Made by a program: the position numbers and the translations under genes. The notes below the pieces were generated by a model. That model saw only the letters and a program-made list of their open reading frames with translations, searched no databases and had not been told where the DNA came from. Below, in pieces: positions 1 to 64,000 of a stretch of 64,000 nt of DNA. This DNA is from Polychytrium aggregatum (Eukaryota > Chytridiomycota > Chytridiomycetes > Polychytriales): contig NW_026516317.1 in NCBI RefSeq assembly GCF_025602895.1, forward strand, positions 62,001 to 126,000, given 5' to 3'. The first letter of the stretch is position 1. Every line of letters starts with the position of its first letter.

Positions 1-1700
1 GGACGGCATTCCAAGCATCCGACAGCCGGGTGGAAGTTGGTCGTTTTCAGACTCGAATCGACAGTCGCGAACCAACATCTTTGGTCTCTTCTCACCTGTT
101 ACTCAGCACCAGCCGGGATACAGCCTGGTACCGCCCGCCCCTGAAGAGGTCATCCATGCACGCACACGCGACCCTGATTTCAGCAACTACTATGTGCCTC
201 CGCCGCCGTTTCCCTGGACAGAGACTTTCCACGATCTGTTCCCCATCTTCCGCAAGTGGCATCGCGTCAGTCTGGTGCGGAAGGCATGGGCCATCATCCA
301 GACCCCAATCCAGTTTCTGCTGACACTGACGATACCTGTTGTCGGCGAAGAAGAGGGAGCGCCGATTGATGTCCTTTCGATCAACGAGCTAGAGTCACTT
401 CGGCAGCACACTGCACCAGACGACGAGCTCTTCCTTGCCCCCGGTGTTGGCAGCGAACAACAGGCCCGGTATCTGCAGAGCCGCGATGGCCATTTGCAAG
501 CTGTCCGCGAAGATGCAAACGACGTAGGCGACGATCTGCTATCGTCCCCTGTTCCGTTCGACCCCGAAGACACTGTGGTCGAGAAGATGGAGGGCCGAAG
601 CACACGCAAGGAAATGGTCTACTTGCAAATGTGCTTTGGTCCGCTGTTTGCAGCCTGGGCAATCTGGGGTAGGTCCAATGACCGACAGCGACTGCTGGCG
701 ATTTCCAAAGTGGCAGTTTGTTGTCGGCAGAGCTTCGATCGTTCACGATGCCACTGTACTTGTGCGCGGGTGCAGAGGCACATGTGCGCAACGGTCTCAT
801 CCGGACTTTGCTCCGTGCTTATCAACAGGGCACTCGACCGATTCGCTTGTCCTGCTGTACGCCAAGGCGCTGCTGTTCTCGGCTCTGTTTGTTGGTCTTG
901 CGTATCTCTTAATGGGTCGACTAGGGATTCCGCTGCAACGACTTGGGTTTGGGCTGTCGGTCTTTGGCTTCCTTTATGGTGTCGTGTGGATCTATGTGAT
1001 CGCTAACGAAGTGGTGGAGCTGCTGCGGTCCTTTGGTCTGATCCTGAGTATCGACGAGGCGATTCTGGGCATGACTGTCTTTGCCATCGGCAACAGTCTC
1101 GGAGGTATGTTTACCTGCAGCCAAACGAACCGCCGGAATCGGCAAGCTGCTATTGTCCAATCAGTCTTGGAAGACGGAGGATCGCGGGATCGAGATAACT
1201 CAAGGGGCCTGTCTTGTCCGCAGATCTTGTCACGAACATCACAATTGCCCGGATGGGATTCCCCGCTATGGCAGTCGGGGCTTGCTATGGAGCGCCGATG
1301 CTGAGTAAGTTGCCTTGTGTCTCGACCTACCTGAGCAACGGAATGGCTGTGGATGTGTGCTTGGCGAGGAGGGGCTTTCTATTGACTGAATTGCGAGCAG
1401 CCCGATAGTCGCCGTGGACGGGAACAAGAACTCACACAGCTTTCACCCTCGATAGACATTATTCTGGGCCTTGGCGTGTCGTCCTTTTACCAGACATACA
1501 CCTCCGGCCAGAGCTATCCCGTCACGGCCTCAGCAACAGTCCGGCGCTGCTGCTTCATTCTTCTTGCTGTTCTCGTCGGCGCTCTCGTGGTCATTCCTCT
1601 GATGAACTTCAACTTTGACCGCCGGATTGGGACAGGCTTCCTCCTTGGATATGTGCTGGTGGTGTCGCTCAGCATCCTCGGCTCGGGCCTTGGCGGATGA
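1..1700 (+). CDS. Sodium/calcium exchanger family antiporter, 3' part (5' end outside window)
   Basis: Membrane cation antiporter of the Na+/Ca2+ exchanger superfamily, closest in pattern to the CCX/NCLX branch (organellar or plasma-membrane Ca2+ exchange). Exons 2..668, 829..1104, 1224..1304 and 1456..1700 join in one frame; the first exon is open to the window edge. The joined protein has a hydrophilic cytosolic loop rich in D/E (about 340-600), then five or six hydrophobic segments. The signature alpha-2 repeat is rebuilt across two splice junctions: GNSLGDLVTNITIARMG followed by PAMAVGACYGAPMLNI. Without the introns (669-828, 1105-1223, 1305-1455) the motif is broken, which supports the splice model. 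Substrate specificity and compartment cannot be told from this part alone. The N-terminal alpha-1 repeat must lie upstream. Confidence 0.78.
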
Positions 1701-2181
1701 GTGTCGGGGCGAGGCTGGACCGCTCGGTCGCTCTGGGGGCGGGCGGTCGTTGGTTGCTGGCGATCGATGACGCTGGGACATGCAGCTCGCTGCATCGAAA
1801 TACAGTGCTTGGTCGTATGGAAGCACTGCCGTCTCAGCGCCCTGGCCCGTCGCCCGCCGTGTGTTGTCCATGGGGCACCAGCTCGGCCCGACATGATCAT
1901 GTCGAGATGCATCGGTTTGCGGAACAAAGGGAGCCGGTTCCAATCGTGGAACCTGATCGCGCAGGCGGCGTGTCGACAATACCTTTTTTTTTTTCTCCCT
2001 GCCGACCCAAACCAAGTGACACCGCTGTGATTTCTTTCCTCTGCCCCCAATTCATCTCGAGCTCGCCTGGCCTCGTCTCGCACCACCGCTGTCCGGGACA
2101 CGCAAGTTGCTCTTGATCCATCTACTCGCGCCGCCGCTCATCTCCCAACGCCCCAGCCCTCCCCGCAACCACAAACCTGCA
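1701..2181. other. Intergenic spacer with poly-T tract
   Basis: No supported gene. The spacer lies between the exchanger stop and the heme lyase start and contains a pure T run of about a dozen bases near 1983-1995, plus pyrimidine-rich sequence just before the heme lyase ATG, as expected for a fungal promoter. Confidence 0.6.
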
Positions 2182-3315
2182 ATGTCTCCTTCAAACCAGA
2201 CGAGCTCTGGCGGATGCCCGGTCGACCACTCCAAGCTTGCCCAGGGCGGCGGCGAGTGTCCCGTCAAGAACAAGGATGGATCCTTTGGCATCCTGAACCC
2301 CCAGAATATGATGCCGCATCTTGGAAACTCTATGGCCCCCGGTCAGGACAAGCCTCTGCCCACTGAGCGAACGGCATCCATTATCCCCAAAGCCGACGAG
2401 ACCGGCAAGACCTGGGCTTATCCATCGCCCCAGGTAAGGACCTCCGAACCAATCGTGCAATCTCGCGAGGGCGTCGCGGTCTCGAGCACATCGGTCACAG
2501 CAGAGGGAGGTCGACAACGCAGCTGCGTGATTTGTTGTGTGTCTGGCTGCATCTCTTGATGTGCGATGCTGCCGCCGCCAATCGCAGCTCCGGAATGATC
2601 GTTTATCGATGCGCTTGTTTGTTTCTCACCCTTTGCATCGGCCTGCTCGCATCGGCAGCAATTTTACAATGCCCTGAATCGCAAGGGCTGGGAGACCCCC
2701 GTGGATGCGGTCCCGATGATGGTCGACATCCACAACTTCCTCAACGACGCCTGCTGGGAGGAGATCATGAAGTGGGAGCGCGAATACCACTGGTATGGGC
2801 CCACATCGTCTCTGCTCGATCTCACACCGAGATCCGTGGCTTTGGTGGCAGCATGCGTGACTGCTGCTCTTGCAGCAGCATTATTAGGACCACTGTCGAC
2901 TCACTCGTCCCCATCGATGCCCTCGGCCATGCCAGCGACTGCAAGGATGTCAAGCTCGCGCGGTTCATGGGCCGGCCCCACGACCTGAGCCCGAAAGCCC
3001 GCATCTACGGCTTCTTTGGGTAAGCACCGTGTTGCAGATTCCTTGCGCCTGGATGCCATCCATCGAGGCGGCTGCTGATGACCACTCTCTTGAATCTGTA
3101 GTGCCGAGAAGCCCTTTGATCGCCACGACTGGGTTGTGGACCGCTGTGGCAAGGAGGTGCGATATGTGATCGACTACTACGGCGGCTATCCCGAAGGCGA
3201 CAATCCCGTCTTCCACGTCGACGTCCGGCCTGCTCTCGACTCGCCTTCGGCATTTTTCGACCGATCACGGAAGACATTTGCGGAGACGTGGCAGCGGTGC
3301 TTTGGCTCGCAGTGA
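2182..3315 (+). CDS. Holocytochrome c synthase (cytochrome c heme lyase)
   Basis: Mitochondrial intermembrane-space enzyme that attaches heme covalently to apocytochrome c (CYC3/CYT2/HCCS family). Exons 2182..2433, 2659..2792, 2936..3019 and 3102..3315 give a 227-residue protein in a continuous frame. Family features seen: an N-terminal CP heme-binding motif (GCPVDH, residues 11-16, and ECPV), then [28 protein letters not shown], the [16 protein letters not shown] block and the C-terminal [21 protein letters not shown] block. Length fits the family (about 220-290). The start is the first ATG of the frame and places the CP motif at the N-terminus. Which of cytochromes c or c1 it serves is not decidable. 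A Fanzor remnant begins about 215 bp after the stop. Confidence 0.93.
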
Positions 3316-3527
3316 GCCTGGGCCATGCCCTGTCGCTCGGCGATGCCATTGATCGTGGGTGGCACTTTGCACGGCGTCTGTCTTGGCCCTGGCTTGGACA
3401 ATCCTGCCTTCTTTGGTTTTGTTCCTGCGGTGCACTCACCCTGCATGCAATATTCACTCCGACGATCACGAGTTGTGTGTGCAATACATCCCCCTCACAA
3501 CCCAGCATCCTCGATTTCCGCATCGCT

Positions 3528-3640
3528 GCACTGCGACCGGTGATCTTCACTCGGAGGTGATCTGTTCTATTTCTTATGGCATAGCTTGACGCATGCCATC
3601 GCATACGACGCCGACAAATGGGTTGTGGGCAGGTGTACCA
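3528..3640 (+). mobile_element. Fanzor transposon remnant 1 (3' end only)
   Basis: Short relic of the 3' end of a Fanzor element. It aligns with the end of the intact Fanzor genes: a GCGACCGGTGATCTTCACTC stretch (last Fanzor codons), TGATCTGTTCTATTTCTT (sequence across and after the stop) and the downstream GCTTGACGC hairpin region. A 7-bp perfect stem, ATGGCAT at 3576-3582 and ATGCCAT at 3593-3599, encloses a 10-nt loop. The following CATCGCATACGACGCCGACA also matches the remnant near 50.7 kb, so homology runs to about 3634. I see no terminal inverted repeat. No upstream nuclease sequence is recognisable. Confidence 0.75.
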
Positions 3641-3853
3641 TTTCCCCCTGAACACAGTCTTTCCAGCACACCCAGTCCCAACGAATGGTATGCCCATGCG
3701 CAGCAGTCCGGTGATCCAGCCTGATCGCCCTGGTTTCGTGATCGTCGATCGGGAACCTGCTTTCGGAATCGACTCGGGCTCATCACCCATCCACGTCAGA
3801 GTCTGTCCGTAGGTCCTTGCGAGCGAGCAAGCCAGCGAGTGAGATTACACATC

Positions 3854-6590
3854 ATGAGCGTCCGTCGTCTCGTCCTCTTCCAGAAGCGCAGATATGCCGC
3901 CGGGGCCACCGACGTTCCGCCGCAATACGCAGCCAAGCTTGCGTTCTTAAGAAACAACCAGCCCATCTCCAAAGCCGAGTTTGCGGCGGCGATGAGGCCG
4001 ATCATGGCCAAGGCAAGGTCCAAGCGATACGGTATGTCCGTGCGCACTGTTCAGCAGTGGGCTGGATTCAAAGATAGATATCGATTTGGCTTCCTCGTGC
4101 AAGATGCGTTTGGAGAAGAATGCACAGGCAGCAGCCGTCGCAGGATGAACGCTGCAGAGCAAGTCCAGTGCGAGAGAGACCGGCTGGACATGGATGAGGC
4201 CTTACGCTAATCATCAGCTTGTGGAAATGCTCTGCAACGTCCGATATCTTGGCAACATGCGTCTGTCCTTCATGGCCAATGACCCGATCTTGACACGGAC
4301 CCACTTTCGATCAAATCCCTCGATGTGGTCAATTCGGACTCTGGCCCACTGCTACGACCCCCGCGCTCGGACTCGAATGTGATTTAACCTTAGCCGTACC
4401 CGTCAACGGAACCTCCAGTTCGTTTCTACTATGCCATTACCTCAAGGAACTTGTTGGAGCTGACAACATCGCGACGATCACGATCGATCACTTTCCTGAG
4501 GACGCCGGGAGAGCGGCTGCCATCACCCGCCAGTTGAAGCAGATCGGTACGGCTATAGTCTCTGGTTTCTCGGCCCCAGCTCATTTAGTGCCCCATCCAT
4601 GACTAGAGAAATCTGTTGGGGCGATTACGGCTACTGGAGGGTTTGAGGCCAGCGAAACAGCGAGGCGATTCATGGCGGTGTGTGGTATGGAGCCTTCGTT
4701 ATTGACAAAGCCTTCCGCCACAGGCATCCAAAACATCTTTGTCGTCGATCCTGACTTTTCAAGCCAGCTCGTAGTCACGTCGCAAAGGGCCCTAATCTTG
4801 TCAGGCAGCACCAGCAACAACAGCAACAACAATAGCAACAACAGCAACAACAGCAACAACAACAGCAACGCTGCTGAAACCCGCCCACCCGAACGGCTTG
4901 ACAATGAACGCCTGCTGGAGCAGTTGGCCCGCGAAGCGGTTGTTCAGAACTTTCCGACGCTGATCATGACGACCCCACTGGAGGAGCACACTGCCGAGAC
5001 GATGAGACGGCTGATTCGGCAGAGCGGCATCGATGGGCTCTCGGGCCGTCGCATTTACTTCCCCACAGCCGGACTCTTTGGCTGGTATGGCAGCCATGTC
5101 GATGTCGGGCGCCCACTGTTGGTCTTTTCTGAGGTTTGTTGGTGTGGGCTCGATCGAGTTTGTTGGAGCTGTACATGAGTGCTGAGTGATATGGCTTGGA
5201 AGCGCCCAACCCAGTTGTAATGTAGCGCCGGAGTGATTGAGTTGAAGCCATGTCGCCATTGACGACCAGCGATACCGTTCTAATCAGTTGCACGCCTCCT
5301 TTCTTTCTGCGCGGAAAACAGGACCGCTTGCGAGCCTCGGCAGAGTCTTTGGGCATCGAGTGGGTGCCGAAGCCGACGCTTGCATCTGATGAGAAGTGGG
5401 ATCTGGCATTGGGTACGAGCCAACAAGACCTGGTCCCTGGCACCGAGCTGGACAGTCTCAATAAGTACTCCCTCGCTCTGTTTACCGAGCGCATGAGCCA
5501 TCACCGGATACGGATCGAAGCAAAAGGTAGGCTCGGCCAGCAGCAGTGGCAGCGTTGGTCTGTCGATGCAAGATTGAGGGCAGTTGGGTGCACCGTTTCC
5601 CAGAATCGTCGTTCTCACGACACCTGTCGGTACGGCTGACATACCTTCGGCTCTTTCTCAGTCCTGCCATACATAACAAAGTACACTATGACGGACCCGC
5701 CCACGGGAACAGCCTATCTCAATCTTTCGATGGCACCGGGGCAGAAGCGGCATTGGCTCTCAAACGGCCTGGTTGCCCAGCGGGTGATCTCTTACCTCGC
5801 GCGGTGGACAACTCCGTCGCTTTCCACAACATCCACTGCCGCAATCGTCAGCGCATGGCGGCAACTGATCGAAGCCGCCACGAAGCCCGTCAAGATGAAG
5901 CTTAGTCGCAATCCCTGGGGTGAATTCCAGGTGCAGGAGCAACGCAAGGTTGCCGAAAATAGCGGCGGCAAGCGACCGACCATCTCGGTCGGCCACAGCA
6001 TCATTTCGCCGCCTGTCCGGAGACTGGCCAAGAACATCTGGTTCTTCAGCCGCGCTCCCATGGCGGTCAAGTCGTCCGAGTCAGGCATGAGGCAGCAGTT
6101 CATCCCGGTCGATATCACTCAGCAGAACTTGGTCCTGTGGGACAACCGGTTCCATGTCCGGCTCGGGGCACCAAAGCCACCCAGCAGCCATTCGCTGGTG
6201 ACCTCTCTCGATCCCGCCAAGCTCGGCCTGGACACCGAGAAGCTGCGGTACGTCATTCGCGGCCTCACTGCCGCCGATGTCGTGCAGATCCAAACTCGCT
6301 TCAAGCTCGGAGTCCCTACGCCGGAGATGACCTTTGTCAAAAATACGCTCGCCAACGTGGTCCTGAAGGTCCCGCAAAAGTCGCTGTCCACCATTCCCGT
6401 CATCGCTTTACGCCAGGACGACGGTGATTGCAGCTACGTTGTCGCTGTTCCGTCCCTGGGCCTGCTGCTGGAGCCCAACTTGCTGTCAGTAGAGATCAAG
6501 TTCTTGCGGCAGTCGATGCTGGAGCAGCAGCAGGTTCAGGTTGGCTTTGAAGTTAGCGATGACGTCATCGCTGCCAGTCGTGAGCAGTAA
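3854..6590 (+). CDS. TilS-like tRNA(Ile)-lysidine synthase family protein with degenerate PP-loop
   Basis: Exons 3854..4031, 4394..4546, 4607..5133, 5322..5526 and 5662..6590 join into a 663-residue protein. The order of motifs follows fungal TilS/MesJ: an N-terminal PISKAEF helix, a PP-loop strand with the first catalytic motif, TIDHFPEDAGRAA (family VDHGLR..S.EA), a block ending AETMRRLIRQSGIDGLSG (family DDQAETVLMRLxRGSGxxGLxG), GRPLLVF, RLRASAESLGIEWV, and a C-terminal region with LWDNRFHVRLG typical of fungal members. In bacteria this enzyme converts C34 of tRNA-Ile to lysidine. The diagnostic residues are missing: SGGxDS is NGTSSS and HHxDDQ is TTPLEEH. An Asn/Ser-rich insert encoded by an AACAGC repeat (4808-4869) interrupts the fold. 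It may be a pseudoenzyme or a repurposed paralogue; catalysis is doubtful. Confidence 0.62.
4808..4869 (+). repeat. AAC/AGC trinucleotide repeat coding for poly-Asn/Ser
   Basis: In-frame CAACAGCAACAAC-type repeat in exon 3 of the TilS-like gene. It adds about 20 Asn/Ser residues between two conserved blocks, so it should sit in a surface loop. Confidence 0.9.
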
Positions 6591-7039
6591 CAGTCGATGC
6601 TGCGGAGAAGCAATCACTTTGATTGACTGATCGATCGACTGATTGATAGACTGATCAACAGACTGATTGATTGATTGGATGGCTGGTCGCCGACGCCCCA
6701 CAACAGATGAGTTTGATGGTCAATGTGAAGCGTTAGGACCAATGTGATCGTGTGGACGGTGGATTTTGTGGGTTCCTGAAACCACACCTTTCGCATCCAT
6801 GGACGTGGCGAACATGTACAGACTGTATTTACTGCGAGCACACTGTGCTGAAAGTCACGAAATGGGGTTGTCAGGGGGGGGGAAGTGGCCATGGAGTTGA
6901 GGGGGTAGCGCACGGGCTGAATGGAGTCACTTGTGACTGCCGCGGCCGGAGAATTGACACACGACGCAAACCCCAGACTGTGCTTGATTGAGCGAGTCGA
7001 GCGGACATGAGGGTAAGGGCGATCGGATGGCGAGCTTGA
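6591..7039. repeat. Spacer with GATTGACT-type short tandem repeat
   Basis: Between the convergent 3' ends of the TilS-like gene and the ZNF277 gene. About 6617-6680 is built from degenerate copies of GATTGACTGATC. The rest shows no supported coding sequence; a run of G lies near 6873-6880. Confidence 0.7.
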
Positions 7040-9966
7040 TCAGAGGGCAACTTCGACATCGGCATCGTCCTCGGGGGCGTCTTCGCCAGCCGCAGACTCA
7101 TCCATGGCATCGTCCTGGGCATCGTCTGGAGAGATCAGGTGCTTCTTGAGCGCCAATTGACGGATATCGTCCTCGGCGAGCACACCGCCAACCTCTTTGC
7201 CACCGGGGACGCACTCGTCGTCGTCCTCATCCATGACCTCGCCCCCGACGTACGAGAGCAGAGGGTCATTCTCATACGTCGGGAACAGGAACTGTGGGTC
7301 GCTCCAGAAAACCCCGTCGCTGGCTGGGATGGCCTGCTCCGAGGCATGCCCAGAGCTCTGGAAGTGCTCCACAAGCTCGGCCATGGATGAGAGCTCGAGG
7401 TCGCACGAGAAACACTTGGACAGCGATGTTGCGCGGCGGATGTAGTTGATGAGCCGGATCAGACCGTAAAAGTCGAGGCTACGATCCAGCGAGATGCGCT
7501 TGAGGTCAAAGTCGTGGTGGCTCTTGAGGTGCTCGCTGCATTCTTCGGGAGTCGGGAACATGGTTTCATCAAAGAGACACATCGTGGCCTCCATTTCAAC
7601 GGGTTCGTCCCAGTCCTCCCACTCATCACTGGCGAACAGTTGTCTGTCAGATGGAGTTTATGATACGCGGACCAGCAACGAGCGACAAACAACGAGCGAC
7701 AAACAACGAGCGACAGGCAACGGGCGACAGGTCGTATGGACACAGAGCTTGGGCTGGACTTACTTTTCTCTGCGCTCCTCATCGCTATCGTACTTGTCGT
7801 TCTCGAAGGACTCCCAGTTCTTGCCCGGCTCCTGCATGATGGGGGGGGGCGATTTGGATGAGCTCACCGAGATACGAAACAAAGTGGTATGACACGGAGC
7901 ACCATCCACTTATCCAACACGATGATCCAGCGGCACGGCGAGAGCCAGGTCCTCAAAGAGTTTGTTGGACACATGGCCAAATCGGCGTGACATGACCGAA
8001 TCGGCGTGACATGACCAAGCGAAGCAATACGGCCAGAGATTACAGTTCGACAGCCAATCGATCAGCGACCTCACGGATACGTACGAGGTAATTGATGATG
8101 TAGAACCGGTCATAGGAGTGGTTGCGGGGGTTGATTTTGAAATGCTTCTTCTTTCGCATATGCTTGCGCAGAACAGCGCTAGTCTTGAAGATCTTTTCGC
8201 AGTAGAGGCACTGGAGTCTGCACACCCAGCAACGCCAACGAAGAGTCGGGCTCGAATTAGGATCGATACAATGGCATGTGGCCTAGCCGCTGCGGTTACG
8301 ATACTAACCCACTAAGCTTGGTCTGCAAGGTGTCCAGAAACTCGTTGACCTCAACCAGGTTGTCGGGGAGACCAATGTTGAAACCATGTTCGTTGAACAT
8401 GTGCTTGAACAGCGCAGATCTGCAGCAGGAGGGCAAGAGCATGGTGAAAAGCTGTGCCAAATCGCAACGTGGTGGCGGCTGTATCCTCGGGGACAGTAGG
8501 GCCACCAAAAGAATCCTTGCCGACGCTCCAGTACGATGCAGGGACGCCGGCTCGCAGCCAATCGTCCGGACTCTTACCGGTTGTCGCAGACGAGCTTGCA
8601 GAAGAGACACTTTCGGGGGAGCGCCGAATCGTGGTGGCGCTCGCGCTCTTGGATGGCAAGCATCTCATTCTAAGCAATCGATACATCGAATGAGCGTGTG
8701 ATGGCGATGGGATAGAGCCGGCCGTGCATATCAGCCAAACATGATCGCTCGGGCGTCACACCAGAGAAGCCGAACTAGAAGACGAGTCCCGAAACCTACC
8801 AGCTTTTCTCGCTGCAAGCGATCACGCAGCTCCTTGTCTTCCTGATTCGATTCTTCGCCAAACGAATAGATGGGATCGCCACTTTGGTCTGCAATCGGCG
8901 CCAGCCAAGATCGGCAGGTGATGAGTCAGTAAAGTCGAGTCAACATCGGGAACGCGGCGTGCCGTAACGACTGGATGGGATGCATGTGGTGATAGCCACT
9001 GTCTCAGGATGACAACAGAAGCGGGTCTCGCACAACACTGGGTGCTGCCTCCCAACAACACATGCGCTGCTGACGATCCTAGGGACTCAGGATCTGCACA
9101 CTGTGCAGATTGGCTGCCCTCATCCCGGGGTATATGGCTGTATCACATTGAATCGCAGCAATCCATGGTGTTGTGTCCAAACAGTGCACGCCTCGATGAG
9201 CCGGCTTTGGATGCTTACTTGTCTCGAGGGTCAGGGCAGCAACTTGATCGAGCGAGGTCTCGTTGAGCCGACTGGCCCAGTAGTTGACGTACTTTTCAAG
9301 ATAGGGCATGACATGGTGGTAGTCCTTGAAGACGATTTGGTGGTCCTGCTTCAGATGCTCGAGGGCAACGTTGGGGTCGGTGACGGGCAGGGTGTTGGGA
9401 GGGCAGTTGGGCATCGGGCAGTGGAAGACAATTGGGTTCCAGAAGGTGGGAGGGGCAGCGGGAGCAACCTCGCCGGCCTCCGAGGCGGCACCATCCGAAT
9501 CGTTTCCGTCCGAGTCCGAGTGGTCGCTCTTGATGGAGGTGGAGAGCAGGGCAGACTGGGGATCGGCCTTGGGCTCGGTGATGGGAACGGCCTCGGATCT
9601 ATCCTGTCGCGGGGCCGAATGGGCAGGCCGGGTGGCGACATTGTGTCTCAAGACCGATGCAAAGGAAGCCGACTGTGACTTGCCAAAGCTGCCGATGGCA
9701 CCAGGTTTGGGAGCAGCATCTGCGGCATGGGTAGACGGATGTTGGGCCGAATCGTGGGGCCTGGAGTAGTCCTTCTTGCCAGGGCGACCACGCTGGGCCC
9801 GACCACGCACGACGGTTTTGAAGGGAGGAAGAGAGGCAGGAGCCGAGCCCTGAGAGTCGGCATGCGAGGACTTGTGGCGGCTCGAGGGCACCGATCGCCA
9901 CTGGTTGCTCGAATCGGCCCTGGAATCCTGGGTCTTGGTCGCGGGAGCGGACTGGGGCTGAGACAT
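7040..9966 (-). CDS. ZNF277-family C2H2 zinc finger protein
   Basis: Exons (minus strand) 9966..9219, 8888..8800, 8669..8578, 8419..8309, 8217..8044, 7862..7764 and 7628..7040 sum to 1902 nt, a 633-residue protein. The C-terminal two thirds matches ZNF277 block by block: CLFCKLVCDNR, HMFNEHGFNIGLPDN, LQCLYCEKIF with HMRKKKHFKINPRN and YDRFYIINYL, EDWDEP, a later CLF..H...HHDFDLKRI finger, INYIRR, CFSCDLEL, and the ending FPTYENDPLLS. The N-terminal 180 residues are low-complexity. The finger beginning CLFDETMF has D where the second Cys should be. The exon starting at 7862 includes a run of nine C (three prolines); its acceptor is my best guess because it alone keeps frame. Human ZNF277 interacts with ribosomal protein uS5 and affects chromatin repression; the role here is unknown. 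Acidic C-terminus (DDDADVEVAL). Confidence 0.85.
7674..7734. repeat. 15-bp tandem repeat in a ZNF277 intron
   Basis: About four copies of AACGAGCGACAAAC(A) in the intron 7629-7763. The unit decays towards the end (AACGGGCGACAGG). Confidence 0.85.
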
Positions 9967-10670
9967 GGCGACGGCGACGGCGGTGGTGGCGGTGGCGATG
10001 GAGCAGACAGGCAGGAAGCCAGGCGCAGGAGAGAGAAGCACTTGGGATCCGGGGGTGCCGGTGGTCAGGGAGATGGACAACAGGGACTCTAGTAGGCGGA
10101 GAGATCGACGGGAAGCCGAACTTGGCCGGTGTCGGATCGCTGCGTCCAAAAAAAAAAAAATCGCCAGCCCCGCCGGCCAATCAGCGGCGCCGCAGAGACT
10201 GCTGGCTGGATCCGGCTCGAGCCGGATTGGAGGCTGGCTCGTTCACCCCACGTGACGCGGCGACTTCATTGCCCATGGGCGCCGCGACTTCCTGCGATCC
10301 ACCTCCGTCTCCCCTCCTTCCCTCCTTCCTTCGCATCTATCGTCTTGGCTCATCGCCCTCCAGCTCGATCGCAGGCTACCCCTCCCTCCCCGTCTCCCTG
10401 CTCCTCCGCCGCGATCGTCTCTGCCCATCTTGCTCTGCCCAGGGTCAATGATCGGCGCTTCCCTTCGTCCACACCTTCCCTCTGCCTTCCCTCTCCAGCC
10501 CCGTCGGCTTCTCCACCGCTCAAGGCCCCACTCTCCTCACAATGTCCCGGCAGAACTCCAAAGCACATCGGTGAGGCATCTTCTGCGAGCTGGCATCTGG
10601 CTTTTATCGATCGTCGTCCCTCATGCGACCCACTTCGTCGCGCTGCTGCTGCTGCTGCTGCAGTGGTCTT
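9967..10670. promoter_or_regulatory. Divergent promoter region of ZNF277 (-) and NAGS (+)
   Basis: The two genes are transcribed away from each other from this region. It contains an A run of 13 at about 10148-10160 (T run for the minus gene), long pyrimidine tracts at 10300-10480 and a CTG run at about 10640-10660. An open frame continues upstream of NAGS into this region, so the exact NAGS start and the promoter boundary are not settled. Confidence 0.5.
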
Positions 10671-13014
10671 TCCCATGTCCGCACACCCGTTGCTACTTGT
10701 CATATGCAAAACTCCAACCACTCCCATTTCGCTCTCCGTCGGTATCGTTATTGCCACCGTCGGCCTTGTGGTGTTGCCGTCACATCCAGGGCTCGTGTCC
10801 ACCACTCACTTCCCGACTTGCGCTTCGCATCCCACCCCGCACTCGTCCCGATCGGCTTGGTCGCGACCATCAACCGCACTCCCCCAGAACAACCTTGTCC
10901 TGAGCGTCTTGAACGCCATGCCGTCCAAACGCGAGGCCATCCACTTCATCGATCGCTTCTTTGATCCCCCGACCTCCAAGGACTCCAAAAAAACCATCCC
11001 ACAGTACCGTCGTCGTCCTTCCGGCCCGGGTGCTACTTCGGCCATCCACGACCACATCGGCCTCGTCCTGCTCGACTCCAAGCTTTCGGACACACATCTG
11101 GCCACCTTTGCCACCACCTTGAACCACCTGCACCGCCTCGACCTCAAGCCCATCGTCGTTGTCGACGACTGGTGGGCTGGCAACCACGAGGCTGCGGCCA
11201 GGCTGCGGCTGAAGAAATCCAAACTGCAGGAGAAGCTTTCGGACACCTTCCGTGTCGTCGATGCCATCGAAGCTGGCGGCGGCCGTGCTCTAGCGGCTTA
11301 CAACGGCGTCGCAAACCCAAGCTTCTCTGTTGAGGTACGCCGTTGCGGCCTGGTTCGCCTCGCTGTCCCTCTGTTGTGACGTGTATGCTTGTCGGTCTTG
11401 CCTCAGTCGGACGACCTCCTTGGCCGCATCGCCCATCTGTGCCAAGGACTGCTGGCGATCGCTGCCGATCCCCGAGATCACAGCAGTCACCATCGAGTCC
11501 CACAATAGCTGTCAGGTGCCTCCTGTGCAAGCGGCCCCGGTTTCCTCCACCATCAGGACGAGTGCCGTTGATTGCCACATACACCAGCTTCTGTCGTTCC
11601 GACCCAGTGACGCCTTTGCTTCCGTTTCCCACCAGTCTCGGCTCCAGCCAATCGAAACGGCTTTCCGCCTCGGACATATACCCGTCATTGCTGCCTTCTC
11701 GGGATCAGCCGACGGAGGGGCCGACGATGCCAACCAGGCTCAAGTCCCTCCCCACCAGATCCTTATTTCGCTGGCCAACGATCTATCCAACCGACCCACA
11801 CTTGGCGCTCCTGTCAAGCTGATCGTCGTAAACGAGCGCGGCGGCTTGCGCAACGAGCATCACGGCACCCTCGGATTCATCAACATCCAGGAAGAGTTTG
11901 AAGACCTGCAATCCGAATACATTGCCAGGCTCAAGAAGCAGACCGCCCGCCCAGCCTTCACCAAGGAACGCTCCGACAATCTGCGCCATCTGGATCTTCG
12001 CCAGCAGCTCGAGGAGCTGCGAATCGTCCGCAAGGTTCTCGCCGCCCTTCCATCTTCGGCCTCGGCCGTGATCACGTCGGCTGCCTCCAGCGCCGTCCTG
12101 ATATCCAATCTTATCACCGACAAGCCCGCTTCGTCTACGAGCACCAGTCCGCACTCGTTCTTCATCCAGGGCTATGCCCATCCTGCCGCCTCCCTCGTCG
12201 TCCGCCAGAACCGACATTCCCATGGCAAGGTTACTCTCGAAGAAATCTACCATCCGACCGTTCTCCGATCTGGTCTGAGCATCAGCGAGCACTACGACCT
12301 CTCCACTGTCGACATCCCCAAGCTTACCAAATTGCTCGAGGCCTCCTTTGGACGAAAGCTGATCGAGGACGAGTTCTGGGAGCGTATGCGCAACCACCTT
12401 GATTCCGTCATCGTGGCCGGCGACTACGACGGTGCCTCAATTGTGACCCGCGAGTACGACCCGTTGGCCGCCGACTCGCTTAGCCAAGAGCCTGACCAGC
12501 CCCGCAAGGACCCTATTCACTACCTGGACAAGTTCGCAGTCGCCCCCACGAGCCAGGGTATCGGTGTAGCCGATATTCTGTGGAAACGTTTGAAGCGCAA
12601 CTACAAGAACCTGTCCTGGCGCAGTCGGGCCGCCAACCCGGTGAACAAGTGGTGGGTAGAGCGAAAGAGCGCTCGGCTGGACATCACTTTCAACCTGGAC
12701 CCCTGCTCGCCTGCAGCTTCATGCTTGTGCTTAGTTGTTCGAGTTGACCCGTCGCGGCGGCTTGATTTTGCCCTCTCCTCGTCGCCCGCGCATTATTGAA
12801 CAGCGCCCTGCCCCATCGCTCATCGTCAGCCTTCTATATCGTCAGGTACTTTGAGAGATCCGAGGGCAATCTGCGCCTTCCCGGCGATTACTGGATTCTG
12901 TTCTGGTATGGCACCGAAGGCGTTCATCGCATGGCAGCCTACACTCGCGCGGCCCTGGCCATCACGGCCTCGTTCGCCCCCGTCAAGACACAGTCTTCCA
13001 AGTCAAAGGGTTAG
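10671..13014 (+). CDS. Amino-acid N-acetyltransferase (N-acetylglutamate synthase, Arg2-type)
   Basis: First step of mitochondrial arginine biosynthesis: acetyl-CoA plus glutamate to N-acetylglutamate. First exon ends at 11334; second starts at 11407 (SDDLLGRIAHLC); a large exon runs from about 11648 to 12651; the last is 12846..13014. Kinase-like domain: VLNAMPSKREAIHFIDRFF, GLVLLDSKL, LGHIPVIAAF, LIVVNERGGL. GNAT domain at the C-terminus: YLDKFAVAPTSQGIGVADILW, WRSRAANPVNKW joined across the last intron to YFERSEGN, and WILFWYGTEGVHRMA. These are Arg2/NAGS signatures. The reading frame is open back to 10129, so the start is uncertain; 10671 is one candidate Met giving a presequence-like N-terminus. 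The donor of exon 2 is not resolved (before 11505). Arginine feedback is known for the family but not visible here. Confidence 0.83.
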
Positions 13015-13505
13015 ACTCTACAGCCTGATCGGAACGAAATAGGACAGTGTGTCCTTGGGAGCGAACCACATTCTGCCTCCCGCTTCTCTCTTTCTCGGCT
13101 CGTTGGCCGTCTCTGGGCCATATCGTCGACACCCGGCTCCGTCAGCTGCTATCTTTCTTTTCTCCTGGGCGTTGACCCAACATCTGAAATACACTTCCTA
13201 TGAGAAACCGACGGATCTTCCGCACTACCATCACCGTCATCAGTCCATGCTGTTTTCCGCCTTGAGCGGGCTACACAGGATACAGTGTGGCATGTATTCC
13301 ACAGGGAGCAGCCGCGGATGCAAGTACAATGGGCAGCGCTTTCTCCTTGTTCCGGAGCCGCCCTTCGATTTTTTGTATTGCGGAGCGTGCTAGTTGAGAT
13401 ACCCACGGCAAGCCTGGCAGAACAAAAAGCCGTGTTGGCACAATCAATCAGAAGCACCCAAGTCAGCAGCTCACCTCTCAGCTGCACCATTCGCATGACA
13501 AAACA
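13015..13505. other. Spacer between convergent NAGS and SET1 3' ends
   Basis: No independent gene is supported. On the minus strand an alternative last exon of SET1 could begin after the acceptor near 13488 (reads LRGELLTW), see the SET1 entry. Confidence 0.5.
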
Positions 13506-16500
13506 TCACCAACAATAGGGCATGGGTGAGAGAGTGTGGAAGCACAGAACAGCGCCTACCTCAGCCCCGCAGCGGCATGGAATTTTCTCATCCTCGATCG
13601 GGAACTTGTAGTCGTACGTGATTTCCTCGCCCTCCAGGATCGTGCGTCCCGCGTAGATGACAATCTTCTTTTGTCCGTCGACTGTGATGATCTTGGCGTT
13701 GCAGTTGGGCTTTCCAGACCAAACCCCGTTCGGATTGTCGGTTGTGACAACACAATGGACGGAATGAGCGACGACGAGCTGGTGGACTGACCGTGCAATC
13801 CTCGGACGCTGGCTCCTCCCTCCCTCCTCTCTCCAGTCAGACCAGTGCCACGAGCGCCCAGCGACATCGGAAGAGTCTATGCGACTTACATCGCAGCAAT
13901 GATTGATAAACCGTGCCAGATTGCCCTTCTTAGTTGCGTCGATGATGGTGTCGTCGTCGATGCGGAACAGATAGCTGCTGCCGATGCCACTTTTTTCATA
14001 CTGCTGCTCGCGGATATCGGCAATCTGAGAGCACCAAAGTACGAACACGGTTAGGGCAACGGGCTAGAGCCTGTGGCAGCGAGTACGAACCAGCGATGGC
14101 TGTTCCATGCACCCGCATCACTGCAACACACATCACCCCTGCCATCGATCTCGACCGAACCGGTCGCACACACAGTCCGCCGCTCGGCAGAACTTCACGC
14201 ACCTTTTGTCGCACGATCTCGCCAATATACTCAATCACCATCTCGTTGGCCTCGATGCGCTCCATGGCAAAGAGACCCCAGTCGTGGATGGGACTCATGG
14301 CAAACTTGAGGTGCTTCTTGCGCCCCTTGAGCTGGTTGAACTTGAGGGCATCGCTCACATCGCCCACAGCAGTGGGCAAGCTTCGCTTTTGGCTCTCCAG
14401 ACCAATTGCCAATTGCCGATGGTGCATACGGTTGGCGCGGCTGCTGATCTTGGTCAGCGGCATTGCCGCCAGGCTGGCGCCAATGAGGGCCGCGCTACTT
14501 CCGAACGGCAGCTTGTTTTCGGGCTGGGTCGGGTTCCGTGTGCGCAGATATCGCGTCTTGAGCTCCTCCGAGATCTTGTAGTATCCCTCGGTCCTAGCGC
14601 TATCAGTTGTGTTGTGCCAGAGTTCATCATCCGAGTCGGATTCTATGCCTTAGGCACATCAAGTATGGCGGGAGCGATGCAACAGAGTCGTTCCCATGGA
14701 GGGCCGAGCCGTATGGATGGCGATGTGCAGATGCATGAGGCGTGGATTCGGATCAGAAACAGGGTGAAGAATAGCTCGAGGCGTGAAGACGCAAGGAGCG
14801 AGCATATTGGAGGCAACCGTGTCGCCGGTACCATTGACGCTCGAAGCATTTTGCCCGACACCAGTATGTGTGCTGCAAATAACGGCATGTGCTCGCACCC
14901 ACCTTCACTGCCCAAGGCCCGCGCCTTTGCCTTGATCCGTTCTTTGGACCTGATGCGCTGCTTCTGCACCTCCTTATCGATTGCGAGTTTCAGGAACATT
15001 TGCTCTTCCTCGGTCTCGGCCAGATCAGCCAGAATGACTGTGCTGTAGTCTTGCTCCTGTTCTTCGTCCTCTTCCTCGGCACCGTGGAACCCCTCCACGG
15101 CGGCGCCTGAGCTATCGATTTCCTGGTGGCTTTCGTACTGAGTCTTCCACACAAGCGGCTTGGTCAACTCCTGCATCAAATCCTCGGTATCGCTATCGAG
15201 TTGTACGGGAACACGAATGGATGTCGAGGTCAAGGACACGGGAGCCCGCGCTGCTGACGCAGGTTTCTCAACAGGCGGTGGCCGCTCGCGACGCCGAGCC
15301 TTCTTCTTGGACGATGACTTGCTCTCAGAGTCTCGCTGTCGCTTAGACCCGCGCGCCCTGGGTGACATGGGCGACTGCAGCCCATCCGCGGTCATGGTGT
15401 CTGTCTGGCTCAGAGCCTCATCCACCTCGCCGTGTCTGAGGAGGTCTCTCTGCACCTCGGTCTTGGCCGCGTCAGTGGGCTTATCTGTCGTCGAGACGGG
15501 CGCGCTATGATCGTCTTGGACAGCTGCCTTCTCGGGCGATACCGACATCCGATGTACGTTTGTGGAAGTGTCGCGCCGATCCCTGCTTTTGCTGCGAGAC
15601 CAGCTGTGTTCAGGGCTCGAGTTGTGTGAGTCATCGGTGCTGCGGGCACGGCTATCACGGCCACGGCTTGGGTGTCGGCTCCTGCTGCTACTCCTGCCTT
15701 TGCTTCGACTTCGACTTTTGCTTCGGTTTCGGTTTCGGTTTCTGCTTATGCTCCTGCTTTGGCTCGGAGTGCGGCTCGCGCTCGAGCTACGACGGCTTCT
15801 TACAGCCGCCGAACTGTGTTGACGCTGATGGGACGATGGTGACTTTGAGCGATTTTGTCGTGGGTTTTCGCTATCGTATCGCCTTCGCCCAGAACTCTGC
15901 CGGCGACGATCGCGACTATAGCTGTCGCTGCGACTCCGAGAGCGACGGTATCTGCGATGGCGATCCCGACTCGATCCCGAACTCTGCCTGCTTGAGCTTC
16001 GATTCGAGCTCCGACCACGACCACGGCCACGGCTTTGACTGCTACTTCGGCCTGTGCTTTGACTCCGACTGCGGCCACGAGTACGACTGAGGGAGCGACT
16101 GTGGCTGTGGCGGCGACGATGACCGCGACTAGAGCTGCGGCTTCGATGGTGACCGTGTCTCTTCTGTCGATTTGAGCTCAAGCTGCGTCCAGAGCGGGAG
16201 CTACTGCGACTCGAAATGCTCCGACGCCGAGGTCGACTTCTGCTTCTGCTGCGGCTATCGGACGGCGAGCGCTTAGATCGGCCACGCTCGTCTTCGCTGT
16301 CGCTCGAGGAGTAAATCAGCTCGGCTCGGATACGCTGGGCCTTCTTCGAGCGAATCAGGTTCTTGATATCTTTGGGCGACTTGTTCTTGTCCTTTGGGCC
16401 GGTCATCTTGGCTCTGGCGGTCTTTTCGGACGACTCGGGCGATTCACCGGCAGTGTCAAGCGCGCCTTGGTGGGGCCCAGACTTATAGGCCGCCGAGTCT

Positions 16501-19500
16501 TTTTGAGCATCAAGCCCTCGCTCCCGCATCAGAGTCAGGTTCTTCTTGAAAGAGGGCAGAGAGAGCATACGCTTCGTTGGTGAGATCTCGCCCTTCACAA
16601 TATCAAATATTGTCGACGATGTCATGTAGGACATTGTCGAGGACGATAAAGTGGTATCGTGCTGCGCTTCGTCGCTCTTGACCGCCAGGCCATCGGTGTC
16701 GACGGCACCGCCGCGAATTTTGGGCTCCAAGACGCCGTCCAGCCTTGTACCCGAGTCGGCTCGCTTCATCTCCAGCGTCGACTTGGCCAGCTGCGAAGCC
16801 TCCCACTCACTCAAGAATTCGGATATCACCGGCGCCAACACGCGGTTGGTGAGGTCCTGCTTGAACTTTTGGCCGAGCTCCTTGGTAAGCAGACCGACAG
16901 TCTTCTGGATGATCAGCGCTTCATCAGCCGAGAGCTTTCCCGACCCAAGGGTATCAGACACTTCGGGCTCGGACGGATGGTGGATGGCATCTGGCGTGGG
17001 CGGGGACCAGCGCTGAGGCGCAGAACCAACTTGGCTATCGCCCGGAGGAGGCGGCTCTCGGCCATCGCGCTCCAGTCGGGATCCGCGGGCGTCCCAGTCT
17101 TTATCCCAGTCCCGATCTCGGTCGCGGTGGTGGTCTCGATCCAGATCTCGGCTCCGGTCCCAGTCGCGACCTCGATCTCGTCCACGATAGGGAGGCTGGG
17201 TTTCTCGACGAAAGTCACGATACTCGGCATCGTAGCTGCTATGGCGATCATGCGAGTGGTCCACGGATCTTTGGCGGTCACGGAATGACGGCCCACGGCC
17301 CCAGTCACGATCGGCGGCGTCTCTTGCCCATGTCGTGTCTTTGTCATAGGCGCCGATTCCCGGGACGTAAGCCTCGCGTGACTTGTCGAGGTAGGGAGAG
17401 TAAGGCGAGGCCACGCTTCCCCGACCGGCCGGCCGGCCAGCAGCATGCTCCTTGGCAGGAACATAGCTATCGCCGCCGAGGGACCGCCTGGCTGCAGCAT
17501 CTCGCTCCGGGGTATAGCTGTCCCATCCCCGAGGCTCAGCTGCCTTGACGGTAAAGTCCAGCAAAGGTCGGTCTCGAGAAGAATAGCGATCACGGCCGAG
17601 TGGCATGTCAGTCAGCAACGGACCAGCTTTGGGTGTGCTGTAGGCGTCCGGAGGGATGGGGCCGTCGCTCCAGGATTTCTCGATCCGGATCTGGTTCTTG
17701 GGAATGCCGGTGTCCGGTTGGGCGGAAGGCGAGTCGCTTGAATAAGGTAGACGAGGAGGCACGCTCCCGAGATTGCTCGGCTTGGGCTTGGGTCCATGTG
17801 AGAAGGCGGATTCAAGGAACGGCGGGGGTGGTGTTCTTGGGGGTGGAGCCAGCGGCGGGGGAGGTGCGCCGGGGCCCAGGGAATCGGGAAACGGTGCAGG
17901 TCGCCGAGGAAGATGGCTCGCAAATGAATCAGGCCGTGGCGGATAGCTCATAGGCGTAGAACTACCACCAAAGTACGGGGACCCTGACCCTGGTACTGGT
18001 CGTTTGGTATCGAAGGGCGGCGCATGGCTGACAGGAGGCCGTCCGTAAAGTGGTGAATGTCCAGGCGCAACGCTCAGCTGCGGTTTTGGTGGGAGCGACA
18101 GATCTGGCGTGCGAGGGAGTGACTTGGACGCCTCCTTGAGTTTCTTGTCTTTGTCCACGGCCATGTTGATTATGGCGAGGTGCATATCCATGGCCAGCGA
18201 GAAACCCCAACAACGGATCGGCAGCAATACAGGTCGTCAATGATCGTCATCGAGCCATCGTGGACCAAACTAAGGCAGCCCCTATCGCTCGAGAGCCGAT
18301 ACAGGCCGACATCCTCTCCGCCGCCGCCCTCTTCGATGACCCGGACTGCTCTTTCACCAGTTCATTTTGTTGCACACTCTCATAACACTCTACCGTCGTA
18401 ATCGTATTCAACGCGGATGACGTTGCCTTCGAGAATATATCCATGCATGTCCAACACCGCCTTGCGTGCCGAGCTGGCCGACTCGTGCGGCGCGCTGCTG
18501 CTTCCAAAGTAGACCGAGCCAAAGCCATAGTTGACCTGCGGACGGGTGGATTTCATTGGCAGCTTGATTCGCTCGATCGGTCCGCATGTTGCAAACAGCT
18601 CCCGGAGTTGAGTCTCGTTTGCAGATGTCGGTAGATCGGACATGAAAACCGAGGTCGGCATGGCTTTGATGACGCTTTGCTCATCGAACTGGAAATGCAC
18701 CCAGCCCGAGAGCACGGGATTCGCATCGTTAGAGAGAACGTCGGTGTCCGATGCGATTCCCACAGGCATCATGTTTATGAGAGCCTCGGTCTTTCGCGAT
18801 CCAGGCGGCCTCGATGGGGCTGCGTAGCCTTACCTCCATGTTCAAGATCTCGAACGATCCCACGACTCTCTTTTTGCCACGACCAGAGAGTCGATACGCT
18901 GCATTGGCGGTCCTTGGGTCCTTGGGAGGGGTACTCTGCGAGAGCGATGGTGCAGCGGGAAGGGTCAGACTTGCGGCAGATCCGGCGATCGCATCACAGA
19001 CCCGGCGATCGCATTGCAAAACCTGTCCGAGAAATGGCGCAACTGAGCCTAATTGGCAATCCATATCGGTGCAGAGAGCGCCGGCCGATCTCGAGTTCGA
19101 GTTGGAGCCAAGCACAAGCCAAGGACCAAGTCAAGTGCACGCCAAGGCAATGGCACTGCAGCACCAGGACGGACGCTGTCCTATGAGGCTGGCCATCGCA
19201 CTTGTGGACCAGCGACCTGCGTGCCATGCACGGTAAGAAGCCAACTGCAGAGAAAAGCAGGAAAAAAGCAATATCGACGACGGACAATCTCGCCAGAGTA
19301 TCGGTAGCTTGGATCGCGAGAGCCTTTCTGCCGATCCGGATCCAGCGCCGGGTCGTAGAGGATCTTGTAGCTTTTGCGACTCGGATGGCTGTCAGGCGGC
19401 GGAGGCGCCCGAGCCTCCGCATAAACGCCTGGATAGGTAAGGCCAGAGACCGATTCGGTTTGTGGCTCGTCCGCTGTTTTGATGGAGCTTGGCTTGGGCA

Positions 19501-19714
19501 GAGCAGGAGCGAGGGCCGAACCGCTGCCGAGCTGGGATGGAAGCGAGTTGACTCGAAAGTATTTGGGAGTCGGCGGAGGCGGGGCTACGTCATGTCCTCC
19601 TATCTCGGCTGAGACGGGCCGTTCAGGGAATCGCCAAGATTCGGAGGAAGCCGCATCGTAGTATGGCTGGTGCGATCCGGGCACCGGAGGGTTGATGGGT
19701 CTTGAGTTGTGCAT
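13506..19714 (-). CDS. SET1: Histone H3-K4 methyltransferase Set1 (COMPASS), RRM + RS-rich + SET
   Basis: Exons (minus strand) 19714..19286, 18935..18834, 18688..18394, 18148..14903, 14642..14203, 14024..13890 and 13709..13506 sum to 4851 nt, 1616 residues. Order: Pro-rich N-terminus with [15 protein letters not shown] and the conserved [16 protein letters not shown] lead-in; an RRM (about 180-275: [18 protein letters not shown]); a long disordered part with RD/RE repeats and an SR/RS-rich stretch (about 890-1140); an n-SET-like acidic region; RTEGYYKIS; then [78 protein letters not shown] and post-SET start IPCRCGAE. Methylates H3K4 in the nucleus. The last Cys of post-SET is missing in both readings I considered: read-through to 13506, or a splice at GCTGAG to LRGEL near 13488. 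Start Met is the first in a plausible position. Confidence 0.92.
15560..16320 (-). repeat. RS/SR-dipeptide-rich coding region inside SET1
   Basis: About 250 codons dominated by Ser-Arg alternation ([11 protein letters not shown]-type), encoded by varied codons rather than one pure DNA repeat, so it looks maintained at protein level. Confidence 0.85.
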
Positions 19715-20955
19715 GGTACGTCTTGGCCGAGGAGCCGATCGGGCAGCGGCTGGTTGAGACCAGATCCAAGAAGCGTCAGCGCCTTTGCAGAACCGAAGCA
19801 GGCGGTGATATGGCCGACAAGCGGCAACAGACCGGATCCGCAGATGGCAGAGCACCGCCAAAGATCCAGTGATCCAGGGGGCTCGCTCAGGCCTGCGACT
19901 ATCAGTCAAGCTAACCTGGATGCGGATGCTGACGCTTGCCGGGCTGCGAGGCAGAGCAAATCCTGATGCGGCAGCGCTATCACAAGACGCAGAGCCGCAG
20001 AGCTCGATGGCGGCGGATGGAGGAGAGGGCTCGGAGTCGGCCTTTGCGCTGCAGTTCACGGAGGATGCCCTCTCCTGGCGAGCTCCTTTCGGGCACTGGA
20101 GACGGTCTCGATGGGGGGCCAAGAACATTGGTCTCTGATTTGCCTTTCTTGTGCGGATGTTGCGCCAGACAGAACACAGCCCCGGCAGACGCATGGCGGA
20201 TGCCCCCTTCGCTCGAGCAGCACTCATGGATGCTGCAGCGCTATCGGCAGGGACAGAGCACCGTTGGTCTTGCGGCTCGTGGAGATGGTTGGCACTGAGC
20301 ACTTGTTGCTGCGAATCCAGACTGCCACGGCACTTCAGTGGGGATCGACAGCCGATCTCCCCATGCGACCAGATCGACATCCAGATGACCAGATCGGCAT
20401 TCAAATGACCAGATCGGCCGGCGATCGCTCGGCCCTGCCCTATTGAGACATCTGCCCACGCACCAATCCAGACATATGTGCTGGAGAGGGCCAAACCGTG
20501 ACTGATGGCCGAGATCGCTCTCGACGAGTGGATGCCAGCTCCCTCAATCAGGTCCGCGAGCAATCCACACAGCTAAACTGAATCTGCTGCCGGCGATATT
20601 CAGTGATCAGGATGATATTCGTGGACTGCGCGGCATGACAACAACAGCAAGATTTGTGGCTGGAGAGGGCGACTGGGGCTGAACCAGCTACATCATTCGA
20701 TTCGATCACCGGTGGCATATGTGTCGGTGGCCCATCGTGGGTCCAAAGACAGTGACGTCGAGCTCATTTTATGCGAGCGATGGACAGCAGAGGTCCAGAC
20801 CCCAGATGCGAACGGGTCCAGCTATAAAGCCAAGTACTCTGGCCCAACCGGCATTGACCATGCATCCTCGCTTGCCATCCTGTCAAGGTCAGCAGCACGG
20901 CCCCCCCCCCTTCGCATCTTGCCCAATCCCAAGCGAATACTTGCTGTAGTCCAAG
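19715..20955. other. Spacer between divergent SET1 and membrane-protein genes
   Basis: Long frames exist but are low-quality and show no recognisable domain. A 20-bp unit GACCAGATCGRCATYCARAT occurs twice and partly a third time at about 20377-20427. A run of nine or ten C lies near 20900, just before the downstream gene start. Confidence 0.5.
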
Positions 20956-23338
20956 ATGCCAAAGGCAGCGATCCTCAAGCGCTTCCCGCTGCGATTCGAG
21001 AAACGGCAAGTAAGTCACAGATCAGCGTCGCGAGCAATCGGGGACTCCCACCACCATCTGGCGCTTGACCCGCCACGATGCTATCCGTCATCAGGATTCG
21101 GCGGTGCCCGTCTTGCGTTAGCACAGCGATTGTCGTCCAGCAATGCTCACTCTCGCAACCCGAGCGGAACTGACACATCGTTCTCTCCTCAGCTCGAGCT
21201 CGAGTGGAGCAAGTTTACAAGCGTTGCCTCGCGCCGATACGACATCAATGTTGCTTTCTGCTTCATCTACTTGGTCGCCGTGTTCTTGAACTGGGGTACT
21301 ACCCCGACTGTCAACTTTGGAGGCAAGTTGCTACATTTGGTTACACGACAGGACTACTTGATCCTGGCCGCTGTTTCCACCGTGAGCACAGAGCTGCCTT
21401 GGTTCTTTGGATGGGCTGTCGCGCTTATGGTGGGTGGATCCTCGGCTTTGGCGGCTCAATGTTGTTGTGGCCTTGGCGACATATGGCTGATCCGATTTCC
21501 GACCGATTTCTCGGCACGCAGATATCCCAGGACTCGTGCCTGTCCTCTTGCAGCTTGTCGTCACAAAAACCCTTCCGCGGGCCAAAAAATACCACTTTTA
21601 CTTTGACACCGCGATCCTCCTTGGGGTTCTCGCAACCGTTACTCTGAATGTCGACGGCCACACACCTCAGTTCCAGGGACTCACAATCACAGCCGTCCAG
21701 ACCGCCTTGCTCTATGGCCTGACTGCTGGCTTCCAGATTAGAAGCGCCGCCGAGCACTATTCGGCCGTTGTGATCTTCATCATCAGCTCTGGCATTGTTT
21801 GGGGAGTCCTTTATCCGCAGTTCTTCTTGGGAATGGGTGGCTTTCGGGCACTGCTCCTGGTCATCAAAGTAGTCTTGACTGGGCTTGTGGCCGCCTATGC
21901 ACAGGTACGCAGCGATTGTTGATGGGCCGACACACCGAAGCAGTATCGACGCCCTGGAGTGAGTCGTAGGGCTCGATCAACCACTGCTGTATTCGTGGTT
22001 CTTGGCCATCACCCACCAACCCATTGCCTTCGAGACGTGCCATTTACCCAAGCGAATGCACGCCGACTCGGCTTTGATGCGCTATATCTCCTTCTCCCCC
22101 AGGATCTGGTCCTGCGCGAAGCCTTTTTGGTTGCCCGCCGAATCCAGCAGCACCAGGAGCTTCCGCGCGCAAACCGCAGTATCAACAGCGAGCTGGCATT
22201 CTACTTCTCCGAGATCAATTTTGAAACCGGCAAGTATATTTTTCCGATCGAGAAGCACATCAAGGTCGTGACAATGACCCGGCTCGAGAAGCTCAAACGC
22301 TTCTGGCGCCAATGGATCTACATCCGCTTTGTCGACAATGAGCTGGAGCAGGCCTACCTCGGGTGAGTCACCGGCCAATGTCGAGCAGCCGCTCTCTGGT
22401 TACTGCGCTATTACAACGTGGCTATTGTCCGGTCTGATGTGGATGTCGCAATGCTCATTCCGAGTGCCTCTATCCTATCCTGACACACGCCTTTGTCGAT
22501 CAAACTTTGTGATGCCCGCAACGCTGCTTGTGTCGCTCCCATGTCATGTCCGCTGCAACGACCTCATGATTCAAGGGACTATCGAGCATATTCGATCCAC
22601 CTCCATGTGCTGACGCTCATGATGAACGTAGGCGGTGCCTGTCTAACGTTCCTGTTCGAGGGCAACGATCCCTACGGACTCGCCCAGGCCGGGGTCGTTA
22701 GCACATCCACCTTGCGGCTCATCTTTGGCATCAAGATGGCGTATTTCCCTGTGATGCTGTTGATCCCGACCCTGGCGCTGATTTCCAAGCGTATCCGAGG
22801 ATCGCCAGCGGCCTGCCAGAAGGTGATCTTGATTGCCTCGATCGGCAACATCGTGGGCTGGTTGGCCGCATATCTGTCCCTGGGCTCGCTGAAAGTCACC
22901 GACCCGCTGGCGTTCCATCGTGCCCTTGCTGGGTTCACAGCGGCCATATTTTCGGCCGGGGTGCAATCGGGACTGCTCTCGTACCTCTTGCTCCCGCTGC
23001 TGGTCGTGGTGATGCTGGCCCACCTGGCGCTGATCTTCCTGTTCAAGATGCCCTTCAAGCAGTACTCGCTCACGGCGCTGCTGGAGGTTTGCCTGACTGC
23101 GGCTGGAGTCTGCCTTGTCAACGAGTTTGAGTTCCGGAAGCTGTTCCTGCTCCGAAAGTGGGCCGAGGACTTTGTCGATGTCGAGAAGATCAAGTTTGTA
23201 TCCAAGACTATCGAGCTCCCCAAGTCGCTGAGCCGCGCGAACGTCACACTCCATGGAACTCTCCGGACGACGGACTACATGCCGGAGGAGGATGGGCAGA
23301 AGGCTCCAGAAACCCCCGCGCAGGGGATGGAGGCTTGA
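20956..23338 (+). CDS. Uncharacterised multipass membrane protein
   Basis: Exons 20956..21009, 21193..21433, 21531..21904, 22103..22362 and 22576..23338 keep one frame and give 563 residues. I do not recognise the family. Visible: a basic N-terminus (MPKAAILKRFPLRFEKR); about five hydrophobic segments in the first 210 residues (for example NVAFCFIYLVAVFLNW, AVVIFIISSGIVWGVLY, ALLLVIKVVLTGLVAAYA); a soluble stretch of about 90 residues (REAFLVARRIQQHQEL through FWRQWIYIRFVDNELEQAYLG); then about six more hydrophobic segments and a charged, cytosolic-looking C-tail. The two-bundle layout joined by a helical linker resembles transporters or sensors, but that is only topology. Remnant 2 of the Fanzor family starts about 90 bp after the stop. 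Confidence 0.7.
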
Positions 23339-23425
23339 AACAATCCCAAGCTCCGAATCGGCACGGGCTGGTGCTGACGGTGGTCGTAGTGGCAGCAGCG
23401 GCGCAGTGGTGATAGACGCAGGGAC

Positions 23426-23660
23426 GATGCATTTTGAACGGGACATCTCTCGTTTCCACCGGGCGGCATTGTCGTTGATGGCCTCCGTCCAACAGACCAT
23501 TTGCAATGAAACGGATCGCCTCGGGAGCCTCCGAGTGACGACATCGAGTCTGTCTCTGGTCTCCACAATCGCCGTGCACACAGCGATCATGTTGCGCCGG
23601 ATTGACGCCGCAATTGCCCGCTGAACGACAGCAGCCGGGATTGTAGCATCGCAGCGCAGC
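23426..23660 (-). mobile_element. Fanzor transposon remnant 2, with 3' terminal inverted repeat
   Basis: Minus-strand relic. In element orientation it begins within the RuvC-III end of a Fanzor gene (reads like IRRNMIAVCTAIVE...VVTRRLPR, cf. DVNAARNMITVCRSIVE...VFTRRLPK in the intact copies), continues through the post-stop region with the same hairpin position (ATGGTCT and AGGCCAT stem; plus strand 23478-23500), then a GGAAACG block and a degraded terminal repeat, GAACGGGACA on the plus strand near 23435-23447. The catalytic Asp codon region is mutated, so it is dead. Confidence 0.8.
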
Positions 23661-24166
23661 GATGGATGTGCATTCAGGACCCAGAGGAGGGGGTCTGGAC
23701 TGGTGGTTGGTTGCGGACATTTGTGTCTGGGGCCACAGAGCCGCTCGTGCATCGTCCTGACCAGCAACAGACCATCGTCCTGGCCGTCCGAGAGTTGTGC
23801 CCACATCCCAGCAACCAAGACGGGCCCACAGATCGTATCGAGTGCCGGGCCGCGGCTCTCCCGGCCACCACCCAGCGAAGGCCTCCAGCGCATGCCGACC
23901 GCATGCCCCGGACACGGGGCCCAGCACTCGCCTCGACACCACTATCCGCGGAGCATCCGGGCGACGCTGGTTGTGATCCCTCGCGGAAAACCCGCCGTGA
24001 GGGCTTTTGGCAATCGCCATCGGTTGCCAAAGCGGCCGGGTCGGCCGAGGGGGGGGGAAGTGTCTGGGCATCTGCGCTGGTCAGCCGCTCCAGAACTTGT
24101 CCCATATCATAGCTCTGCTGCATCTATCACCTCGACTCTGCAATCTCCTCCACCACTGCTACAAGA
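23661..24166. other. Spacer, no gene seen
   Basis: No supported coding sequence; a G run of nine lies near 24049-24057. Sequence just upstream of 24167 is pyrimidine-rich and may be the promoter of the next gene. Confidence 0.5.
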
Positions 24167-25791
24167 ATGTCCTCGGTCTCTGCTGTATCGCTTCATCCAT
24201 GTGCTGCCCCTGCCACGGAGAAGGACGCTCCTTCAACAGTCTCTGAGGATGAAAGGGCACCCTGTCCCATGGCCGCAAATAAGGCCAAGAAACCATCGCC
24301 CTTGAACAGGAGCTGGCTGAGGGCATCTGGCTTCTTCTGGCGGAAGCCAAAGGACGCTGTCGCCCCGGCATCGTCAGCTACCCCCGCCAAGCCACTATCC
24401 AGCAAGACAAAGCGGTCCTCAGTGCCTCCCTCCAACGGGCGGGCCTCGGAGGTTTCCTTAACAAGCGGCCTCAAATCCGATCTCGCCGCCACCATCGAGG
24501 CCCTGGTCGCCCAGGCGATTCCAGGGTACGGCTTCCACTCCTTCCTGAGAAAGTGTCGATCCAATCACGCGCAAATCGTTGCCGGTGAATATATCGAACA
24601 GATTTGTGTAGGTGATGCGATTCTGTTGGCCAGCATTGGGTCATCAACCGCAAGATAAGCCCCCCTCTGGCCATGCAAGAGCCCTCCATCACCTATTGTG
24701 TCTCGTCTGTGGTGATGGCCACATTTGCCTTCTTGATGACACTCACACGCTTTCCTCCGAACCAGAGGACGAAGGAGTGCATCTCCTATGTCTTGGACGT
24801 GAGCCGCTACTTTATTCGAGTCCAAGCCGAAGCGCAACACGGACGACTGGTAGTTACTTTCGATGCACCAGGTAAGCACTCAGTCACCGTCCTATCTTCG
24901 CTCTTTCAACTCGTGGGGTTCGTCATTACAAACATACGATGTGATTCCAACTGCCCTGCCAGCTAACGACAGACCAATGCCTCACGATAACCCCGCTCTG
25001 CTGGGTCTAGGGATATCAGAGATGCCCACTGGTCCATCGGATATCAGTACTCAATACATGGAGCTCGAGAGCAGGATGGCTGAGCTAGGTTTCCGACTCG
25101 ATGGTAAAGGCCCCTTCCTCATCACCCATACCGCCGTGCTGGTCGCTCAGAGCTGTGTTGGCCCAGGGCATTGGTGCGGGATCGCTGAACATGGCCCCCA
25201 TCTCTCTATCGGCTTGCGCAGATGTCAGCACAGAATCTCGATTGCACAAACTGTCAAAATGGCTTGCATGGGACAGCTCCAGCCCAGAGAACGAGTGGCT
25301 ACGGTACCTCTGCGTCGATGATAATGAGCACCGAGGCATGCCGTCCCATGCTATGGTCGACTATATAACGTCGCTACTTGACCTGGAGAGCTATCAAGCT
25401 GAGCTCGCAAATGTACGTGCCCACTTCATACTCCACGGCTACAGCTACTCTCGATTGCGCTGTGCTCAGTCAGACCTTCAGTCTTGCTTTGACTATTCGT
25501 ATGGACATCGAGTCCCCCCTTCACTCACACCTGGAACTCTCCATTCAGCTGAAAGGATACCATCGGGACAGCCTATTCAAGCTCGCAAGTCGAGTCTCGC
25601 TTCTACTCACGTCCAAAGATGTCAACGAGCACATGGCCCGCAGCATCTTGAAACGGATAGCCATTCTGCTCCTCCAGACGCGGCGAGAGTTCACGCTGCC
25701 TATGATTCTCCGGTTCGACACCGCCTCGTTGCAATCCAAATTTACAGTTGTGAAGCTTGGCGATGGCTTTGTCTTTCTCGGCGAGAACTAG
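24167..25791 (+). CDS. Uncharacterised multi-exon protein
   Basis: Not recognised. First exon from ATG 24167 encodes a Ser/Pro/Lys-rich N-terminus (WLRASGFFWRKPKD) and then GYGFHSFLRKCRSNHAQIVAGEYIEQIC (about 24610, donor uncertain). Later exons join in phase: up to 24871 (CISYVLDVSRYFIRV, VVTFDAP), 24963..25103 (PHDNPALLGLGISEM), 25222..25412 (HKLSKWLAWDSS, YITSLLDLESYQAELAN) and 25474..25791 (SIQLKGYHRDSLFKLASRV, ending KLGDGFVFLGEN). Four of the five junctions preserve frame, which supports a real gene. The first intron is unresolved: the only in-phase option I found is implausibly short (26 nt). Mostly helical, probably cytosolic; no catalytic motif seen. Confidence 0.5.
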
Positions 25792-26301
25792 ATCCTGTGT
25801 GGCACTATGTCCGCCTCTGCTCTCGTCGGTGCTTTTGGATCTAGCAGCCAGCGACGATACCTGTACAGATTATGCAAGAGCCTCTCTCTCCGGGACACTC
25901 TCCGCCTCGATAATAATTATAGTTGGCACGGAGAGGCGCTTATCAGTGAGTCTATTTGGTCTGTCGTCGCTGAGACCCCCAGTTCCTGGGCGTGATTCTG
26001 GCGTGCGGTTCAGTTCAGATGGTTGCTGATGGATAATGTATTACCACACCTTGAGCACCGCTGGCTGATCAGACGCTGTGTCATTGTAATTCCTGGGAGC
26101 ACTGTGGCGTGTGTGGGTAGTGCATTTTGCCATTCTCGCCACAGAGGTGGTTCGGCACAGGGGACAAGCTGGACGGCAGTACCTCAACGAAGCAAAGCAA
26201 CGGTCGGGAGTGTGAGGGGAGGGACGAGGAGGCCGCTGTGGTGGATGTATGTATTTGTGGCCAGAAGAAATCCTCGGCATTATACCGAGGATGTCGCTCG
26301 A
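25792..26301. other. Spacer between convergent genes
   Basis: 3' flank of the orphan gene and of the Rho GTPase; no supported gene or RNA. Confidence 0.5.
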
Positions 26302-27615
26302 CTAGATCATTTTGCACTTTTGCGAAGCCTTTCTCGGCTTGATGGACAGCTTGGCGGCAGCCAGGAAGATTTCCTCGACTCCGGTGCCGGCCTTGGATGA
26401 GCATTCGAAGAACTTGGAGGCGCGAATGCGGTTCATCATGTCCTCGCCCTGGACAACATCGACCGATCGACGGGGCCAAGTTGCGTCGAGATATGCAATG
26501 CATCGGGAGTGAGCGGAGTGTCAGTCGAACATGAATGTGTGGGCGGAGGGTATTTATGGCACAGCCGAGCCAGAGCCGAGCCAGAACCAAGCCAAGCCAA
26601 GTCAAAGAAACGCTACTGCTGCAAAATACCATTTCAAAGCTGACGGGCTTGGAGCCACTCTTTCGGAGACGCTCCTTGATTTCGGGATCGTCGCGAAGAT
26701 CAAGCTTCAGACCGACTAGAATAGAAGGCATATTGTACAGAAAGTGCGATGTCTCGGGACTCCACTGATTCATTTAGGCGATATCCCACATGGGTTTGAC
26801 GATAGGGGTGGACGAGTTAAGAGGAGATGATGGAGTCGATGTCCTTGAGCTTGACTCGTTCGAATCCGAGTGGGGTGCGTCGCTCCCCGGCAGCCTGCGG
26901 TGGCCCTCGGCCTATTCCCAAATGCGGCCACGACTTACCTTCTCCAAAATGTTCCAGTACGACGAGGGCTCGGCGATAGAGTACGCCAGGAGCACCACAT
27001 CGGTATCAGGATAGCTCAAGGGCCGCAAGCGGTCATAGTCCTCCTGTCCGGCGGTGTCCCAGAGCGAGAGCTCAACAAGCTTCTTTCCCAATTGGATCCG
27101 CGAGATGAAGTTTTCAAAGATCGTGGGCACATACTCCTGAGATGCGGCCATGGCATGACGATAACAGGTCGATGGGCGAGAGGAAGGCGGCGCGGGAGCA
27201 TGTGCGTGTATATTTGCAGGTGTATGCGGAGGTGAATGCGAAGGTGAATGCGGAGGTGAATGCGAAGGTGAATGCGGGGGGGGGGGGAGTATATGCAAAT
27301 ATTAGTGCCAGGAAGACTGATGGTGGGCCCGATGACCCTGTGCAGATGCACCGGGGTTTGTGCGAGGAGGCTGTGCGCCGGCTATTCTCAGGTCAAGCCG
27401 CTTCATGAGACCGGGCCGCGGGATAATCGCGCGTGGGAACTGCGAATATATGCTCCGCTCACGCTCGCTCTGCCATCGTTGAGCTCGGCATCGGTTACCT
27501 CGGGAAAGTCTTTTCCGCTCTGCACCATCAGCAGGGCCGACTTGCCGATATTTCCATCACCGACAATGACGAGCTTTCTTCTCAGTCGAGACGACGGCTC
27601 CTCGTAAAGTCGCAT
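26302..27615 (-). CDS. Rho-family small GTPase
   Basis: Exons (minus strand) 27615..27499, 27136..26939, 26764..26630 and 26448..26302 sum to 597 nt, 198 residues, all junctions in phase 0. G1 is [11 protein letters not shown], the effector loop [10 protein letters not shown]3 [22 protein letters not shown] (Rho-specific), G4 [12 protein letters not shown]5 [15 protein letters not shown] short Rho-insert-like segment ([23 protein letters not shown]) is present. The C-terminus is basic and ends in a CaaX box, CKMI, so the protein should be prenylated and act at membranes in polarity or actin/wall control. Deviations from Rho1/Cdc42: NIGKS instead of ACGKT in the P-loop and Leu before Lys in G4. 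Start chosen at [19 protein letters not shown]; an upstream Met at 27648 is possible. Confidence 0.92.
27223..27291. repeat. GGTGAATGCGRA tandem repeat and G run in GTPase intron 1
   Basis: About five 12-bp units GGTGAATGCGAA/GGTGAATGCGGA followed by a run of about 11 G. It lies in the intron 27137-27498 of the Rho GTPase. Confidence 0.85.
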
Positions 27616-28179
27616 GTTTGGGGAGCGGACTGGGGTTTGGAGGAGCACGAGTTTGATGTGGGGTTGCAGGAGGACACTTTCAGATACGCGGGGATGTTGG
27701 CGATGCCATCTCGTGCTGCCCTCGCGTGGTCGATATCAGCGTCTCGTTCAATGGCGCCAAAACCTCCCCCCGACCGACCAGGTGGGTATGCTCGACCGGG
27801 CCCACGGCGCTGCTTTTGATGGGGGGGGGGAGGGAACTTGATCCTGGAGTTGGACTGTCTGTGGCGCGCGCTGGACTGGCTGTGGCGCAAATCCAGGTGA
27901 CTCGCGGCGGTATCCAGCACGGTTTCTCCCGCCCATGCTTCAGCCGCTGGATCGTGGCCAGCTGCGAACGATCAAGCCAGCCCGAGCCACCCCCCCCCAA
28001 CGAGATGGGCCGCCCAAAGATCCAACGCAAGGTCGAGGTCAAGACCCAGCCCACGACGCTCTCGGAGAGGTAGGCGCGCCGGATGATCCTGCGGCTCTCG
28101 CGAACAACGCGGGCGAGGCGGGCAGACGCAGACCCCAGATCGGCTTTTAGGGGCAAGGAAACCATCGCATCGACCGCCG
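27616..28179. other. Divergent promoter region of Rho GTPase (-) and FoP-like gene (+)
   Basis: Contains homopolymer runs (about ten G near 27820, nine C near 27990). A short non-validated upstream exon of the FoP-like gene could lie around 28015-28070 (MGRPKIQRKVEVK). Confidence 0.4.
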
Positions 28180-28803
28180 ATGTGCGATTCCATGCATCAG
28201 GACCACGAGCGAACGAGTTGCAGTCCCAAAGCTGATCTATCGTCCCGCTCATGCCGCTTTCCCAACAGATTCAGTATCCTGGGGCAGGGCCGACAGGGCA
28301 AGGCTGCCGCGCCTCCACAGCCGAAAGGACGGTCGGTCGCCTCTGCGGCTGCACCTGCCACGGCGATAAAGAGCCGTCTTGGTCCTGCGCCGGTCCTCTC
28401 CCGACTCGGCTCCATGAAAGGGGCCACGGTTGGAGATGATATCAACAAGCGCCTGGGCACGGTTCGCCGTGACGGCGCCATCACCAAGAAAACTCAGAGC
28501 CCTGCCAAGAAGACCCAGTCCAAGGCGGCATCGGGTACCGCAAAGCCCGGCGAGGCCTCCAAGTTGGCGAAATCTAGAAAGCCAGCCGCTGCAGCTACGC
28601 AGCGGGGCCTCAAGAACCAGAAGCGAGGCAAGGGCAGCGCTCGCCCTGGCACCAAGGATACCGCCAAGACCTCGGATGCGCTGGACAAGCAGCTGGACAG
28701 CTACATGATGAGGAACACCGATTACGCACAAAAGAAGCTGGACAATGACTTGGATTCGTATATGGCAGCCAAGGAGCCCTCAGGCGATATGAATGTGGAG
28801 TAA
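28180..28803 (+). CDS. FoP-duplication-domain protein (Chtop/ALYREF-like mRNA export factor), 5' end uncertain
   Basis: 207 residues as read from the first Met of the frame. Basic, low-complexity middle (KTQSPAKKTQSKAASG, SRKPAAAATQRG, KNQKRGKGSARPG) and a C-terminal repeat: LDKQLDSYMM and LDNDLDSYMAAK. This paired LDxxLDxYM motif is the C-terminal duplication of FoP (Friend of PRMT1) seen in Chtop, ALYREF and Yra1-type TREX adaptors, where it helps bind the export machinery. The segment NRFSILGQGRQGK resembles the N-terminal RFS/RFT box of that family. No RRM is visible, so Chtop-like is a better fit than Yra1. The first 30 residues could instead be intron, with an upstream exon. Likely nuclear; role inferred from motif only. 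Confidence 0.55.
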   Translation: MCDSMHQDHERTSCSPKADLSSRSCRFPNRFSILGQGRQGKAAAPPQPKGRSVASAAAPATAIKSRLGPAPVLSRLGSMKGATVGDDINKRLGTVRRDGAITKKTQSPAKKTQSKAASGTAKPGEASKLAKSRKPAAAATQRGLKNQKRGKGSARPGTKDTAKTSDALDKQLDSYMMRNTDYAQKKLDNDLDSYMAAKEPSGDMNVE

Positions 28804-30061
28804 TCTTACGCAGGAATATACGCTGGATTCCGTCCCACGGCTCTCCCTTCGCTCATCCAGTTCGGATCTCCGGATCCTTGGGTCTCAACCAATGCTTGTC
28901 TCAACTGATCCTGAGGGTGCCGATCCTGGACAATCCAAATGCCCGACCAGGCCGATGGCTGAAGCGATTGTTCGGCAGTGCAAGTCCAGCTGCCCCCCGC
29001 TACCAATGCGGCTCAGCGCGGGTTTCTTGACATCCGGAGCCGATGGAGGAGACTGCGGCGTGGCACGACCATCAGCCTGCTGGCTCTGGACTGAAGAGCC
29101 GAACGAAAGAGCTGGGAGGACGATGGTAATGCAGCTGATTACCGAGGGTCGAGCGCCACATTGGCGCTGCATGGGTGATGATTGATATGTACATCTCCAA
29201 AACCATGAGAAATGCTGGAGGCGGCTCCGTTGGGAATCCGCGCGATATGCTATAGCAGAAACCATGCTTCAGATCCGTCACCAAGGCGGAAATTGGTCGT
29301 CGTGGATCGACTGCTAGGATCACTGAACCAAACAAAAGATCACTGGAAAGTAGAAGGCGGCGACTCTGTGAGCGATATTGGCAGCGGGGGGTTGCGGATG
29401 TGAAAACGTATCCAGCACAGCGGCGAGGTATCGCGCACTCGCACGGTGCTTACCAGATCGTCCACAGATCCGATGATGTCGACGATGGATTTCTTGCCAG
29501 CAGCCCTGCTGGCCGAATTGGTCATGGTGGCTTCGACAGTGGGCTTGTGGAATATTGCGTGGACAAGAATCACTGGACCGCATGAGGTCGGAGCGTCAGC
29601 CAGAATGCGATGGTTGATGCAAAGGGTCGGCGCGACTGTGAAAGGGAGGCAACATCGACGCCCACGGATGCCTGGCTTGCGGCCTTGCCTCGCATTGCGG
29701 CCCCGCATAAAGAACCAATCGAGTACTATTTACCTATAGACGATATCAGGAAGCCGTAGAGGCACGCCATGCCTGAGGTAGCGTAAAAGAGGAGCCCTCC
29801 GGCTGGTGGAGGAGCATTCTCGGTCAGCCGTGTGTTTCCATGCTGCCATATCCAGTCCCGCACTGCACCTGGCATCGGATTGCAAGCCCACCCATGTTGA
29901 TGAGCTTGACGGCTTTTTCCTTGCTCAGATGGATATCCGACGTAATCTGGATCGATGATTTCCAAGTCAATCGTGATGGCGGCGAAACCCCGGGCTGATG
30001 GCAAGGAAGCAGCGATGCGATGGAGTAGCAAAGCCGAGCAGAGAAAACTCGTCCACTTACC
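28804..30061. other. Poorly resolved stretch downstream of FoP-like gene and PRA1
   Basis: Several short minus-strand frames look partly coding (for example MTNSASRAAGKKSIVDIIGSVDDL near 29455-29527 before a good GTAAGC donor, and a hydrophobic LLFYATSGMACLYGFLISSI near 29730-29800 that may be the last segment of PRA1), but I could not join them in frame. No RNA gene seen. Confidence 0.3.
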
Positions 30062-30899
30062 TGGACCGGCGTCGTAATAGTCTTCCGGGCAACCTTGACG
30101 CCGCCCAGCCACAGTATGCCAAGGATCAAAATGGAGCTGTAGATGTAACTGCGATGCGGACCAAAGCAACTCCGGCTGATGAGAATCGCGAGGCTTGTGC
30201 CATGCAGAGCATCAAATGCCGCATACCAATACAAAGCATTGCAATGCACAATGCAAAATGCACAGTGCAGAATATCAAGTGCAGTGCATGGAATCCGGTC
30301 AGGCAGGTCCTGTGGCAGCCATCTGCGGGGACAATGCCGCGGCATCTTGGCCAACCAACCGCCAGCCAGACTGGTGGCCAATCTTCCTGCTCCCGACCCT
30401 TGCTGCTTCGGCAGCGGGGGTCATGTTGCTCGGGTATTGCCCAACCCGGACGGAGAGGATCGAGTACAGGGAGGCCACCAGGAGAGCGGGTGCCATCGAC
30501 TTACCATGCCATCAGAAACACACAGACCATGATGATGCCATAGTTGCCCTGGTAGTACTCCAGGTTGATTGCGATTCGCTGCCAGAGGCGGGTCAGACCC
30601 TTGGAAACCTGGCCCTTCTGCATCATCCGCAGGCCCAGGGGAAGCGTCACTCGGGTACGCTCAAAAAACTCTCGCCATGGGCGGGTGGTATGCGGGATGG
30701 ACTTGACGATGGTGATAACGTCACGCATCAGCGACTGGACCTGGCCCTGCTGGATTGCGATTTCAGCCCCGGCCGTCAGAGCCTCCTCGGCCAGGAATTG
30801 CAGGTTGTTGGCGGCTTCTTCGACCTTGTCTGCCTCGTCCAGGGTGACGGCAGAGTCCAAGGCGAGGAATCGCCTGGCACGGCGTGAGAAGAGACGCAT
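30062..30899 (-). CDS. PRA1 family (prenylated Rab acceptor) protein, C-terminus unresolved
   Basis: First exon 30899..30505, second 30148..30061, joined in phase. Family signature: HTTRPWREFFERTRVTLPLG and then RLWQRIAINLEYYQGNYGIIMV, matching the PRA1 'LRPWxEFF ... RxxxNLxYYxxNY' pattern, followed by hydrophobic segments VCVFLMAC and IYSSILILGILWL. PRA1/Yip3 proteins are ER-Golgi membrane proteins that bind prenylated Rab GTPases and help membrane delivery. The N-terminal half is helical (TLDEADKVEEAANNLQFLAEEALTAGAE). The remaining C-terminal exon(s) lie below 30061 but the phase could not be settled. A spliced intron of about 356 nt is required between the two exons, because the frame stops right after the donor. 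Confidence 0.68.
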
Positions 30900-31310
30900 T
30901 GGATATGGAGGGAAGTGGCGAATGGGGAGGGAGATGCTGGCTGAGGGAAAGTGGGTATGAGGGTGGCACCGCACTGCACCGCACAAGGGGGCCAGGCAAA
31001 ATACGGTGGGGCCAGGGGGAACTGCGGCGCGGGAGGGGGAGACCCTTCGGATGCCAAGACAGAGGGGCACCCAGGACGCTGCTCATTGGACAGCCCCAAC
31101 GGCGCAAGCCCCAAACGATGCCGCTCTGTTTCGAAGCTCTATCGCCACTGCGTCCTGTGCTGATTGACCGATATCGTATCTGGTCTGGATCATCTGCTCT
31201 GGCCTCACCCGCACTTGACCCGCCCAAGCAGAAACCACGCTGCAGCGGCGTGGCTGGGCAGAGAAGAGGCAGTGCACCGGACACGAGCTGTGTCGATCCG
31301 CGGGGGTTGC

Positions 31311-31393
31311 AGAAGCAGCAGAAGCAGCAGAAGCAGCAGAAGCAGCAGAAGCAGCAGAAGCAGCAGAAGCAGCAGAAGCAGCAGAAGCAGAAT
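31311..31393. repeat. AGCAGCAGA 9-bp microsatellite
   Basis: About nine uninterrupted copies of a 9-bp AGAAGCAGC unit. Confidence 0.95.
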
Positions 31394-31722
31394 CTCAAGC
31401 TGCTTTATTGCTGCAAGCAATATCGACCACACTAATGCACCACAGCGATGAACGGCGCAGGGGTGCTCAGAGGAGGTCGTCGATCTCGAATGCCTGGAAG
31501 CGCAGCGGCTATGTGGCAGCTGCTGCGCATGAATGGCAAGCCTTTGTGTATTGATTAATAGGAAGTTGGAGTCAAACAGATTCAATCTATATGACTCGAA
31601 AAACTTCTGTCGGCGAAAGAGGGATGCACGCGCAGGGCGGTATTTATAGGGTTGGCTGCGGCAACAGGCGCCCGCGGGCCAATCGGAGAATTGATCACGC
31701 CGCCAAGCCACACGCGGCCTTT

Positions 31723-31767
31723 GGGCTCGATCCAGGATGCATCCTGGGTCCAGCCCGGATCGAGCCC
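31723..31767. promoter_or_regulatory. Compound inverted repeat upstream of TPK
   Basis: Inner near-palindrome GATCCAGGATGCATCCTGG(GTC) at 31729-31750 (one mismatched pair) overlaps outer arms GGGCTCGATCC (31723-31733) and GGATCGAGCCC (31757-31767). It lies 92-136 bp before the TPK ATG. Could be a regulator site or simple sequence decay; function unknown. Confidence 0.4.
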
Positions 31768-31858
31768 GGATCCAGCCGGAGGCACCAGAGCCGGCCCCCT
31801 GGTTTTGCGGCCCCATGCGATCGATCCCGGATACTCGCCCTCTCTCGCTGGCGGAATA

Positions 31859-33420
31859 ATGACCGACGAAACCGCCTGGTGCGCATACAAGTTCCTTGCT
31901 CCGGGCGAGGCTATCGTGCCCGGACACACGGCCCTGATTGTCTTGAACCAGCCAGTGTGTCGGCGCTCGGTGCTGGAGTCTGTTTGGCGCAACGGTAAAG
32001 AGGACTGCTTTGCTCGATCGCATGCTGAGCGGGTTCGGCCTTGGTTCAGGGGCACAGACAGGCAGCCCCGAAGGATCGCAAGCCATCCCCTCCGCAGCGC
32101 AGATGTGCCATATCGAAAGGCACGGACGCAGCGCAGGGATGATTGATAAGAGAACACGGAGAAGTGAAAGACCGAGGACAAGAGCAAAGGAGTGGCATTG
32201 GAGCGGCTCGCTGGGTGCTGACCATGTTTGTCTCTTGGATTTCTCAACTTCATTTCACGCACATACGGATGCCCAACATCGGATAGCGTCGCTGAGGATA
32301 TGCGCCGACGGAGGAGCCAATCGACTCTTTGATGCCTTCGAGGACAACGTGCAGCGAGCCCTGTAAGACCCGTGCGGATATGGTGTCGGAGACGGCAACA
32401 GTGTCTACCTCACAACCCGACGCTCTTTGGATCTCTCCAGTCCAATGCCTCGCCCTGGGTTCCTGCTATTCACTCCTGCACCATTGCACAATCTCGGACC
32501 AACCAATCGATGCGCAGATTCATCCCAGACTACATCCGCGGAGATCTCGACTCGATTCGGCCCGAGGTCCGGGTCTGGTACGAGCAACAGGCGAGTTCAT
32601 CTGTGATGCAGAGTCTTGGCGACACTCGAGTCTGCTCGCGTTCCAGCCCTCGATGCTGAACAGGCTTCATATTGATCCAGGGCGTCAGCGTTGGGGTTGT
32701 CGAGGATCAGTACTCCACCGACTTTCAGAAATGCCTGCATCTTCTGGGGCAGGTCGAGTCCGAGCGTGGAATCAAGGTTTGTGTGCGATGCTATGGAGGC
32801 GACGGATCTGCGTTGGACGATAGGATGGCCGTCCTGTCGCACCATCGTTCCGCTTCTGGTTGCTGGGCTGACTCTGGATTGCTCAGTTCGACAGGGTGCT
32901 CGTGCTCGGAGGAATCGGCGGCCGATTCGACCAGACAATGCACAACATCCATGTCCTCCATCTCCTGGGGCGGTCGCGAGTGCTCTACATGATCAGCAAC
33001 GAGTCGGTCTCGTTCTTGCTGATGCCGGTAATGCCTTGCACTGGGTTGATTCCATCCTTCTCACCACGCTTGCGGGCCAGGGTGGGTGGTGGGTGGTGGG
33101 TGGTGGGTGGTGGTGGTGCATACGAGGGAGACTGGTGGCAATAACGCCGTTCTGTCTGTGTCGGCCGATAGGGGAAGCATCGCATCGAATGCTCCAAGGC
33201 CATCGAAGGTCCGACCTGTGGAATCCTCCCCATCGGCACCGCTGTCGCCAATGTGATTACGCACGGGCTCAAGTGGGATCTCGACGAAACCATGCCGTCG
33301 TCGTTTAGCCAGCTCGTGAGCACCTCGAACCAGTTCCCGGACGACTCTGGCCCGCAGCCACAGATTCATGTCGAGACCGACGCTCCTGTTGTGTGGACAG
33401 TCGAAGTGCATCTGTACTAG
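31859..33420 (+). CDS. THI80: Thiamine pyrophosphokinase
   Basis: Transfers pyrophosphate from ATP to thiamine, making the cofactor TPP. Exons 31859..31994, 32287..32362, 32518..32590, 32681..32776, 32887..33027 and 33172..33420 give 256 residues, the normal family length. Signature blocks: ALIVLNQP, LRICADGGANRLFD (across intron 1), FIPDYIRGDLDSIRPEV, VVEDQYSTDFQKCLHLL, VLGGIGGRFDQTMHNI, GPTCGILPIG, ITHGLKWDL, SSFSQLVSTSNQF and a final PVVWTVEVHLY. The D and R/S residues of the ATP/thiamine site are all present. The third intron starts with GC (CAG|GCGAGT), a GC-AG intron; no GT donor keeps the phase. Intron 5 carries a TGGG repeat. No TPP riboswitch was recognised. Converges on the ankyrin gene. 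Confidence 0.95.
33079..33118 (+). repeat. GGTGGGTGGTGGGT repeat in TPK intron 5
   Basis: Direct repeats of GTGGGTG within the intron 33028-33171; G-rich on the transcribed RNA, so a G-quadruplex is possible. Confidence 0.8.
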
Positions 33421-33611
33421 CGAACACGGCCATGTTTCGGTGGGATCTCGCATCTGCACCGCATGGTCGCTTCGTCCGCACAATACAAGCCGCAATGCAA
33501 TCGACGGCTGTATCGCCTGCACACAAACGGACGGCATTGGCAAGCCCACGCTGGCTCAGAGAGCAGTTGAGCGCACTTTGGTATTGGCTAGCTGCACTTC
33601 ATGACTTTGTT

Positions 33612-35684
33612 TCACGACACAGTTTCGTTTGCATCCCCATGCGCTCCATCGCTCGAATCCTCTCGTGCGATCTCGCTTGCGGATTCAGACTCGGATTCGC
33701 TTGTGTCGTCACTTGAATAGTCCGTTTGGCCAGCATCGTGGGCCGCAGAACCCGAGTCGCTGTCCAGGGGACCCGCTTGAAGCCTGCGAGCCTCCTCCAG
33801 GATCGCGATAATGCTTTCATTTTTGCGACTCTTTGCCAGCGCCAGCGCTTCTCCGCCAACTTGGTCGATTCGCACACCTCGGCTGATCAAGCGGCGGATC
33901 ATGTCCTCATCGGACTCTTCGACAGCCGAGACAAGGAGCGAACCGTCGTCGGTGCCAAGGTTGAAGGGATTCGGCGAGTTCAAGGTGAGGAGATCCAGCA
34001 TGAACAGGTCTCGGTTCCGGATCGCGGCCTTGACGGCTTGCCGACCGACGTAGCCATCGAGGGACATGGAGCACTTTTTGATCAGGAACAGGACGACCTG
34101 GACCCGCTTTTGGGCAACCGCGGTGATGAGGGCATCGTGGGCGTACATCGTATTGAAGCTGGCGCCGTCCCTTCGCAGCTGATCCAAGGCCCTGATATTG
34201 GAGGCTTGGGCAAGCCGCACCATGTGGCGGCGATTCAGCGATGCTTCGTCCTGGCCTTCCAGCGCGACGGCTTCTGTCGTCGTCTCGGGTGGGTTCGGGC
34301 CCGCGGTTGTCGTCAGCGTGGAGTCAGGCTCTCGCTCGGATTCGTCGGCATGCTCATCCTCGGCATTTGCGCTGGCAAAACTTGGAGGCGGGACTGCATG
34401 GTCAGGCATATTGGCAACTAGAAGCTCGATAATGCCCGTGCGTCCGTATTTCTTGGCAAAGGTGATGGCCTCGGCGCCATACCTGAGGAGACTGACGCCG
34501 GCGGTCAGAAAGTATATGACGATATCTTCGTATCCTTTGACGATGGCGTCGATCATGGCCTCGGCTCCATCCCGTCCACGAACATCGACGCCGAGACGGA
34601 CGAGGACCTCGATCGTGTGAATGTCGCGCTTCTCGGCTGCTGTTCGGAGGCAGTACCGCCCGTCTTTGCGAGGGTCGAACCCGGTTCCGACAACGATCGG
34701 GGCGTCCGGGATCTGGATATAGGCCCCTGTCAGGATGTTGAGGTAGTAGCCGCGGTCGTTGAGGTACTTTACAATTTCGACAAGCCCGTCGCGGGTGGCA
34801 GTCCTCAGCAGAGCTTCGAAGCGCAAATCGTCCACGGGGGACTCGAACGAAACCAGCAGCTCCTGGAAGAGCTCGTCTTGCTTGCTGACGAGGGCCTCCG
34901 AGAGGGCCAGAATACCGACTTCGGCGACTGGGTAGCCCATCAGGATGAGCCATCGCACGCTCTCCAGGTCGCAGTCGGCAACGGCATTCAGGAGAAGCCC
35001 GCCATTGTCCCGCTGCAGGTTGTAGCGGCCCTCGGAGATCAGCAGGTGGAACATGTCAAAGTCTCTCGTGCGGAGGGCGACTTGGACGGCGGCCTGGCCA
35101 ACGTAGTGAACCAGGTCGCAGAGCGGCAGGAGATACAGGGCAACGTCCCGATGGCCAGCCTCCAGGGCCTTGACGAGCGCTTCGCCGCCGTGCAGACCGT
35201 TGGGTCGGAAGCCCTCGTCGACCAGCGTCGCTATGGTTTCGAAAGCCCCCTGCGAGGCCGCATTGACGAGGCACCGGCCTCCATGTCGATACAGAGGCGC
35301 ACCTTTGTGGATGAGCAATCGGACGAGCGGTGGCGATGTGTTTTGGGTGCGGTTGACGATTTCAAAGGCCTCGTTGGCGTTGAAGAGCTCGTTGTCGGCG
35401 GCTTTGAGGATGCTGATGGCCAGCCAGCTCATCCGGTTTTCCAGCGAAAGGGTCAGCAGCTCGGAAGGCGGGGTGGGCAGGCGCTGGAACAGCAGCGGCT
35501 CGAGCGAAGCCAGGGCATCCAGCTGGCCGAACTGGCTCTTCTCCAGCAACAGCGGTCCGTTGTCCAGCGCCCGGCGGATGTGTCTGCAACTTCGGGCGAG
35601 CTCCCTCAGTTGGGCAGGAGTCAGGTATCTGGCGATTTCGACCAGAACCTCGCTGGGAATTCGGTATATGTGCATTGCGTCCAT
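33612..35684 (-). CDS. F-box / ankyrin-repeat protein
   Basis: Single exon, about 690 residues from the chosen Met at 35684 (MDAMHIYRIP). An F-box-like N-terminus (IPSEVLVEIARYLTPAQLRELARSCRHIRRAL) is followed by about 14 ankyrin-like units with PLVRLLIHKGAPLYRHGGRCLVNAASQGAFETI-type helices, many ending AVEYGR/KEG-like turns (e.g. TIEVLVRLGVDVRGRDGAEAMIDAIVKG, IIELLVANM, IRRLISRGVRIDQVGGEALALAKSRKNESIIAIL). A Ser/Asp/Glu-rich tail ends the protein. F-box proteins recruit substrates to SCF ubiquitin ligases, the repeats presumably bind the substrate. The frame is open to 35987, giving a longer N-terminus (basic, with a hydrophobic piece) if the upstream Met is used; I prefer 35684 because the F-box then starts the protein. 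A G run of ten lies just upstream. Confidence 0.85.
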   Translation of the reverse strand: MDAMHIYRIPSEVLVEIARYLTPAQLRELARSCRHIRRALDNGPLLLEKSQFGQLDALASLEPLLFQRLPTPPSELLTLSLENRMSWLAISILKAADNELFNANEAFEIVNRTQNTSPPLVRLLIHKGAPLYRHGGRCLVNAASQGAFETIATLVDEGFRPNGLHGGEALVKALEAGHRDVALYLLPLCDLVHYVGQAAVQVALRTRDFDMFHLLISEGRYNLQRDNGGLLLNAVADCDLESVRWLILMGYPVAEVGILALSEALVSKQDELFQELLVSFESPVDDLRFEALLRTATRDGLVEIVKYLNDRGYYLNILTGAYIQIPDAPIVVGTGFDPRKDGRYCLRTAAEKRDIHTIEVLVRLGVDVRGRDGAEAMIDAIVKGYEDIVIYFLTAGVSLLRYGAEAITFAKKYGRTGIIELLVANMPDHAVPPPSFASANAEDEHADESEREPDSTLTTTAGPNPPETTTEAVALEGQDEASLNRRHMVRLAQASNIRALDQLRRDGASFNTMYAHDALITAVAQKRVQVVLFLIKKCSMSLDGYVGRQAVKAAIRNRDLFMLDLLTLNSPNPFNLGTDDGSLLVSAVEESDEDMIRRLISRGVRIDQVGGEALALAKSRKNESIIAILEEARRLQAGPLDSDSGSAAHDAGQTDYSSDDTSESESESASEIAREDSSDGAHGDANETVS

Positions 35685-38205
35685 CGAAGCCAGATGTGAA
35701 GGCTGGCCGACCAGTGCCGGGGGGGGGGAGGGACCGGCGAAGAGCCAGGGGAAGCCGAGACGGAACCACATCCGTTCGGGCGCCAGCAGACTCATCCGTT
35801 TCGGGCGACCACGAACCATGAACGTGCTCACCACGAACCAGGCCGATCGCACAGCCAGCAGCGGGTGTCCCAGAGCCGCCACCACACCGCAGCCGCGGGA
35901 CGCTCTTCCTCGCCGAGCGACAGAATCTTGTGAGCGAAGCGGATTCATGCTGGCACAGGCTGGTCCATGCGGTAGATTATCGGCCAAACGGTCGGCCAGG
36001 GCAGCCGCGAGGTGCTACCGCAGTATTATGCGAACGCAAGTGATATACAGACGCACCAGCAGTGCAAGCTCCCGACCGGCGGTGGCGGCTGGCGAATCCA
36101 GTGGCCCTTGGGATCTGCACATCGGCCAGGGGTGTCAATAACAGGCATCGATCGGCTGGCACGGCACTCTGCGTTGCATACCCGAGCTACTCACTCATCG
36201 GGAAGTTGGGCCATTCCGACAGCACCAGCGCCTCGCAAATGCTCGATCCGAGAGCGGATCAGGCTGAGCTGGCGCAGAAACGGCAGACACCGGCTCCGGA
36301 ATCGATCGATGTGATTGTGGTGTCGACGGAGCAGGAACGATGCCAGTGCCTGGCTTTGGACACAGCTTCGACCGGCGGTTGGTGGTCTTGCCATCGACAT
36401 CGAGGCATCCGGGTAGTTGCTGCGTGGATCACTCACGCGGTAATCGGCTGCTTGCCGAAACCACCGGGATTCCATCCCATCCGAGCCTAGGACGCCCCTT
36501 TCTGCAGCAAGAAGCTGCTTTGATGCAACCATTTCTGGGATTGTTTCAACCAGGGCTGCAGCAAACTCGAGAATCTGTGAAATGGAAGCCACAAGGACGA
36601 TAAGAATGCAGCGACGCAGCCTACGGCCACCAGGCTCGGAATCGCAAGGTGGCAGGATGAAAGGGAATAGAGAGGCTGCCTCGGGTGCTTGTGCTGTACC
36701 TGATGCGCTTTGTCGACATCGGGACCAGAGTCATCGGTCCGATACACCGATGTCAGCAACTGACGGTGGCGATGGTGGTGGTGTTAGAGGCAGTTGCCAT
36801 GCTGTAGAATTGTCCATCGACGAGGGCATCATCATCGTGCTGATTGTGTTTGATCATCATGCGCATCGGCAATCCGCCGGCTTACCCTCAGCTGCCATGC
36901 TTCGAAGCGCTCTTGCGGCCTCAAACCACACAGACTGTTGCGGGCCAGAATCACATTCCCAGGATCCGACACATAGTCCATTCGGGATTTGTGCAGCTGA
37001 AACAGCACCACCGGATGTCGTCGCGGCGGAATCTTCTGCGCATTCGGAGTCGGTGTCTTTGCTGCCAACGGATTCGATTGTCTCGAGCGAATGACGCTTG
37101 CGTTGAGTGGATATCGCATCGCTGATGCACGGCCGATCTCAGGCGACCCCGAATCGTCTCCGGGAAGATGGCGCTGCGAGGGAGGCCCGGGGCGCTTCAT
37201 CCTCTGACCCGACATTTTGAGCTTAACCGAGATCGGGGTCTGCAGTCGATTTCCAGTGCCGGACAGAGGACCTTCTGACTGGCTCTGTGCACCGATGCGT
37301 CCCAAGGCACTGGGCCCGGGTTCGGATATGCTCTCGCCCAGGTCGTCGCAGCGCATACGATCTGGATCATCCACATCCATACTGTCTCCATCTCGCCGCT
37401 GAGGCGTCTCGGCATCGCTTGGTTGCGCTGGGACAGCACGCTGGCTTCTCCGTTGTCCGCCTCGGGCTCCTCGTCGGCATCGCCGCAAGCGGGGGGTTCC
37501 AGCCCCAACGCCGGGCTTGGTATCAAGATGGGTTTTGTGAAGATGGCTTCTAAGATGGCACGCAGAGGTCAGGTAGCTCCGATGCACCCGGGCGAGGTAC
37601 TCGGCCGAATTCAGATGGAGCTGGATGTCATACTAAACGGTTGCAATCCGGATCAAGCGTCAGAGGAGCTGCACCAGCCCTTCGTTGTCGATAACAGCAG
37701 CGCAGATCACCAAGCTAAGATGCGATCGCGCAAGCACGAGTCGTCACTGATGGGATAGAGTCTTACAGTTCGGGTCTGGTTGGCAATCTGCAGAGCAGCA
37801 GTGGAAGCGAAGCCACATGCAGCACATTCCACATCCTGAGCAGGGAGGAGCGCAAGACAGCCTGGGCATGGATAGAGGCCGTGGCGGCAGGCAGGGCTGC
37901 AGTCGACGAACATGCCAATGCACAATGTCAGCATCGAGGCGAAAAGATCGATGGTGCTGCCGACGACAGGAGCTCAGCGGGATCAGCACCCACCATCGCA
38001 GCGAGAGGAAGACACTGGCGCCGCTTTGAGCCGGGGAGAACTGGACGACCCTCTCATCAAGCAGAGCGGCAAATGCAAGCTCGTGGTGCTGGCAGGCCGG
38101 ATGCGGACATAGAAGCCGGACCATGTCGTCGCAGCGAGGGGCAGCGATGCAGATCAAGAGGAAACCCGGCAGTGGGCGATGCGGAGTCCAAGAAAGCCTC
38201 GCCGT
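35685..38205. other. Gene-poor stretch left of Fanzor transposon 1
   Basis: No recognisable gene over 2.5 kb. A minus-strand frame 37587-36832 (251 codons, includes SMDVDDPDRMRCDDLGESISEPGPSALG) has a protein-like composition but no start context, homology or splice support that I can judge. The element is inserted at a TA at 38206-38207. Confidence 0.35.
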
Positions 38206-38207
38206 TA

Positions 38208-38233
38208 CAGCGTATCCACTAAAAAACGGGACA
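38208..38233 (+). repeat. Left terminal inverted repeat, copy 1
   Basis: 26 bp following the TA target; ends in AAAAAACGGGACA, shared with the right end. Confidence 0.85.
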
Positions 38234-38290
38234 CCCAGGGTTTTGACCATTGATCAATATTTTGTTACCCAAAACCATCGCGCGCTGGCC

Positions 38291-39095
38291 ATGACCATTC
38301 GCCACACATCCGATTTTCGCACCGCCGCATTGCGATGCTACGACCTCATCCATAGCCTGCGTAAGGTCGCCTCCATATTCAGTGTATCCAAGAGCACCAT
38401 CCATCGATGGCACCGAGGATGCAAGCTGGATGACCCATCCCGGGTCCCAGCTCGCAGATCCACTTTCTTCGAGCAGGCATGTCCAGTCATTCGCACCCTG
38501 ATTGAACAGGACCCGTTCCAGACTGGTCCTGTGTTGCGATGCAAGCTCGAGTCCATCCTCCAGAGGAAAGTTTCACTCTCACTCTGCCACACTGCCCTAC
38601 AGCGAGCAGGTCTCTCACACAAGAGTGCAACACACCTCTACAAGTCCAAGCGACTGGATGAGCGAGTGGCACAGTTCAGGAACCAGGTCCGCTCCATCGA
38701 CCCGCGGCGATTCGTTTTTGTCGATGAGACGGGGATCAGGAGATCCATTTTCCCTCTTTACGGATACTCACCGAAGGGTTCCGCTTCGCCAGCGCAATCA
38801 CATGAAACACAAGTCTGTCTCGGCTGCATTTGCCATCAACCACTCTGGTGTGCTGCATCGGATGTACATCCCCACATCATTCAAGACACACTCGATGGTC
38901 GAGTTCTTTGAGCGAGCGAGCTTCCCAGACGACTCTGTGATTGTAATGGACAATGTCAGCATGCACAAGACAATGGCTGTCCTGGACTGCATCGAGCGCC
39001 GAGGATGGTCAATGATCTTCACCCCACCTGCCTCGCCCGACTTCAATCCCATCGAGAACTTCTTTGGGGTTGAGTCCCCACCGCTTTGGGGTTGA
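38291..39095 (+). pseudogene. Tc1/IS630-like DD34E transposase, frameshifted
   Basis: Starts at ATG 38291 with a helix-turn-helix-rich N-terminus (FRTAALRCYDLIHSLRKVASIF, VSKSTIHRWHRG), then the DDE catalytic domain: first Asp in FVFVDETGIRRS, second in VIVMDNVSMHK, Glu in PDFNPIENFFG, with 34 residues between the second Asp and the Glu. Compared with copy 2, two bases are missing at about 38779-38790 (after GYSPKG), so the catalytic domain is split over two frames; the second frame ends at 39095. In both copies the protein ends soon after IENFFG, where relatives have another helix. Copy 1 therefore cannot make an active transposase. Confidence 0.88.
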
Positions 39096-39122
39096 GTTCC
39101 TCCAATTTGGGGTTGTCCCTCC
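39061..39122 (+). repeat. TTTGGGGTTGAGT-type 20-bp tandem repeat at transposase end
   Basis: Three degenerate copies of a unit TTTGGGGTTGAGTYCYYCC in copy 1; copy 2 has only two (plus strand about 63503-63545). The reading frame of the transposase ends inside it. Confidence 0.8.
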
Positions 39123-39230
39123 AATCAAGCCGCCGTTCTCACGTTCACATCCCTGGCTTGAACCTCTCGGCGATTTTTGAACAGGGTCACTTCCCCAACC
39201 AGCCCGCAACGACGGGCTCCTGCTCTCGGG

Positions 39231-39236
39231 TATAAA
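39231..39236 (+). promoter_or_regulatory. TATA box of Fanzor gene, copy 1
   Basis: GGGTATAAATGCC, 130 bp before the Fanzor ATG and conserved in copy 2 (63388-63393 on the minus strand). Confidence 0.6.
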
Positions 39237-39365
39237 TGCCACACCTTCGTCCTGCTGCTTTCTTCCCTCATCTCGCCTTGATCTGATCATCGCGCTATTG
39301 TACGATAAAGAGAAGTCTCTGTTCTGACCAGTACCACTGGCAGGCATCCAGCATCCTCTGCCCCC

Positions 39366-41738
39366 ATGCCTCCGAAGCGTAAGGGTACCGGTGATGGCCA
39401 GCCTCGGCCACCCAGGCCCAAGAAAGCCAAGTCACAGTCGGAGCCTGTCTCTTGTTCGTATTCTGATCCCACGCATGCTTGGTCGTCTGTTGCTCCGTCG
39501 CTCACCACCACTGCTTCTGCAGATCCAATGGATGTCGATCCCACCGAGCCTGGTCCATCTACTTCCTCGAGTACCGGCAAGCGATGTCGCCAGTGCGATG
39601 GTACCGATCACGAACGTTGCAACACCAACAAGTGTCCCGAATACCGGCCCCTCAAGAGCTCTGTCGTCCCACTCGTGGATGGAAGGTCATCCGCCCCTCA
39701 GTTCAGCTGCTTCAAGCAGACGATGGATGGCTGTTGTCTCAATCCCGCTCTCCGCGACAAGATCCAGGCCACCGTCGAGGCCATGACCCAGATCCAGTTC
39801 GAGGCATCCAGGCTGCTCAACCTGCACATCCTCCGGTGCATCGAGCAGGATATTCCCGTCCCCGTCATCTCCAGGGCCACCCCTGCTTTCATCCGCCAGT
39901 GCTTTAAGATCGTCCAGGACGGTGCCCTCTCCCCGACAGGGGACAATGAGAAATACAACGAGCATCTGGTCGCTTCCTTTCGCGACTATCAGACCACTCG
40001 GCACGCAGACCTGCCTCCGGCCCCTTGTCTGCCTGATGGTGCTCACAGTCAGCTTCTCACCCTGGCTGTCAATGCCTATGCTACCAACTGCACCACCCAC
40101 CTCAACCTGGCCTACTGGAGACTCCTTCGTCGCTTCTGTGCTGCCGTCTTCCCAGACAACAAACACAAGCACGACGCCATCGAGGTCTGTCTTGAGCACT
40201 TCGAGAAACCAGGGCAGACACCACCCAAGGCCGATATCGAGTTCCTCTATCCCGAGTTTGGCCACATCCTGGACGAGTTTCGGTACAGCAACGACCAGGA
40301 CCGCTTCCGGGCCCTCCATCGCCTCTCACACCATGTGGGAATCCTCGCCCGAGACAAGATGGTCGACAATGTCCACAAGTGGATCGACTGTGACATGCCC
40401 GCCCTCCGAGTCACCGAGTTGCAGCGCCAGGCCAAGCTGGACAAGCTCACTACCCAAGGCATTCTCTCCGACGACAAGAGGTTCACCACGGCCAAGTCTG
40501 AGCTCGGCACCACCAAGTCCAAGATCAACAAGCTGGCATCCAGGATCAACTGGGCACTGAAGCAGCTCGCCGTCGACACTCCTCCGGCCGTGTGCACGAT
40601 GGTTCCTCTATGCACTGCAAGGGCCAAGTATGTCAAGATTGACACGGTCACTCTCTGGGAACTCCTGGGTCCAAAGAAGCGCCTTGGCCTCACCCGGGAC
40701 ATGCTCAAGGAAGAAGGTGAGGACGGTGTCAACAACCAGGATCGTCTCTGGCGCAGTTGCTTCAAGCTGCGTAGTTCCCTCTTCCAAGAGCGGGACGTGA
40801 ACAAGAAGCTGTTCAACTACGAGATCAGCACCGATGGCATTGGATGCACCATCGGTCTCGTCAAGTTTCTGCCTCGAACCGATCGCACCGAGACCATCGA
40901 GCCTCCTCCGACTGCCGAGCAACGCATCCAGACCCACATCGGCAACCCAGACCCCAACCGCACCACTTGGATTGGAATCGATCCTGGAGTCGGCTCCATC
41001 TTCACGGCGGTCATCCAAGCACCGGGCCACCAAGACGAGGTGGTCTCGTTCTCCAATGGCCACTACCAGCACATGTGTGGCCATACGTCCAACACCAAGT
41101 GGCACAACACCATGAAGTATCGACTCAGCATCGAGACCTGGATGTCGACCACCCCCTCGCCCAAGGTGTCGTCCTCGGAGGCTTTCAAGATCCATCTCAC
41201 CCATGTCCTGCAACCGGAGCTGCGAGTGCAGCTCGATTTCCACCTTGGCAAGAAGGCCCGTCACCATCGCTTCACGGGCCACAAGAGGCGCCAAGTGGCC
41301 GTCGACAGGATGTGCAAGGCCGTCCTGAAGCACGCCCCGATACGGACCGATGTGGTGATCGCCTTTGGCAATGCGTCATGGCGACAGGGCAAGGGCTATG
41401 CATCCAGCCCTCGGAGGCAGCGGTTTGCTCGGTACTTTGAGCAATTCGAGCACCACCGACGCCGTCCCAATCACCATCATGGAAGCGTCAAGGTGGCCTC
41501 GACGAACGAGTTCAACACCTCGCAGGTGTGCTCCAAGTGCCTGGAGCCAGTTCGGTTGGAAGGACTCGATGCGCCCAGTATTGCGAATTCCCACTTTGTC
41601 AGGAGCTGCAAGAATCCCAGCTGCCAGACAGTGTGGAATCGCGACGTCAATGCGGCGCGCAACATGATCACAGTATGCAGGTCGATTGTGGAGATCGGAG
41701 AGCGACCGGCGGTCTTCACTCGGAGGCTGCCAAAGTGA
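39366..41738 (+). CDS. Fanzor (TnpB-like RuvC) RNA-guided nuclease, copy 1, full length
   Basis: 790 residues, no introns, unlike the host genes around it. N-terminus: basic, NLS-like RPPRPKKAKS, then a C-x2-C-x4-H-x2-C-x4-C cluster (Cys74, Cys77, His82, Cys85, Cys90). The middle is helical. The C-terminal part is RuvC: RuvC-I IGIDPGVGSIFTAV (Asp539); the RuvC-II strand VVIAFGNASW (665-672) has no Glu, and a Glu instead sits at 715 in STNEFNTSQVC, just before a CxxC..CxxxxC zinc finger (722, 725, 748, 753); RuvC-III RDVNAARNM (Asp760). This shifted Glu is the arrangement described for Fanzor proteins versus TnpB. Fanzors cut DNA guided by an RNA encoded at the element's 3' end (family knowledge). 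All catalytic positions are intact, so it is probably functional. Confidence 0.92.
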   Translation: MPPKRKGTGDGQPRPPRPKKAKSQSEPVSCSYSDPTHAWSSVAPSLTTTASADPMDVDPTEPGPSTSSSTGKRCRQCDGTDHERCNTNKCPEYRPLKSSVVPLVDGRSSAPQFSCFKQTMDGCCLNPALRDKIQATVEAMTQIQFEASRLLNLHILRCIEQDIPVPVISRATPAFIRQCFKIVQDGALSPTGDNEKYNEHLVASFRDYQTTRHADLPPAPCLPDGAHSQLLTLAVNAYATNCTTHLNLAYWRLLRRFCAAVFPDNKHKHDAIEVCLEHFEKPGQTPPKADIEFLYPEFGHILDEFRYSNDQDRFRALHRLSHHVGILARDKMVDNVHKWIDCDMPALRVTELQRQAKLDKLTTQGILSDDKRFTTAKSELGTTKSKINKLASRINWALKQLAVDTPPAVCTMVPLCTARAKYVKIDTVTLWELLGPKKRLGLTRDMLKEEGEDGVNNQDRLWRSCFKLRSSLFQERDVNKKLFNYEISTDGIGCTIGLVKFLPRTDRTETIEPPPTAEQRIQTHIGNPDPNRTTWIGIDPGVGSIFTAVIQAPGHQDEVVSFSNGHYQHMCGHTSNTKWHNTMKYRLSIETWMSTTPSPKVSSSEAFKIHLTHVLQPELRVQLDFHLGKKARHHRFTGHKRRQVAVDRMCKAVLKHAPIRTDVVIAFGNASWRQGKGYASSPRRQRFARYFEQFEHHRRRPNHHHGSVKVASTNEFNTSQVCSKCLEPVRLEGLDAPSIANSHFVRSCKNPSCQTVWNRDVNAARNMITVCRSIVEIGERPAVFTRRLPK

Positions 41739-41810
41739 TCTGTTTTATTTCTTGTGGCTTTGCTTGACGCAAGCACAGCACATACTACATGTTCATGGAA
41801 ACGGCTATAT
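41739..41810 (+). ncRNA. Candidate guide-RNA scaffold 3' of Fanzor, copy 1
   Basis: Noncoding tail between the Fanzor stop and the right terminal repeat, nearly identical in copy 2. It contains a hairpin at 41754-41779: GCT-T-TGCTTG, loop ACG, CAAGCA-C-AGC. The same place in the three remnants also forms a hairpin with different stem bases. In known Fanzor and TnpB systems the guide RNA comes from this part of the element and may extend upstream into the coding end and across the transposon end. Transcript boundaries are not determined. Confidence 0.5.
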
Positions 41811-41836
41811 TGTCCCGTTTTTTTCTGAATAAAGTG
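41811..41836 (-). repeat. Right terminal inverted repeat, copy 1
   Basis: 26 bp; minus strand reads CACTTTATTCAGAAAAAAAC then GGGACA; followed by TA. Confidence 0.85.
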
Positions 41837-41838
41837 TA

Positions 41839-42216
41839 TGGGAAATGGTCGCTGGCAGCATCTCGTCCTATCGGCCGGATAGAAGCATATCCCAGTATTT
41901 CGCCACGGGCAGCTTGCCGATCGATACCGACGTCTGCTCTGCGAGAGCCTGCCTTCGCAGACCCACCACAGGCTGCAGTCAATCACCAAGACAATCGGCC
42001 TTGGCTGATTGGTCTTGGAGCGCATTCTCGCAGCGATACAGCAGCTCATCTGCGTGGCCAGATATTTTGGGGCCACTGATGATGTGAAAGGCTTCAGGCA
42101 CATCGCCGCAGAACCACAACCAGCAAGCGGCCTCTGTTCATCGCATCTACAGCCCGCTCGCTTCCAAGCAAGGAACCCCGATACATTCCCGAGCCCAGGC
42201 TTGGACGTCGCCAGCG
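41839..42216. other. Spacer between transposon 1 and the RasGAP gene
   Basis: No gene seen; contains the putative promoter of the RasGAP gene. The transposon therefore sits about 380 bp upstream of that start. Confidence 0.5.
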
Positions 42217-45200
42217 ATGCCAAACGAAAGGAGCTATGCCCACATCCACGAGTCTCTGAAGCACTGCAACAACCTCGCGGGGTTTCTCAAGAAGCGGCAA
42301 CAAATCGAGTTTGCCTATGCCAGCGAGCTGTTCGAGCTGTGTCAGAGCTTCAACCGATCCTTTTTTGAGTCTAGCTCCCGGCCTCCAACGGTTGTGCGGC
42401 CGCCTTCGATCCTGCACGCCGATCCAAAGAACAGCTCGGATCTACTGGATGCCATGGCGCCGGACACTACGCTGCTGCGACAGTAGGCGTTCGTTCACTG
42501 CCGATTTGCTGCCGACGCCGACGTTGTTGCGTGGTGTGCAGAGTGATGAGCGAGCCCAACGCTTCTTCAGAATGGCTGCTATCGTCGCACATCTTTGGCC
42601 ATGTCCTTGCGAATGTCGACTCACAACAATGCCTCGTCATCCAGATCGGTGTGGAAGGCTGTGGTTGAGGCCATGGAGCATATGACCCGAATGTCGGAAA
42701 GCCATGTCGGTACCCCAGTGCATTCACCAATGATGATGCTATCCGGCTGTTGCTCTGTCCTGCCTGGTTTCGAGCATGGGCACGATAGTCCCTTGCTCTT
42801 GTTCATGGCTTCTGACGCCATCGACAACTGCCTGTCACTTTCGGCATGTCTCTTCGTTCGTACCGGCGCTCCGCTACAGAAAGCGCTCGGAATCAGCATC
42901 CAGCAGAACCTCATCGACCCCTTCCAAATCAAGATAAAGGATATGGAAGAACAGATCCGAGTTGTGAGTACGGCCTTGCGATTCTTCTGAAGACGCCAAA
43001 CAGGGAGTGGTCGTGTGAGCAGGTCCGCCCCAGAGGGCAGTTCGCGCATTGCTCGCCGCTCATGAACTGCATGCTCAGCATCAAGAAGAGTCCGTCAAGC
43101 TCACAAAGAGACTGCAGGACGTTTTCAGTATTGTTCAGAAGGTGGGTTTCGGCTCAGTGCTCTATATCCGTGCCTTGGGCGGCAGGGAGAGAGGGACGAT
43201 GGCCTGCACTTTGATCTGAACCCCTGCCTGATGGTCCCAGGCTCAACACGACTATGACGAGCTCAAGTGCCTCGCTGATGAAGCGAGAGACAATCTCTCC
43301 AAGGCCCAGCTCAATTCAAGCACCAAGAAGAAGGACCTCGAAAAGGTGCAAGTCGGAACGCGATAAACTGTGGCCAGTTCCCCAGCCCTTTGGCCAATCG
43401 CTAACACAGCCGCCCACTCCCCAGCTCTCGCTAAAGTATCGCCAGGCGGAAGAAAAGGCGTCCCAGGCACTAGAGAACTTCAACAAGTGTCAGGCTGCCT
43501 GCAATTCTGCGCAAGAGGACCACTACAATCGACTGCTGCCGTCCTTGAATGGCGAAATCCGTAAAGGGGAAGAGGATCGCATGACGGCGATTCGCAAGCT
43601 CCTTCTTGACCTCAACTTCCTCGATAAGATTCAGTCCGATGCCTGCATGACGACCATCGAGGGACTGAGTGACCGGCTGTCCACAGTCGATGTCGACAAG
43701 GATGTTAAGCAGTTTGTCGAGTCCTGTGTAGGTGACTCGGGATCGGCTATGAAAGAGCAGCATATTCGAGTGGCCTGGAGCTAAAGCTGGCTCCTACTAC
43801 CCCCGCCACAACAGCTGGCCGATGGGAGGGACTCACTCAACATGGGCGTGCGGAACTTGGTCAATCCTCTCAAGGCCGGGCGCGTGTTTGTCAAGAAAGG
43901 TAATGATGCATCGAGGCGGCTCGGATTCAGGCTGATCTTGCAGCTCGACACCCGATCGAGCAGAGCTACGGCCTCTATGTTCTCCAACATAGCTGCATCC
44001 GGGAGCTATTGGCGCTCTCGGATATCATCCGGACTGCGCCTTTCGATGCTGACAGATTCGGGCTTCTCCAGGCGATCATACCCCCGGCTGGGTTCCTAGC
44101 TACCTTGTGCTTCTGGAGAAAGAGAAAAGGCTATACTGCTTTGATCGAGTGGATGTAAGGAGGATTCGTCACCAAAGACGACAGCAGCAGCATTGGCGAT
44201 GTGCGGGGCGCCTGTGCTCTCCGGAATGCAAACTACACTCCGTCCTCTGCACTCCACTGTTGCCACTCTGGAGCCGTCTCAGATAATCATCTTACAAGCT
44301 ATGTATAGTCAAAGAGTGCTGGCCATACACCGCACCTCATTCGTGCACATCACATACATGATGCAACGATAACTCATCATCTGCGTGTGCATTCCATCCA
44401 CAGTCCGAACGACCCCGCGAAATCGTTTCCACTTCGAAGCTGAAGATTTATTCTGTCGATGACAGCTACTTTGGTCGGGCCAATTGCTTTCAAATCATCA
44501 TCGACGATATTTCTCCGAGTGCATTATCGGACAAATCGGAATCCGCGCCCGGATCATCACCGGCCGCAGCTGTGGCCAGACAAACGTACAACATCATCAG
44601 CGAGTCCCAAAACGACAAGCTAGAGTGGATAACGCACCTGCGTCGGCTCTCATACTGCTGCCCTCGATGCGCACAGGTTTATGATCAAACCGATCCCGAT
44701 ATCGATCCAAAGGGGGGCTATGCTATGCATTCGGCGGATGGCACAACCACCCCGGTGGCGTCGCACAGTCGTCAAGCCTCAATGAGCGAAGGATCCGGCG
44801 ATCCGCAGTCGGCCCCGGTAGCGACCGCCAAGGCGCTCACGGGCTATGCAAGAAGCCTTCAGCTGTGGATCACTGAGGCGAAGGACATGGGAGGAGCGCA
44901 AAAATACGCCCCGTATTGTGTGGTTCTTTTGAACGACATAAAGCAAGCTCGGACGACCACAAAACATGGCGACAGTCCGTTCTGGGGAGAAGACTTTCGG
45001 TTCAGGTGAGAAGGACGACCGAATCGCAGCGGTCAGAGCCTCGCATTGCATCCATTTTTCAAACAAACGGCGGCGACAACGTTTTCTATTCGCTGTTTCG
45101 CTCTTGCTTGTCCTGTGCGGTACTGTTGACAGCTCATAAAGCGCGAGGTAACCCGATCTATCGATCCAACCAAATGTCTGCTGTACAGCGATATACCTCC

Positions 45201-48200
45201 GTGTCGAACACGTCTCCGGCTCCTGTTCTTTTCAAGCAGTACGAACCGAAGCCAGAAGGATACTGAAATCGGTAACAGCGCTGCTTCCCGAGTATGCCCG
45301 ATGCTGACTCTGGACTAACTCCTCGAATGCTGCGTCTCCCAGGCTACATCAGTATCAATCTCTCCAACCTCAAGTCCGGCAAGCAGGTCGAAAGCTGGTA
45401 CCCACTAAAAGCCTTTTCCCGCCAAGCCACCGAGGGCGATGGTACGCCTCCTGCTGCAGCGTCACCCGGAATGGTGCGCGTGGCATACTTCCTGACGGTA
45501 GGTCACCATCGCGAACATCGAGATTGACCGGCAACAACTTGGTGCTGACAAAGGTTTCTACTCTCAGAATGAGAAAACACTACCGATGAATGCATACGAA
45601 GAGTTCCTCCAGATTGCAATGGAGCCCAAGCTGACGTGCATCAAGCACCTTAGCAAGCTTCTGGGCAAGGACAAGGAGGACTTTGCCAAGACAGTAAGTG
45701 TCCCTGTTGGCGTCGGAGGATACTTGTGGGATGAATCGGTGTTGGAGGAGATTCGCAGAATGAGCCGTGTCGACCGCACCAACGCAACTCGCGGTATCTA
45801 TGCTTGATCGCCAGCTCGTGAGCATTCTTGTGGCGTACAATCGAGACATTGAAGGAATTCAAGAGCTCATGAGCGAGGAGATTATGGCGACAGGTAATTC
45901 GAGATCTACAAGGGCTCGTTCGCTCCAGCAGCACATGCCGTATCGCCCGTTCACCAACTTGTGGATCCTTGCTGTCCTGCGCTGGATTGATCATAGTCGT
46001 TGTGAGACACCCATACCCTCGTAGTGTCGGTGCACTTGTCGGCTAACACTTTCACGCGCTGCCCTTTCACCACAGCCAACTCGAACATCATCTTTCGCGG
46101 TAATTCTGTGGCCATCAAGTCACTGGATCAGTACATGAAAATGATCGGATCTGAATATTTGGAAGGAACGTTGGGCTCGCTCATCCGTGGTGTATATAAC
46201 AGCAAGGACAACTGCGAGGTATGCATGTCTGACACTCGCGGCTGGCTGGTGCAAGGGCCGCAGCTTCGATCAGTCGTAGCCTCGATCAGTCGCAGCTAAT
46301 CAGCTCTCACAGGTCGACCCAACCAAACTGGGCCAGCTTCGGTCCAAGAATGTCGAAGAAGTTATTCGGAAAAACTCCAAGAGACTCCTAAACCATGTCA
46401 ACATCTTCTGGGTTACGATTGCCCGGTCGGCAGAGAAATGCCCGCCGTAAGGACCGCCCGACCATATGCAATTTGGCTGCACTGCCCTTCCATACCGGTC
46501 CGGCGCTGTGTCGGTTCAGTGGTCTGTGGATGCCTTGCTTACGGACTTTCCGTGTCGCATAGAGAGCTGCTCTCAATCTTTGCCCGCATCAAAGACGTCG
46601 TCTCCAAAAAGTTCCCCGAAGACCCCAATGCCATATACTCCGCAGTCAGGTGGGTATGAAAGCGTGCACGCCCATTCACCGTCACGGCTGAGCCGTCGCA
46701 TGCTGATAGGGAATGCTATATCGTGGATCTATCTTAGCGGATTCATTTTCTTGAGATTTTTCTGCCCAACGATTTTGTCGGTAAGGACCGCGTCCAGCTT
46801 CGCGTGTGCAGTGTTGAAGGGGACAGCATATCCCCGGCGTTGCATTTGCCTCGTTTCGACTACCGATCTGACAGAACGTATCCACAAGCCCAAGCTTTTT
46901 GGCATCATGAGCGAACATCCCGATCCGATCACATCAAGAACTTTAACCCTGATTGCCAAGATCATTCAAAACCTCGCAAATCTCTCTGAATTTGAGGGCA
47001 AAGAGCCACATATGGGATGTGTGAGTTGACTTGAGAGATCGCCATGCCTTCAGGTCCTGATATGTCGGATCTGTGTTGCACGATACTCACGAGCTCTGTC
47101 CTTGATCGACTCGGCACGCACCTGTCACCGGCAGTTCAATCCATTCATCGTCGAGCACATCCAATCCATGAAGGCGTTCATCAACACACTTTCGGTAAGC
47201 CACACGACTAGCGCTGCAAGAATCGAGCTGCAAACCGTCGCGAACCAGCCCCGGCATTGGATATTGTGTCGATAGCGAGCTCCATGATGATTCCTGAACA
47301 AAGCTGCTGTCTCTCAGCGCGGGCCTGTTGATATCCAGCCCAGTACAAAGCCACGCATCAATCTGCGGCGCGAGACATTTTTGCTCTATCAGTACTTCAG
47401 CACGTACTCGAGCGAAATTAAAAAGATCGAGGAGCCCTTGATCGACAAGCTGCTTCCCATTGTCGAGCAGCTGGACAAGATCCAGAACCTGGCGCAGGCC
47501 GAGGAAGTCGGCAATTCCAATGCAGAAACCGACGACGAGGATCTTGTGATGGCCCCTCACCACAGCGCTCCATCGGAGGGTGCCCCGGCCCCACTTTCGG
47601 GGCACCTGATGGAGGAATCCGTCTCAAGCAAGAGCCCGGCCCAATGGGGCAAAAAGGTCCTGCGCAGCATGAGCAGCACCAACAACTCCCAGAAAGAGCA
47701 TCTACTTGCGGATGAGGTTGGGTCGTATCAGCGCCCGAGCGCACTCGGAAACGAGAGTGCCAGCGCAGCACAAGGCGAGGTGCTGTCCAGCAGTCTCCTG
47801 TCGTCAAGCGACCTCATGGGTGTTCCAAAACGCACGGACACGACCGAAAAGCATGCAAGAACCTCCAAGGCGCTCCTCAATCGAGACAAAAGTCGGTCCA
47901 TCCCCGTCAACTCGCCGCCGACCAGCGGCGAGTCGTACCTGCCTCACAATCCCTCGAAGCTTGGCTCGTTTGATTCTCTGAACCACGAGCCCGACTCTCC
48001 CAGCAAATCAGAAGAGTCCAAGACCAAGCGGTTCTTCAAGGCCCTCATGGGAAAGAAATCCAAGGACAAGCACGATGCCGATGCGGGCGGTGGATACCAG
48101 CGTAAGCTCTCCGAGGATTCGACAGGAGGCTCGACAGGAGGCTCGATGGGAGGCTCGATGGCAGGCTCGTCTTCGATTATCAAGCTTGCCGAAGACGACA

Positions 48201-48619
48201 TTCCTCAAAGCTCGATCCAGGGCTCGGTCCAAAGTCTCAACATCGACAAGCGAGCGTCGATGGACTCGCTGGAAGAGGAGCTCAAGCAGCAGAAACGAGG
48301 CAGCCGGTTCCACTTTGGCAGCGGCAATCTGCGACAGCTGGGAAGAGCAAAGTCATCGTCGGACACGCCTCAGTCCAAGCTTCCGAGTCGGCGCCGCGAC
48401 TCTGACATCATTTCGAGCGACAATCCCGACGAAAACAGCGGAAGCTTCCTGCAGATCGGGCACCACGAGCCGCTCAAGTCGGACGATGGCTCGGTTGGCA
48501 AGCACCGGTCCCGGCAAAGGAGGTTCAAGGGCCCGCTGCAGGCAGTCCACGGCGAAAGCATGATTCAGGGCGGAACGACGCCCGATCCCATGTCGTTCCT
48601 GGGCGGTCTCAACGACTAG
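42217..48619 (+). CDS. F-BAR / PH / C2 / RasGAP domain protein
   Basis: Large gene with many short introns. F-BAR part: exons near 42217-42482 (SYAHIHESLKHCNNLAGFLKKRQQIEFAYASELFEL), 42645-42709, about 42881-42966, 43040-43141 (AVRALLAAHELHAQHQEES), 43242-43345 and 43425-43730 (coiled, KYRQAEEKASQALENFNKCQ). Then a PH-like part (PGWVPSYLVLLEKEKRLYCFDRVD, followed after a 285-nt intron by IYSVDDSYFGRANCFQIII), a C2 part (RSLQLWITEAKDMGG, SPFWGEDFRF) and RasGAP: Arg finger in IIFRGNSVAIKSLDQYMK, LIRGVYNSKDNCEVDP, and the FLR motif GFIFLRFFCPTIL joined over an intron, PHMG, NPFIVEHI. A C-terminal 400-residue Ser-rich tail has a Gly-Gly-Ser repeat. It should bind curved membrane and switch off Ras. 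Some exon ends are not resolved. Confidence 0.85.
48119..48169 (+). repeat. 15-bp GGAGGCTCGAYRG coding repeat
   Basis: Four near-identical units encode GGSTGGSMGGSMAGS in the RasGAP tail. Confidence 0.85.
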
Positions 48620-49894
48620 AGTCGGATTGAATACAGCCAACAGAGCAAATAGATTGACCAGTGATGATGACCAGCCTATGGCGCCGGTCTGGACATCTAA
48701 ACCGAGCGACCATATATTCAAGAGCGCACTCCCCCGAACTGGCGAGCTGATTTTGCAGTGCCATCGACTACCTCATATATTTTTGTCTTTGGATTCTACA
48801 GAGTAATTAGTGCGCGGACAGTTCCATTAAATGTTTCATTATTGTATCACCGGGATGCAGTCCAGACGGCGCTCGAGGGCTCAAGCGTGCACGAGATCGA
48901 CATGGAATCTAGTTCGACTGCCCGACGACGAGTTGGCTAGTTAGGAAGAGCAGCGTGAGAAAGATGCGGCATACGCTTGTCGTGTCGTGTGGATACGCAG
49001 AGCAGCGATGTCGCCGATGTGGCCATTACGCTTCCACCTTACCGCGGATGCCTCTTGGACGGAGTGCCGCTGGCACTGTGCGGCAGGTGTCGGCGCTCTC
49101 GATGCGCATGGTGGTTATCGAAATCGATTGCGCCCGCACTGCGCAGTGTGAAGCTCATGGATTTGAATATTTCGATGGGAGTTGGCGCCGCTAGAATGGA
49201 TAACAAGTCAGTCAATCGAGGAAAGGTGACATGTCTCCGATTTAGTCAGCGCTGGCGAAACAGGGTTGGGGGTATTTGGTAGCTCGGATTCGAACGGTCG
49301 GTATCGGTCGAATGCTCGGATAACATACCATGGACAGCAACCATCCACACAAGCAAGCACACAGCCACAAGGGTATGGAGGCCTCTCATTATTGATGGGA
49401 CTAGAGTTAAAGTTGACGGTGTCTCGAGAGGGGAGCGAGGGATTAGAGCTGACGAAAGTGGCTCCGAGGGAAAACGGGAGCAGAAATAGGCTCGCGGAAG
49501 GATGCTGCAACTCTCTGAAACAATCGCTTGGCAGCACGCTTCGATCCAGAATACAGATGACCCCGGCCGAATCGTGGACGTTTCTGTCTTGGACCAATCG
49601 CCAGAGAGAGAACAATGGTGGTCCTGCCGGCAGCATCTGGACCATTCATGCCGACCTTGCGCCCAGCAGCGACAGTAATCCTCGAATGCAGCCCATAATG
49701 CCATCTCCATCTGCCCGCTGTTGTGCGCTCGAGCGTTTCGTGTCGTCTCAAGTGGTGGTTCAGCCATGAACGGTGTATTATGCAGAGCATCGTCTCTCAA
49801 ATCAACTGAAAGTCTCCCTGCTGATATCCCAAACTCCTAGCCCCGTGCCCCGAGCCCGGAGCCCCGAGCCCCGAGTGGCCCACAAAACGACGAT
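48620..49894. other. Spacer, no gene seen
   Basis: 1.27 kb with overlapping open frames on both strands, none with domain or splice support. CCCCGAG/CCCGGAG direct repeats occur at about 49838-49876. Confidence 0.45.
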
Positions 49895-50214
49895 CTAGTT
49901 ACTGTCTTTGAAGACAGTATCCACGCCGCTTTCGTTGAGAATCGCAATGTCGTCTGGGCTCAGAGGTGTAATGTTGCTGCTGTCGCCGCTGAGAGGAGGC
50001 GGAATGGGAACGGGCACTGCCGCGCAGAGAGCTGGGAGGAAAGAGCGCCGGGCGATCAGCCATGCCACCGAGTGTGTCCTGAATGTCTCAGTAGATATGC
50101 TCGAATATGCATCTGCGCACAGTTGCTCCCGCCACATCAGATCGAGGCGATAGCGCTTCGCTGCTTACTCGCAAGCAGGGACAAGACAACAAGAGACAAG
50201 AGGGCGGGCTTCAT
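49895..50214 (-). CDS. Small secreted protein
   Basis: Two exons (minus strand) 50214..50169 and 50016..49895 join in phase, 55 residues. N-terminus is a clean signal peptide, MKPALLSLVVLSLLA, followed by a short Pro-rich part (PVPIPPPLSGDSS) and an acidic C-terminus (SPDDIAILNESGVDTVFKDSN). No cysteines in the mature part, so it is not a typical disulfide-rich effector. Intron 50017-50168 has GTAAGC and CAG ends. No family recognised. It could be a secreted peptide or pro-peptide; without the intron the frame is broken. Confidence 0.5.
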
Positions 50215-50600
50215 GGCTTGTGCTGGCAGTGTTTGGTGCAAGGTATATGGCGGGAACTTGGGTCTTGGAAAGTGTGTGAATGAGAGGACCGGGGTACTAT
50301 TTGCGATGGACTGTGGGAAGCAGAGGTCAATATATGGGGTTCGCCGGTGAGCGCTCGAACAATGCAGGAGACTTGTGCGAACCATCCGTCAGTCTGTCCC
50401 ATGCTGTTTCTCGAGCCATTCACCTATCCACCCATTCAAAGAATGGCTATGGTACCGATGGGAGCAATGGTATGAATGGAGTGAATGACATCCGTGACAA
50501 TGCCACCTGAGTGTATCCAATCGACAACGCTCACACACAGCTCAATCATTTTCCACAATGGCCATCAATGCACTCTGAGGACTGCAGTTGCCAGTGCTGC
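50215..50600. other. Spacer, no gene seen
   Basis: Upstream region of the small secreted protein, adjoining Fanzor remnant 3. Confidence 0.4.
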
Positions 50601-50619
50601 TCATCCAGTTCAGCCCGAT

Positions 50620-51375
50620 TGGGGGGTTGCGATAAAGGTGCTCTTGACACATGAACAAATGAGACAGCCATATGTCAGCGTTGTATTCGATGGCATGTGT
50701 CGTATTCGATGGCATGTGTCCAACTCGGCCATATGCAATAACACAGATCACCTCCCGGTGAAGACTTCTGGTCGCTCTCCACAATCGACCTGTACACAGT
50801 ACAGTCGGTCCAGAAAAACGAGACAGTTCCTTCCTGGCTTCAGATGTCTGACTGACTGTAGGTCCAGTGAGCAAGCCGTGAGATTGTTTCCCGTCCTGGT
50901 TGGCAATCTCTCTGTGTAGTGCATCCACTCCACGCTCTGGACAGTTCCATACTAACTCGATATCAAGATGCTCGGCCTTCTCGAGTCGCTTGGTTTCCCG
51001 ACAATGTGAGCATACCTGGGATGTGTTGAACTCGTTCACCGAGCACACATGGATCTTGGAGACGGATTGGTCTGGTGGTCGTCTCTGGTGGTGGTGGAAT
51101 TGCTCGAAGTACTTGGCGAACCTGAGTCTCCTGGGACTGGATGCATATCCCTTCCCCTGTTTCCAGGATGCATTCCCAAAGGCAATCACCACTTCGGTCT
51201 CCTTGGCCATACTTGCTTGGCCATGAATACGATGAGTGGGTGGGTGTATTCAGGTTCCAGAAAAAGCACAGTCATAGCTCAAAACGGGGCTGTCCCATTT
51301 CATTTTGGAAACGCTGTAATCACGTTGCGCTCTGTATTGACATCGCAATTCCGCACCGTGCAGCTGCTGGGAACG
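50620..51375 (-). mobile_element. Fanzor transposon remnant 3 (divergent, rearranged)
   Basis: Minus-strand relic of a divergent Fanzor. From 51190 downwards it reads VVIAFGNASWKQGKGYASSPRR, VNEFNTSQVCSHC (alternative Glu and first zinc-finger pair kept), then loses frame, and near 50810-50760 matches the last codons (CRSIVE...VFTRR region) and the post-stop sequence with its hairpin (plus strand 50709-50732). The RuvC-III-like piece (DVNTERNV) is found separately at about 51313-51375, upstream in element orientation, so the relic is scrambled or nested. An 18-bp tandem duplication, CATGCCATCGAATAC-type, follows the hairpin. Inactive. Confidence 0.8.
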
Positions 51376-51867
51376 CTGTAGATCAGCCATTGCGGGTTCG
51401 GCCAGAGACATGGACGTGCTCAAGTCTCCGTCGATAGTCCTCTTTCGCGAGCGATGTGATGTGGTCGTAAGAATTGTATTGAATGTGCGTGTCAGGGCAG
51501 TTCAGCGATGGCATGCAAAACAATGAATACGTCAGACGGCGGAAAGGGACCGTGACAGCGCTTGAGGCTGACGGCCTTGGGCGTCGACGGGTACGAGTCA
51601 GGACGAACGCAGGTCGTCGGTGGCTGTGGCGAGTTGCAAACGACCTTGATCGAATTGCACATGAAGCGCAAAGGGAATATTTTTTTTTCTTCTCTTTGTC
51701 AGAGAACAGGGAGTTGCCTTTTTTTGGTTGCTTTTCTTTTCACTTCTTCAGAGCATGGGACATTGACTTTTTTTTCTCTCCTCCTTCCTGCGAAATCAAA
51801 TATATATCAAAAAGACGGACAGAGGGGGCGAACTCAAACTTCAGCGCGCTCTTCGTTCCTTTGCTGA
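51376..51867. other. Spacer with T-rich tracts
   Basis: Downstream of the RRM gene (which ends at 51868 on the minus strand). T runs near 51680, 51720 and 51770 are A-rich on that gene's strand and may belong to its 3' UTR. Confidence 0.5.
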
Positions 51868-54182
51868 TCACTTGTCGCCAGCAGCGAGCTCGGCGGCAGC
51901 AGCAGCAGGGTGCTCAGCAGGCTCGGAGCCCGAAACCGAGGTGGAACGGGGTGCCGAGATGGTGACGGGTGAGAACGGAAGAGGAACAAACACCGGCTTG
52001 GGCGAGGTCGGGGTGAGCGGCTTGGAAGCGGTGGTGGTAGCGGTCGTCTTGGAGGCGTGGTAGGCCGCCAGTTTTTTCTCGCGATAGCTCTTGGGCTCGG
52101 CAATGTTGACGACCAGAGACTTGGCGCCGACTTTCTTGCCGTTCAGCTCGCGCAGAGCCCTTGTGGCCTGCTCCTCGGCTTCGAAAGAGACAAAGCCAAA
52201 GCCCTTGGACTGGCCCGAGGACTCGTCCTTCATGACACGCGCCGAGACGATACGGCCGTACTTGCGGAAGAGATTGAAGAGCTCCAGGTTGTCGACTTGC
52301 TCGTCGAGGTTCTTGATGTACAGATTCTTGCCATCAAGGGAGGAGTCGTTGCTGGCGGCATCGTTCGAGGCGTTGCTGCTGGTTTCCCAGGCGTGCGGAG
52401 TGGTGTTGGTGGTGGTGCTGTTGCCGGAGGACTGCTTCTGCGTAGGAACAAAGGCAGGGGCGTGCGGGTCGACGGAGTGCTGGGCGTTGAGGCTGCCTGG
52501 CTGGTGCCAGCCGGTCTGAGAGGGCGAGCCCCAAGAGGGAGTGGGGGAGTTCCACTGGCCATTTGCAGCGGTGCCGCTCACGGGAGGCGGAGGACTGCTC
52601 CAGCCAGCAGCGACGGTGGGAGTAGGAGGCGGGCTGTTCCATCCCACGGGAGCGCTGGTGGGCGACATGGGAGTGTTCCAGCTCATGGTGGGGGAGGCGG
52701 GCCCGCGGCTGGACTGCCAGCTGTCGCGCCGGCTGGCCTGGTCGCCGGGAGGAGAGGCATCGGGCTTCCACGAAAGACGGTTGTTGCTGGAGGACGTGGA
52801 GTTCTGGCGGGTGGGGTATTGGTACGGCGAGTTCTTTGGGAACTGCCAAGAAAGCGAGCTGGTCGAGGGCGCGGCCGTGGTTAGTGTCTCTGGACCGAGG
52901 TATCAAGGCATGTGCCCAATACAAAAGCTCAAGGTGTCCGGCCGGAGGGGACATGCAGCCGCTGTAAGCTCTCGGGGGGTGCAAAACCTACATGGGACAG
53001 CCGCGGAAGGTGGAGCCGTTCAGCTCTCTCAGGCACTGGTCGGCGTGGTCCTGGTTCTCAAACTGCACGAGCGCATAGGACTCGGTGCCGGAGCGATCCA
53101 GCATGACCTTGCAGACCATGATGCGGCCGAATTCGCGAACGACGTCGAACAGATCCAGCGATGTGGTGCCCAAAGGAATGTGCTTGAACACGATCGTCTT
53201 GGATCCAGATGTGGTGCTAAAGTTCATGTTGGGGTCCTTGAAGAGGCATGAGACCTTGGAGCCCAGGAACATGGACTGGTTGACCGTGGCGTAAAACTTT
53301 TCGGCTGCAGACGCAACGTGAACAGCGCGGCGGAGATGAGTCCGCAGAGGAGCGTAGCACCAGATGGCTATGGTGAGTATTGAGAAGCTGCGGCAGGAGC
53401 GGGCGTGGTCGCAGCGACAATGGCGGTAGTGCGAGAGACTCCAGGACAGAGACAGGCGGGACTTGCCTTCGATCAGGTGGCGGAAGATGAGCTTGTGTCG
53501 GCCGAGAGGAGCAGACGTCACAGGGTCGCGCTCCATGAGGACCTTGCTGCAAACCGATACCACATTCCGAGCAAAAGAGCGGGCAGCGAACGGTCAGCAA
53601 GGCAGAGCGGGGGGGGTGGAGGGGTCGAAATGAAGCCGAAATGCAGCCGAAATGCAGCCGAAATGAAGCCGAAATGCAGCCCGAGGAGCAACCCGAAATT
53701 AAGGGAGACAAATGCAGTTTCCGGCTGGTCTGTGCGAGATGGGCGGGCAGCACCGGCCGAGGATGGAGGATGCAGCCTTACGTTTCGAGCCTCATGTCGT
53801 TGAGGACCCTCACCAAATCCTGTCGACAGAAACACAGATAAAGTCAGCCGAGATTCGCGGAGCAGGGAGGACAGGAGGCGAGTCTGTCTCCCGGCCACAA
53901 GAGCGTCGCTGGAGCATGGGCCAGGGCGATGCAGCCTACCATCTCAGTGATAGTGAACGGAAGTCCACTGCACAGACACAAGGGAGATATGGGCCGGAGC
54001 AGAGAAAGGTCAGCGGCAGCGACATGGCGATCGCGGATGCAGGTCGATGCAGGTCGATGCAGGTCGATGCAGTATGGTCTCAGGACAGAAGCCTTCCCCC
54101 CCCCGCAAGGACGGGGGTATGCGGCAGAAGCCCACCTGAGGAAGATGGCTGGGTAGCCGTCAAGAAGAGATTCGATGGACAT
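51868..54182 (-). CDS. Two-RRM RNA-binding protein (PABP/ELAV/Mei2-like RRM), exon ends partly unresolved
   Basis: Probable start ATG 54182 (MSIESLLDGYPAIFL), then VLNDMRLE, KVLMERDPVTSAPLGRHKLIFRHLIEGK (about 53555-53465) and EKFYATVNQSMFLGSKVSCLF. RRM1 about 53215-52995: KTIVFKHIPLGTTSLDLFDVVREFG, SYALVQFEN. The last exon (about 52887-51868) has a long Ser/Pro/Trp-rich linker (GWNSPPPTP, GWSSPPPP, SWNTP, WGSPSQTGW) and RRM2: NLYIKNLDEQVDNLELFNLFRKYG, SKGFGFVSFE. RNP1 (KGFGFVSF) and RNP2 (LYIKNL) in RRM2 are canonical. The Trp/Pro repeats may bind partner proteins. Probably an mRNA regulator. The junction between RRM1 and the last exon is out of phase in my model, so a small exon may be missing there. 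Confidence 0.72.
53630..53690. repeat. CCGAAATGCAG 11-bp tandem repeat in RRM gene intron
   Basis: Five copies of GCCGAAATGCA/AAG units in the intron upstream of the RRM1 exons; AAAT/AGAT variation only. Confidence 0.85.
54029..54075. repeat. GATGCAGGTC 10-bp tandem repeat
   Basis: Four exact or near-exact units in the first intron of the RRM gene, followed by a run of eight or nine C near 54098. Confidence 0.85.
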
Positions 54183-55006
54183 GGCTATTCGAGATTTGTG
54201 ATAGATTTTGAAGTGGCGATATGAGATGCAATGGCCAGATTAAAAAAATAGGTGGCTGAATGGACGAAAGGGAGTCGGCGCAGCGGTGGGAGCCGGGGGG
54301 ATTAGGGCAGCAGAAGGAAGGGGGGGAGGAAGAGCAAACAGAGATGGCCAGGGGGAAAGCAGATGAGGTCCTAGTCGCTGGTGGGGTCTTTCACAAATGC
54401 AGGAACAGCGGGGTCAGTCTCGGTCGACGGCAAGCTCGCAGGAGGGGCTTGATCGTTGGAGTCCTTGACGACCAAAGACCCGCTGGCCGAGGCTTTTTCT
54501 CGGCCTCGCTGGCGCAGAGACGCCGGGCGAGAAGCTTGGTGCTGTCGTGTGCCCCGGTCGTCGCTGCGGTGCTTTCGATTGTTACTGCCGTGCTTCTGGC
54601 CTGTGGCCGCCAGGGACAACCAACGAGAGCGCCGAAAGCGATCGCGGCCTTCCTGATTTGGGGCCGCTGTGCGCGTCGGTGGCGGCCGGCAGAGGCACGG
54701 CCCTGGGTCGTTGTCGTTGTGGCAGGCGCAGTCGGTGACGCCGGGCGGATCGATGGTGAGGGGCAGTGGGATCCGAAGATGGTGGGCGAGCGGGGAGGGA
54801 CATGGCTCATGAGCGGCAGCAGCACGGGCAATCTGCGCGGCGCTGGCGATAGACTTTGGTCTATTACGACATGGTGCATTGTCCGCATGTGAGGGCACTG
54901 CAAACATCGAGCGCATCAACCTGAACCACCAACACCAACCATCAACCACCAATCACCAAATACCAAATATCAAATACTAATCATCAAACACATCCTCTGC
55001 TGGTCG
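54183..55006. other. Spacer, possible minus-strand C-terminal exon
   Basis: A minus-strand frame ending at 54371 has a protein-like C-terminus (SNDQAPPASLPSTETDPAVPAFVKDP) but no recognisable domain. 54920-54990 is rich in short CAAATAYC/CATCAAACACC repeats. Confidence 0.35.
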
Positions 55007-58000
55007 CTATGACGTTAGCGGGCCCGGCGGCGGCACGGTCGATGTGGCGCTGACATCTCCAGCGCCATCAGCAACGGGTGTTTGCTGGGGCAGTTCGGCA
55101 GCTGTTCCATCGCAGAGTTCCAGGTTCTCGCGCACATAGAAGCACATGTATCTGCAGGCACACCGGATGCGGTCAATAGATCCGTCGGCGTCGAGAGTCA
55201 GGGCAGCCGAACGCTGTGCCAAACCCGAGCCAGCGGTGGCGGTCCGAAGCGACGTCGGTGCCGATAGCATCACACAACACCCGCATCCAACACGCATCAA
55301 CACACACAAGGTGGAAAACTCACATTTGGTTCTCCAGCGCAGCTTGAGGGTCCGTCAGCGTGATGCTGTGGTCGTCGATGTTGAACCACTATGAGCCCCG
55401 GCGAGCGGGTTGCCGAGCAATACAGCGAGTCAGCAGCAGCCGCGGTCGCAGGTTCCAATCGCTCATGTACATCCAGCCATGCAAAGGATATCCCAGCGCC
55501 AGACCAGTCCGCCCACTCATTAAATACCTCGCCGCGGTACTTGACGCATGCGGTGTAGTGTCCAGTCTCAAGCTTGCCCTGATGATTGACGATCGCAAAG
55601 AGCGAGTAGCGGTGGGCAGGAACCGTATCGCTGAGGGAAGAAGCCCGGCCGGCATCGTGGTAAGGATGGCAACTCGTACACGCTGTCGTTGGCCGCATCG
55701 GCTCGGCCATGGACACGCAGGTCCGCCAGCGCACCGCACCAAGGCCGGCTGTGGACTTACACTTGGTAGTCAAACTGCGAGGGCCCCTTCAGCACTGTTT
55801 TTTTGATCGGCGTGGTTGTATCCTTCTTGACCGTGGCCTTCTTCATGCGTAGCTTGACCGATCGGGATGTATACGGCGTCATGTCGAGGTCGGTCGGAAC
55901 CCTGACAAACGTCTCGATCTTGGAAGACGAAACGGCCGTGTGCTCGAAGCGCTAAGGACAACAGTTGCGTGCATTTGAGAGCCATCCACAGACAAGGCGG
56001 GTCAGCACAACACAGCTATCAGCGCATGGTGATCTGCAGCTCGCTTGTCGATGGGCCGGCGGCTCGCTCACTGACCTTGAGCTGGATACCCAGGACAGGA
56101 GGGAGCTTTTTGATCGACAGCTGCTTGGTGGCTTCCTGTGGGGTATTGTCGCAGTTGGCGCAGGTATACTCCTGGGACCCCAGCCGTTCGGGATGTGTGA
56201 ACCTGGCCAGACCGACAAGAGTCAGCGAGGACACAGGGGTGCGCTCGTGTCAGCGATATGGCCCCCGAAACATGCCCCTTGGCTTGCGGCGACGAGCTTT
56301 GTTGCTCCAGAGGCGCCGGCCCACCTGTCGAGGCAGTCCACCAATGTGCAGCCGTCATCGTGTCTGATGCGGGCAGACTCCTCCGATGTGGGCGTGACTG
56401 TGTCGTCGAGCTTTTTCTTGATCTTCTTGGCCGACTTTGCGGTGTTTTTCAGGTCCAGCGACAGATCCAGCATCGGGTCGTTCACCGTGGTCACATTGTA
56501 GCACTTGAGGCAGGTCACGTCCGACTGGAGCAGGCCCGAGAACACCTGGTGCACCACGCACTGGCAGTTCGGAGTTTCCTCGGTGCCTGGCGCAGAGTTT
56601 CATTTTTTCGAGACGATGATCAGCCGCATGCCATCAACGTGGGCCGTGATCGCAAAAACCGCACTCTTGCATTCGAAAGAGCCCCGAACGAGAGCGAGGC
56701 TGTCGCTCCACAATCCCTACCGACACAGCCGCTGTGGATGGCGCTCAGAATCGATATGAAGAATTCGTGCGCATCCTGCTGGGAATAGCGCGCAAGGTGC
56801 TTCTGCGACATCCACATCTGGTACAAAATCGCTGTTGGGCCATACGGCGTTGACACGTTCGTGGTATAGGACTATCTTCCCCCCCCCAGATGCAGAGGTG
56901 AGAGAATGCAACGCTGAGTCTCATCGGCCGGACACCGTTATATCCTCCATATGGCCAGGGGATCGAGAGGAGCACAGACACGATCGCCGCACGAGTTACT
57001 TGTCGACAGCGACTCGACATTCTGCACCCGCAAAGTCCTGCGCACTTACGTTGCTGAAGAGCTTGTCGATCTCGCAGGCCATGCAGGACTGGTTCGGGCA
57101 CCTCGCGGCATCATGCTTGTCGGCCAAGAAGTGGCCCCGTAGAAGTGGATTGTGGATAAAGGTTTGCAGCACAGCGTTCATGAAGCAGGTCGAGCCCATG
57201 TTTCGGAGACCGCGCAAGCCTGGAGCGAGGGTTGGACCGAGCAGCATCAGCAACCGAGCCAGCGATCGTACCAGCGATCGTACCGGCGATTGTACCAGCA
57301 ACCGAGCCAGCGATCGCATCAAAACCCATGTCGGGAACTCATGCCGAAACCCGCTCCAACCCGTCGAGCAGCTGGGCTTCAATGACGCCTTACCGCCGCA
57401 ACGTTGCAGATCCGCATGGGTCTTGATGAACTCGGTTTCTTCAGACGTGGCCGTCCATTCCACAGGACGGACCCTCCGAACGGAGGGCTCTGAAGATGAA
57501 ATCAGAAACGGAGGCGCAGAATGAAGTGTATAATGGCAGTGTTAGCGAGGGCGAGCAATTGGTGAGGCTGCGGGGCTGGATACCGTTTGGCAGCCGGCCT
57601 AGCCAGATGCATTACCTTTGACCCTGGAAATGAATGCGTCTGTCCGAGTTCGCTCGGACTGGACGATGGACTCGAGCTCGAGGTCATAGACATAGTCGTG
57701 GCAAGCGGCGCAGTAGACGGTATAGTGCGAGAGATCCAGTGCTGTGTCCAAACGAGGGAGATGAGAGCAGGATCGGCGTGCAGGCCGCCGACTGGAAAGG
57801 CGACCACCACCACCATCCTCGAGCCCACAGAGATCCACCAAGACTCTGTGCCCCTTCTCCACAACTGACCAAAGTTGTGGTTTGCTTCCGAGAAGTGCTT
57901 CTTCATGTGTCCGTCTTTCCAGCAGCCGATATACACGCATTCGATGCAGGAGTGCAGCCGCCCAAGGGTTTCATCGCAGACAACGCACTGGGGCGAAGGA

Positions 58001-58632
58001 AGCTGTGAAAGGAGCCGACGAATGCAGATCGTTAGTCGTCCCGGCTTGCTCATCAAAACGCTGCCCGCGATGCTGGCTGCATCAGTACAGACGACGCCTC
58101 TCGGCGTGCTCATCGAAGCAATCACCTATTCCAGCGGGCCCGATGCAGGCTGGCAGTGCTTTTCGGGCAGTGTCAGCTCGCTCGGCGACGATGAATGTAG
58201 CGGATGGCTTTGCGCTCGCTCGTGCAGCAGCACCCCCAGTCAGCGCATGGGCCCGTATCGCCTCACAGAACCCACCTTCTCCATGGCCGTCATTTCCTTC
58301 TCTAGGACACCCCGCTTGCGCTTCTTGCCCGTGCCACCGCCGTTGGCGATCATGGCCGCCTCTTCCTCGACGAGAGCCTTGCGGGCCTTCTTGGTCATGT
58401 GCAGATGGAATCGGGCTTGATGGCACATCGAGTATCGCACGCATGTCCGAAACGAGTCAAAGAACTCTTCAGAGTTGGATCGCAGCTTGGCCTTCTGCAG
58501 ATGAACACATCCATGGGCGCTGGCGTCGGTGCTCCTTCGGAAGACCGAGACCGGAAAGAAGGGCTTGCCATGGGATGCATCCGCGGATCCTTTTTTCTGC
58601 GGCGAGGAGGTGGGATGGCCGGCTTTGACCAT
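55007..58632 (-). CDS. Ubp8/USP22-type ubiquitin-specific protease of SAGA
   Basis: Deubiquitinase that removes ubiquitin from histone H2B in the SAGA complex (family). First exons 58632..58276 (ends EKEMTAMEK), 58002..57870, 57741..57616 and 57489..57394 join in phase. N-terminal zf-UBP: GCVHLQKAKL, CVVCDETLGRLHSCIECVYIGCW, HMKKHFSEANHNFALDLSHYTVYCAACHDYVYD. Catalytic domain: GLRGLRNMGSTCFMNAVLQTF with the Cys box, QDAHEFFISIL, TCLKC and TCANC zinc ribbon, LPPVLGIQLKRFEH, and the His box GKLETGHYTACVKYRG. The last exon ends MCFYVRENLEL plus a short Pro-rich tail. About a dozen exons; those in the middle were followed by homology, not fully coordinate-checked. An intron near 57240-57330 carries a 12-bp repeat. 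Confidence 0.92.
57257..57315. repeat. GATCGTACCAGC 12-bp tandem repeat in USP intron
   Basis: About five degenerate units CAGCGATCGTAC/CAGCAACCGAGC; in frame with the neighbouring exon on the minus strand, which makes artefactual Ala/Gly/Thr/Ile repeats if translated. Confidence 0.8.
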
Positions 58633-59019
58633 ACTTGCGGGCGGTTGGGGTCCTTGCTGGGCTCGGGCGGGTGGTTAGATGGGTGGACAGACTCCGGACG
58701 CAGCCGGATCGGGCCGTGGACGGTCGAAAGGAGGGGAGAGGCCGGGAAGGTTGATGGAGGACCAAGATGGATCGTCGGGCCAGCGACACCGCCGGGGCCA
58801 AGTTGCACGACGCATGTTCGCGCCGGGCACATCTCAACAGTCTCCGGGTCTGCCTCTCATCCGGCTGTGCCTCTTCCTCATCCACGATTGCCGTCATTGC
58901 CTGGCCCGCCGCCGGTATCTGCTGCGTCGCTGATAGCCATATATCGCCGGACACGGAGCAGTCCACCAGCTAGTGTAAATCGAACGCCGGACGCCGGATC
59001 AGTCGCCGATCGCAACGAA
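58633..59019. promoter_or_regulatory. Divergent promoter between USP22-like (-) and SEN2 (+)
   Basis: 387-bp shared upstream region; no gene supported. Confidence 0.5.
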
Positions 59020-60534
59020 ATGGACAAAACGGCCCGGGGCAAGGCCCAGCATCTCCGTGAGCTGCACCGTCGGCCACTTCCGGTCCAGATCGCCCCGCAT
59101 GGTCTCGGGCTGCGGTTGCTGCTACCCTCATGGCTGTACTTATTCCGTCAGCCAGCTCGCCCAAAAGCCATCTCGACCGTCAGCGGATCCATGGTGTGGA
59201 GCCCAGAAGACTATCTTCTTCTCTGGCAGTGCGGCTTCTTTGGAAAGGGCACGCTTTCTCGCAGCGAGCTCACCTGGGAAATGCGCCAGACTCGAGGAGG
59301 CGGAGGCGAAGGTATCGCCGGACTGAAGCAGAAGACCAGCGACCCATCAGGGTCGGCGCAAGATCCCGGCATCCTGTCTCTGGGCCAGGCTCTGGATCTC
59401 GAGAGCAACCAGGACGACCCCGCTGCCCTGCCACCCTCGCTGAAGGGCCTAGAGTCGATGCAGCTCACGGCCGAAGAGTCCTTCTTTCTGGCATTCGCCT
59501 TGGGTTCACTCGAGGTCACCCACTCGGTTTCAAAGGTAAGATAGCGCCGGCGGCACTGACCCTTGACCACCACGAACGAAGCTGTGAATCTCTGTCATGG
59601 AGGCCTGATGTCTCACCCTCAATGCTATTGCCTCGGCCTGTGGGTCGCGACGGGCATGGCTCCACTCTGTGATCTTTTTCTTCTTCTTTTCTTTTCTGGC
59701 TTAGAAACAACTGACGATCCTGGATCTATGGAGCAAGTTTCATGCCGACGCAGTTGTGCAGCGGTCCCGCCATCCTCCGACGGAGGGCGAGATATGGTGC
59801 CCAGACAATCCGTTTGTGGTCGCATACGCTGCATACCACTTTTACCGAGCGCTCAAGTGGGTGGTTCGCTCGGGAATCAAATTCGGAACAGACTTTGGTG
59901 CGTAATCATGGAATTGGACCCTGGTCGCATAGCCAAACGGACCAAACGGACCAAACGGACCAAACGGACCAAACGGACCAAAGCAGCCGCATGCCCATCG
60001 CTCTAACTGTTGCAAACTTGCGGTCCCACTCAGTGCTCTACCAGAAAGGACCGGCATTTCGTCACTCCGAGTAAGTCGAATCGCAGGGAAAGGCGAGCCA
60101 GAGGATGGGTTGGATCGATATACCACTCGCCGTCTCACACCAGTGCGTCTCCACTCCCCACCATAGCTATGCCGTCACCGTGATCTCGACGAAGCCATCG
60201 GCCCAGCGGCAGCATAGCCCTGAGCCCGAAATCGAATCGTCCGGACGCCCATCCAGCACCTGGCAGCAGTTCCTGGCATCATCACGGGTGTGCGCACAGG
60301 CCAATAAGGTATGTACTCCATCTATCGATGGCCGACCCATAGCCACACACACAACCCAAGATCCTAACATTTCGGCCGCATCATCAGCGCATGCTGCTCT
60401 GCTACGTTCAGGTTCCCGACACTTTGTCGGTCGAGACCCATCGAGACGACCCTGCCGCGGCTCTGCGGCAGTACAGCATCTTTGATGTGGTTGTTTCCCG
60501 ATGGGTTCCACAGCGGACACGGGAAGCAGCGTAA
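59020..60534 (+). CDS. SEN2: tRNA-splicing endonuclease subunit Sen2
   Basis: Catalytic subunit that cleaves the 5' splice site of tRNA introns. Exons 59020..59535, 59705..59897, 60034..60070, 60167..60308 and 60388..60534 sum to 1035 nt, 344 residues. N-terminal block: MVWSPEDYLLLWQCGFFGKGTLSRSELTW; then SMQLTAEESFFLAFALGSL, WCPDNPFVVAYAAYHFYRALKWVVRSGIKFGTDFVLYQKGPAFRHSDYAV and NKRMLLCYVQVP. The catalytic Tyr (VLYQKGP), His (FRHSD) and Lys (QANKRMLL) are all present. The C-terminus VVSRWVPQRTREAA is typical. A 9-bp repeat lies in intron 2. Transposon copy 2 begins 254 bp after the stop. Confidence 0.95.
59936..59985 (+). repeat. CGGACCAAA 9-bp repeat in SEN2 intron 2
   Basis: Five exact copies plus a partial one. 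Confidence 0.95.
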
Positions 60535-60813
60535 CGACACAAATGTCCCTGCGTGTGATCGAGCCAGAAGAGCCAGACGATGCCCAAGTCCATGTCAGGA
60601 GGTAGACGGCTCAGCTGAGCTGCGACATTACTCGTCTGCAGCCTGCTCAGACTGAACCGGGACGCAGCAGCTTATTGGGCTGAGTGATGCTGATCGATCA
60701 CTCAAGCGACATTGATCGGTGCTAGTACTGCCGTGATGGACTCGGCCGATGACTATACCGCGAGACAGATCCTCAAGGAAATGGCTTACACTATATTCAG
60801 AAAAAAACGGGAC

Positions 60814-60885
60814 AATATAGCCGTTTCCATGAACAGTAGTATGTGCTGTGCTTGCGTCAAGCAAAGCCACAAGAAATAAAACAGA
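60814..60885 (-). ncRNA. Candidate guide-RNA scaffold 3' of Fanzor, copy 2
   Basis: Noncoding tail with the same hairpin (60846-60870 on the plus strand) and only scattered differences from copy 1. Function inferred from position and structure. Confidence 0.5.
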
Positions 60886-63258
60886 TCACTTTGGCAGCCT
60901 CCGAGTGAAGACCGCCGGTCGCTCTCCGATCTCCACAATCGACCTGCATACTGTGATCATGTTGCGCGCCGCATTGACGTCGCGATTCCACACTGTCCGG
61001 CAGCTGGGATTCTTGCAGCTCCTGACAAAGTGGGAATTCGCAATACTGGGCGCTTCCAGATCCCTCAGCCGAGAGGGCATCAGGCAGTTGGAGCACACCT
61101 GCGAGGTGTTGAACTCGTTCGTTGAGGCTACCTTGACGCTTCCATGATGGTGATTGGGACGGCGTCGGTGGTGCTCGAATTGCTCAAAGTACCGAGCAAA
61201 CCGCTGCCTCCGAGGGCTGGATGCATAGCCCTTGCCTTGCCGCCATGACGCATTGCCAAAGGCGATCACCACATCGGTCCGTATCGGGGCGTGCTTCAGG
61301 ACGGCCTTGCACATCTTGTCGACGGCCACTTGGCGCCTCTTGTGGCCCGTGAAGCGATGGTGACGGGCCTTCTTGCCAAGGTGGAAGTCGAGCTGCACTC
61401 GCAGCTCCGGTTGCAGGACATGGGCGAGATGGACCTTGAAGGCCTCCGAGGACGACACCTTGGGCGAGGGGGTGGTCGACATCCAGGTCTCGATGCTGAG
61501 TCGATACTTCATGGTGTTGTGCCACTCAGTATTGGACGTATGGCCACACATTTGCTGGTAGTGGCCATTCGAGAATGAGACCACCTCGTCTTGGTGGCCC
61601 GGTGCTTGGATGACCGCCGTGAAGATGGAGCCGACTCCAGGATCGATGCCAATCCAAGTGGTCTTGTCGGGGTCTGGGCTGCCGATGTGGGCCTGGATGC
61701 GCTGCTCGGCAGTCGGAGGAGGCTCGGAGGTCTCGGTGCGATCGGTTCGAGGCAGAAACTTGACGAGACCGATGGTGCATCCAATGCCATCGGTGCTGAT
61801 CTCGTAGTTGAACAGCTTGTGATTGATATCCCGGTCACGGAAGAGGGAACTACGCAGCTTGAAGCAACTGCGCCAGAGACGATCCTGGTTGTTGACACCG
61901 TCCTCACCTTCTTCCTTGAGCATGTCCCGGGTGAGGCCGAGACGATGTTCGGAGTCAAGGAGATCCCAGAGAGTGGCCGTGTCGATCTTGACATACTTGG
62001 CCGTGGCAGTGCACAGAGGAACCATCGTGCACACGGCCGGAGGAGTGTCGACGGCGAGCTGCTTCAGTGCCCAGTTGATCCTGGATGCCAGCTTGTTGAT
62101 CTTGGACTTGGTGGTGCCGAGCTCAGACTTGGCCGTGGTGAACCTCTTGTCGTCGGAGAGAATGCCTTGGGTAGTGAGCTTGTCCAGCTTGGCCTGGCGC
62201 TGCAGCTCGGTGACTCGGAGGGCGGGCATGTCACAGTCGATCCACTTGTGGACATTGTCGACCATCTTGTCTCGGGCGAGGATTCCCACATGGTGTGAGA
62301 GGCGATGGAGGGCCCGGAAGCGGTCCTGGTCGCTGCTGTACCGAAACTCGTCCAGGACGTGGCCAAAGTCTGGATAGAGGAACTCGAGATCGGCCTTGGG
62401 TGGAGTCGAGTCCGGTTTCTCGAAGAGCTCGAGACAGGCCTCGATGGCTTCGTGCTTATGCTTGTTGGCTGGGAAGACGGCAGCGCAGAAGCGGCGAAGG
62501 AGTCGCCAGTAGGCCAGGTCGAGGTGGGTGGTGCAGTTGGTGGCATAGGCATTGACAGCCAGTGTGAGAAGCTGACTGTGAGCACCATCAGGTAGACGAG
62601 GGGCCGGAGGCAGGTCTGCGTGCCGAGTGGTCTGGTAGTCGCGAAAGGAAGCGACCAGATGCTCGTTGTATTTCTTGGTCTCCCTGGCCGTCGAGAGGGC
62701 ACCGTCCTGGACGATCTTAAAGCACTGGCGGATGAAAGCAGGGGTGGCCCTGGAGATGACGGGGACGGGAATATCCTGCTCGATGCACCGGAGGATGTGC
62801 AGGTTGAGCAGCCTGGATGCCTCGAACTGGATCTGGGTCATGGCCTCGACGGTGGCCTGGATCTTGTCGCGGAGAGCGGGATTGAGACAACAGCCATCCA
62901 TCGTCTGCTTGAAGCAGCTGAACTGAGGGGCGGATGACCTTCCATCCACGAGAGGGACGACAGAACTCTTGAGGGGGTGATATTCGGGACATTTGCTAGT
63001 GTTGCAGCGTTCGTGATCGGTGCCATCGCACTGGCGACATCGCTTGCCGGTACTCGAGGAAGTAGATGGACCAGGCTCGGTGGGATCGACATCCATTGGA
63101 TCTGCAGAAGCAGTGGTGGTGAGCGACGGAGCAACAGACGACCAAGCATGCGTGGGGTCAGAATACGAACCAGAGACAGGCTCCGACTGTGACTTGGCTT
63201 TCTTGGGCCTGGGTGGCCGAGGCTGGCCATCACCGGTACCCTTACGCTTCGGAGGCAT
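60886..63258 (-). CDS. Fanzor (TnpB-like RuvC) RNA-guided nuclease, copy 2, full length
   Basis: 790 residues, intronless. It is about 94% identical to copy 1 by my comparison, with the same length and no frame-breaking change; most differences are in the middle (for example the PANKHKHEAIEACLELFEKPDST stretch) and in the zinc finger (CSNCLMPSRLRDLEAPS versus CSKCLEPVRLEGLDAPS). RuvC-I Asp539 (IGIDPGVGS), the alternative Glu715 (STNEFNTSQVC), the four zinc Cys and RuvC-III Asp760 are retained. The TATA box and 5' flank match copy 1. That both copies stay open over 2.4 kb while bearing this many changes suggests recent activity or selection for the nuclease. Confidence 0.92.
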   Translation of the reverse strand: MPPKRKGTGDGQPRPPRPKKAKSQSEPVSGSYSDPTHAWSSVAPSLTTTASADPMDVDPTEPGPSTSSSTGKRCRQCDGTDHERCNTSKCPEYHPLKSSVVPLVDGRSSAPQFSCFKQTMDGCCLNPALRDKIQATVEAMTQIQFEASRLLNLHILRCIEQDIPVPVISRATPAFIRQCFKIVQDGALSTARETKKYNEHLVASFRDYQTTRHADLPPAPRLPDGAHSQLLTLAVNAYATNCTTHLDLAYWRLLRRFCAAVFPANKHKHEAIEACLELFEKPDSTPPKADLEFLYPDFGHVLDEFRYSSDQDRFRALHRLSHHVGILARDKMVDNVHKWIDCDMPALRVTELQRQAKLDKLTTQGILSDDKRFTTAKSELGTTKSKINKLASRINWALKQLAVDTPPAVCTMVPLCTATAKYVKIDTATLWDLLDSEHRLGLTRDMLKEEGEDGVNNQDRLWRSCFKLRSSLFRDRDINHKLFNYEISTDGIGCTIGLVKFLPRTDRTETSEPPPTAEQRIQAHIGSPDPDKTTWIGIDPGVGSIFTAVIQAPGHQDEVVSFSNGHYQQMCGHTSNTEWHNTMKYRLSIETWMSTTPSPKVSSSEAFKVHLAHVLQPELRVQLDFHLGKKARHHRFTGHKRRQVAVDKMCKAVLKHAPIRTDVVIAFGNASWRQGKGYASSPRRQRFARYFEQFEHHRRRPNHHHGSVKVASTNEFNTSQVCSNCLMPSRLRDLEAPSIANSHFVRSCKNPSCRTVWNRDVNAARNMITVCRSIVEIGERPAVFTRRLPK

Positions 63259-63388
63259 GGGGGCAGAGAATGCTGGGTGCCTGCCAGTGGTACTGGTCAG
63301 AGCAGAGACTTTTTTTTATCGTACAATGGCGCGATGATCAGATCAAGGCGAGATGAGGGAAGAAAGCAGCAGGACGAAGGTGTGGCAT

Positions 63389-64000
63389 TTATACCCGAGA
63401 GCAGGAGCCCGTCGTTGCGGGCTGGTTGGGGAAGTGACCCTGTTCAAAAATCGCCGAGAGGTTCAAGCCAGGGATGTGAACGTGAGAACGGCGGCTTGAT
63501 TGGGGGACTAAACCCCAAATCGGTGGGGACTCAATCCCAAAGAAGTTCTCGATGGGATTGAAGTCGGGCGAGGCAGGTGGGGTGAAGATCACTGACCATC
63601 CTCGGCGCTCGATGCAGTCCAAGACAGCCCTTGTCTTGTGCATGCTGACATTGTCCATTACAATCACAGAGTCATCTGGGAAGCTCGCTCGCTCAAAGAA
63701 CTCGACCATCGAGTGTGTCTTGAATGATGTGGGGATGTACATGCGATGCAGCACACCAGAGTGGTTGATGGCAAATGCAGCCGAGACAGACTTGTGCTTC
63801 ATATGATTGCGCTGACGGAGTGGGACGCCCTTCGGTGAGTATCCGTAAAGAGGGAAAATGGATCTCCTGATCCCTGTCTCATCGACAAAAACGAATCGCC
63901 GCGGGTCGATGGAGCGGACCTGGTCCCTGAACTGTGCCACTCGCTCATCCAGTCGCTTGGACTTGTAGAGGTGTGTTGCACTCTTGTGTGAGAGACCTGC
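63389..64000 (-). CDS. Tc1/IS630-like DD34E transposase, copy 2, 5' part outside window
   Basis: The frame is uninterrupted from the window edge to 63389. It keeps FVFVDETGIRRS, then GYSPKGVPLRQRNHMKHKSVSA (the point where copy 1 lost two bases), VIVMDNVSMHK and FTPPASPDFNPIENFFG. Catalytic spacing D..34..E is typical of Tc1-like enzymes. After IENFFG it runs through the TTTGGGG-type repeats into a 50-residue tail unlike family members (SPPIWG, NQPATTGSCSRV), so the true C-terminus may be lost. Possible source of transposition for both copies, if the missing N-terminus is intact. Confidence 0.82.
   Translation of the reverse strand, partial: AGLSHKSATHLYKSKRLDERVAQFRDQVRSIDPRRFVFVDETGIRRSIFPLYGYSPKGVPLRQRNHMKHKSVSAAFAINHSGVLHRMYIPTSFKTHSMVEFFERASFPDDSVIVMDNVSMHKTRAVLDCIERRGWSVIFTPPASPDFNPIENFFGIESPPIWGLVPQSSRRSHVHIPGLNLSAIFEQGHFPNQPATTGSCSRV

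Follow-up and report, generated by a model that had tools for sequence, protein, structure and literature searches.

The hairpin that follows the stop codon of the Fanzor gene is, with a probability that we put at roughly 0.78, the first stem (SL1) of an omega-RNA scaffold belonging to a Fanzor1-type nuclease that is carried on a Tc1/mariner-type transposon. It lies in a 64-kb window, the whole stretch of DNA analyzed, on contig C19; the genome searched is the 64.7-Mb assembly.

The window contains two intact copies of the gene, A and B, and three remnants. The register shared across the family is ATGGCWT/AWGCCAT, in which the alignment places SL1 at 41755..41777 (plus strand) in copy A and at 60847..60869 (minus strand) in copy B. 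The intact copies form six pairs with a bulge, which in copy A are T41755-A41777, G41756-C41776, G41757-C41774, C41758-G41773, T41759-A41772 and T41760-A41771, with A41775 bulged. The corresponding stems are ATGGCAT/ATGCCAT in remnant 1 (3576..3599, plus strand), which is ghost-like with no Fanzor sequence found upstream, ATGGTCT/AGGCCAT in remnant 2 (23478..23500, minus strand) and ATGGC/GCCAT in remnant 3 (50709..50732, minus strand).

The arms that the initial annotation quoted for all five hairpins are present letter for letter, but its claim that they occupy an aligned position fails for the intact copies. There it had quoted TGCTTG/CAAGCA, formed in copy A by 41761-41766 with 41770-41775 and made of identical letters in copy B, which is a different register from the stem of the remnants. 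In the alignment the 5' arm of this stem falls on the loop of the hairpin in the remnants, which puts half of the proposed GYTKGAC loop core inside the stem of the intact copies. The core itself fits the five loci of the window, while its K position is an A in 26 of 92 family rows.

The transposon and its nuclease gene

The carrier of the Fanzor gene is a Tc1/mariner-type transposon with its own DDE_3 transposase. The alignment of copies A and B delimits an element of 3.6 kb, from about 38205 at the left end to 41838 at the right, in the order left end, transposase, Fanzor, right end. Both ends are inverted repeats (CAG...AAAAAACGGGACA) with TA flanks. The left TA target-site duplication (38206..38207) makes up, together with T38205, the trinucleotide TTA, a candidate TAM, and is followed by the left terminal inverted repeat (TIR; 38208..38233, plus strand), as defined by the comparison of the two copies. 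The right TIR (41811-41836) and the TA duplication at 41837-41838 form the end of the element (41811..41838, plus strand), which is also the predicted end of the scaffold.

The N-terminal part of the transposase, which is helix-turn-helix-like (38207..38908, plus strand; HTH_23 E 0.002, below the Pfam cut-off), is present in copy A, where a break interrupts the frame farther downstream. In copy B around 246 bp of this part are gone, and the DDE_3 catalytic part is found at 63392..63940 on the minus strand (PF13358, E 8.4e-22). The hallmarks of the Tc1/mariner type, namely a DDE transposase, TIRs and a TA duplication, are all present.

The Fanzor1-like ORF is intact in both copies and encodes 790 amino acids, at 39366..41738 (plus strand) in copy A and at 60886..63258 (minus strand) in copy B; the two proteins are 94% identical, with a dN/dS of 0.32. 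Both contain PF07282, the Cas12f1-like TNB domain, above cut-off (E 4.3e-9 and 8.3e-9, correspondingly), which points to a TnpB-related nuclease of the TNB/RuvC type, and the NCBIfam guided_TnpB model matches copy A with E 1e-5, below its cut-off. The segments GIDPG, TNEFNTS and WNRDVNAARN, spotted by eye in the translation, are candidates for the motifs expected to hold the catalytic D, the alternative E and the D. Of 29 family-A loci, 21 are free of in-frame stops across their final ~540 codons, and the median dN/dS relative to copy A is 0.305 (18 family-A loci); judged by these comparisons, the nuclease evolves under purifying selection. An AlphaFold2 model of the protein, built from two sequences, reached a pLDDT of 31 and was set aside.

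Also in the window are an F-box and ankyrin-repeat protein (33612-35987, minus strand; Ank_2 E 8.6e-25) and an N-acetylglutamate synthase-type acetyltransferase domain (11330-12799, plus strand; E 2.2e-26).

Ghost elements, the right end and the flanks

Used as a DNA query, the 3' end of copy A gives at least 41 genome matches (40 of 745 candidates scored), while remnants 1, 2 and 3 give at least 40 each (40 of 570, 40 of 468 and 40 of 44 candidates scored, correspondingly). Four extra DNA queries yielded additional diverged copies, and all family counts are lower bounds that include alleles. From the listed matches 60 loci were sampled, mostly one per apparent allelic pair. No relatives of the family were found in viral contigs. 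Contig C35 repeats the series of copies on C19 with an offset that hardly varies, which suggests that both haplotypes are in the assembly; even so, the Fanzor copy on C35 (L002) shares only 95% protein identity with copy A over codons 246-790.

Elements related to remnant 1 measure ~276 bp and have TIRs of their own. In the 28 ghost loci L011-L038, some of which are allelic pairs, tblastn found no upstream Fanzor sequence within 1.4-1.5 kb, and downstream-side Fanzor fragments are present in two of the 28. The ghosts and the Fanzor element have in common a block of 85-87 nt (41702-41788) with 82.8-90.8% identity, which runs from ~34 nt before the stop codon to 53 nt after it; beyond this block the ghosts continue with a second stem and then the TIR. 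The ghosts, which have no nuclease gene, retain the 3' region of the Fanzor element. A search with ten joined flank pairs revealed no empty sites for ghosts among the matches listed.

In one locus (L175, on C22) the left end of a family-A element begins 18 bp after a ghost. Another (L174, on C375) has the same left flank and left part of the ghost, followed by the scaffold and right end of family A. The two loci are probably alleles, and L174 looks like a chimeric ghost produced by recombination inside the common block.

The second stem, SL2 (41790..41831, plus strand), pairs AAACGG (41799-41804) with CCGTTT of the right TIR (41815-41820) and has an outer TGTTCA/TGAATA in copy A. Its arms are AAACGG/CCGTTT in family A and AAATGGG/CCCATTT in ghosts, each fitting its own TIR, and the 5' arms of the two cannot be aligned with each other. 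A scan of 106 distinct 3' ends recognized the TIR arm in 80, the fixed search window having overlooked some arms that are present (e.g. in L034). The central pair in the 78 ends with at least five pairs is C-G in 33, T-A in 32, T-G in 10, C-A in 2 and G-G in 1; these counts lean towards pairing, since the 5' arm was picked for best pairing, and they are not independent, since many family-A rows are near-identical.

The right end, 103 nt from the stop codon, is followed in family A by TA and then by variable sequence (35 distinct flanks), the first part of which, at 41839..41853 (plus strand), is the predicted guide, its length being taken from the 14-15 nt of SpuFz1. On the left side, the base before the TA is T in all eight distinct family-A sites; for the further family-A copies the left TIR lay outside 11 of the 19 windows examined. 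A ninth site, in L175, reads TCA and is excluded from this count. In ghosts this base is T in 13 and A in 8, which accounts for all 21 usable sites (25 distinct), one of them placed with one-base uncertainty. No such bias is seen at the mirrored right-hand position, with A in 10 of 35 family-A flanks and A or T in 10 of 19 ghosts, and the left-versus-right difference has a Fisher p of 0.0003 in family A and of 0.0003 in ghosts. A transposase should show a symmetric preference at TA. A WTA flank on one side only is the picture that a TAM on the left and a guide on the right would give; TTA, or WTA in ghosts, is a candidate TAM of this Fanzor family. Among ghosts, 8 of 21 have another base in place of the A of the left TA and 1 of 19 in place of that of the right TA (Fisher p 0.02), and the two duplications seem to decay differently.

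The inverted repeats might instead work as DNA, being subterminal transposase-binding sites kept for transposition. The 3' arm of SL2 is the TIR itself, of which the 5' arm could be an inverted copy, ghosts require transposase ends for their mobility, and the near-equal numbers of G-T (46) and A-C (39) mismatches in SL1 mean that a strand signal is absent. However, inspection of the ends reveals no apparent likeness of SL1 to the TIR or the left end, the block common to the ghosts extends back into the end of the ORF, and the flank bias is one-sided where a symmetric one would be expected of a transposase, which makes this explanation improbable. Less probable again is a 3' UTR element of the Fanzor mRNA serving 3'-end formation or stability. 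It would account for the place of the hairpin after the stop codon and for the AATAAA found at 41828-41833 in copy A and in 41 of 43 pattern-matching family-A right ends, but this motif is not conserved in copy B (AATATA) or in most ghosts (GAATACAGTG), and the hairpin is retained by ghosts that have no nuclease gene.

Pairing and covariation in SL1

The family was aligned with MAFFT as 92 distinct 66-nt stretches after the stop codon (alignment A1), with identical rows only being dropped, and the seven pairs of the remnants fall in register in this plain alignment. In the shared register 86.0% of 630 cells pair, versus 13.7-51.6% in slid registers. All seven pairs form in 31 of the 92 rows, six in 39, five in 13 and fewer in 9; pair seven is lost in 34 of 91 rows. 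Both sides have changed in four pairs, a count reached in 111 of 500 shuffles, and the number of further pair types is reached in 112 of 500. The compensating change between T-A and A-T, first seen in remnant 1, is borne out in the family, with UA in 40 rows, AU in 27, UG in 2 and other combinations in 18 (n=87), and, among 72 tips of the tree, amounts to ~4 switches.

The TGCTTG/CAAGCA register pairs in 71.6% of 479 cells, versus at most 48.1% in slid registers, and lies above its own shuffles. As a family-wide helix it was rejected, since one of its six pairs is missing in 40 of 90 rows and another in 66 of 91. Of the 92 rows, 26 have at least five of the seven shared pairs in their minimum-energy fold and 12 have the TGCTTG/CAAGCA register. 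The shared helix is missing from the folds of copies A and B, which prefer the TGCTTG/CAAGCA register, and the lowest-energy fold of copy A is a longer hairpin (41753-41784) that contains it. The folding z-scores have a mean of -0.54 (24 sequences); copies A (-2.3) and B (-3.7) stand out, L082 (-1.9) less so, and the other 21 range from -1.4 to +1.6. No Rfam family matches within the window at gathering score.

An extra hairpin at the end of the ORF, GGCGGTCTTC ACTC GGAGGCTGCC (41708..41731, plus strand), is possible on the basis of energy folds only. It spans the last codons with ten pairs, G-T among them, and ghosts are able to form it too; 9 nt are missing there in many diverged copies, which give a smaller fold. 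It was discarded as a conserved helix, since slid controls covary as well or better; if it forms, SL1 would be preceded by another stem.

Covariation was evaluated against a null in which the columns are independent, each having a rate and composition of its own in simulations along the FastTree tree. The prespecified helix was tested on 95 rows with 2000 simulations and again on 75 rows, with family A as one row. In these runs, as in the pair-6, column and blind-scan tests below, six loci with a broken or rearranged hairpin (L041, L080, L085, L111, L114 and L115), ten allelic or duplicate loci and identical rows were left out. SL1 rises above the phylogenetic background in summed G (p=0.0005 with 95 rows, 0.001 with 75) and in compensatory cells (p=0.014 and 0.001), and its fraction of paired cells is unexceptional on the tree (p=0.11, and 0.06 with family A reduced). 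Slid registers give summed-G values of p 0.024-0.44 and 0.024-0.56, correspondingly. With pair 6 omitted, the compensatory signal disappears (p=0.31), though summed G holds at p=0.007; mainly one T-A/A-T pair with about four switches carries the covariation of SL1. The outcome that the initial annotation said would refute it, covariation no higher than background, is not the one obtained for the prespecified helix. In the trimmed alignment, column 60 has column 73 as its best partner among columns 51-82, and vice versa, ahead of the intervening loop columns. The blind scan covered all 9453 pairs; none from SL1 reaches significance (best E=4.5), and the top-ranking pairs come from a linker whose sequence changes blockwise from one subfamily to another. 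RNAalifold, run on the family alignment, gives no consensus structure. Recombination between subfamilies violates the tree model of the null.

Least probable of all is a functionless palindrome, inherited among related copies and with its paired change spread by gene conversion, which the dominance of a single pair, the existence of inter-subfamily recombinants, the blind scan and the absence of the helix from most energy folds would suit, but which agrees poorly with paired columns that are linked more to each other than to the loop between them and with a summed G that none of the 2000 tree simulations reached.

The reading as a guide-RNA scaffold, put forward in the initial annotation, gains from the covariation, from the retention of the hairpin in ghosts and from a place and pair number like those of Fanzor1 omega-RNAs in the available excerpts of PMC10432273 and PMC11423790; what it loses comes from the one-pair signal, the blind scan and RNAalifold. 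We infer a guide-RNA role of the hairpin on this balance.

The proposed system and its known relatives

In the omega-RNA reading, processing of a transcript would yield a scaffold with its start close to the ORF end, where the block common to the ghosts begins (41702), and its end at the right TA. SL1 would be bound by the Fanzor protein, and the flank adjoining the right end would serve as the guide. The protein-RNA complex would then cut empty sites bearing TTA and the guide sequence, repair after cutting would copy or retain the element, and ghosts could provide further guides in trans.

A broader and rather doubtful possibility is a distributed RNA-guided network in the genome, where several scaffold subfamilies, many of which sit in nuclease-less ghosts that recombine with the coding element, serve one nuclease family, where SL2 co-evolves with the TIR of each subfamily and where the flank requirement differs by subfamily (TTA versus WTA). 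Through the co-evolution of SL2 and TIR, transposase and nuclease would jointly constrain the same bases. The family offers many copies in a single genome, intact ORFs, a transposase encoded by the element itself, a defined right end, the candidate TAM TTA and natural scaffold variants, which suffices for designing direct tests of the joint evolution of scaffold, TIR and nuclease and of the action of ghosts in trans. Among the papers listed on Fanzor covariation, on chytrids and on ghosts or inverted repeats, none is evidently on the present family.

The comparisons that follow draw on excerpts of the cited papers. The TnpB reRNA/omega-RNA of IS200/IS605 and IS607 elements likewise has its scaffold at the right end and the guide outside; its scaffold ends in a pseudoknot (PMC10711439), whereas a stem takes this place in Fanzor1 and in the present proposal. 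PGv-1 and PUl-1 combine a Mariner-like transposase and Fanzor1 within one TA-flanked element (PMC3627910), and the present element shares this Tc/mariner-type arrangement. The excerpt describes them without mention of a guide RNA, whereas a scaffold is proposed here.

The closest similarity is to Spu-1 of Spizellomyces punctatus and its nuclease SpuFz1 (PMC10432273, PMC11423790, PMC3627910), with which the present family shares a Fanzor1-type protein, TIRs and TA duplications, a scaffold, predicted in the present family, between the stop codon and the right end with a first stem of about seven pairs and then a second, ORF-less elements that keep the scaffold, and a short motif in the left flank. 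SL1 has seven pairs in the structures of GtFz1, SpuFz1 and PpFz1, and in SpuFz1 and PpFz1 only SL2 lies between SL1 and the guide (PMC11423790). Here, seven standard pairs form in 31 of 92 rows and six in 39, with six and a bulge in the intact copies. The omega-RNA of SpuFz1 consists of a 75-nt scaffold up to the right inverted repeat and a 14-15-nt guide (PMC10432273), as opposed to the 103 nt between stop codon and right end here, and the flank is TTA or WTA instead of the CATA TAM of Spu-1. The protein is too distant from SpuFz1 for a firm sequence match, with phmmer aligning copy A to 8gkh weakly and at the C-terminus only (E 0.53). No transposase was found within the inverted repeats of Spu-1, according to the excerpt of PMC10432273, unlike in the 3.6-kb element with its DDE_3 transposase. 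The present ghosts match the ghost elements of S. punctatus, of which 134 loci are reported (PMC10432273). The kind of system is already known and, judged by these analogies, the family looks like a new Fanzor1 member near Spu-1 and the ghosts of S. punctatus.
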